From positions 1-34,971 of the forward strand of contig DYOH01000036.1 in the NCBI GenBank assembly GCA_020720625.1: a stretch of 34,971 bases of DNA. Direction: 5' to 3'. The translations under genes and the position numbers were made by a program. Below are positions 1-34,971 of the stretch, piece after piece (the first letter of the stretch is position 1; each line of letters starts with the position of its first letter). This DNA comes from Acetofilamentum sp. Its GTDB lineage: Bacteria > Bacteroidota > Bacteroidia > Bacteroidales > DYOH01. The notes under the pieces were generated by a model. It had not been told where the DNA came from, did no database searches, and saw only the letters and a program-made list of their open reading frames with translations.

Positions 1-817
1 CTTTTTAATGGCCTAAATTCAATCAACATAAAATTAAATCGCTCAATTTAGGTGTCAGTCAGTTTTTTAAAGTTTAATTTCAGTTTTTTTTGTCAGTGAT
101 GAGGCAATTAATCCCCACTTTTTATTAGCTCTAACGTTTATATAACCACACCTCCGAGGTGTGGTTATTTCTTTTTTATTCGTACTATAAATTTCTCTAA
201 CATCTTGTAAATAAGTATTTTATTATAAGTGTATTTTTTTATAAGGAACAAAAACCACACCTTTAAACATAGTGTGCTTTTGCGACCAAAAACCACAACT
301 CGTTTTCAAAATAAAAGTAATTCCTTAAGTTGGCTTTTCCAAATAATTTTGGATATTTCGATTGGCCTACTTAACGCGTGGGCTTATATGTTGGCAGCTC
401 TTGTCCAAAATATACTGCACATTAGGCTAATTAACTTCCAAATATCCCTTCTATTCCTCGGCTATTTCCACAGCTAAGCCACCTCATTAGCATGCCAGGT
501 TATATTGGATTTTGGTATTTAATACTTTGTTTGGTTTTAGCCAAATTGTGGAAAGCAACAAATATAATGACGGAGAGTCTTTGGATGATGTGAATTGAAA
601 TCAGGCAATTGGGATTTGCAAAAAATTGCTTTTACAGAATTCAGTTAAGGGAGATTTGATTTTTAAAAAATCGTCAAAATTTTTCTTTCTTCTTAGCTGC
701 CCGAATTGTATATTTGCCCACAAAGAAATAATGCATCATGGCTAAGAACTAAGATTTTTAGATTAATGCCCGTTATATATTTGAATAAACCCGTTGCCGA
801 AAAATTGATTACCAAAC
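1..817. other. Long stretch without a convincing gene
   Basis: The first 51 bases are open on the plus strand and end in TAG, so they could be the tail of a gene that starts before the window, but 16 residues are too few to identify it. A hairpin terminator follows. From 180 to 817 I see only short, low-complexity open frames. TAnnTTTG-type promoter boxes (TATATTTG) occur near 710-717 and at 776-783. The second lies 35 bases before the ATG of the binding-protein gene, but no clear -33 partner is visible. I looked for a cobalamin riboswitch because of the downstream transporter and did not see its conserved boxes. Confidence 0.5.
142..175 (+). terminator. Strong hairpin terminator
   Basis: A 12-base-pair perfect stem (142-153 with 157-168, core AACCACACCT / AGGTGTGGTT) with a 3-base loop is followed by a T-rich run. 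It is a textbook intrinsic terminator for a plus-strand unit that ends at or before the window start. It is symmetric enough to work weakly in the other direction too. Confidence 0.75.
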
Positions 818-1942
818 ATGAAAAGAATACTCCTTTTGCTTCTGTTTTACTCTTTGATAAGCGCTTGCAACAAACCCGAAGCCTCATCAAACAGGGAATT
901 TACAATACAAAAAAACAAGTATGCCCAACATTTTTCGCTTGGAAAAACAACACAAAACCAATCTGTTGCTGTAGTTAATAACCTTTGGAACAGCACTTCG
1001 CACAATACAGAACACTATTTGCTGCTTAGCGATACGATAACAGAGCCAGGCAAAAAAAACCTGTTTCAACTAAAAACTCCCTTACGCAGAGTAGTTTGCA
1101 TGTCGGCCTCGCATGTAGCCCAATTGGCCGAAATAAACCAAACAAGCTGTATTGTAGGTGTTTCTGGAGCAGAATACATTTATCATGCCGAAACACAAAA
1201 ACGTTATAAAAATGGCGAAATAAGCTCCTTTCCGGATGCTGCCAATATGAACATAGAAGAATTAACGAAACTAAATCCCGATGCGGTTTTTATGGTTGGT
1301 GTACAGGCATCAGACATGCAAATAGCTGAGAAAATTCGCTCAATAGGTATTCCGGTAATTTTCAACAACGATTATTTGGAACAAAACCCTTTGGGCCGGG
1401 CAGAATGGACAATTTTCATGGCTACATTTTTCGACATGGAAAAGCAAGCCCGCGAAAAATTTGACAGCATCGAAAAAAGATATCTCCAAATAAAAAACAA
1501 GATCTCCAATAATCAAATAAAGCCCCTTATTTTTTTGAATATTCCCTTTAAAGATGTTTGGTATATGCCTGGCGGAAATTCGTATTTTGCACAATTAATA
1601 GCCGATGCAGGCGGAAAATACGTTTTTGAAAACGACTTATCCAAAAAATCTTTGGCTCTCGATTTCGAATACGTTTTTGCTCATTGTGCCCAAGCCGATT
1701 TCTGGCTAAATGCAGGAAACATAAGCCGACTGGATGATCTCAAAAATGCAGATATGCGCTTTATTCATTTCGGCGCCTGGCAAACAAAAAAAGTATTTAG
1801 CCCGATAAAAAGAATGGAAATTAGCGGAGCTAATGATTTTTGGGAGAAGGGAGTAACTCACCCTTATTTGCTGCTCTCCGATTTGCACGCCATATTTTCA
1901 GGTGATTATCAGGAACTCTACTTTTATTCGGCTTTAGAATGA
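818..1942 (+). CDS. ABC importer substrate-binding lipoprotein (BtuF/FepB-like)
   Basis: This is a periplasmic lipoprotein that captures a metal chelate (cobalamin, haem or siderophore) for the permease encoded next. The N-terminus is a lipoprotein signal with lipobox LISAC and Cys17. After a linker come the features of the class III binding-protein fold: an early VVCMSASHVAQLAEI strand/helix, then GVSGAEYIY, then the signature NIEELTKLNPDAVFM near residues 140-160. The long central helix and a C-terminal lobe with the PGGNSYFAQLIADAGG motif follow. The length of 374 residues is slightly long for the family. The stop overlaps the permease start by 4 bases (ATGA), so the two are translationally coupled. 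The substrate cannot be read from sequence, and no TonB-dependent receptor is nearby. Confidence 0.85.
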   Translation: MKRILLLLLFYSLISACNKPEASSNREFTIQKNKYAQHFSLGKTTQNQSVAVVNNLWNSTSHNTEHYLLLSDTITEPGKKNLFQLKTPLRRVVCMSASHVAQLAEINQTSCIVGVSGAEYIYHAETQKRYKNGEISSFPDAANMNIEELTKLNPDAVFMVGVQASDMQIAEKIRSIGIPVIFNNDYLEQNPLGRAEWTIFMATFFDMEKQAREKFDSIEKRYLQIKNKISNNQIKPLIFLNIPFKDVWYMPGGNSYFAQLIADAGGKYVFENDLSKKSLALDFEYVFAHCAQADFWLNAGNISRLDDLKNADMRFIHFGAWQTKKVFSPIKRMEISGANDFWEKGVTHPYLLLSDLHAIFSGDYQELYFYSALE

Positions 1943-2967
1943 GTAAAGGCAAGCATTCAAAATTTCTGCTACTCATTATATTATTTATGCTTTTAAGCTT
2001 TCTAAGTTTAAAACTGGGTAGTATAAACGTAAGCCTGCGCGAATTAATCCATGCCTTAAGCACGTCAGAAGCAGATAGTCCGTTACATACGGTAATTTAC
2101 GATATCAGAATGCCCCGGCTATTGGCATCGTTGTTTGCCGGAATAGCTATTTCGGTGGCCGGATTGCTCATGCAAACCGCTTTTCAAAATCCATTAGCCG
2201 GCCCTTATGTATTAGGTATAAGCAGCGGAGCAGGATTAGGCGTGGCCATTGTTGTTTTGGGAGCCGAGTTTTTAGGTCTAGGATTTATTTCGCTGCAAAA
2301 TTCCCTATTTTCAATTGTATTGGCTTCACTTAGCGGCTCCGCCTTTGTGCTCCTTCTGGTTTTTATTGTGGCAAGCAAAATAAAAAGCATTACCACATTG
2401 CTTATTCTTGGCATCTTATTTAGTGGAGCCACATCGTCGTTAGTAAATATACTGCAATTTTTTGCCGATTCGTCGAACGTAAAAATCTATGCCATTTGGA
2501 CAATGGGCAATCTGGGCGGTTTAGATCTGCGGCAATCCATGCTTATGTCGCTACTCATATTGGTGGCCATGATACTCTCTATTGGCGGTCTACGCTTCTT
2601 TGATGCCTATATGCTTGGCGAAATGCAAGCAAGAACCCTGGGTGTACCGGTAAAACAAACCCGATTTTTGTTACTCGGCCTTGCGGGCTATCTAACGGCC
2701 ATTGTTACGGCATTTTTGGGTCCGGTGGCATTCATAGGCATTGCCGTTCCGCACATTGCCCGCACGTTTTTTAACTCCTTTTCGCATAGAATTGTCTTGC
2801 CGGCCTCGGCCCTTATTGGAGCCAATCTCCTTATCTTTAGCGATATTATCTCTCGCCTTCCGGGCTCAGCCTTTACCATTCCACTCAATTCCGTTACATC
2901 GCTTATTGGCATTCCGGTGGTAGTATGGCTGCTCTTAAGCAAAAAAAATATTCATTTTGGAGAATAA
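1939..2967 (+). CDS. FecCD/BtuC-family ABC transporter permease
   Basis: This inner-membrane permease belongs to the iron-siderophore/cobalamin importer family. It has 342 residues and about ten hydrophobic helices, as expected. Family landmarks are the IYDIRMPRLLASLFAG loop near residues 52-67, GLLMQTAFQNPLAGPYVLGISSGAGLG near 77-103, the GLAGYLTAIVTAFLGPVAFIG segment and the VPHIAR coupling motif near 270, which contacts the ATPase. It overlaps the binding-protein gene by 4 bases. No BtuD/FecE-type ATPase follows: the next 169 bases are non-coding and the next gene runs the other way. The ATPase must be encoded elsewhere, be shared with another importer, or have been lost. Confidence 0.92.
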   Translation: MSKGKHSKFLLLIILFMLLSFLSLKLGSINVSLRELIHALSTSEADSPLHTVIYDIRMPRLLASLFAGIAISVAGLLMQTAFQNPLAGPYVLGISSGAGLGVAIVVLGAEFLGLGFISLQNSLFSIVLASLSGSAFVLLLVFIVASKIKSITTLLILGILFSGATSSLVNILQFFADSSNVKIYAIWTMGNLGGLDLRQSMLMSLLILVAMILSIGGLRFFDAYMLGEMQARTLGVPVKQTRFLLLGLAGYLTAIVTAFLGPVAFIGIAVPHIARTFFNSFSHRIVLPASALIGANLLIFSDIISRLPGSAFTIPLNSVTSLIGIPVVVWLLLSKKNIHFGE

Positions 2968-3136
2968 GTATCATGCACCGATAGCTTGATAGACAAAATC
3001 AAAAAATTGAATTCTGCATTTATAAGCCCATAGAACAAGATTATCGCAAAAGAACTATGTAATCAAACTACCAGATTTCATTATATTATCGGAAAAGCTC
3101 ATTCAATTAAAAAAAGCTGAACAATAAAAACACAGC

Positions 3137-3721
3137 CTACTTTCCTGGCCGTGTAATATAATAAACGCTTTTTAAATCGTAGCTGCGGTATCTTCCAGGC
3201 TCGTTTCGGTGTTCGCCACCATAGCTAAGGGTAACTCCGATTTTATTGTCGAAATCTTCCCAGTATACAAAAATTCCGCTATGCTCCACCATATTATACG
3301 AATAATTAACGTAATATATCCAGTCGCCTGGTTTTATAATGCTTACATCGGCATAAGGTCCACTTTTAGGACTTTTAAACACCACCGTTTTCTCGGTCTG
3401 ATATCCTGCCCGACGATACACCTCATTGATATAGTCCCAACAACTGCCTTTTACAATTGTTTTTTCGTCTAAAGCCATTCCACGGCCAATTTCGAGCACT
3501 TTTTTTCCGGCATCAGCAGCATCCATTTCGGCAAGAATAATTGGGTCTTCGGTGTTTTTAGGTTTAATAAGTTCCATGGGCTTTTCCGGTTCACTTTCGA
3601 TGTGAATAAACTCGTTTGTTTGGTTTTCGGTTTTAGTAAGATTTCTGCGACTGCTACAGGCAGTAAAGCTAAACATGCTTACAGCCAAAAGCATCATACA
3701 AATTTGGGCTATATTTCTCAT
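3137..3721 (-). CDS. Lipoprotein with a papain-like (NlpC/P60 or CHAP type) fold
   Basis: I do not recognise a named family. The N-terminus is a lipoprotein signal ending FTAC (Cys22). After an acidic linker (about 30-70) the C-terminal part has the layout of an NlpC/P60 or CHAP cysteine peptidase. A helix begins with Cys94 in KGSCWDYINEVYRRAG. It is followed by IKPGDWIYYVNYSYN, equivalent to the 'GDL-F' strand, and by His147 in VEHSGIFVYW. The Cys-to-His spacing of about 53 residues fits, so a cell-wall or amidase-like activity is plausible. It lies 10 bases after the dienelactone hydrolase gene, probably in one transcript. The enzymatic role is inference and the sequence may be divergent enough to be missed by profile searches. 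Confidence 0.65.
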   Translation of the reverse strand: MRNIAQICMMLLAVSMFSFTACSSRRNLTKTENQTNEFIHIESEPEKPMELIKPKNTEDPIILAEMDAADAGKKVLEIGRGMALDEKTIVKGSCWDYINEVYRRAGYQTEKTVVFKSPKSGPYADVSIIKPGDWIYYVNYSYNMVEHSGIFVYWEDFDNKIGVTLSYGGEHRNEPGRYRSYDLKSVYYITRPGK

Positions 3722-3731
3722 TGATACTATT

Positions 3732-4619
3732 TTACTTTAAATTATGACGAAAAAAATCTGTACTGCGTTGCCAAGCCAATTGGGCAGCATCTTGGTCGTA
3801 ACGCGGTGTGGTATTATTATGAAACCCATGATTTACATTAGGATACATGTAAGCCAAATATTGCTTTTGGTGAAGTTTTAGAGCCTCTTCGTAGAGTGGC
3901 CAACCTTCGTTTACACGTAAATCCAACTCGGCAAAATGGAGCAACAATGGAGCTTTGATAAAAGGCACATCGGCCACATCGGGTTGTCCGCCGTAAAAAG
4001 GAACAGCAGCGCCCAAATCGGGCACTTTAACGGCCATCATATTGGCAATCCAACCGCCAAAACAAAAACCAACTACCCCCACTTTACCATTACAATCGGC
4101 CAGATTTTTAAGGTATTCGTATGCCGCAATAAAATCTTCGAGCATTTCGAAACGATCCCGTTTTTTTTGCATCTCGCGTCCGTCGTCGTCATTTCCGGGA
4201 TATCCTCCCAATGGCGAGAGCGCATCGGGGGCAAGCGAAATAAAACCTTCTATAGCAGCCCTGCGCCCAACATCGGCAATATAAGGATTTAGGCCACTGT
4301 TTTCGTGCACCACAATAATGCCCGGCAATTTTTGTTTACGCTTTTTGGGCATTGACAAAAAGCCTTTTTTTTCACCACCTCCCTTAGGCGAGTCGAAAAC
4401 AATTGTTTCTGAATTTATGCGGCGGTCGTTGGCATCTACAGTAAAGGTATTTACATAATCGGGCAGCATAAAACTAAGCAAGGAAGATACGGTAATACCA
4501 CCAATAGCATAAGCTGCCAGCTTTTCAACAAATAAGCACCGCGGAATGCGGTTGTGGGCATAATCGTCGTATAAATCAAAAACATCTTGCGATAAATCCT
4601 CTTTTTTTAGTTCTTTCAT
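3732..4619 (-). CDS. Dienelactone hydrolase family protein
   Basis: This is an alpha/beta hydrolase of the dienelactone hydrolase family, which acts on esters or lactones with a cysteine nucleophile. The nucleophile elbow is GFCFGGW with Cys186. The acid is Asp233 in ELDLRVN and the base is His264 in NHGFHN. Glu106 in VHENSG matches the glutamate that holds the resting cysteine in the type enzyme. The first 60 residues are an extension with a hydrophobic segment (about 35-55, IGGITVSSLLSFMLP), seen in a secreted/anchored subgroup. It is therefore probably an envelope protein, although no Tat RR motif is present. A TTTG-N18-TATTTTTG promoter lies upstream (4685-4714). The substrate is unknown. 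Confidence 0.88.
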   Translation of the reverse strand: MKELKKEDLSQDVFDLYDDYAHNRIPRCLFVEKLAAYAIGGITVSSLLSFMLPDYVNTFTVDANDRRINSETIVFDSPKGGGEKKGFLSMPKKRKQKLPGIIVVHENSGLNPYIADVGRRAAIEGFISLAPDALSPLGGYPGNDDDGREMQKKRDRFEMLEDFIAAYEYLKNLADCNGKVGVVGFCFGGWIANMMAVKVPDLGAAVPFYGGQPDVADVPFIKAPLLLHFAELDLRVNEGWPLYEEALKLHQKQYLAYMYPNVNHGFHNNTTPRYDQDAAQLAWQRSTDFFRHNLK

Positions 4620-4684
4620 CTCCCTTTTTTTTATGTTGATAAGAAATCGACGCTTATTTCATCGCCCAAAACGATAGCTGAAAT

Positions 4685-4714
4685 CAAAAATAAGGATAAT
4701 AATTTGAAACCAAA
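4685..4714 (-). promoter_or_regulatory. Bacteroidota-type promoter of the hydrolase/lipoprotein pair
   Basis: On the minus strand, TTTG (4714-4711), an 18-base spacer and TATTTTTG (4692-4685) fit the TTTG/TAnnTTTG pattern. Transcription would start near 4680 and leave a leader of about 60 bases before the ATG at 4619. Confidence 0.45.
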
Positions 4715-4888
4715 GAAAGTTAAATGAAAAATAACCAAAAATAAACAAGGAATAAAATCAAATATTTGTCAATAGATAAAAAATCCGAAAAAAAAGGCGG
4801 AAATACAAGATAGCCAATAAAAATGGCCGGAAATTGATTCAAAAATAAGAAAATCGGGCGCCGGCCATAACTCACACAAGAAAAAGAT

Positions 4889-5152
4889 TTACTTTTTCGT
4901 AACTTTCGATTTCTTTTTGGTTTCTTCCTTCTTGGTTTCGTCCTTCTTGGTTTCGTCATTAATTTTGATGGTTCCACCATTGGTATTGTTTTCGGTATTG
5001 TTTTCGGTCTTATTTGCTGGATTTATCACAATACTGCCGCCACTGCTGCCGCCTTCTTCCTTGGTGGTTTTTTTCTTACCGGCACACGATGCAAAAGAGA
5101 TTGCAATGGCCAATAAAAATAAGGGAATGAATCTTAAAATACTTTTTTTCAT
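4889..5152 (-). CDS. Small charged low-complexity lipoprotein
   Basis: This is an 87-residue protein of unknown function. I chose the ATG at 5152 because it starts a clean lipoprotein signal (MKKSILRFIPLFLLAIAIS, lipobox FASC); a longer frame reaching 5197 would spoil it. The mature part has no obvious fold. It contains a Gly/Ser patch, an Asn-Thr-rich repeat (TENNTENNTNGG) and a Lys/Glu/Thr tail whose DNA is a run of near-identical 15-base units encoding KKDET/KKEET. A promoter-like TTG-N20-TATTTTAG lies just upstream. It is probably an envelope-anchored linker or spacer protein. Confidence 0.6.
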   Translation of the reverse strand: MKKSILRFIPLFLLAIAISFASCAGKKKTTKEEGGSSGGSIVINPANKTENNTENNTNGGTIKINDETKKDETKKEETKKKSKVTKK

Positions 5153-5197
5153 ATCTATTTGTTTAAAAAATTTAAATCCGTCTAAAATACAATGCAT

Positions 5198-5667
5198 GCA
5201 TTAAAAAATCAAGCAAAAACAAAATTTTAACCAATATTTAGGTAACACAATTTAAGAACGGAAAAAACTTTCAAAAAATATTTTCATGAGCAAATCAATT
5301 GCATAAAAAAAATTGCGCAATACCGAAGTATAATTCTTAAGCCTGTTTTACTGGATTTACGAGCGTTGGGTTTAATATACTCTTTAAAGCTTATTCTGCC
5401 AATCCGCATTTCCAATTAAAAATGAAACTTTTGATGTTGTTGCCCAGATTTTTAAGCCAGCCATTCCTATTTGCAGTAAGATACCGGATTTACATGTGGC
5501 CAAAAATACCAGATATGTGCAAAGGCTAAAGCTCATTAAAAAAACTAACCAAATTGATGCCGGTATTGGTTAGATTCAGTTTTTTTCTTAATCTAACCCT
5601 TGCCACTTCAATACTACGTACCAATTGCTGAGTTATGGCCGAAATTTACTTGGTAGTTGTGTAGTTT
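5198..5667. other. Intergenic region left of the transposase remnant
   Basis: No gene is visible. A 9-base-pair inverted repeat (GGTTAGATT at 5568-5576 with AATCTAACC at 5590-5598, 13-base loop) lies about 70 bases before the first recognisable transposase codon. Several in-frame stops lie between it and the transposase. The left end of the insertion sequence would be expected here but cannot be recognised, so it is probably deleted. Confidence 0.4.
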
Positions 5668-6569
5668 CATCGCAAAAAAGGAAAAAACAAAAGCAAACCT
5701 TATGGATTAAAAAACAAAGAATTAGCATTGCGCTTCGATAAAAAAAGGGACAATACTACGGCAGGTTCAAAACGAGTAAAAGAACTGGATATAGACAAAA
5801 TCAGTAATACCATAAAAATGATTAAACGCGCCGTAAAACATGGCATACAATTTCAGTACGTACTCATGGATAGTTGGTTTGTAACCGAAAAAATGATAAA
5901 AGCAGTTAGGGCATTAAAGCATGGTAAAATTCATTTATTAGGAATGAGTAAAATGGATAAAAGGAAATACAACTATAATGGTAAAAACTACACTGCCAGT
6001 GAATTACTCAAAAAAAAGAATTAACAAAAAGTCGAACAATGAAAACGCACTATGTGAGATTAGTGGTTGATTATAAAGAAGTTAAATTACAATTGTTTTT
6101 CACAAAAAGCTCCATATCAAATAATTGGAAGCTACTTGTTACAACAGACTTATCACTCAAATATATGGACGCAGTAAAGCTATATCAATTAAGATGGACC
6201 ATTGAAGTATTTTTCAAAGAAGCGAAACAATATTTACAACTAGGTCAATCGCAATCCAATGATTTTGATGCACAAATAGCAGATGCTTCAATTAGTATTG
6301 TCGTATATATGTTACTTAATTTTAGAAAGCGATTTGATGATTACGAATCATTTGGGGAACTTTTTAGGCAGGAAAACCGGCAACTACGAGAATTGAATTT
6401 ATGGGACAAGCTATGGGGCTTATTTTATGAAATAATCAACACATTACTTGAATTGTTTGACATAGATATTGATGATGTGATTCAAAAAATAATATCAGAA
6501 CATCCGAATAATCAAAAGTTGTGGGCAATATTGGTATTGCTTCAACAACAACATGATAATGCGGCATAA
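5668..6569 (+). pseudogene. IS4-superfamily DDE transposase, truncated and frame-broken
   Basis: The second and third catalytic parts of an IS4-type transposase are present, but the N-terminal part with the first catalytic Asp is missing. Recognisable sequence begins at HRKKGKNKSKPYGLKNKEL (from 5668, just after an in-frame TAG). The second Asp lies in YVLMDSWF. The first frame ends at 6024 and the protein continues one frame back through 6569. That part carries the IS4 Y-x2-R-x3-E-x6-K signature as YQLRWTIEVFFKEAK, with the catalytic Glu. The frames meet at eight A's followed by G (6010-6018), in the form A_AAA_AAG, with the stop six bases after the heptamer end. This is either an indel in the homopolymer or a -1 frameshift site. 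Without an N-terminus the element should not be able to move by itself. Confidence 0.82.
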
Positions 6570-6972
6570 TTTGGCAGCATGGTAATCATGCTTGTATCTT
6601 ACTCAATTTCAATGCTCTCAGATTTTGTTAGCTATTTTGTTTCAGAAAATTTATATTTGTAGCTCAGTTATTTACAACTGCGAAACTTTAGTTAGTAATA
6701 TTTTTATTTTTATTTTTGCATTGTCTCAAAAATAGTTTTTAGACTGAAATCATTATTGAAAATTACAAATACCAACATGCAGAATATTAAATAAATAGCG
6801 AAAATAGTCTATTTAGGCTTGAAGAATGATACATCTTGAATAGAAAATCTAAAAAAAAGATGGGCTATAAATGATTATTTTTGATTTTACTTTTGATGCT
6901 GGCCTATCAAAAACTTTCGTAAATACAAGGGGACTACATAAAATATAGTCCCCAAATAATTTGCGGTATTTT
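6570..6972. other. Right flank of the transposase remnant, no gene
   Basis: Just after the transposase stop there is a 6-base-pair hairpin (AGCATG 6576-6581 with CATGCT 6587-6592). The stretch CTCAGTTATTTACAACTGC near 6662-6680 may be the right inverted repeat of the insertion sequence, but no matching left end is left to prove it. The rest is AT-rich with no coding signal. Confidence 0.4.
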
Positions 6973-7206
6973 TTAATCTGCATTTCCATCTAAAATCTCA
7001 TTTCCGCCTCCCCTATGTCTAAAGCCCATTCCACGTCCGCTGCCTGCATTTCCGGAGCTTCTATGTCCTTGACCATTCCCTCTGCCGTTTCCCATGCCTC
7101 TGCCCTTAATTTTGTTAAGTTCATCATCAGTTTTGTGGCATTTTCCTAAACCTCTTCCGGTTTTCGATCCATTACCTTTCGGACCTTTTCTATCAAAATT
7201 TGGCAT
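6973..7206 (-). CDS. DUF5320-type glycine-rich small protein
   Basis: This 77-residue protein begins MPNFDRKGPKGNGSKTGRGL, the typical opening of DUF5320 proteins (Pro-x-Phe-Asp...Gly-Pro-x-Gly...Thr-Gly-Arg-Gly-x-Gly). It continues with Gly/Arg/Asn-rich repeats (GRGMGNGRGNGQG). The family has no established function but often sits with DUF134 regulators and NifX/Mrp-type metal-cluster proteins, which suggests a role in metal or Fe-S chemistry (inference). The only Cys is at GKCHK. The gene starts 45 bases after the end of the DUF134 gene on the same strand, so they probably form one operon. Confidence 0.75.
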   Translation of the reverse strand: MPNFDRKGPKGNGSKTGRGLGKCHKTDDELNKIKGRGMGNGRGNGQGHRSSGNAGSGRGMGFRHRGGGNEILDGNAD

Positions 7207-7251
7207 ATCAAAATATTTTATGTTAAACCATTATTTATTGTATAATAAAAT

Positions 7252-7692
7252 TTATTGCGTATTAGAGCAACATCGTCCATGCCCAAAACCACCGGCAAGA
7301 TTGCTAATATTCACCGAATGGCACGATGGGCATAGCGATACAGTTTCGGATATTTCAATTACGAACATTTGTTCACAATTTAAGCATTTATAGATATTTT
7401 TGCGGAAATGTATGTTTCCATTAACAATTCTAAGCTTTTTTCCACTAACGATAAATTCGGCCAGTTTTTTTCGTGCTCGTTCGAGTAATTTGGTAAAAGT
7501 AGGTCTGGAAATATCCATCTCCAATGATGCTTCATCGTGCGACAACTGCATAAAATCGGCCAATCGGATTGCTTCGTATTCGTCGAGTGTAATAGTAATT
7601 TCGTTCAAAAAACGACTAGCCAGCCCAACAGGCTTAAATTCGCTGATAATAGGCGGTTGATTAACAATTCTGTTTTTTTCTTTTCGGGGCAT
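7252..7692 (-). CDS. DUF134-family HTH regulator with C-terminal zinc ribbon
   Basis: This is a DNA-binding protein of the DUF134 family. I take the ATG at 7692 (MPRKEKNRIVN) because the family normally begins MPR-, and the longer frame up to 7749 would run across the promoter. Residues 20-85 hold the sigma-like helix-turn-helix: ITLDEYEAIRLADFMQLSHD, then EASLEMDISRPTFTKLLERA. After that comes a zinc-ribbon-like module (CLNC...CPSC, about 102-125) and a GGFGHGRCC tail, which extends beyond the usual DUF134 domain and suggests metal or redox sensing. It heads the operon with the DUF5320 gene. A perfect 6-4-6 palindrome next to its -7 box suggests autoregulation. Confidence 0.85.
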   Translation of the reverse strand: MPRKEKNRIVNQPPIISEFKPVGLASRFLNEITITLDEYEAIRLADFMQLSHDEASLEMDISRPTFTKLLERARKKLAEFIVSGKKLRIVNGNIHFRKNIYKCLNCEQMFVIEISETVSLCPSCHSVNISNLAGGFGHGRCCSNTQ

Positions 7693-7710
7693 TTTTAGAA
7701 ATATTTTCAA

Positions 7711-7734
7711 CAAAAATAATGAACTTATGTTCAT
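7711..7734 (-). promoter_or_regulatory. -7 box plus palindromic operator of the DUF134 operon
   Basis: On the minus strand a TATTTTTG box (7718-7711) is directly preceded by the perfect inverted repeat ATGAAC-N4-GTTCAT (7719-7734). The palindrome therefore sits in the spacer next to the -7 box, where a repressor would block polymerase or an activator could replace a missing -33 element. No -33 box is visible. Confidence 0.5.
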
Positions 7735-7849
7735 AATAAAACTTTTCACAACTGTTTTTCAGCAGCCTAAAATATATATAAACTGAACTTTTTTACCTAT
7801 AAAGAATATTTAATATCTTGAAAATTAGGCTAAAAATTGGTTTTAAAAA

Positions 7850-7879
7850 TTGAATTCCATAAAATATTCATTATCTTCG
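7850..7879 (+). promoter_or_regulatory. Probable promoter of the TlpA-like gene
   Basis: TTG at 7850-7852, a 19-base spacer and TATCTTCG at 7872-7879 fit the Bacteroidota pattern with one change in the -7 box. It would give a leader of about 70 bases. A second -7-like box, TAATTTTG (7934-7941), is nearer the ATG but lacks a well-spaced -33 box. Confidence 0.4.
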
Positions 7880-7954
7880 CCACTCGGAATTCGATTTATT
7901 TAATTTTATAATAAATTGATTAATAATTATTTATAATTTTGTAAACAAAGATTA

Positions 7955-9076
7955 ATGAAAATGATGAAAAATTTTACCCTAATTTTTTTCGCAGCTTTTT
8001 TGCTTGCTGCTTGTAATAGCTCGAAAAGCGAAAAAACGCTTATGTTTTCTGTTGAAGGGAACATTGTAGGTAGTACCGATTCGATTGTTTATTTGCGCAA
8101 TTATGTTGATGGAGAATGGATTAGCCTTGATTCAATGAAGCTTGTTGACGGAAATTTTCAGTTTAGCGATACATTTGATACACCCCAAATGCTCTATATC
8201 TCGCTACCAAGTGTAAAACGAAAAAACATCAGCTTTTTCACTGATTCCACAAAAATTGTCATACAGGCAAATGCCGATAGTTTGGATATGGCAAATATAA
8301 GCGGTTCAACTGTTAATAGCGAATTTAAGGTATTTCAAGATAGTATTTCTAAATTTTCGGAGCAGAGCAAAGCTTTGTATCAGGAGTATCTAAAAGCGCA
8401 AGAGGAACAGAATCCGGCCATGATAAAAAAGATAGAAGCTGATTACGAAGCTGTTTACGAAAAACAAGAGGAGTATACCAAAAATTATGTTTGGAAAAAT
8501 AATGCCTCTTTTATAACACCTTATATCCTATACCGCAATTTATCTTATGCCTTGCAATATAATGAGTTAGATTCATTCTTAAGAAATTTCGACCAATCGG
8601 TAAGCAAATCGGTATACTACAAACAATTGCAAGACCGGATTGAAGTTTTAAAGAGTGTGGCAATTGGTGTATTGGCTCCCGAAATTGAGTTGCCCGATAC
8701 CAATGGCGTAAATAGAAAATTGTCGGATTATAGAGGTAAATACGTACTCATCGATTTTTGGGCATCCTGGTGTGGACCATGTCGTAGGGATAATCCCGGT
8801 AATGTAGCATTATACAACGAATATAAGGAAAAGGGTTTCGAAATATTTGGTGTGGCTTTCGATGCAACAAAAGAGGATTGGCAAAAAGCCATTGCAGAGG
8901 ATGGAATCACTTGGCCACAGGTTTCCGATATCAAATACTGGAATTGTGCTGCCGGAAAAACTTATGGCGTTAGGGCAATTCCACATACTGTTTTGCTTGA
9001 TACCAACGGTGTAATTATTGCTAAAGACCTAAGGGGTGAAGAATTACGCGCTAAAGTTGAATCTTTGTTAAAATAG
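7955..9076 (+). CDS. TlpA-like thioredoxin lipoprotein with DUF4369 domain
   Basis: This is an envelope thiol-disulfide oxidoreductase. The lipoprotein signal ends LLAAC (Cys20). Residues 28-120 form the beta-rich DUF4369 domain (FSVEGNIVGSTDSIVYLRN start). A helical, charged linker covers about 125-230. The C-terminal thioredoxin domain, from about 238, opens PEIELPDTNG, has the active site WASWCGPC (Cys273, Cys276) and carries the cis-proline in VRAIPHTVLL. The full length of 373 residues is usual for this Bacteroidota group, which keeps extracytoplasmic or c-type cytochrome cysteines reduced. Starts at 7955, 7961 or 7964 are all possible; the signal is intact with each. It is transcribed alone and converges on recQ across a shared hairpin. 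Confidence 0.9.
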   Translation: MKMMKNFTLIFFAAFLLAACNSSKSEKTLMFSVEGNIVGSTDSIVYLRNYVDGEWISLDSMKLVDGNFQFSDTFDTPQMLYISLPSVKRKNISFFTDSTKIVIQANADSLDMANISGSTVNSEFKVFQDSISKFSEQSKALYQEYLKAQEEQNPAMIKKIEADYEAVYEKQEEYTKNYVWKNNASFITPYILYRNLSYALQYNELDSFLRNFDQSVSKSVYYKQLQDRIEVLKSVAIGVLAPEIELPDTNGVNRKLSDYRGKYVLIDFWASWCGPCRRDNPGNVALYNEYKEKGFEIFGVAFDATKEDWQKAIAEDGITWPQVSDIKYWNCAAGKTYGVRAIPHTVLLDTNGVIIAKDLRGEELRAKVESLLK

Positions 9077-9095
9077 CATTTTTATAGATTTTATT

Positions 9096-9129
9096 GCTTA
9101 TCCGGCCAAACTTATTTTGCCGGATAAGC
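9096..9129. terminator. Bidirectional hairpin between convergent genes
   Basis: An 11-base-pair perfect stem (GCTTATCCGGC 9096-9106 with GCCGGATAAGC 9119-9129) with a 12-base loop lies between the TlpA-like gene and recQ. Neither side has a good T run, so termination may be partly by structure alone. Confidence 0.6.
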
Positions 9130-9166
9130 GCATTTAGCTCATCATTTAACTAGCTAAATTAATTCC

Positions 9167-11053
9167 TCAGTTCAGGGTATATTCATCACCTAGCTTGCTT
9201 ATCAAACCTTTCTCCATGAGTTGTTTAACCAAAAATTGCACATTTTCAAAAGATTTGCCGGTTTTTTCGGTCAATTCCGGCAGGGTAAATTTATGCAAAC
9301 CAGCATTTTTTATCTGATTTAGATATTTTTCAGGTGCATCCTGCTGTGAATTAGCTTTGCATACATCACATTGTCCGCAATCCTGGGCATTGGTTTGTCC
9401 AAAATATTCCATCAGAATGCGAGAGCGACATTTATGAGCAGTTTCGGCATAATAAATCACAGACGATATGAGCTTTTCGTATCTTTCTTTTCTAACTTTA
9501 TAAATTTCGGGCGAAATATAAAGGCTCTCCTTGGGCAATCTCTCCATCAAATATTGAATAAAAGGGTTTTGGCGAAGTGGAATATAATCGAGTATTTGCG
9601 CTTTAGCCAAAGTCTTAAAATATTGATATATTGCATTTCTGTTTGTATTACCAATTTTAGCCAGATAGTTCTCGTCTATACCTGCATACTCGGTAAATAC
9701 TCCGGTGTAATTTCTCAAAATAAGTTTAATAAAACTATCAATTTTGGGATTTGCCACCTGAATTTTGTATAAATCGTCGCGTCCAATGGTAAATTTAATA
9801 AACGATTGAGAAGTTTTTTCCTCAGAATATTCCAGATACTCCCCCATTTTGAGAATTCCTAAGGATGAATTAATCAAATGAATGGGCAATTTATAATTAG
9901 CGGCAAATTCGGCCATCGAGAAATCGAATATTTGCATTTTCCCGCTTCCCAGAGGCAATTGAAAGAAATTTCCGAGCATATTGTAAATATTTTTAATCTC
10001 CTCGATGGGCGGAAAATTCATATCCACCCGTTTTTTAAGATTCGAAATATCAGCATTTTGCACCAGCAGTATGGCCACAGATTTTTTTCCGTCCCGCCCA
10101 CCTCTTCCCGCTTCCTGAAAATAGGCTTCTAAAGAATCCGGTAAATCCATGTGTACAACAAATCTAACATCGGGCTTGTCGATACCCATTCCAAAAGCAT
10201 TTGTTGACACAATAATGCGGTTTCTGTTTTCTTTCCAGTCTTCCTGTTTTTTATCTTTCATTTCGAGCGAAAGTCCGGCATGAAAATAATCGGCCGAAAT
10301 GTTGTTCTCGTTTAGAAATGCGGCAATTTCTCTGGTTCTTTTTCTTATTCTAACGTACACAATGCCTGTACCTTGCACTGCTTTTACAATTTTAAGCAAA
10401 TAATTCAGCTTATCTTCGGTATAACGTACCATGTAGATAAGATTGTTGCGTTCGAAACTCATTTTAAATACATTACGTTCTTTAAAATGAAGTTTGTCCT
10501 GTAAATCTTCCACCACCTGTTGTGTTGCCGTGGCAGTAAGAGCCAGCACCGGCACATCAGGCAATAATGTGCGCATATCGGCAATCTTAAGGTAAGCAGG
10601 CCTAAAATCATATCCCCACTGCGAAATGCAATGAGCTTCGTCGATAGCCAATAGATTAACCTTCATGCGCTGCATTCGCGCTTTAAAAATATCAGTCCCC
10701 AATCTTTCGGGCGAAACATATAAAAATTTATAATCGCCGTAAACACAATTATCAAGTGTAATATCAATCTGGTGTTGTGTCATGCCACTATAAATGGCTG
10801 CGGCCTTAATTTTACGTTTTTTTAGATTATCTACCTGGTCTTTCATCAGGGCAATAAGTGGTGTTACCACTATACAAATCCCCTCCAAAGCAAGCGCCGA
10901 CACCTGAAAAATAACAGATTTTCCGCCTCCGGTAGGAAGTAGCGCAAGTGTATCTTTTCGCTCTTCAACCACCGATTTAATAATATCCAGCTGAATAGAG
11001 CGAAATTCTTTGTAACCCCAGTTATCAAACAAAATTTGTTCAAATCTATTCAT
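9167..11053 (-). CDS. recQ: RecQ-family ATP-dependent DNA helicase
   Basis: This is a 3'-5' superfamily 2 DNA helicase for recombination and fork repair. The order is motif 0 with the Gln in FRSIQLDII (about 17-25), Walker A LPTGGGKS (39-46), and motif II DEAH at 138-141 followed by CISQWGYDFRPAY, the RecQ aromatic-rich loop. Motifs V-VI follow as GMGIDKPDVRFVVHMDLP and QEAGRGGRDG. The zinc-binding domain has CRSRILMEYFG and CGQCDVC near residues 520-550. The last 50 residues form a short winged-helix-like end (FTLPELTEKTGKSFENV) instead of an HRDC domain, so this is the shorter RecQ type common in Bacteroidota, often present beside a full-length paralogue. It is probably transcribed alone. 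Confidence 0.95.
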   Translation of the reverse strand: MNRFEQILFDNWGYKEFRSIQLDIIKSVVEERKDTLALLPTGGGKSVIFQVSALALEGICIVVTPLIALMKDQVDNLKKRKIKAAAIYSGMTQHQIDITLDNCVYGDYKFLYVSPERLGTDIFKARMQRMKVNLLAIDEAHCISQWGYDFRPAYLKIADMRTLLPDVPVLALTATATQQVVEDLQDKLHFKERNVFKMSFERNNLIYMVRYTEDKLNYLLKIVKAVQGTGIVYVRIRKRTREIAAFLNENNISADYFHAGLSLEMKDKKQEDWKENRNRIIVSTNAFGMGIDKPDVRFVVHMDLPDSLEAYFQEAGRGGRDGKKSVAILLVQNADISNLKKRVDMNFPPIEEIKNIYNMLGNFFQLPLGSGKMQIFDFSMAEFAANYKLPIHLINSSLGILKMGEYLEYSEEKTSQSFIKFTIGRDDLYKIQVANPKIDSFIKLILRNYTGVFTEYAGIDENYLAKIGNTNRNAIYQYFKTLAKAQILDYIPLRQNPFIQYLMERLPKESLYISPEIYKVRKERYEKLISSVIYYAETAHKCRSRILMEYFGQTNAQDCGQCDVCKANSQQDAPEKYLNQIKNAGLHKFTLPELTEKTGKSFENVQFLVKQLMEKGLISKLGDEYTLN

Positions 11054-11084
11054 TCTAAAATTATTCGCTTAGCCAAAATAATAT

Positions 11085-13295
11085 TTAAACACCCTTTTTA
11101 TATCTTTTCTTACTGATTATTAAACCTTTTTCATCGTAAAATTTCCATTTTCCGGTTTTCAGGCTGTCGGCATACTCCCCCTCCATTTTAATGCTTCCGC
11201 TGGGATAGAAATATTTAGCTTCGCCATCGAGCAAGTTGTTTTGATAGAGTAAGATTGATTTTTGTGCGCCTGTTTGGTAAAATTCCCTTAATTCGCCATC
11301 AAGTTTACCATCTTTAAAAGCGGCCATTATCTTTTTCGTAAAATTTTGATCATCGTAATAAAAAATGCATTCTCCATGTAAAACATTGTTTTTATAGTTG
11401 AGATTGGCATTCATTTTTCCATTAGGATGATAAATTTTGGCCATTCCATTAAGTTTTCCACTCACCGCCATAGCTTCCATAAATACATTGTTTTGTGTGG
11501 AATCGAAATAAATTTTTACAGGCCCGTTGGCAAATACAGAGCTATCGCTAATTTGATTTAAAAGGTCGATTTCGAGAATACTCACAACCGAACTGCTATC
11601 CATGGTATTTTGCTCTATTAAATCCATTTTATCCTCATCAAGTGCCGAAGTGTCGTGCTCAGCGAGAAATAAATTACTGAAAACACCATTCTCGGCATTT
11701 AATTCAAAGCCAATTCGGGCAAAACTCAAAATTAGTTCCTTATTTTCTTCAATGGCTTTTTTATCGTCGGCATCGGCAAAGCTAATTAAACTTTCGTAAA
11801 GCTTGGGCATCTGTATATAAATGGAGATATTCGATTTTATCGCAAAATTCTCGCGGAAAGCCACAAATTTTTCGTTGTGATGCAAGGTTTGTCCAAGCGC
11901 ATAATCGTCGATTGCTTTTTTTAGGGTTTCCAATGAATTGCTCATTAAAACATAATCTTCGATATAAGTAATGTATGGTTTTTCGAGTTTATCGAATAAT
12001 TTGCCTAAAAATACCCTAAAAAATCCTTTTACATCCAAATAAGCTATGGTAAAATTTTTATACTCGGTTTCAGAAAATTTTGCCGGCGAACGACGTTCCA
12101 CCTGCTTAATAATATGTGCAAAACCATCTTTGGCAAATTGTATGTCGCGTGCATGAATTGCCACCAAAACATCTTCGGCACGCTCATTAGCCTGAGGACG
12201 CATTTTGGCAAAAACAATTTCCTGACCAATCCAATTAAAAACATTCTCCTGCAAGTTGATTTTCAATAATTTCTCTAATTTTTGCACATTTCCCTGAATA
12301 TCTTCGAAATCATCGGGACTAGATGCACTGTATTGAGAAGTGAGAGCGGCATAGAAACTATTAAAGCTTTCGAAACCCAGCGAAAAGTATAAGGCTGTTT
12401 GGTCTGATAATATCTCGTGTACCCTCGATTTCCCTGGATTAACGTTTGATAGTGCCTTAAAATAAGAAGGCATTGAATCTACGCTTGTAAAGCCGTTTAA
12501 ACGCAAAAATGTATTATCAACAAAAAAACCAAAGGCCGAAAATGCAAGTTGTTGGGCTACATTATCTAATCCGGCAATCTCTTGTCCGGCAAAAACATTC
12601 ACAAACCCAGGCAGCTGTTTAAAATTGAAATAAAAATTGGCCAATTGCGTATTCCTAATTGAACCTGCCACCTTAATAAATGATTCTTTCGATGTCCATT
12701 TATCTTCAAGCCTGTGCAGCAATGCATCTTCGATTAAACTACCTACGTAACTAACCAAAAGCAAATTGTCGTATAAAGTCATATAAATCACATCGGTGCT
12801 TGTATTGTCGTGTAGTTCTATTATGGTTTCACCTTTGTATTTTCGCTCTTGAATATCGTATCCGGCAAGGGTTAAAGCTTTAGAAAATGCCAGCACATTG
12901 GGTGCTTTTTTCATATCTACGATATAAATAAAATCATAATCGTTTCCACCCACCAAATGCGCACTAAGCAGTATATTTCTATCGGCTAATCCGCCATGAA
13001 AAAGGGCATTTACACCAGGATAAGCCAAAATTTCCTCAAAATAAGTCATGTAGCTATCTATTTCGGCTAAATTTGGGTTTAGGCTGAGATGTTTCCAAAT
13101 ATCGCTTTGTGTAAACTCATCCCATGCTTTAGGTGCATTAGATGTTTCAATCACAAAAATGGCATTATCGGGCACTGCATTAAAAATTTCCTGGTAATCC
13201 GGTTTTTTAAAATAATTCAGATAATAATATCCCCCGCCGGCAACTGCGCCACCCAGCAAAATAACCACCAATAAACTTTTGAAAAACTTTTTCAT
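11085..13295 (-). CDS. Large membrane-anchored protein with C-terminal MORN/YwqK-like repeats
   Basis: There is no named homologue I can be sure of. Residues 6-28 form one hydrophobic, Gly-rich segment (LLVVILLGGAVAGGGYYYL) that acts as an uncleaved signal anchor, leaving about 700 residues outside the membrane. Residues 35-560 resemble DUF3352-type proteins: an opening NAVPDNAIFVIETSN, long helices and repeated 'AFSAFGFF...' core segments. The last 110 residues contain four or five MORN-like units (KIYHPNGKMNANLNYKNN, LREFYQTGAQKSILLYQNN, KYFYPSGSIKMEGEYADS, WKFYDEKGLI), as in YwqK-family proteins. The fusion suggests an envelope scaffold. The gap of about 30 bases to recQ permits read-through into it. 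Confidence 0.6.
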   Translation of the reverse strand: MKKFFKSLLVVILLGGAVAGGGYYYLNYFKKPDYQEIFNAVPDNAIFVIETSNAPKAWDEFTQSDIWKHLSLNPNLAEIDSYMTYFEEILAYPGVNALFHGGLADRNILLSAHLVGGNDYDFIYIVDMKKAPNVLAFSKALTLAGYDIQERKYKGETIIELHDNTSTDVIYMTLYDNLLLVSYVGSLIEDALLHRLEDKWTSKESFIKVAGSIRNTQLANFYFNFKQLPGFVNVFAGQEIAGLDNVAQQLAFSAFGFFVDNTFLRLNGFTSVDSMPSYFKALSNVNPGKSRVHEILSDQTALYFSLGFESFNSFYAALTSQYSASSPDDFEDIQGNVQKLEKLLKINLQENVFNWIGQEIVFAKMRPQANERAEDVLVAIHARDIQFAKDGFAHIIKQVERRSPAKFSETEYKNFTIAYLDVKGFFRVFLGKLFDKLEKPYITYIEDYVLMSNSLETLKKAIDDYALGQTLHHNEKFVAFRENFAIKSNISIYIQMPKLYESLISFADADDKKAIEENKELILSFARIGFELNAENGVFSNLFLAEHDTSALDEDKMDLIEQNTMDSSSVVSILEIDLLNQISDSSVFANGPVKIYFDSTQNNVFMEAMAVSGKLNGMAKIYHPNGKMNANLNYKNNVLHGECIFYYDDQNFTKKIMAAFKDGKLDGELREFYQTGAQKSILLYQNNLLDGEAKYFYPSGSIKMEGEYADSLKTGKWKFYDEKGLIISKKRYKKGV

Positions 13296-13339
13296 GTAAG
13301 CAAATTTTAATCAGTATCTAAAAAAATTATTGCAGCAAA

Positions 13340-15547
13340 TTACAAAATTATCAGCTTAAGCACAACCATTTCTTCACCTTTTGATAAATGAACAATGTAT
13401 ACTCCCGATTTCCATGTGGCCGTTTCTAAAGTTTGATTTCCGTAAATATCAATTCTACTATGCATTAGCTTGCCACGGGCATCGTATACGTAGATAGAAT
13501 ATGGCTCATAATGGAAAACTTCTATTCCGGTATATCCGCCAAAATCGGGGTTTGGAAATAACCTGTAAGGAAAATCCTGATCTTTTTGAACGTCGGCAGG
13601 ATATAAACAAAACCCGGTACTTTCATTAGACGAAAACTGTGCCCCTGAAACAATACTCAGCGTATCAGATACATTGTAGAGCGAGTAATATCCATTTCCG
13701 AAAGCGCAGCAAATTCCGTCTCCACCATCGTCTGAGATTACAAAATTGTAGCAACCATAATCCAAACAAATATCGTGGCTATAGCGCAAAGTGTCGGCAT
13801 AGGGGTAACTTTCAAAAATAATTTCGTTTTGTGCATTAAAAATCTGCCAGCTTGTTTCTTCGGCATAATCATCTGTTTTTAATTCCAAAAGCAACGAAAT
13901 TCCGTCTAAAAGTTCGAAATCTGTATTAATGGTATCGTTCAAATTATTTTCATCGGCCAAACCATTCGGCATTTTTACAACTACTTTTATTTGATGCAAG
14001 CCAAAATCAGCATTAATATTGCCCAAATTGATAGCCTCTTGTGCACCGCTAATGATATTGGAATAGTGTTTTTTTGATAAAAATAAGCGGTTGTCGATAA
14101 AAATATCGTATTCAAATTCGGTAATGGTTTCTAAACCGCGGTTTTTAATCAGCAATTGGGGCATTATGGTATCCTTGCAGCTTACTTTGTCGATGTTTTT
14201 TAAACTGTAAGCAGCAATATCATAGTTAAGCAGGATTTTGTATGGGTCGTATCCTTCGAGTTTGGTGATATCCGAACTCAAAGGATCAAGCCAAACTTTA
14301 AGCTGGTACAAAGGTTCAGGATAATCGTTCCAGGCTCTGTCGAATCTGGAGTAATAATCATTTATAGGATTATTACAATCTGCTTCGCCACCGGTTAAAT
14401 CGCCCACTATCAGATGTTCCGGATTGAAAAGCGGCGAACCCGATGAGCCTCCTTCAGTAGTTCCTACATCCCATCTTTGAATTTGCCAGTGAGAAAAAGC
14501 GTCGTAACCGTATCCAAAATCGCCTTCAATGGTTTGGTCGTAGTCTTTGGAAATTTTTTTAATATCTCCATCGGGATGATGTATGCTCACAACATTCACA
14601 GGCGCTGATGGCGTTCTGTTCCAGCCTGCATAGTATGGCTCGTATTCAATTGGTGGCGTTTCGGTTAATTCGAGCAAACTAAAATCCAGATTTTCGTTTT
14701 TGCCGGTCGCAATTAGCTGCGACCCGCTAATGGTTTGTCTTAATGGCAATAAATTACCTTCGCAATCTGCCGATTCGTAATTAAAATAGAATACCGAATT
14801 CTCAGCATCTCCAAAAGTATGGATACAATGGGCCGCCGTAAGGAAAAATGCTCTACCGTCCTGATTTGTATTATTGATTAATGCCCCGGTACAGTAAAAA
14901 GAATTAGCAATTAAAATGCGGGCAACAGCTCTTTTTTCTATTTGCCAATCTTCGCCTTCCGGGCAATTAATGTTTACTTCGCAAGGGCCTGCTTCGTTAA
15001 GTCCGAAAGCATTTTTAAAATCGTGCCCCACTTTGGTAATAACAAAATCATTCTGAAAATCAATACCTTCGGGTAAGAAATACTCAACAATAACTTTATC
15101 TCCCGGAATGGCCTGAATGGCCATTTTTTTAAAATCACGGTTGTTGGCGGCAGTTATAGCGCCAATCACAAAATTACTATCGGCACTGTAGAAATAAAGC
15201 TCGGCGCCCAATGGCAGCACAAAAGGTTCCAGTGTGAAATTTAAAGAAAATGCCGAATCGCTTTCGATGATTGCTTTCCAGATTTTTCCGCCGGGAATTG
15301 TATGCCAATTTCCACTATTTGTTGGCGAAATATTGGTTTCTATAAGATATGCAAATTGCATGGCCGTGGCTTGCTTTTCTACCTGTTGCAGTTTTTCCTT
15401 GCGGGGACTTAGTTTAATTATCTCATCCTGATTTATGTCGATACTATAATCGAAGCTTTTTGGCATCTGCTGCTGAATAAGCTGCGCATTTGAAAAACCA
15501 TAAGAGCAAAGGAGAAAAAAAGTTGGTATTAGATACTTTAAAAACAT
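13340..15547 (-). CDS. Secreted trypsin-like serine endopeptidase with type IX sorting domain
   Basis: This extracellular protease resembles lysyl endopeptidase. The signal peptide ends at SNAQ (about residue 22). An N-terminal pro-region of about 180 residues precedes the protease domain, whose catalytic triad is readable: His240 in FLTAAHC, Asp288 in NLDFSLLEL and Ser369 in EGGSSGSPLF. Conserved Cys pairs (Cys189/195/219/241/262) match the disulfide-rich subgroup. After about residue 440 come a CARDB-like adhesive domain and a domain with SDDGGDGICCAFGNGYY. The final 75 residues are a Por-type C-terminal sorting domain (YRLFPNPDFGGYTGIEV ... GVYIVHLSKGEE). It is therefore exported by the type IX secretion system and probably attached to the surface or released. 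Confidence 0.92.
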   Translation of the reverse strand: MFLKYLIPTFFLLCSYGFSNAQLIQQQMPKSFDYSIDINQDEIIKLSPRKEKLQQVEKQATAMQFAYLIETNISPTNSGNWHTIPGGKIWKAIIESDSAFSLNFTLEPFVLPLGAELYFYSADSNFVIGAITAANNRDFKKMAIQAIPGDKVIVEYFLPEGIDFQNDFVITKVGHDFKNAFGLNEAGPCEVNINCPEGEDWQIEKRAVARILIANSFYCTGALINNTNQDGRAFFLTAAHCIHTFGDAENSVFYFNYESADCEGNLLPLRQTISGSQLIATGKNENLDFSLLELTETPPIEYEPYYAGWNRTPSAPVNVVSIHHPDGDIKKISKDYDQTIEGDFGYGYDAFSHWQIQRWDVGTTEGGSSGSPLFNPEHLIVGDLTGGEADCNNPINDYYSRFDRAWNDYPEPLYQLKVWLDPLSSDITKLEGYDPYKILLNYDIAAYSLKNIDKVSCKDTIMPQLLIKNRGLETITEFEYDIFIDNRLFLSKKHYSNIISGAQEAINLGNINADFGLHQIKVVVKMPNGLADENNLNDTINTDFELLDGISLLLELKTDDYAEETSWQIFNAQNEIIFESYPYADTLRYSHDICLDYGCYNFVISDDGGDGICCAFGNGYYSLYNVSDTLSIVSGAQFSSNESTGFCLYPADVQKDQDFPYRLFPNPDFGGYTGIEVFHYEPYSIYVYDARGKLMHSRIDIYGNQTLETATWKSGVYIVHLSKGEEMVVLKLIIL

Positions 15548-15720
15548 AAATTGGCTTCTAAAAATTATTCGCTAAAGATATAAAAAATATAGCAGGCAAG
15601 TAAAATCAAAAATTATATTTATGGCTAAAACGCAATAGTCAGACCCCAAAAATCGAAAAAAAAATTTGAAAGCGCATACAAAAACATTAATTTCACATCA
15701 ATTTTAAAAATTATTCAACA

Positions 15721-16896
15721 ATGAGAGAAGTATATATTGTATCGGCCGTAAGAACACCTATTGGAAGTTTTGGCGGCTCATTATCGTCGGTTAAAGCAAC
15801 AGAATTAGGTGCTACAGCCATAAAAGCAGCAGTAGCCAAAGCCAGAATAGACCCTGCTATTGTAGACGAAGTTTTTATGGGTAATGTACTACAAGCCAAT
15901 GTTGGGCAGGCGCCTGCCAGGCAAGCGGCACTTTTTGGAGGATTGCCAAACACAGTGCCTTGTACTACAATACATAAAGTGTGTGCTTCGGGTATGAAAT
16001 CGGTAATGCTTGGTGCACAAACTATTATGCTGGGCGACAATGATGTGGTAGTAGCCGGCGGAATGGAAAATATGTCGCAAGTGCCATATTATGCACCAAC
16101 TGCCCGTTACGGAAACAAACTGGGAGATGTAAAATTGGTAGACGGATTAATTAAAGACGGATTATGGGAAGTTTATAATAATTACCACATGGGAAATGCT
16201 GCCGAGCTTTGCGCACGCGAATATGGATTTTCGCGCGAAGAGCAAGACCGTTACGCCGTTCAATCGTATAAAAGAGCTGCCGAAGCAGTTGAAAATGGCC
16301 TGTTTAAAGACGAAATTGTTGCAGTAGAGGTAAAAGCTAAAAAAGCGTCGATAATGGTAGATACCGACGAAGAATATAAAAATGTGAATTTTGAACGTAT
16401 TCCAACTTTGAGTCCTGTTTTTATTAAAGATGGCACTGTAACTGCGGCCAATGCCTCAACAATTAACGATGGAGCGGCTGCTTTGGTTATTATGAGCGGT
16501 GAAAAAATGAGAGAACTCGGATTAAAACCACTAGCTAAAATAATAGGTTATGCAGATGCAGCACATGCTCCCGAGTGGTTTACCACAGCTCCTGCAAAGG
16601 CACTTCCCAAAGCGGTTGCAAAAGCCGGTTTAAAGATGGAAGATATTGAATACTACGAAATTAACGAAGCCTTTGCTGCTGTTGCGCTAGCAGCCATAAA
16701 AGAGCTGAAACTAGATGAAAATAGGGTAAATGTATTTGGTGGTGCAGTTTCGCTTGGTCATCCGCTAGGTGCTTCCGGAGCACGTATTATTGTAACTTTA
16801 ATTAATGTGTTAAACAAGAAAAATGCACGTTACGGAGCCGCTACACTTTGTAATGGCGGCGGCGGAGCATCGGCCATTGTTATTGAAAGAATGTAA
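15721..16896 (+). CDS. atoB: Acetyl-CoA C-acetyltransferase (thiolase)
   Basis: This cytoplasmic biosynthetic-type thiolase joins two acetyl-CoA to acetoacetyl-CoA, or does the reverse. All active-site parts are present: nucleophile Cys88 in HKVCASGMKS, the NEAFAAV motif near 318, His346 in GGAVSLGHPLG and the proton-donor Cys377 in CNGGGGAS. The length of 391 residues is the family norm. The start is unambiguous (MREVYIVSAVRTPIG). It is a single gene followed by a strong terminator. Acetyl-CoA acetyltransferases and 3-ketoacyl-CoA thiolases are hard to tell apart by eye, so the symbol is likely but not proven. Confidence 0.93.
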   Translation: MREVYIVSAVRTPIGSFGGSLSSVKATELGATAIKAAVAKARIDPAIVDEVFMGNVLQANVGQAPARQAALFGGLPNTVPCTTIHKVCASGMKSVMLGAQTIMLGDNDVVVAGGMENMSQVPYYAPTARYGNKLGDVKLVDGLIKDGLWEVYNNYHMGNAAELCAREYGFSREEQDRYAVQSYKRAAEAVENGLFKDEIVAVEVKAKKASIMVDTDEEYKNVNFERIPTLSPVFIKDGTVTAANASTINDGAAALVIMSGEKMRELGLKPLAKIIGYADAAHAPEWFTTAPAKALPKAVAKAGLKMEDIEYYEINEAFAAVALAAIKELKLDENRVNVFGGAVSLGHPLGASGARIIVTLINVLNKKNARYGAATLCNGGGGASAIVIERM

Positions 16897-16919
16897 TATA
16901 TCCTTTTATCCATAATCAT

Positions 16920-16960
16920 CACGACCTAAGGCTAAATACCTTAGGTCGTGTTTGGTTTTT
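16920..16960 (+). terminator. Strong terminator after the thiolase gene
   Basis: A 12-base-pair perfect stem (CACGACCTAAGG 16920-16931 with CCTTAGGTCGTG 16939-16950) and 7-base loop are followed by a T-rich stretch (TTTGGTTTTT). It lies 23 bases after the thiolase stop. Confidence 0.85.
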
Positions 16961-17159
16961 AACAATTATTACAATAGAAAAAACTACAAAAAGCTAAACA
17001 TCTCAAATACAAGCACAAATAATAATATGCGAATTTTTTCGACGAAAAATTAAAAAAAAATGCCTCAGTTTTTTTTTTTTTTGTATATTTGATAATCAAA
17101 TACCCATTGAAAATAAAAATTTCAGGCACAATCTGTGTATTTAAAACAAAAAAAAGGCA

Positions 17160-17216
17160 TTATTTTAGTGTCTTTATCAAGTAATTCTATTGTAAAACTA
17201 AAATAACCTAAGGAGG
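17160..17216 (+). promoter_or_regulatory. Leader hairpin and perfect Shine-Dalgarno before the transporter gene
   Basis: A 9-base-pair stem (TTATTTTAG 17160-17168 with CTAAAATAA 17198-17206) ends 4 bases before AGGAGG (17211-17216). AGGAGG is a full anti-16S match, unusual in this phylum. The position suits translational control. The gene's substrate class raises the question of a preQ1-type riboswitch, but the sequence does not match the preQ1-I or preQ1-II consensus that I know. Confidence 0.45.
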
Positions 17217-17223
17217 AAAAGCC

Positions 17224-17931
17224 ATACTTAAATCGAGAAAAGACATATTATTTACCGTACTTGCAGGATTTTTTATAACCAACGCAGTAGTCGGTGAGAT
17301 GATTGGCGGAAAACTGATTCAATTGGGTCCTTTTACCATGAGTATCGGTATTATTCCGTGGCCATTTGTTTTCCTTTTTACAGATATTATCAACGAATAT
17401 TATGGTAAAGAAGGAGTTCGAAAGTTAACCCTGCTAACGAGTGTTCTTATTATTTATGCCTTTATTCTATTGCTTTTTGGAATGCTTGTAAATGCCTCTC
17501 CTGTTTCGCCTATTACGAGCGAACAATTTAATATTGTTTTTGGGCAATCTATGTGGATAATTGTTGGTAGCATCATTGCATTTTTGTTTTCTCAGCTTAC
17601 CGATGTTTTCACTTTCTGGTTTATTCGCAAGTATACCGGACGAAAACTAATATGGCTTAGAGCTACAGGCTCTACGGTTGTTTCGCAATTAATAGATTCC
17701 TTTATTGTTACAGGTATTGCATTTTATTTACCCGGAAAACTAGGTTTGGTTGATTATATTAATACCGCAGGAACGGGTTATATGGCAAAGCTCATGATTG
17801 CTGTTCTGCTTACACCGCTTATTTACCTAGGACACTTTCTGGTAGAAAGATATTTAGGCAAAGAAGAGGCCGAAGAAATTTTAACAAAAAGCGCGAAAGA
17901 ATCTTTTAGTATTCAAAAAAATGACAACTAA
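17224..17931 (+). CDS. yhhQ: Queuosine precursor transporter (YhhQ/VUT, DUF165), probable AUA start
   Basis: This inner-membrane carrier takes up queuosine precursors such as preQ0 or preQ1 for tRNA modification. Landmarks are EMIGGKLIQLGPFTMSIGIIPWPFVFLFTDIINEYYG (from residue 27), FSQLTDVFTFWFIRKYTG and RATGSTVVSQLIDSFIV, with about six membrane helices. The first ATG in frame (17299) would remove the first conserved helix (DILFTVLAGFFITNAVVGEM). The frame is open back to 17212, and no ATG, GTG or TTG lies in it before 17299. The only well-placed codon is ATA at 17224, seven bases after a perfect AGGAGG. That start gives 235 residues, the normal family length. A strong terminator follows at 17987. 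Confidence 0.85.
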   Translation: MLKSRKDILFTVLAGFFITNAVVGEMIGGKLIQLGPFTMSIGIIPWPFVFLFTDIINEYYGKEGVRKLTLLTSVLIIYAFILLLFGMLVNASPVSPITSEQFNIVFGQSMWIIVGSIIAFLFSQLTDVFTFWFIRKYTGRKLIWLRATGSTVVSQLIDSFIVTGIAFYLPGKLGLVDYINTAGTGYMAKLMIAVLLTPLIYLGHFLVERYLGKEEAEEILTKSAKESFSIQKNDN

Positions 17932-17986
17932 ACAATTGCGCCTAAAAAACGGTAATCGAAGAAGATAATTTTTTATAATAATTTAT

Positions 17987-18036
17987 AAGTGAGTATGTTC
18001 TGTATAAAACATGCTCACTTTTTTGCTTTTTTACGA
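17987..18036 (+). terminator. Terminator of the queuosine-precursor transporter gene
   Basis: A 13-base-pair stem with one G-T pair (AAGTGAGTATGTT 17987-17999 with AACATGCTCACTT 18008-18020), 8-base loop, then T-rich sequence. Confidence 0.85.
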
Positions 18037-18310
18037 TTTACTCCATATTTGGCTTCATCATTTTGCAAAAAAAAAAGAATTTGTTGATTTGCCCAAAACT
18101 GCTTTTTTTAATGTACTTTAAGCTGCATTCTTCACAAGCAACTTAGTTTATGAATCAAAATACTTGAAACTCCAAGCAGAAATTTCCGGGCAAAGCCATA
18201 GCAAAACAAAGTAAACACAAAAGACACACTTTTTCCTGCATAAGTGCAAAATAATATCTGTGCACAAAAAATAGCTTGTACTTATATTTGTATCAAAAAA
18301 TCTTGAGATT

Positions 18311-18358
18311 CTATAAACGAAAATACCTTTAACCGAATTTCGTTGCGATTAAAGGTAT
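18311..18358 (-). terminator. Terminator of the SUMF1-domain genes
   Basis: A 10-base-pair stem (ATACCTTTAA 18323-18332 with TTAAAGGTAT 18349-18358) lies 26 bases after the stop of the minus-strand gene. Read on the minus strand it is followed by TTTCGTTTAT. Confidence 0.65.
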
Positions 18359-18383
18359 TGGTAAAATAAGTAGCAATTTTTAG

Positions 18384-19196
18384 CTAAAGCCCCATTACTA
18401 CTCTAAAACCATAATTCCAATTTGATTCACCGGCTTTTGGACTATCGCGGGTGAAAACCCTGCTCATAGAATCGTAGTAATACCAAGATCCGCCCCGCAC
18501 CACTTTAAAAATTCCGGTTGCAGGCCCTATAGGGTTTTTAACCGGACTTTTTGCATAGAAAGTTTGTAAGTAAAAATCGGAACACCATTCCCAGGCGTTT
18601 CCACTCATATCGTGAATACCAAGTTCGTTAGCTCTCTTTGTTCCAACAGGTTTTAGCCCCGCTTCGTTTGTTGTTTCATCGTACCAGGCCACATCTTCAG
18701 GCTTGTTAGAGCCACTATATTCAAAACCTTTACTCTTTTTGCCCCCTCTAGCCGCAAATTCCCATTCGGCTTCGGTAGGTAAGCGGTATTTTCTGCCGGT
18801 ATAATCCGATAGCCACTCACAATAAGCCACGGCATCGTACCAGGTTATATTTACAATAGGCCATTCATCTTGCCAAACCCATTCCTTTACATTGGGATGC
18901 TCGAAGTACCAATTTTCACCAGTTCTTGGATCGGATGTTTTTGGTGGTGGTTTAGGAAAATCTCTTTCTGTTTCTTCGCAAAATTGGCGGTATTGTTTCA
19001 CAGTAATCTCAAATTTTCCGATATAAAAATCGCTTAACTGTACTTTATGCGCCGGTTGTTCGTCCGTTTCTCCATCATTAGTTCCCATCATAAAAGTAGA
19101 GCCTTGCACAGAAATCATGTCAGGCTCTAAAATTTGTGCATTAGCACATGTTAAGTATGAGAAAAATATGAGAAATACTAAAATATGCTTCTTCAT
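18384..19196 (-). CDS. Secreted SUMF1/FGE-sulfatase domain protein (non-catalytic)
   Basis: This exported protein consists of a signal peptide (MKKHILVFLIFF...NAQ) and one formylglycine-generating-enzyme-like domain. The family landmarks are FMMGTNDGETDEQPAHKVQL, FYIGKFEITVKQYRQFCE, NITWYDAVAYCEWLS, YRLPTEAEWEFAARGG, GIHDMSGNAWEWCSD and FKVVRGGSWYYY. At the end, where true enzymes have GFRC with catalytic cysteines, this protein has NYGFRVV and no cysteine. It is therefore not an active FGE, and a structural role as in GldK/GldJ is more likely. I start at the second ATG (19196), which gives a cleaner signal. The paralogue 72 bases upstream is probably co-transcribed. Confidence 0.85.
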   Translation of the reverse strand: MKKHILVFLIFFSYLTCANAQILEPDMISVQGSTFMMGTNDGETDEQPAHKVQLSDFYIGKFEITVKQYRQFCEETERDFPKPPPKTSDPRTGENWYFEHPNVKEWVWQDEWPIVNITWYDAVAYCEWLSDYTGRKYRLPTEAEWEFAARGGKKSKGFEYSGSNKPEDVAWYDETTNEAGLKPVGTKRANELGIHDMSGNAWEWCSDFYLQTFYAKSPVKNPIGPATGIFKVVRGGSWYYYDSMSRVFTRDSPKAGESNWNYGFRVVMGL

Positions 19197-19274
19197 ATAC
19201 ATTTGCTTTATTTATCGAGATTCACCACGCTAACAAAGAATGGTTAAGCTCATCATCTTGATTTGCTTTGCTTC

Positions 19275-20273
19275 TTATTGACTTTTGGCAACTCTAAAAC
19301 CATAATTATAATCGGTATATGTAATTCTAGGGCCATCTCTAACCACCGAACGTGCAACATTCTCCATAAAATACCAGGAGCCTCCGCGTATGCTTTTAAA
19401 TAGCGTTCTTTCAGGTCCCAGAGGGTTTACCGCATTTTTCGAGTTTTTATAATAATTTTTATCGTAAAAATCCCAGCACCATTCCCATGCATTTCCACTC
19501 ATATCGTGAAAACCCAATTCATTTGCGTTTCTAATAGCCACCGGCATTGGCCTTTTTCCTAAAGTAGATTCGTCGGTCCAGGCCACTTCTACAGGATTAT
19601 TACTTCCTGAGAAAGTAAAATTCTGCGATTTATTTCCGCCTCTTGCCGCAAATTCCCACTCGGCCTCTGTGGGTAATCTATATCCTTTTACTTTGGTAAT
19701 ATCGCTTGTTTCTTTTCCGTTTTCGTCGAGTATAACGGCCACTTCTTCAAAAATTCTTTCACCCACTTCCACTTTTTTTAGCAAATAGGCTACCGGTAAA
19801 TTGTTTTTTTCGCTAAGCCAATTGCAGTATAGCACAGCATCTCTCCAGGTAATATTGGTCATGGGGTTTTCGTCTTTCCACACCCATTTGGCTACTTCCG
19901 GATACTCGTCGTACCATGTTTTTTTGCGCAATTGCTTAGTTTTTGGGTCTATAATTTCCATCTCCAAGTCAATATCTTCGGGAGATAGTGGCATAGTAAT
20001 GCCATAAGTATTACTATTAACAAACTCTTTATACTGAGCCACAGTAACTTCAGTTTTTCCAAGGTGAAAACTGCTTACAGTAACTCTATGTAACGGCACT
20101 TCATCATCGAAACCAATATCTGCGCCGCTTTGGGCTTTAACCTCATAGTCTCTACCCATCATATAGTTTCCGCCTTCAACAAAAATAAGATCTGGTTTGG
20201 TTTGCGCTGCAACTGCCGAAACGAAAAAACTGAGTATTGATAGTAATGTAATTTTTAGCACTGAATCTTTCAT
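19275..20273 (-). CDS. Second secreted SUMF1-domain protein (paralogue)
   Basis: The architecture is the same as the neighbour but longer (332 residues). A signal peptide ends at AVAAQ, then come YMMGRDYEVKAQSGADIGFD, FHLGKTEVTVAQYKEFVN, NITWRDAVLYCNWLSEKNN, YRLPTEAEWEFAARGGN, GFHDMSGNAWEWCWD and the end NYGFRVAKSQ. The extra length is an insert of about 40 residues in the middle (KKVEVGERIFEEVAVILDE) ahead of the YRLPTEAEW motif. The C-terminal cysteine site of active enzymes is again missing. It is probably a duplication of the gene downstream followed by divergence. In Bacteroidota, SUMF1-fold proteins act in gliding/type IX machinery, and the neighbouring PorE-like OmpA protein supports an envelope role here (inference). 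Confidence 0.85.
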   Translation of the reverse strand: MKDSVLKITLLSILSFFVSAVAAQTKPDLIFVEGGNYMMGRDYEVKAQSGADIGFDDEVPLHRVTVSSFHLGKTEVTVAQYKEFVNSNTYGITMPLSPEDIDLEMEIIDPKTKQLRKKTWYDEYPEVAKWVWKDENPMTNITWRDAVLYCNWLSEKNNLPVAYLLKKVEVGERIFEEVAVILDENGKETSDITKVKGYRLPTEAEWEFAARGGNKSQNFTFSGSNNPVEVAWTDESTLGKRPMPVAIRNANELGFHDMSGNAWEWCWDFYDKNYYKNSKNAVNPLGPERTLFKSIRGGSWYFMENVARSVVRDGPRITYTDYNYGFRVAKSQ

Positions 20274-20419
20274 GTGTTTTCAAATTTTGCTTTTGTTTGT
20301 ATTTTTTATTCTAAATAAATATCTATTTTTTAATTTAATCTATTTGACCAAAGATAAGTTTTTATATCTTTTTTAGCAAACTTCTGGTTAGATTATTTTT
20401 AGATAGCTCACAATTCGTT

Positions 20420-22306
20420 TTATTCTTTTCGGTATAAAATATCAGTTCTTCTGTTCATAGCCCTGTTTTTTTCTGAATTATTCTCCACCATTGGTTTTTC
20501 TGCTCCGTATCCTCTGTATTGCAATCTTGTGGGCGCAACTCCCGATTTAATAAGCAGTTCGTAAACCGTTTTTGCCCTTTTTCCCGCCAATTCTTTATTG
20601 TATTCTGCATTTCCGGTATTGTCCGTATGACCTTCAATTAATATATTAACGCCGGGATTCAATTTTAAGTATTCGGCCAGATGTTTCACCGTGCTCATGT
20701 CATTTTCTGGCAATTTATCCGAATTATAGGCAAAATTGAAATGAAAACTGGTTTTGCTGCTTTCTTGTATTTTGTTTAGATAAAAGTACTTTTCTTTTAT
20801 ATCAAATGGAAAATCAATCTTTTGACTAAAAAAAGTATAGGTATTTGCATAAATATTTACAGTAATTTCTTTTGTTTCGGCCGAAAGATAATGAAAATGT
20901 CCGGTATTTTTAAAACTCTCTGTCTGAAATATTTCTTTCTCGAAGTTTTCTATCACAATTTGCGCATTTAAAGGCGTTTTGGTTACGGAATCGAGCACAT
21001 AGCCTTTGAATACGTATATGCCATCGGTTTGAATTTCGGGAGCCAACTCAAATTCGTAGATATCCAGATTTTTGTTGGGGCTGAATTTACTTGTTGACAT
21101 ATATCCGCTTTTGCCATTGGGATGCACAAATAGGCTGTTTTCGTCGGCATTGCTATTAACCGGATAACCTATGTTTTGTGCTTTTCCCCACTGTTTTGCC
21201 GAATCAGATTTACTCAGAAAAATATCAAAAGAGCCAAGATTAAGATGCCCCTCAGAACCAAAATATAAGCTTCGGTTGTTTGCATGAATAAAAGGATAGC
21301 TTTCGTTTTCGGGGGTATTGATATTTTCACCTGCATTTTCGGGTATTTGCCATTGTCCTTGTTCGTTTTGCCGGCTAATCCAGATATCTGCTTTTCCAAG
21401 GCCACCTTTGCGGTTGCTCACAAAATACAATGTTTTACCATCGCTAGATATGCTGGGTTGCGATTCCCAATCCTTTGAATTGATGGGTGCACCCATATTT
21501 TTGGGTGCCGACCAATTTAATCCGTCGAACTCGCAAATATAAATATCGCAGCGACCTAGTCCATCGGGACGATTGCATGCCGCAAAAACCAGAAATCTTA
21601 AATCTGCCGATAGATTCGAAGAGCCTTCGTTTCCCTGGCTATTAAATAAAGTCCCGGCTTTTTGAGCCGTTTGCCAATGATTATTCTCCCGGTATGAAAT
21701 AAAAATATCTTCGCTATGATTTGAAGGCGTACTATAGGCACGGGTAAATAAAATCATATTGTTTTGATAATTTATCTGCGCTGCGTACTCATCGAGATTG
21801 CTATTGATGGAATCGCATAATTTAATAGGATTAAAAAGCACCGGATTTTCAGTTATCAACATTATTTCCTGCATCCGCTTTATTTTATCGCTAATTTGGC
21901 GCTTGGTTCCAACATCGGTTACAAAGCTGCTAAATTTATCGTAATCTTGCAAAGCATCTTTATACTTACCATTTTTAAGATAAATATTGCCACGAAACAA
22001 TAACAATTGGGGGTAAACTTCTAATCCACAAGAAATTGCTTTTGAATAATATAGTATGCTTAGGTTTATTTGTTCTTGTTCTTCATAAATTTGAGCCATA
22101 AGAATAAGCGATTCAGTGAACAGGCTGTCTTTTTCTAAAGCCTTAGCTGTAAATTCCCTGGCCGCAGACAAATCAGCTTGTCGATAATATTCCAATGCCT
22201 TAACATGAAATTCGGCGGCCTTTTTAGATTTAGTGCTTAAATCTTGCGCCGATGCCGATAATCCACATATTAAACTGAAACCAATTATGATCAATATTTT
22301 GTTCAT
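20420..22306 (-). CDS. TPR-PD40-carboxypeptidase-regulatory-like-OmpA protein (PorE-like architecture)
   Basis: This is an envelope protein of 628 residues. A signal peptide (to SASAQ) is followed by TPR-type helices (about 22-150, FHVKALEYYRQADLSAAREF). A WD40/PD40 propeller covers about 190-420, with repeats such as GNEGSSNLSADLRFLVFAA, SQPSISSDGKTLYFVSNR and GKSGYMSTSKF. A carboxypeptidase-regulatory-like domain (FKGYVLDSVTKTPLNAQIVI, about 434-500) precedes the OmpA peptidoglycan-binding domain (ILIEGHTDNTGNAEYNKEL, with GKRA). This domain order is that of PorE, a type IX secretion component that ties the complex to peptidoglycan. PorE is a lipoprotein and this protein has no lipobox Cys, so it may be a paralogue. 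The type IX cargo protease at 13340 fits that context. Confidence 0.85.
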   Translation of the reverse strand: MNKILIIIGFSLICGLSASAQDLSTKSKKAAEFHVKALEYYRQADLSAAREFTAKALEKDSLFTESLILMAQIYEEQEQINLSILYYSKAISCGLEVYPQLLLFRGNIYLKNGKYKDALQDYDKFSSFVTDVGTKRQISDKIKRMQEIMLITENPVLFNPIKLCDSINSNLDEYAAQINYQNNMILFTRAYSTPSNHSEDIFISYRENNHWQTAQKAGTLFNSQGNEGSSNLSADLRFLVFAACNRPDGLGRCDIYICEFDGLNWSAPKNMGAPINSKDWESQPSISSDGKTLYFVSNRKGGLGKADIWISRQNEQGQWQIPENAGENINTPENESYPFIHANNRSLYFGSEGHLNLGSFDIFLSKSDSAKQWGKAQNIGYPVNSNADENSLFVHPNGKSGYMSTSKFSPNKNLDIYEFELAPEIQTDGIYVFKGYVLDSVTKTPLNAQIVIENFEKEIFQTESFKNTGHFHYLSAETKEITVNIYANTYTFFSQKIDFPFDIKEKYFYLNKIQESSKTSFHFNFAYNSDKLPENDMSTVKHLAEYLKLNPGVNILIEGHTDNTGNAEYNKELAGKRAKTVYELLIKSGVAPTRLQYRGYGAEKPMVENNSEKNRAMNRRTDILYRKE

Positions 22307-22482
22307 TTTGCAAAGTTCAAAGTAAGCTACTTTAGTAATAAATCAATTTTCAGGCCATATTTTTGAGATTTGTATTTCTATCTTTTATGGTTTAGCTATT
22401 TTTCTTAAATTTGTATGGAAAATTCTATTTATCGAATCATTAATCTATAAATGTTTCCGTTTATTTCCATAATAATACTACT

Positions 22483-23379
22483 ATGAAAAGATATATTTTA
22501 TTGATAATCAATTTAATATTTATTACCCAGATGCATGCTCAGGTACTTAGAAATGTAGTGGCCGAGCAATTAAACGACAATATAATCATAAACTACGATT
22601 TAGCTTCTACCTCATACAACGACAAATATACGGTAGAATTATTTGTAAGTTTGAATGGCGGCCATAGTTGGAGCGATGCCTTGCGGAGCGTTTCTGGAGA
22701 GGTTGGCGCCATGATATCGCCTGGATACAACAAAGAGATTGTTTGGAACGTTTTTGGCGACCGCCTCGAATTGGTTGGCAGTGATATACAATTTAAAGTT
22801 AGAGCCTATAAATCGGGGGCCGGATTAGCAAATTCGTTTTCAGGAGCAAAAGGCGATTTTATTGACTTTAGAGATGGGAATAACTATAAATGGGTTAAGA
22901 TTGGCAATCAAATATGGATGGCAGAGAATCTTAGATATCAAATCGGCGGATTATCTTCATCCTATAACAACGAACAATTTTATATTCGTGATTATGGTTT
23001 GCTATATACCTATACTGCTGCCTTAAATGCTTGTCCGGAAGGTTGGCACTTGCCTACAAATGCCGAATGGGAAATACTTTTAAAAGAACTGGGAGGCGTT
23101 ATGTTGGCCGGACCTGCCATGAAAACCACATCAGAATGGGCGCCCAGAGCAGGAACAGACATATCCGGATTTTCGGCCAAACCAGGTGGCATGAGAATTT
23201 CGCTTGGCGGAGCATTTATGTATAAAAATGCCGGAGAAATGTCGTTCTTTTGGTCCTTGAACGAAAATTCGCTTAACGAAGCCCATGTGCTCTATTTAAG
23301 AAACGATTTTGACAAGGTTTACACAAAAACCTTGTTGAAGGATTATCAGGTATCAATACGTTGCATTAAAGATAAATAA
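22483..23379 (+). CDS. Secreted FISUMP-domain protein
   Basis: The protein has a signal peptide ending MHAQ (20), a beta-rich N-terminal half (about 25-110) and a C-terminal FISUMP domain ('major paralogous domain', about 125-297). Typical features are FRDGNNYKWVKIGNQIWMAEN, the YTYTAALNACPEGWHLPTNAEWE core and the closing VSIRCIKDK. The fold is related to C-type-lectin/SUMF1 folds and the family usually acts in cell-surface binding. It is co-transcribed with the caspase-like gene only 6 bases after its stop, and may present or bind substrates for it (inference). The gene is divergent from the OmpA-family gene. Confidence 0.88.
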   Translation: MKRYILLIINLIFITQMHAQVLRNVVAEQLNDNIIINYDLASTSYNDKYTVELFVSLNGGHSWSDALRSVSGEVGAMISPGYNKEIVWNVFGDRLELVGSDIQFKVRAYKSGAGLANSFSGAKGDFIDFRDGNNYKWVKIGNQIWMAENLRYQIGGLSSSYNNEQFYIRDYGLLYTYTAALNACPEGWHLPTNAEWEILLKELGGVMLAGPAMKTTSEWAPRAGTDISGFSAKPGGMRISLGGAFMYKNAGEMSFFWSLNENSLNEAHVLYLRNDFDKVYTKTLLKDYQVSIRCIKDK

Positions 23380-23385
23380 TTGAAT

Positions 23386-24564
23386 ATGAAAACAATAACT
23401 AAATTTAAATATTTGCTCCTCGTATTTGTACTGATGGCAAATTTTGCATCCAAAGCCCAAGTGATTGAAGCAACTAGTGCTATTTATTCTTTTAATATTC
23501 AAAAAAAGCAGACCACATTAAGCGATATTAAACCGCCGGTAATTGAAATTTTATATCCGCTTATGGCTTCGGCCAGAGGTTTTAAGCCCGTGGTAGAAGA
23601 GAAATTAATTTCGCTCAAAGGTAGGGCAAGCGACGAGAGTGGAATTTACGAAGTAAAAGTGAACGGTGCTGACGTGCGATTTTTGACAGACGGTACTTTT
23701 ACTCATGAGCTAATGTTGGTAATGGGTGATAATTTAGTGGTGATTGAAGCCATAGACGGAAAAGCCAACAAGCAAACTTTGAATCTTACAATTCAGAGAA
23801 GTTTGTCGGCAGAAGTAGTAGAAGAAACCGAATTAATTGTGCCCGAACTTATTACCACAAAAGGAAAATACTATGCCTTAATTATAGGTGTACAGGACTA
23901 TGTAAGCGAAGATATTACCGATCTGGAAGAACCTATCAGCGATGCACAAAATTTATATAACGTACTTACTCAACAATATACCTTCGACCGAGAAAACGTA
24001 AAGTTTATGAAAAATCCGAGCAGGGAAGATATTATTGTACAGTTGGATTATTATGTAGAGCACCTTTCGGGCGAAGATAATTTGCTTATTTTTTATGCCG
24101 GACATGGTTATTGGGACGAAAAACGCGAAACCGGATATTGGCTGCCGGCCGATGCCCAACGCAAATCTACCGCCCGATGGCTCAGAAATTCGACCATTCA
24201 GGAATATATAGACGATATTAAGGTAAAGCATACCCTTTTAATTGCCGATGCTTGCTTTAGCGGCAGTATATACAAAACCCGAAAAGCTTTCGAAGATGCT
24301 CCGGATGCCGTTAACAAATTATACGATCTTAGCAGTAGAAAAGCAATTACCAGCGGAACACTTACCGAAGTACCCGACAAAAGTGTTTTTATGGAATATT
24401 TTCTCAAAAACTTAAACAACAACACATCTAAGTATGTACCTGCACTTGATATGTTTTCTTCGTTTAGAACTGCTGTGATGAATAATAGCCCAAATACGCC
24501 ACAATACGGTACTATTCAGAATACCGGCGACGAGGGTGGTGATTTTATTTTTATCAGGAGGTAA
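23386..24564 (+). CDS. Secreted caspase-like cysteine protease (peptidase C14 fold) with Ig-like domain
   Basis: This is an exported metacaspase-type protein. I start at the ATG 23386; an upstream TTG adds only two residues. The signal peptide ends at ASKAQ. Residues about 48-138 are a beta-sandwich/Ig-like region (PPVIEILYP ... DNLVVIEAIDGKANKQTLNL). The caspase domain spans about 160-345: KYYALIIGVQDY, the DAQNLYNVLTQQYTF helix, catalytic His240 in IFYAGHGYWD and catalytic Cys290 in LIADACFSGS. Family enzymes cleave after Arg/Lys or Asp. Most bacterial homologues are not tied to cell death, and its place outside the cytoplasm argues for a surface proteolysis role. A weak hairpin terminator follows. 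Confidence 0.9.
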   Translation: MKTITKFKYLLLVFVLMANFASKAQVIEATSAIYSFNIQKKQTTLSDIKPPVIEILYPLMASARGFKPVVEEKLISLKGRASDESGIYEVKVNGADVRFLTDGTFTHELMLVMGDNLVVIEAIDGKANKQTLNLTIQRSLSAEVVEETELIVPELITTKGKYYALIIGVQDYVSEDITDLEEPISDAQNLYNVLTQQYTFDRENVKFMKNPSREDIIVQLDYYVEHLSGEDNLLIFYAGHGYWDEKRETGYWLPADAQRKSTARWLRNSTIQEYIDDIKVKHTLLIADACFSGSIYKTRKAFEDAPDAVNKLYDLSSRKAITSGTLTEVPDKSVFMEYFLKNLNNNTSKYVPALDMFSSFRTAVMNNSPNTPQYGTIQNTGDEGGDFIFIRR

Positions 24565-24601
24565 AAAGGAGCTTTCTATTTCGCATAAAATTAAGTTTCA
24601 T

Positions 24602-24632
24602 AATAACTTAGGGGCCACTAGAAGTTATTTAA
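24602..24632 (+). terminator. Weak hairpin after the caspase-like gene
   Basis: An 8-base-pair stem (AATAACTT 24602-24609 with AAGTTATT 24622-24629) is followed by only a few T's, 37 bases after the stop codon. Confidence 0.45.
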
Positions 24633-24810
24633 CGTCTGCTGAAAAACTTAAATAGAATGATTTTGAACTAGAATTTCAGAAATTGGTTTGCATTTCTATT
24701 GGTAAATAAAAAAAATATTGAATTAGGCATTTAGGTAATAGAGCAAAAAATATGCATGTAAAGGAATCAATTTAAAGCAAATATATCATAGCCCATAAGC
24801 ACTATATATT

Positions 24811-26490
24811 AGATAATCAACCACATAGTGGTAAAATCTTTGTAGAAGATATAATCTGGCGCTAACTCAAAGGTGCGTAGCACCGAAATCTAAAACATTA
24901 TAGCAATTTCGGGGCTGTATAAAAAGTATTTCACCAAACACTTAAATAACTAATAATCAATGCCTTAATTAAATACAATTGATTTGTATATATTACTAAT
25001 ATTTAGGAATATAGCAAATTATCCAACCACTTTTCCTGACTTTGACAATGGGTGTCGCACAAAGTTTTTAATAGCTTTAGAATGCAATAATCGATAAAAA
25101 AATTATTTGATTTTCAATATTATAAAATCTCAAAGGTTTAAGATTGGTTTGAGTGTCGCATTGTAAAAGTCAGGAGATAATCAACCACATAGTGGTAAAA
25201 TCTTTGTAGAAGATATAATCTGGCGCTAACTCAAAGGTGCGTAGCACCGAAATCTAAAACATTATTGCAATTTCGGGGCTGTATAAAAAGTATTTCACTA
25301 AACACTTAAATAACTAACAATCAACGCCTTAATTAAATGCAATTGATTTGTATATATTACTGATATTTAGGAATATAGCAAATTATCCAACCACTTTTCC
25401 TGACTTTGACAATGGGTGTCGCACAAAGTTTTTAATAGCTTTAGAATGCAATAATCGATAAAAAAATTATTTGATTTTCAATATTATAAAATCTCAAAGG
25501 TTTAAGATTGATTTGGGTGTCGCATTGTAAAAGTCAGGAGATAATCAACCACGTAGTGGTGAAATCTTTGTAGAAGCTATAATCTGGCGCTAACTCAAAG
25601 GTGCGTAGCACCGAAATCTAAAACATTATTGCAATTTCGGGGCTGTATAAAAAGTATTTCACTAAACACTTAAATAACTAACAATCAACGCCTTAATTAA
25701 ATGCAATTGATTTGTATATATTACTGATATTTAGGAATATAGCAAATTATCCAACCACTTTTCCTGACTTTGACAATGGGTGTCGCACAAAGTTTTTAAT
25801 AGCTTTAGAATGCAATAATCGATAAAAAAATTATTTGATTTTCAATATTATAAAATCTCAAAGGTTTAAGATTGGTTTGAGTGTCGCATTGTAAAAGTCA
25901 AGAGATAATCAACCACGTAGTGGTGAAATCTTTGTAGAAGCTATAATCTGGCGCTAACTCAAAGGTGCGTAGCACCGAAATCTAAAACATTATTGCAATT
26001 TCGGGGCTGTATAAAAAGTATTTCACTAAACACTTAAATAACTAACAATCAACGCCTTAATTAAATACAATTGATTTATATATATTACTGATATTTAGGC
26101 ATATAGCAAATCATCCAACCACTTTTCCTGACTTTGACAATGGGTGTCGCACAAAGTTTTTAATAGCTTTAGAATGCAATAATCGATAAAAAAATTATTT
26201 GATTTTCAATATTATAAAATCTCAAAGGTTTAAGATTGGTTTGAGTGTCGCATTGTAAAAGTCAAGAGATAATCAACCACGTAGTGGTGAAATCTTTGTA
26301 GAAGCTATAATCTGGCGCTAACTCAAAGGTGCGTAGCACCGAAATCTAAAACATTATTGCAATTTCGGGGCTGTATAAAAAGTATTTCACTAAACACTTA
26401 AATAACTAACAATCAACGCCTTAATTAAATACAATTGATTTATATATATTACTGATATTTAGGCATATAGCAAATCATCCAACCACTTTT
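24811..26490. repeat. Tandem array of 364-base units: four full copies plus a partial fifth
   Basis: Unit starts (GATAATCAACCAC) lie at 24812, 25176, 25540, 25904 and 26268, an exact 364-base period each time. Each full unit is module A (about 223-224 bases, to ...CCAACCACTTTT) plus module B (140 bases). The fifth unit has A only. Units are nearly identical. Shared variants run in order along the array: CACATAGTGGT in units 1-2 but CACGTAGTGGT in 3-5, and TTAGGAATATAG in 1-3 but TTAGGCATATAG in 4-5. This implies stepwise duplication. There is no open frame of useful length in the array. Module A carries two small palindromes, CCACRTAGTGG and GGTGCGTAGCACC. Confidence 0.95.
25035..25174. repeat. 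Module B, first copy: 140-base element with inverted ends
   Basis: It starts CCTGACTTTGACAATG and ends CATTGTAAAAGTCAGG, a 16-base terminal inverted repeat with one mismatch. Further copies are at 25399-25538, 25763-25902 and 26127-26266; the last two end GTCAAG. It has no coding capacity. It looks like a small non-autonomous element captured in, or formed with, the tandem array. Confidence 0.8.
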
Positions 26491-26501
26491 GATACAGCCC
26501 C
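26367..26501. mobile_element. MITE-like 135-base element closing the array
   Basis: The left end GGGGCTGTATAAAAAGT (26367-26383) and the right end ACTTTTGATACAGCCCC (26485-26501) are inverted copies with 16 of 17 bases matching. There is no coding capacity. The left end is present in all five A modules (first at 24911), but the right end occurs only here; in the other four copies module B starts where the last bases of the right end should be. Ends beginning GGGGCTGT are common among bacterial insertion sequences, but the parent element is not in the window. No convincing target duplication is visible. Confidence 0.7.
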
Positions 26502-26626
26502 TTTAAGATGCAAAAAATGGTAATACTACAAAGATATCGCCGCTAACGCGAATAAAATCAAATACATACTTAAACAACCATAAATCAAACATTTTATAAA
26601 TAAACGCCTAATTCAAAAAAAAACTA

Positions 26627-26769
26627 ATAAGGTAATAAGGTTTTACTTTGCTTTTACAATATTTTCTACTATGGTGTAAATAGCAAATAAGGTTTCTTAC
26701 GCCCTTATGTTTGGGGTCCACCTTAGTAGAAAAAAAACTGTAGCTTTAATTTCTACCTTATTACCTTAT
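26627..26769. mobile_element. Second inverted-repeat (MITE-like) element, 143 bases
   Basis: Perfect 15-base inverted ends ATAAGGTAATAAGGT (26627-26641) and ACCTTATTACCTTAT (26755-26769) bound a non-coding core. Each end is itself a short direct repeat of ATAAGGTA. It may be a tiny non-autonomous element or a long-loop hairpin in RNA. Confidence 0.5.
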
Positions 26770-27033
26770 CACATTTAAGCAAAAGGTTTTCGCAAGTTTT
26801 CTCGAAATTATAATTTATAGAAGTAAAATGCTAATGAACTTATTTTTAGCGCTATTTCAGCAGTCCATAATTAATGAGGCTAAAGAAAATCTATATTTTG
26901 CTTGAGAGTTTTGTGGGTAAGTATATGCTGTACAAAAATTACAGATTGGACCTTGTAATGCAAATACCTATATATTCGCTATTGTCAACTATTACGAAAC
27001 AGGCAATTTGGCAAGATGCTTCAAACATAATAA
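26770..27033. other. AT-rich sequence without a supported gene
   Basis: A short plus-strand frame (26874-27068) runs through the downstream terminator hairpin and shows no protein-like composition or start signal. I see nothing else between the repeat region and the terminator of the Fur-family gene. Confidence 0.5.
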
Positions 27034-27066
27034 ACAAAAAAATACCTGCCTTGCAGAGGCAGGTAT
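27034..27066 (-). terminator. Terminator of the Fur-family gene
   Basis: A 10-base-pair perfect stem (ATACCTGCCT 27042-27051 with AGGCAGGTAT 27057-27066) and 5-base loop. On the minus strand it is followed by a run of seven T's. It lies 41 bases after the stop codon. Confidence 0.85.
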
Positions 27067-27107
27067 AACCATGAAACAACTAACTATTTGCTAATAATCT
27101 AGCTCAT

Positions 27108-27518
27108 TTATATATATTTTGCAATTATTTCAAGTTTCATATCCTGAATTTGAACATGAGGAATAGACTTATTCTTGAAATAATCTTCTAATAATTTATT
27201 CAAATCATCGTCGTAATAATCCATAATCTTATCTGAATTTTCCAAATAAATATGATGATGTCTATCTGTGTGAGCATCATAACGCATTTTATCGCCATCG
27301 TTTTTTATCTTGCGCACCAAATCCTTTTCCACCAAGGTTTCTAGTGTTTTATAAATAGTACCGGTTGAGATTCCCGGATATTTGGCGGATACAATATCAA
27401 TAATCATTTCTGCCGATGGATGCTCTTTCGTTGTAAGTAATGCCTCATATACAGCTACTCTTTGCATAGTAACCTTTAATCCGTGGGCAGTTAATTTTTC
27501 TTTTATTTGTTCGTACAT
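27108..27518 (-). CDS. Fur-family transcriptional regulator (PerR-like)
   Basis: This is a metal- or peroxide-sensing repressor of 136 residues. I use the ATG at 27518 (MYEQIKEKLTAHGLKVTMQR); a longer frame to 27593 would cover the promoter and operator. The winged helix-turn-helix occupies residues 1-80 (QRVAVYEALLTTKEHPSAEMI, then YPGISTGTIYKTLETLVEKDLV). The dimer domain has the regulatory metal ligands in DAHTDRHHHIYLE and the acidic segment MDYYDDDLNKLL. It has no cysteine, so the usual CxxC structural zinc site is missing, as in several Bacteroidota PerR-type proteins. An excellent promoter with an overlapping palindrome lies upstream, so it is probably autoregulated. Its targets may include the divergent peptidase gene. 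Confidence 0.9.
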   Translation of the reverse strand: MYEQIKEKLTAHGLKVTMQRVAVYEALLTTKEHPSAEMIIDIVSAKYPGISTGTIYKTLETLVEKDLVRKIKNDGDKMRYDAHTDRHHHIYLENSDKIMDYYDDDLNKLLEDYFKNKSIPHVQIQDMKLEIIAKYI

Positions 27519-27545
27519 AATGACAATTTCTAAATAACATTCAGT

Positions 27546-27593
27546 CCTAATCAGGATTAGGTACAAAGATATATAAATTCTTTTAAAATACAA
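27546..27593 (-). promoter_or_regulatory. Promoter and palindromic operator of the Fur-family gene
   Basis: On the minus strand: TTG (27593-27591), a 19-base spacer, then TATCTTTG (27571-27564), a nearly ideal Bacteroidota promoter. Directly downstream, covering the expected start of transcription, is the perfect 7-2-7 inverted repeat CCTAATC-AG-GATTAGG (27546-27561), a good candidate for the Fur/PerR operator. Confidence 0.75.
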
Positions 27594-27757
27594 TATTTTA
27601 TAAGAACTTAAACCCTAATTAACACTTTTTTATCTTTTAATTAAGAGCGCAAAACTATATATTTTTTTGGGGAAAGGACATAAATAATTCATTTTTTAAG
27701 TTTTTTTTGGTTTTTTTTTGCACATTTACAAAAAAATGGCGGAGAGAAATTAAGCAA

Positions 27758-28555
27758 ATGAGAGAATGGTATGGAATAGCCGGACATAGCATAATTCCGG
27801 TAAGAAAAGAGCCTGCCGAACAAAGTGAGATGATAAGCCAGATTTTGTTCGGAGAGATATATAAGGTTTTGGAAGAGAAAAACGCATGGTTGTATGTTCA
27901 ATTGTCCTACGACGATTATAAAGGCTATATTCCTGAACTAATGCACACCGGTTTGGAACCCGAATTTTGGGCTTCCTGTATCGAAGAGAAACCACATATT
28001 ACAGCATCTATAAGCATAATTAGTCCGATAGGAGCAAATTTTCCACAACTTATTCCTGCCGGAAGCAGTTTAAATATATACTCAGAAACAAGCAAAAGTT
28101 TTAGGCTTAACGATACAAGTTTCCGATTTTATAGTTCGGAACAAGACATTGAAAAGAAATTTGCAGCTTTCGACATTTCGGATGTTGCCCTTCGCTTTTT
28201 AAATGCGCCATATTTATGGGGCGGACGCACTATTTTTGGCATAGATTGTTCGGGTTTTACGCAAATTGTATATAAAATTTGTGGTATAAAACTACTGCGC
28301 GATGCTTATCAGCAATTCTCGCAAGGAAAATTTGTTACCGAATTTACCGAAATTAGGGCCGGCGATTTGGCTTTTTTTGGTACCTCTATCTCCAAAATCT
28401 CGCATGTGGGAATTTTACTAAACAATGAACAAATTATTCATGCCAGCGGAAAAGTTAGGATTGATAAATGGGACGAAATTGGCATCTTTAATGCCGAAAA
28501 ACAAAAATATTCGCATAAATTAATTGGAATAAAAAGAATCGAAAATGTGGTTTAA
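27758..28555 (+). CDS. NlpC/P60 family peptidase with SH3-like domains
   Basis: This gamma-D-glutamyl-diamino-acid type endopeptidase acts on cell-wall peptides, similar to YkfC/dipeptidyl-peptidase VI. The ATG at 27758 gives MREWYGIAGHSIIPVR; a TTG-started longer frame lies in a T-rich promoter-like tract. Residues 1-75 and about 80-135 are SH3-like domains. The NlpC/P60 domain (about 140-262) has Cys164 in GIDCSGF, His216 in ISHVGIL and His228 in IIHASG, after the PYLWGGRT motif. No signal peptide is visible, as in cytoplasmic enzymes that recycle murein peptides. The stop overlaps the ATG of a 33-residue membrane protein gene, so the downstream genes are probably co-translated. Confidence 0.92.
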   Translation: MREWYGIAGHSIIPVRKEPAEQSEMISQILFGEIYKVLEEKNAWLYVQLSYDDYKGYIPELMHTGLEPEFWASCIEEKPHITASISIISPIGANFPQLIPAGSSLNIYSETSKSFRLNDTSFRFYSSEQDIEKKFAAFDISDVALRFLNAPYLWGGRTIFGIDCSGFTQIVYKICGIKLLRDAYQQFSQGKFVTEFTEIRAGDLAFFGTSISKISHVGILLNNEQIIHASGKVRIDKWDEIGIFNAEKQKYSHKLIGIKRIENVV

Positions 28556-28646
28556 ATGGGCAGCAATTATTGAATTTCTGTTCCTGATTTTATTAGGAAT
28601 AGCAGTTTATTTATGGACACGAAAAAAAGATGAACAAAAAAAATAG
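28545..28646 (+). CDS. 33-residue single-span membrane protein
   Basis: This is a very short gene. The ATG at 28545 lies inside the last codons of the NlpC/P60 gene in another frame. The product starts MWFKWAAIIEFLFLILLGIA and ends VYLWTRKKDEQKK: one hydrophobic helix (about 6-23) followed by a positive cytoplasmic tail. The stop is 5 bases before the Nudix ATG, so it bridges the two genes without gaps. Tight coupling and a clean TM-plus-basic-tail pattern support a real gene. I cannot assign a family; small subunits of membrane complexes look like this. Confidence 0.65.
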   Translation: MWFKWAAIIEFLFLILLGIAVYLWTRKKDEQKK

Positions 28647-28651
28647 CAAAT

Positions 28652-29086
28652 ATGGCATACACTTATGATTATCCAAGGCCGGCAGTTACCGTAGATGCAC
28701 TTCTTTTCTTTGAAAACGGGCAAAATTTCGAGCTTTTGCTTATCAAAAGAAAACATGAGCCTTTTAAAAACGCATGGGCAATTCCGGGTGGTTTTGTAGA
28801 TCAAAACGAAACCCTTGATATGGCAGTTCAAAGAGAATTACTCGAAGAAACCGGAGTTTCGGGCATCGACTTATTGCAATTTAAAGCCTATGGCAATCCG
28901 GGCAGAGACCCACGTGGGCACACAGTTTCTATTGTGTTTTATGCCTTTGCATACGAAAAACCAAAAGCCATAGCGGCCGACGATGCTTCCGATACAGCTT
29001 GGTTTTCGGTTGATGATTTGCCACCTATGGCATTCGACCATCAACATATCATTCAAGAAGCAAGGAATCTTATCCTAGCTCCCTGA
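28652..29086 (+). CDS. Nudix hydrolase
   Basis: This 144-residue cytoplasmic hydrolase splits nucleoside-diphosphate-linked compounds. The Nudix box is complete: GFVDQNETLDMAVQRELLEE then TGV, matching G-x5-E-x7-R-E-x-x-E-E-x-G. The family often works on ADP-ribose, dinucleotides or oxidised nucleotides; the PGGF and YGNPGRDPRGHTVSIVFYAF segments resemble the ADP-ribose pyrophosphatase/NrtR-like subgroup. It follows the small membrane protein by 5 bases and its last 17 bases overlap the end of the convergent Crp/Fnr gene, a compact arrangement with no room for a terminator. The exact substrate is not readable. Confidence 0.92.
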   Translation: MAYTYDYPRPAVTVDALLFFENGQNFELLLIKRKHEPFKNAWAIPGGFVDQNETLDMAVQRELLEETGVSGIDLLQFKAYGNPGRDPRGHTVSIVFYAFAYEKPKAIAADDASDTAWFSVDDLPPMAFDHQHIIQEARNLILAP

Positions 29087-29786
29087 TTTTTCTTAATTGT
29101 TCAACATTTTTGATGCTAAATTTTTTACCATCTATTTGAATCAAATCCTCGTCGCGCAATTTTTTCAGCATTCTGATAACGTTTTCGGTAGTCATACCGC
29201 AAAGCTCGGCGAGTTCTTTCCTGGATAGCTCCAAAATAAACTCCTGTTTGCGAAAAATGCGCTCCGAAAGGCAAAGCAAAATATCGGCAAGGCGACCATA
29301 AGACTGCCTTTGTGTGATAGAAAAAAATCTACCATAAGTTTGAATCATGTTGGAATTTAAAATGCCGATAATATCTGATGCAAATTGCGCATTCTGATTG
29401 ATAATCCTTCTAAATACATTGATATCAATCATCTTTATCACAGACGGAATATAAGTAGATATAGAATATACAAAAACATTATTTCCGCTAAAAAGCGAGT
29501 TTAGCCCAGCCAAATTTTCCTCCGGAATAATTTTCAAAATAAGCTGTTCGTGCTTACTTTCCATATATACTTTTAATAATCCTTTGCAAACATAAATAAT
29601 ATGTGTAGCAAAAGTACCTTGTTTACAAACCATTTCGCCTGCTCCAAATTTTACTTCAACTGTGTTTTGGTCAAGTAATATTTGCTCCTCGGGGGTGAGC
29701 GAAAGAAAACAATTACACCGGTTTAATCCAACGGTACAAGTGTTGATTCTTTCAGTTGCTTGATTTTGAGTGCTTGCTAATTTCAT
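29070..29786 (-). CDS. Crp/Fnr-family transcriptional regulator
   Basis: This is a 238-residue regulator starting at ATG 29786 (MKLASTQNQ); a longer frame reaches 29828 but crosses the promoter. The cyclic-nucleotide-binding-fold sensor covers about 25-140, followed by the dimer helix and a C-terminal winged HTH. The recognition helix region is LSRKELAELCGMTTENVIRM: Glu and Arg at the CRP/FNR DNA-contact positions are kept, and the FNR Ser is Ile. Cysteines at 17, 24, 26, 54 and 67 crowd the N-terminal part, so an Fe-S or thiol sensor is possible though the spacing is not that of classical FNR. It is divergent from the rhodanese-porin genes and a TTGAT-type palindrome lies between them. Confidence 0.88.
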   Translation of the reverse strand: MKLASTQNQATERINTCTVGLNRCNCFLSLTPEEQILLDQNTVEVKFGAGEMVCKQGTFATHIIYVCKGLLKVYMESKHEQLILKIIPEENLAGLNSLFSGNNVFVYSISTYIPSVIKMIDINVFRRIINQNAQFASDIIGILNSNMIQTYGRFFSITQRQSYGRLADILLCLSERIFRKQEFILELSRKELAELCGMTTENVIRMLKKLRDEDLIQIDGKKFSIKNVEQLRKIRELG

Positions 29787-29807
29787 TGTTCTTGAGATTG
29801 TTAAATG

Positions 29808-29850
29808 CAAATATAAGCATTCCGTCATAATATGTATTGATATATATCAT
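29808..29850 (-). promoter_or_regulatory. Crp/Fnr gene promoter with an Fnr-type palindrome near -40
   Basis: On the minus strand a perfect -7 box TATATTTG (29815-29808) has no -33 box. In its place lies TTGATATATATCAT (29837-29850), whose inner 12 bases TGATATATATCA are a perfect palindrome and which differs from the Fnr consensus TTGAT-N4-ATCAA at the last base. Its centre is about 40 bases before the expected start of transcription, the position of class II activation. Confidence 0.6.
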
Positions 29851-30010
29851 GTTTTTCGCCATTGTGTATCAGTTTATTACCATACCCTATATCACTGAAT
29901 TTCTCTGGTGTAGTATTTCGATTATGTTCAACTTTGCATTAATCAAAAAAACAAAATCTCAGTGGAGTTTTTGAAAAAAAAACAATGTATCACAAATTAA
30001 ATTTATTCAA

Positions 30011-31000
30011 ATGAAAAAGTTTCTTATTTATTTTGTAGGATTATTTTTAATCACATCCTTTACTTTTGTTAGTTGTAAAGACGAAGAAGTAGTTGAGCCT
30101 GCGTTTGAAACCATGACAAAATATATGGTAGAAAACGATTTAGATTTACCAAGCATTTTAACGTATAACTCCAATGGTACAGCTATTGGTTTTGTAGTTG
30201 GTGCTCCTGCTACTGCCGATTTAGTGCCTGCATTTTTGGCCAAATATTACATCTTGGATATCCGTGCGGCAGCCGATTTTGCCAATGGTCATTTAGATGG
30301 TGCCAAAAATATTGTTTTTGCCGATATTTTAACCGAAGCTGCAAGTGCCGGAGCTAAACCTATTCTTATGGTTTGCTATACCGGACAAACTGCTTGTTAT
30401 GCTACTTCTTTATTACGTTTATACGGATACAGAAATGCACAGGCTTTAAAATGGGGTATGAGTGGTTGGAATGCCGATTTCGACAAATGGACTGCAAGTG
30501 TAGCTAGTATTGCTCAAGGACATGCCAATTGGTCTTTTGACGCTGCTCCTGCAAATGTAAAATACGAAAAACCTGTTATCAACGAAAATTCTACCGATGG
30601 TGCTGCTATTTTAGAAGCGCGCGTAGAAGCTGTTGTTGCTGCCGGTGCCAGAACTGTTGCTGCTCAGGATGTTATTGATAACCCAAACAATTATTTTGTA
30701 AACAATTACTTCTCCGAAGCTGATTTTGGTAACTTTGGACACGTAAAAGGTGCACGCAGAATTAATCCTTTAACCATTGCCGACGATATCATGTATAATA
30801 TCGACCCGGCCGCCAAAGTGGTTACTTATTGCTACACAGGCCAAACTTCGGCCATTATTACTGCTTACTTAAATGTTTTAGGTTACGATGCATATTCTTT
30901 ACTTTTTGGAATGAACAAATTCTTTAATTCTAGTACTGCCTGGACTTCGAACCAGTGGGGCGTTGATTCAAAATCTAAATCATATCCTTACGTTAAGTAA
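30011..31000 (+). CDS. Lipoprotein with two active-type rhodanese domains
   Basis: This extracytoplasmic sulfurtransferase has a lipoprotein signal ending FVSC (Cys22), followed at once by KDEE. Acidic residues there resemble Bacteroidota surface-export signals, so the protein may be on the outer face. Domain 1 (about 70-162) has YILDIRAAADFANGHLDGA and the catalytic loop VCYTGQTA with Cys122. Domain 2 (about 215-312) has the loop YCYTGQTS with Cys274. Both loops keep a nucleophilic Cys and the same CYTGQT sequence, which is unusual since tandem rhodaneses normally keep one active domain. It heads an operon with a porin and another rhodanese. The likely role is transfer of sulfane sulfur from thiosulfate or persulfides (inference). 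Confidence 0.9.
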   Translation: MKKFLIYFVGLFLITSFTFVSCKDEEVVEPAFETMTKYMVENDLDLPSILTYNSNGTAIGFVVGAPATADLVPAFLAKYYILDIRAAADFANGHLDGAKNIVFADILTEAASAGAKPILMVCYTGQTACYATSLLRLYGYRNAQALKWGMSGWNADFDKWTASVASIAQGHANWSFDAAPANVKYEKPVINENSTDGAAILEARVEAVVAAGARTVAAQDVIDNPNNYFVNNYFSEADFGNFGHVKGARRINPLTIADDIMYNIDPAAKVVTYCYTGQTSAIITAYLNVLGYDAYSLLFGMNKFFNSSTAWTSNQWGVDSKSKSYPYVK

Positions 31001-31024
31001 TCAAGATTAGATAAATTTTTAAAA

Positions 31025-31044
31025 GGGGCAGCTTACACTGCCCC
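31025..31044 (+). promoter_or_regulatory. Intercistronic hairpin between the rhodanese and porin genes
   Basis: A 7-base-pair GC-rich stem (GGGGCAG with CTGCCCC) and 6-base loop lie in the 59-base gap. No T run follows. It may protect or process the mRNA and set different levels of the two genes, or partly terminate transcription. Confidence 0.6.
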
Positions 31045-31059
31045 ACAAAAAGTATACTC

Positions 31060-32085
31060 ATGAAAAAAACAATTTTATTATTTGCCATTATTTTTGCGGT
31101 TGGAATTTCTGCCATTAAAGCACAAGGTTGCGGCGACCCCGCCGGCGAAACTTCTTCGGAAGACGGAGCTAAAATCTTCGGATTTTTTCAACCACAATTC
31201 GACTACAATCTTACTGACCCAAATACCAGTACTTTTAAATTCAAACGGGCCAGAATTGGTCTTTCAGGAACTATTCCCTATGATTTCTATTACTATGTGG
31301 TTATGGAAAACAGTGCTTTTGTTAGTCAATCGGGATATCCTTATTTGTTAGATGCTTTTATTTCTTATCGTCGTTTCGAGTGGATGAATATCTCCATGGG
31401 ATCTTTTAAAATGCCTTTTGGCCTCGAAGTGAATACTGCTTGTAATGCGCTTCATACTATAGAAAGAGCTATAGTTTCGGATCAAATTGCCACTCCTCAG
31501 CGAGATATGGGCCTTATGGCAATTGGTAACTTCCTCGATAAAAAAATTAACTATTCTGTGGCGCTAATGAATGGTCGTGGTTTAGGCATCAAAGACAACA
31601 ATCTTAAAAAAGATTTCATTGGTCGTTTAAGAATTTCGCCCATTGAAGCAATTACAGTGGGTGGCAGCTTTAGATTTGGCTATCCGAATACCGACGATGC
31701 TACCAGAATGTCGTATGCTGCCGAAGCACAAGTTAAATTTGGTGAATTCTTGCTCCAAGGTGAATATATTTACGACGAAGGCGACTACAACAGAGGTGCC
31801 GGCGGCGGTTGCGGTTCTGAACCGCTTACTCTAGGCGAAAAACGCAATGGTGCATGGGTGCACGCTATGTATTTGCTGCCCTTTAATTTGCAGCCGGTTG
31901 TGAAATGGGAATTTTTCGATACCGACAATGCCATTGCCGACAACAGCATTTACCGTTATACTTTTGGTGCCAATTATTTTTTCAACGACAATACTCGTCT
32001 ACAATTAAATTATTTATATAATGTTGAAAAAGGTGCCGAAACACCCAACGATGCAGTAATGATGCAATTACAAATCAAATTTTAA
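31060..32085 (+). CDS. OprP/OprO-like outer-membrane porin
   Basis: This is a beta-barrel outer-membrane channel of the phosphate-selective porin O/P family. A signal peptide (ending SAIKAQ) precedes a 319-residue barrel. Typical features are FGFFQPQFDYN, FKFKRARIGLSGTIPYDFYY, LLDAFISYRR, the SFKMPFGLEVNTACN motif and TPQRDMGLMAIGNF. The last strand ends in Phe (MMQLQIKF), the outer-membrane assembly signal. The family forms anion-selective channels; between two sulfurtransferase genes it would be suited to passing sulfur oxyanions (inference). The Cys-containing start of the mature part (GCGDPAGE) and the GGGCG loop are notable extra cysteines. Confidence 0.88.
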   Translation: MKKTILLFAIIFAVGISAIKAQGCGDPAGETSSEDGAKIFGFFQPQFDYNLTDPNTSTFKFKRARIGLSGTIPYDFYYYVVMENSAFVSQSGYPYLLDAFISYRRFEWMNISMGSFKMPFGLEVNTACNALHTIERAIVSDQIATPQRDMGLMAIGNFLDKKINYSVALMNGRGLGIKDNNLKKDFIGRLRISPIEAITVGGSFRFGYPNTDDATRMSYAAEAQVKFGEFLLQGEYIYDEGDYNRGAGGGCGSEPLTLGEKRNGAWVHAMYLLPFNLQPVVKWEFFDTDNAIADNSIYRYTFGANYFFNDNTRLQLNYLYNVEKGAETPNDAVMMQLQIKF

Positions 32086-32111
32086 TAAATTATATAATTT
32101 AGTATTTTATC

Positions 32112-32918
32112 ATGAAAAATATAAAATCAATCATCACTCTTTTTATCCTTGTATTTAGTTTTCAAGGTCTTATTGCTCAGGCAATAATCGATGTAAAAGG
32201 AATGTTGGAGCAAAGCGGAACAATCATTGTTTCTGCTCAAAACGAAGTAGATTACAACAAAGTACATATCAAAGGTGCCATAAACATTGATATACATAAT
32301 TTACAGGCTGATGTGCCATACAAAGGCAAATTAAACACCACTGCTCAAGTTGCCACAACATTGGGAGCCAATGGTATTGCGCAAACAAGCAAAATTATTG
32401 TTTACGACGAAGGCGATATGAAAAATGCCGGTCGTTTATATTGGATTCTTAAATACATGGGTGTAGCCGATGTAAAAGTGCTTGATGGTGGACAAAAAGC
32501 TTATATGGCTGCTCGTAAACCTATTACAAAAACTGCAACTAACTTAGCGGCCACTACCTTTACTGCCAGAGTAAACAATGCTATTTTTGTTGACAAAGCT
32601 TATGTAAAATCTAAAGTTGGCAACAGCAATACCGTACTTTTAGACGTGCGCGCAGCCAGCGAATTTGCCGAAGGTGCTTGCAGTGGTTCTGTTAATATGG
32701 AATACAATCAGGTAATTGGTGCCAATGGTTTAATTAAATCTAAAGAAGAATTATTGGCCTTGTTTAAAGCAAAAGGTATCACTGCCGACAAAGAAATTAT
32801 TGTGTATTGCGCAACCAGCGTTAGAGCGGGCATTGTATATTTGATTTTAAAAGATATTCTTAATTTCTCAAATGTAAAAGTTTTTGAAGGTGCCTACAAC
32901 GAATGGAAGGCAAGTTAA
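32112..32918 (+). CDS. Periplasmic tandem rhodanese (thiosulfate/3-mercaptopyruvate sulfurtransferase type)
   Basis: This secreted sulfurtransferase has a signal peptide ending LIAQ (23). The N-terminal rhodanese domain (about 25-135) has EVDYNKVHIKGAINIDI but YDEGDMKNAG where the catalytic loop should be, so it is inactive. The C-terminal domain (about 155-266) is active: TVLLDVRAASEFAEG and loop VYCATSVRAG with Cys233. One dead and one active domain is the standard SseA/TST layout, in contrast to the two active loops of the lipoprotein two genes upstream. The gene is 26 bases after the porin gene and is followed by a strong terminator that ends the operon. Confidence 0.92.
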   Translation: MKNIKSIITLFILVFSFQGLIAQAIIDVKGMLEQSGTIIVSAQNEVDYNKVHIKGAINIDIHNLQADVPYKGKLNTTAQVATTLGANGIAQTSKIIVYDEGDMKNAGRLYWILKYMGVADVKVLDGGQKAYMAARKPITKTATNLAATTFTARVNNAIFVDKAYVKSKVGNSNTVLLDVRAASEFAEGACSGSVNMEYNQVIGANGLIKSKEELLALFKAKGITADKEIIVYCATSVRAGIVYLILKDILNFSNVKVFEGAYNEWKAS

Positions 32919-32940
32919 TTTGAGATTGTTTTTTTGAGTT

Positions 32941-32978
32941 AAGAGGCGGTGTTGAAATATACTCGCCTCTTTTTTTTT
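32941..32978 (+). terminator. Terminator of the rhodanese-porin operon
   Basis: An 8-base-pair stem (AAGAGGCG 32941-32948 with CGCCTCTT 32964-32971), 15-base loop and a run of T's. The T run touches the stop codon of the convergent glycosyltransferase gene. Confidence 0.85.
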
Positions 32979-34095
32979 AGATTATCGACTCATAAACATT
33001 CATGGTATCTTTGGCCATTGATTTATCCGAAAATTTTTGGGCATGCAAATAGCCTTTCGCAATCATTTCGGAGCTTAATGAGGTATCATTTAATACTTTT
33101 TCGATGGCAAAATGAAGTTCTTCCACATTTCTTGGATTTACCAAAAGCGCAGCATTTCCGCCAGCTTCGGGCAACGACGATACGTTGGATGTTATTACCG
33201 GAGTACCAGAATATAAGGCTTCGAGCACCGGAATGCCAAAACCCTCGTAACTACTTGTATAAACAAAAATTTTGGCCATTTGATAAAATGCCGGCAATTC
33301 CTGATTGGAAATATGTGGTAAATGATAGAACCATTTCTCCAGCTTATTTTCGGTCACAAATTGTAGCACTCTGTGCAGGTATTCCTTGCCGTTTCCGATA
33401 GCCACAATAGGAATACGATTTTCAGGTTGGCACATTGCCATTGCCTTGATAATGTCGATCAGGTTTTTGCGCTCAATAATGGAGCCTACCGAAAGTATAA
33501 ATTCGGAGGGCAACTGATATTTGTGCCTGATATTTGTGAGCGTTTCAGTTGCCAACTTGATAGTAAAGGCCGGATTACAACTCTGGTAAACTACCGAAAT
33601 TTTTTCGTCAGCAATGTGGTATAGTTTAATTAAATCGTTCTTGGTACTCTGGCTAATGGCAATTACCTTATCGGCTGTTTGGCATGCGTAACGATATTTT
33701 AATTTATATAGAAAAGCATCGGTTTTGGGAAAAAGTCCGGGATACAATTCATAAATCAAATCGTGCATAGTTACCACACGCAGGTAATTATTTTTGGCTC
33801 TCTTTAAGGGTAATTCGTGGCTAAGACCATGAAAAATCTGAACTTGTGAATCTTCAATCTGTTTGTTTATGCCACTCTGACGCCAAAAAAAACCGGGTTT
33901 TCGGTCAGGTAAAATAGTTTTAAGCTGCGCAAAGCCTTCGAAACGGTTTTCGGGGCGTGCATAGCGTGGCGAAAACAAAAGGTAGCTATGTTGGGGGTAA
34001 GCTTCTAAAAATCCATAAATTAAGGTGCGACTGTAATTTCCCAAACCAGTCTGATTAAAAAAAAATCGTTTGGCATCAAAACCTATTTTCATCAT
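32977..34095 (-). CDS. Glycosyltransferase family 4 (GT-B) protein
   Basis: This 372-residue cytoplasmic sugar transferase uses nucleotide sugars, probably for surface polysaccharide or lipid-linked sugars. The N-terminal half opens MMKIGFDAKRFFFNQTGLGNY, with the GLGNYSR acceptor-side motif. The C-terminal donor half has FILSVGSIIERKNLIDIIKA, AKIFVYTSSYEGFGIPVLEA (the E-x7-E motif) and YSGTPVITSNVSSLPEAGG. This is the classic GT4 layout of the mannosyltransferase/WbaZ-like subgroup. The start may be either of two adjacent ATGs. It stands alone: no other polysaccharide genes are near, a divergent tRNA lies upstream and a convergent terminator downstream. Confidence 0.92.
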   Translation of the reverse strand: MMKIGFDAKRFFFNQTGLGNYSRTLIYGFLEAYPQHSYLLFSPRYARPENRFEGFAQLKTILPDRKPGFFWRQSGINKQIEDSQVQIFHGLSHELPLKRAKNNYLRVVTMHDLIYELYPGLFPKTDAFLYKLKYRYACQTADKVIAISQSTKNDLIKLYHIADEKISVVYQSCNPAFTIKLATETLTNIRHKYQLPSEFILSVGSIIERKNLIDIIKAMAMCQPENRIPIVAIGNGKEYLHRVLQFVTENKLEKWFYHLPHISNQELPAFYQMAKIFVYTSSYEGFGIPVLEALYSGTPVITSNVSSLPEAGGNAALLVNPRNVEELHFAIEKVLNDTSLSSEMIAKGYLHAQKFSDKSMAKDTMNVYESII

Positions 34096-34151
34096 TTCAT
34101 ATTTTTTATGGCTGCAAGCTAAAATAAAACAGAAAATTTGTCAAATATTTT

Positions 34152-34180
34152 TTTGCATTTACAAAAAATAGTTACTTTTG
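34152..34180 (+). promoter_or_regulatory. Promoter of the tRNA-Leu gene
   Basis: TTTG at 34152-34155, a 17-base spacer and TACTTTTG at 34173-34180 give a good Bacteroidota promoter. Transcription would start about 13 bases before the mature tRNA. Confidence 0.65.
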
Positions 34181-34197
34181 CACCACTCAAAAATTTT

Positions 34198-34283
34198 GCC
34201 CGGATGGCGAAATTGGTAGACGCGTCAGTTTGAGGGGCTGGTGATCGTTATAGATCGTGCAAGTTCGAGTCTTGTTCCGGGCA
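34198..34283 (+). tRNA. tRNA-Leu (anticodon GAG)
   Basis: The cloverleaf is complete: acceptor GCCCGGA/TCCGGGC, D-arm GCG...CGC with the GG pair, anticodon stem TCAGT/GCTGG with loop TTGAGGG (anticodon GAG at 34-36), a long variable arm (GATC...GATC) as in class II tRNAs, T-arm GCAAG-TTCGAGT-CTTGT and discriminator A. The gene does not encode CCA. It reads CUC and CUU leucine codons. Confidence 0.95.
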
Positions 34284-34609
34284 CAAAAAAATATTCCGTA
34301 TTCCTGAATTGTATAAAACAATCAAGAACTTTACTTCGAATAATCTATTACATATTTTTACGGCAAAGCCCAATAATGATGATACGATAAACCAAGAGCT
34401 TAAATCATCTTACTCCTAATTTTGCTACAAAATATCCTAAATCACATCTCCGTATTATTTTAAAACGGAACTTACTTTAAACTTTTCAGGTTTTACAGGC
34501 GATTGCTCAGAAAAAACTACTTTTTGTAGCAACAGAAATAAATAAATAATATTCTGATTATTATTAAATTAAATTTGTTTAGTAGTAACATTTGTATTAT
34601 CTTTGCAAA
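34284..34609 (+). other. Region between the tRNA and a small element-borne gene
   Basis: No gene is visible in 34284-34462. At 34463 the left inverted repeat of a 453-base element begins (separate entry). The promoter TTTG-N20-TATCTTTG for the small gene lies at 34574-34605. Confidence 0.5.
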
Positions 34610-34915
34610 ATGTATTTACAATTCAACATAAGCACCGGTATTTATCCTTGGTTAAAGGATTACAATAAGAAAAATAATAGCAAATTATCATACGATGACA
34701 TTTGTGATGAATTAAACAACATTAAAGTAAGCGAATTAGAAATGGGGCATAAAATAAAGAAAATTTTAGTCCCTGAACTGAACGAAATCCAAAGTGAAAT
34801 GATAAAATTATTCAATATCAAAATAGAGGATATTATGAAAACGTAGCAACAGAAGTCAAAAAAAATCAGCAGCAAAGCCTTGTAAATCCTCGATTTTTAA
34901 AAGTAAGTTCCGTTT
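34463..34915. mobile_element. 453-base element with 16-base perfect inverted ends and one small gene
   Basis: The ends are AAACGGAACTTACTTT (34463-34478) and AAAGTAAGTTCCGTTT (34900-34915), a perfect inverted pair. Partial similarity continues inward for about 25 more bases (AGG-TTTACA-GGC and TTGCT segments match when one side is reversed). Inside lies a 12-base direct repeat GTAGCAACAGAA (34526-34537 and 34843-34854) flanking the promoter and coding region. There is no transposase, so it would be a non-autonomous element. No clear target duplication is visible. Confidence 0.65.
34610..34846 (+). CDS. Small protein of unknown function carried by the inverted-repeat element
   Basis: This 78-residue protein starts MYLQFNISTGIYPWLKDYNK. 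I recognise no family. It is mostly helical in appearance with mixed charge (SYDDICDELNNIKVSELEMG, KIKKILVPELNEIQSEMIKL); a small DNA-binding or antitoxin-like protein is possible but not shown. There is no signal peptide and there are no transmembrane segments. The ATG is only 5 bases after the -7 box TATCTTTG (34598-34605), so the mRNA would be leaderless or nearly so. The stop codon falls inside the right copy of the 12-base direct repeat. I chose 34610 because the ORF has an ATG there; an upstream TTG lies within the promoter. Confidence 0.55.
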   Translation: MYLQFNISTGIYPWLKDYNKKNNSKLSYDDICDELNNIKVSELEMGHKIKKILVPELNEIQSEMIKLFNIKIEDIMKT

Positions 34916-34971
34916 CAAGTTATCAATTTATTACCTCTTAATTTTTATTCCAATTACATCAATTCAAATTT

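Follow-up and report, generated by a model that had tools for sequence, protein, structure and literature searches.

The window, that is, the whole 34,971-nt stretch of DNA that was analysed (contig DYOH01000036.1; all coordinates are window positions), carries a plus-strand operon of three genes and a divergent regulatory gene. The first gene of the operon (30011..31000) encodes RHD1, a two-domain rhodanese lipoprotein (PF00581 twice) with a lipobox cysteine, C22, and a surface-export signal. It is followed by the gene for an OprP/ExtI-like outer-membrane porin of 16 strands (31060..32085; PF07396, E = 1.5e-21) and by the gene for RHD2, an exported tandem rhodanese of SseA/MST-like type (32112..32918; signal peptide, PF00581 twice). 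The operon ends at an intrinsic terminator on the same strand (about 32942..32979), a GAGGCG...CGCCTC stem followed by a T9 tail, whose fold energy is -20.2 kcal/mol as opposed to a mean of -8.8 for shuffled sequences (z = -4.99). The divergent minus-strand gene (29070..29786, in an ORF that extends to 29828) encodes a Crp/Fnr-family regulator (PF00027 and PF13545); the lengths of the orthologues point to the ATG at 29786 as its probable true start, giving a product of 238 aa. The shared promoter region contains an FNR-type box, TTGATATATATCAT (29837..29850, no strand assigned), with one mismatch to TTGATN4ATCAA. This layout had been proposed in an initial annotation of the window, and the coordinates, the terminator folding energy and the conserved gene order all agree with it. 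Computation establishes here what the genes encode, their conserved order, the cysteines that never vary, the sorting signals, the sulfur genes nearby and the FNR-type box. A PHROGs search for a phage or mobile origin of the locus returned zero matches.

The relatives considered are the 80 closest loci of a GTDB-wide scan (ranked by similarity of the porin; the best 80 of 246), which come from Bacteroidales isolates and MAGs and also from MAGs of Cloacimonadota, Neomarinimicrobiota and KSB1. Within these best 80 of 246, the RHD1 gene lies immediately 5' of the porin gene in 76 of 76 loci with adequate flank, the RHD2 gene lies immediately 3' of it in 75 of 75, and a divergent Crp/Fnr orthologue is present in 59 of 60, counts that are not independent because the loci are kin and were chosen by porin similarity. 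The initial annotation had held that gene order confined to close relatives would speak against its reading; the order is conserved past them. Since the three genes are contiguous in every one of these loci with adequate flank, chance grouping is excluded. Pairwise distances of RHD1, porin and RHD2 correlate with one another (r = 0.64-0.80; permutation maximum, 0.12). In two class-level genomes, RHD2 is not found beside the porin.

Three of the four rhodanese domains carry an active-site cysteine, as first annotated: Cys122 and Cys274 of RHD1, in the loops CYTGQTA and CYTGQTS, and Cys233 of RHD2 (CATSVRA), the remaining domain, RHD2 domain 1, having Asp99 at this position. Both catalytic cysteines of RHD1 are kept in 81 of 81 relatives (the lipobox Cys in 80 of 81), which by sequence fits the active sulfurtransferase class; Cys233 of RHD2 is found in 83 of 83 relatives and domain 1 mostly has Asp. 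RHD2 matches the 3-mercaptopyruvate sulfurtransferase 1urh with an E-value of 5.8e-23. The claim that all of these domains lie outside the cytoplasm can be refined to a predicted cell-surface location for RHD1 and a predicted periplasmic one for RHD2, which has a signal peptide and lacks a lipobox. In RHD1, the lipobox Cys is followed by KDEE, a Bacteroidota surface-export signal (LES-type, K-(D/E)2 or similar) of the kind defined experimentally (PMC5080379). Its loose form occurs in 67 of 80 RHD1 relatives versus 4 of 78 controls and its strict form in 43 of 80 versus 2 of 78.

The AlphaFold2 model of the porin has a pLDDT of 86.5, and OprP (2o4v) is its top PDB match both by sequence and by fold. 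The protein has three cysteines: C24 in the N-terminal tail (QGC), C128 in the constriction loop L3 (aligned with TSSKW in the same loop of OprP), and C251 in the extracellular loop L6 (GGGCG); the basic residues K62 and R63 correspond in the alignment to the RR pair that OprP has. All three cysteines are invariant in 85 of 85 sequences, whereas 37 of 44 distant porin relatives hold none or one of them. Their role may be to bind sulfur, to pass it on or to gate the channel; alternatively, they might form a structural disulfide.

Oxygen-limited control, suggested in the initial annotation, is plausible through the predicted FNR-type operator, as the box is strongly enriched upstream of the operon, although the four-Cys FNR signature is not conserved. 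A perfect box is present in 20 of 64 orthologous intergenic regions versus 0.15 expected from shuffles, and one with at most one mismatch in 37 of 64 versus about 4 expected. In the window's own genome, perfect boxes number 23, as opposed to 7 sites for a reversed control pattern; none of them is on the window's contig or on the contig with the reductase genes described below. Among the regulator orthologues, C31 is invariant (65/65) and C186 nearly so (64/65), but Cys at the C40, C68 and S170 columns is only partly conserved, so that the canonical arrangement of three clustered N-terminal cysteines and one in the sensor domain is not preserved.

The handling of sulfur anions, also proposed initially, is well supported by the genomic context. 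Sulfur-metabolism genes adjoin the operon in 52 of the 60 longer loci, the other 8 having no labelled sulfur neighbour. Three kinds of context recur: octaheme tetrathionate reductase (OTR; 34 loci), a Psr/Phs-type reductase with YeeE (12-13 loci), and YedE/DsrE/MvhD/Qmo (about 10 loci). The OTR neighbour matches TIGR04315 with 583 bits, and other identified neighbours are NrfD-type reductase, Sulf_transp, DsrE, FlpD, HdrA-like and QmoC proteins. Among genomes of the order, the Psr/Phs-type reductase co-occurs with the porin (9 of 10 versus 12 of 50 genomes, p = 1.6e-4); the association of OTR alone with the porin in 60 relatives is not significant (4/10 versus 8/50, p = 0.10). Many of these loci encode partner rhodaneses, 59 of 76 of which end in GGC(G), a tail found in 0 of 702 unlabelled ORFs; the GGC-tailed lipoproteins among them carry no surface-export signal (0/67). 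GGCGG of SoxY is an established sulfur-carrier motif (PMC6067878). No reductase or GGC-tailed rhodanese lies beside the operon in the window itself, where the link is genome-wide only: another contig of the same genome encodes OTR, a Psr/Phs-type reductase, a split YeeE and GGC-tailed rhodaneses. The inner membrane is the probable anchoring site of this OTR, because the protein has a C-terminal hydrophobic stretch and its gene is followed by a cytochrome b gene.

We consider it probable that the operon is the outer-membrane module of sulfur-intermediate respiration, which captures sulfane sulfur and relays it across the outer membrane. In the following scheme we infer the substrate, the direction of flow, the chemistry of the relay, the loading of the porin cysteines with sulfur, and the signal to which the regulator responds. 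RHD1 at the surface would take sulfane sulfur from external polysulfide, thiosulfate, tetrathionate or elemental sulfur, and the porin would serve as the channel for a sulfur anion. In the periplasm the sulfur would be received by RHD2 and, in most relatives, also by a rhodanese lipoprotein whose C-terminal GGC(GG) tail resembles that of SoxY. These proteins would pass it to a quinol-linked reductase, either the octaheme cytochrome with cytochrome b or a Psr/Phs-type enzyme with an NrfD anchor; as an alternative outlet, YeeE/YedE could deliver it to cytoplasmic DsrE and Qmo/Hdr-like proteins. The divergent Crp/Fnr protein, acting at the FNR-type box, would turn the operon on, probably without oxygen. 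A bolder form of this scheme, which we put forward only tentatively, makes the porin a reactive conduit whose three cysteines pass sulfane sulfur from the surface rhodanese to the GGC-tailed periplasmic rhodaneses. If true, cells could respire insoluble or extracellular sulfur across the outer membrane with no need of cytochromes, by a trans-envelope persulfide relay of a kind for which we found no earlier description.

The same parts could work in the oxidative direction, and the Qmo/DsrE/YedE contexts, as well as the one with SQR-like, DsrC and DsrE genes near the operon (L184), would be compatible with either oxidation or reduction of sulfur. If sulfide, thiosulfate or sulfur were oxidized or disproportionated, imported sulfane sulfur would pass through YedE and DsrE to oxidative Qmo/Hdr-like complexes; YedE, GGCGG rhodaneses, DsrE, MvhD and QmoABC are indeed clustered in four loci (L040, L045, L099 and L123), and YedE-TusA-DsrE clusters have been tied to disproportionation in other phyla (PMC12998232). 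However, the most frequent contexts, OTR with cytochrome b and NrfD-type reductases, are usually reductive, AprAB, Sat and DsrAB were not noticed beside the operon (no specific search was made), and thiosulfate-reductase genes have been reported in Marinifilaceae (PMC9765461). We regard this direction as possible but doubtful. It is unlikely that the locus is a Bacteroidota ExtHI serving selenite or tellurite import for reduction, as proposed for Geobacter, where an extI mutant is defective in selenite and tellurite reduction (PMC5877670). The porin (E = 1.9e-20) and RHD2 (E = 1.1e-15) match the ExtI and the ExtH model, respectively, but neither comes near the curated cut-off (73 of 150 bits and 58 of 200 bits), the multihaem ExtKL-S genes are missing, sulfur enzymes make up the conserved neighbourhood, and selenite may also be a side substrate of a sulfur-anion porin.

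Rhodaneses are capable of detoxifying reactive sulfur, persulfide and cyanide, and in the window the operon stands alone, with no adjoining reductase. Surface detoxification unconnected to respiration is nevertheless quite improbable, as the operon is strongly linked to genes for quinol-linked reductases and for sulfur transporters; neither a persulfide dioxygenase nor a cyanide gene is among the labelled neighbours, although no dedicated search was made for them. Cyanide detoxification, one of the functions initially suggested, was dropped, as the genomic context gives nothing for it. An outer-membrane electron conduit of the porin-cytochrome type with RHD1 as its outer partner, for which the testing of Geobacter extHIJKL as a putative conduit (PMC6148476) and the octahaem cytochrome of the commonest context could be cited, is very improbable: no cytochrome is labelled in the Psr/Phs and Qmo contexts, and the OTR of the window's own genome probably belongs to the inner membrane.

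How polysulfide, elemental sulfur and tetrathionate cross the outer membrane to reach reductases is largely unknown. The respiratory module favoured here supplies concrete parts for this step: the lipoprotein at the surface, the pore with its cysteines, the carriers with their tails, and the regulator together with the FNR-type box. The gene set is common to many anaerobic Bacteroidota and occurs in cultured marine ones, and the question is therefore testable by deletion. The module also offers a strong genomic marker of sulfur-intermediate respiration, both in Bacteroidota and in related phyla.

We could not find a description of a sulfur-respiration entry route of this kind in Bacteroidota. 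Literature on rhodanese lipoproteins, surface rhodaneses, porin with rhodanese in Bacteroidales and OTR with rhodanese (subscription papers being mostly outside the scope) yielded only Geobacter ExtHI as related. Other known systems share single elements with the operon. OprP and OprO, the phosphate and diphosphate porins of Pseudomonas aeruginosa (2o4v, 4rjw), have the same Porin_O_P domain and 16-stranded barrel, but the present porin is shorter, with about 16% identity over the fold, and has the invariant Cys128 in place of a loop L3 Ser; its loci have sulfur genes and Crp/Fnr instead of phosphate-uptake or phosphate-starvation neighbours (Pho regulon, PstS). The GGC(GG) C-terminus of the partner rhodaneses and the GGGCG loop of the porin resemble the SoxYZ carrier, but the motif is appended here to rhodanese domains, without a SoxY or SoxZ fold. 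A YedE-type transporter and DsrE-like proteins, seen in one of the present architectures, recall the YedE-TusA-DsrE (YTD) cluster of sulfur disproportionators, although TusA and the conserved hypothetical proteins of that cluster were not seen at the present loci; the YTD cluster has been reported in complete form from Desulfobacterota and Nitrospirota alone, and it contains neither a porin nor a surface rhodanese (PMC12998232).

The nearest described system is ExtH-ExtI of Geobacter sulfurreducens (GSU2940-2939; PMC5877670, PMC6148476), so the initial statement that no system of this composition has been described holds except for this related pair of rhodanese lipoprotein and porin. In both cases a gene for a rhodanese-family lipoprotein directly precedes that for a Porin_O_P-like protein (at every locus of the present operon with adequate flank), and a divergent regulator lies upstream; the porin is a putative homologue of ExtI, its match being below the cut-off of the ExtI model (NF040900). 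The present operon differs in adding a tandem rhodanese 3' of the porin, in having a Crp/Fnr rather than a LysR or TetR regulator, and in having sulfur reductases and transporters, not the ExtJ-S cytochromes, as neighbours. None of the multihaem cytochromes ExtKL, ExtM, ExtN and ExtS is encoded in the window or in the sulfur locus of its own genome, and the single octahaem OTR of the relatives belongs to a different family. The present module also suggests that ExtHI of Geobacter, a puzzling pair, may be an instance of a broader route for chalcogen anions.

ORF and domain analysis of the window bore out the gene and domain content that had been proposed from the sequence alone. A minus-strand gene for a Crp/Fnr-type regulator (ORF 29070–29828, with the likely true start at 29786) shares 17 bases with the end of a NUDIX gene and is divergent from three plus-strand genes: RHD1 (30011–31000), encoding a lipoprotein with two rhodanese domains, a Porin_O_P porin gene (31060–32085), and RHD2 (32112–32918), whose product has a signal peptide and two rhodanese domains. 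The initial annotation had counted four rhodanese domains, three of them with a catalytic cysteine; these cysteines are Cys122 and Cys274 of RHD1 and Cys233 of RHD2, with Asp99 replacing the catalytic cysteine in domain 1 of RHD2. The operon-closing terminator that it had described was found as a strong intrinsic terminator 3' of RHD2, at about 32942–32979.

Elsewhere in the window, a tandem array of 4.6 copies of a 364-bp unit (24811–26490, 98% identity), in which no ORF of at least 120 aa was detected, is flanked by a caspase-domain gene and a FUR-family gene. The caspase-domain (Peptidase_C14) protein is encoded at 23380–24564, immediately after a Fib_succ_major-domain protein, and a pair of adjacent FGE-sulfatase (SUMF1-like) proteins with a neighbouring OmpA/PD40 protein at 18384–22306.

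A scan of GTDB (one genome per species, with a nine-sequence porin alignment as query) identified 246 porin relatives, the best 80 of which were fetched. These come mostly from Bacteroidales, including isolates of Carboxylicivirga, Labilibacter, Marinifilum, Ancylomarina, Draconibacterium and Maribellus. Several are MAGs, so the labels outside Bacteroidota (Cloacimonadota, Neomarinimicrobiota, KSB1 and Chlorobi(ota)) could be binning errors. The check suggested in the initial annotation, gene order beyond close relatives, revealed strong conservation: where contigs among these best 80 of 246 were long enough, RHD1 lies directly upstream of the porin in 76/76 and RHD2 directly downstream in 75/75, and Crp/Fnr is the first divergent gene in 59/60, counts that are not independent because the loci are related and were selected by porin similarity. 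Pairwise distances of RHD1, porin and RHD2 are correlated (r 0.80, 0.67 and 0.64; permutation maximum 0.12). In a set of 60 genomes (Acetofilamentum plus 59 relatives, most of which belong to its order), ten, representing many families, have a strong porin match (E below 1e-50) with the same surrounding gene order. In a phylum sample of 395 genomes, a strong match (E below 1e-100) was obtained in only two besides Acetofilamentum, and the system is therefore patchy across the phylum, not general. Two class-level relatives (loci L183 and L184, genomes G193 and G355) encode RHD1 and porin with a second RHD1-like gene upstream and no RHD2 downstream, so RHD1 plus porin may be the minimal core. In genome G002, a TAG splits the porin gene into two ORFs (L042, 8931–9817), apparently a pseudogene or sequencing error.

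Labelled sulfur-metabolism genes are present in 52 of the 60 loci that span 12 kb or more, in three recurrent architectures. In architecture A (34 loci), the divergent regulator is followed by genes for an octahaem cytochrome, cytochrome b, a GGC rhodanese (a lipoprotein rhodanese with a SoxY-like C-terminal tail), RHD1, porin and RHD2. Architecture B (about ten loci, complete or partial) has the order YedE, GGC rhodanese, RHD1, porin, RHD2, GGC rhodanese, DsrE, MvhD, QmoA, QmoB, QmoC. In architecture C (about 12 loci), RHD1, porin and RHD2 are followed by subunits A, B and NrfD-type C of a molybdoenzyme, often with a split YeeE and additional rhodaneses. The octahaem neighbour belongs to the octahaem tetrathionate reductase (OTR) family TIGR04315 (583 bits, cut-off 375), and 34 of 35 such neighbours have eight haem motifs; other neighbours matched models for PhsA-like and NrfD (Psr-type) subunits, Sulf_transp (PF04143), DsrE, FlpD, HdrA-like proteins and QmoC. 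Across the 60 genomes, a Psr/Phs-type enzyme is encoded in 9/10 with the porin vs 12/50 without it (Fisher p = 1.6e-4). In the Acetofilamentum genome, the partners are on another contig, which encodes OTR, cytochrome b, a Psr/Phs-type enzyme and a split YeeE, along with rhodaneses, two of them GGC-tailed RHD1 paralogues. A compact sulfur locus of this genome (L036, C65:40001–60000) encodes an OTR-family cytochrome, a cytochrome b fused to PAS domains, a Psr/Phs-type reductase, split YeeE and four rhodanese proteins, every one GGC-terminated. A second GGCGG rhodanese lies 3' of RHD2 in L045 (8630–9139), L044 (7845–8387) and L040 (9133–9654); the L040 protein has an apparent Ser for Cys at the active-site position (IYSQSVNRA) and thus may be a carrier only.

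By simple pattern matching, which was used for both export signals and lipoboxes, the export signal of Bacteroidota lipoproteins is present in RHD1 of 67/80 relatives (strict form, 43/80), as opposed to 4/78 control lipoproteins of the same loci (strict form, 2/78) and 0/67 GGC rhodanese lipoproteins. This signal has been shown experimentally to direct lipoproteins to the cell surface (PMC5080379). The GGC rhodaneses have a C-terminal GGC or GGCG(G) in 59/76 cases, compared with 0/702 unlabelled ORFs; in SoxY, the cysteine of the GGC(GG) motif binds sulfur substrates (PMC6067878). RHD1 lacks this tail, and its paralogues in the same genome have the tail but lack the export signal, which looks like a division of labour between surface capture by RHD1 and periplasmic carriage by GGC-tailed proteins.

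The porin has three cysteines invariant in 85/85 sequences: C24 (QGC, in the tail that follows the signal peptide), C128 and C251 (within GGGCG). Of 44 more distant Porin_O_P relatives, 30 have no cysteine and 7 have one. Its AlphaFold2 model has 16 strands (pLDDT 86.5, pTM 0.82), whose order places C128 in L3, the constriction loop in such porins, and C251 in L6 (loops named after OmpF and OprP). Both sequence and fold searches rank OprP first; in the alignment, C128 is opposite a Ser of the TSSKW stretch and R63 opposite the RR pair. These OprP residues are part of its anion site.

Perfect copies of TTGATN4ATCAA were found in 20/64 intergenic regions vs 0.15 expected from dinucleotide shuffles; if up to one mismatch is allowed, the count is 37/64 vs about 4 expected. 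The copy in the window (29837–29850) has one mismatch. The regulator departs from the canonical FNR arrangement of cysteines. Other Crp/Fnr paralogues of the genome also have C31 but lack C186. Possible signals are oxygen, redox state or persulfide.

The computed part of the model comprises the gene identities and their order, the invariant cysteines, the sorting signals, the sulfur-gene context and the operator. Beyond these, the predicted surface protein RHD1 would take up sulfane sulfur, and the anion would cross the porin, whose cysteines may themselves hold sulfur. RHD2 and the GGC rhodaneses would hand the sulfur on, either to a quinol-linked reductase or to YeeE/YedE and from there to the cytoplasm. 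Oxidation or disproportionation would be compatible with architecture B and with the SQR and DsrC genes near the operon in L184, but architectures A and C favour reductive use, the reading that we prefer.

The nearest described system is the Geobacter rhodanese lipoprotein and porin pair ExtH-ExtI; mutation of its porin impairs the reduction of selenite and tellurite (PMC5877670, PMC6148476). The YTD disproportionation cluster (PMC12998232) has only YedE and DsrE in common with the present loci. The present porin is related to ExtI, although the match is sub-threshold, and both the neighbour genes and the regulator differ. We class the operon as a variant of the ExtH-ExtI kind, not ExtHI itself.
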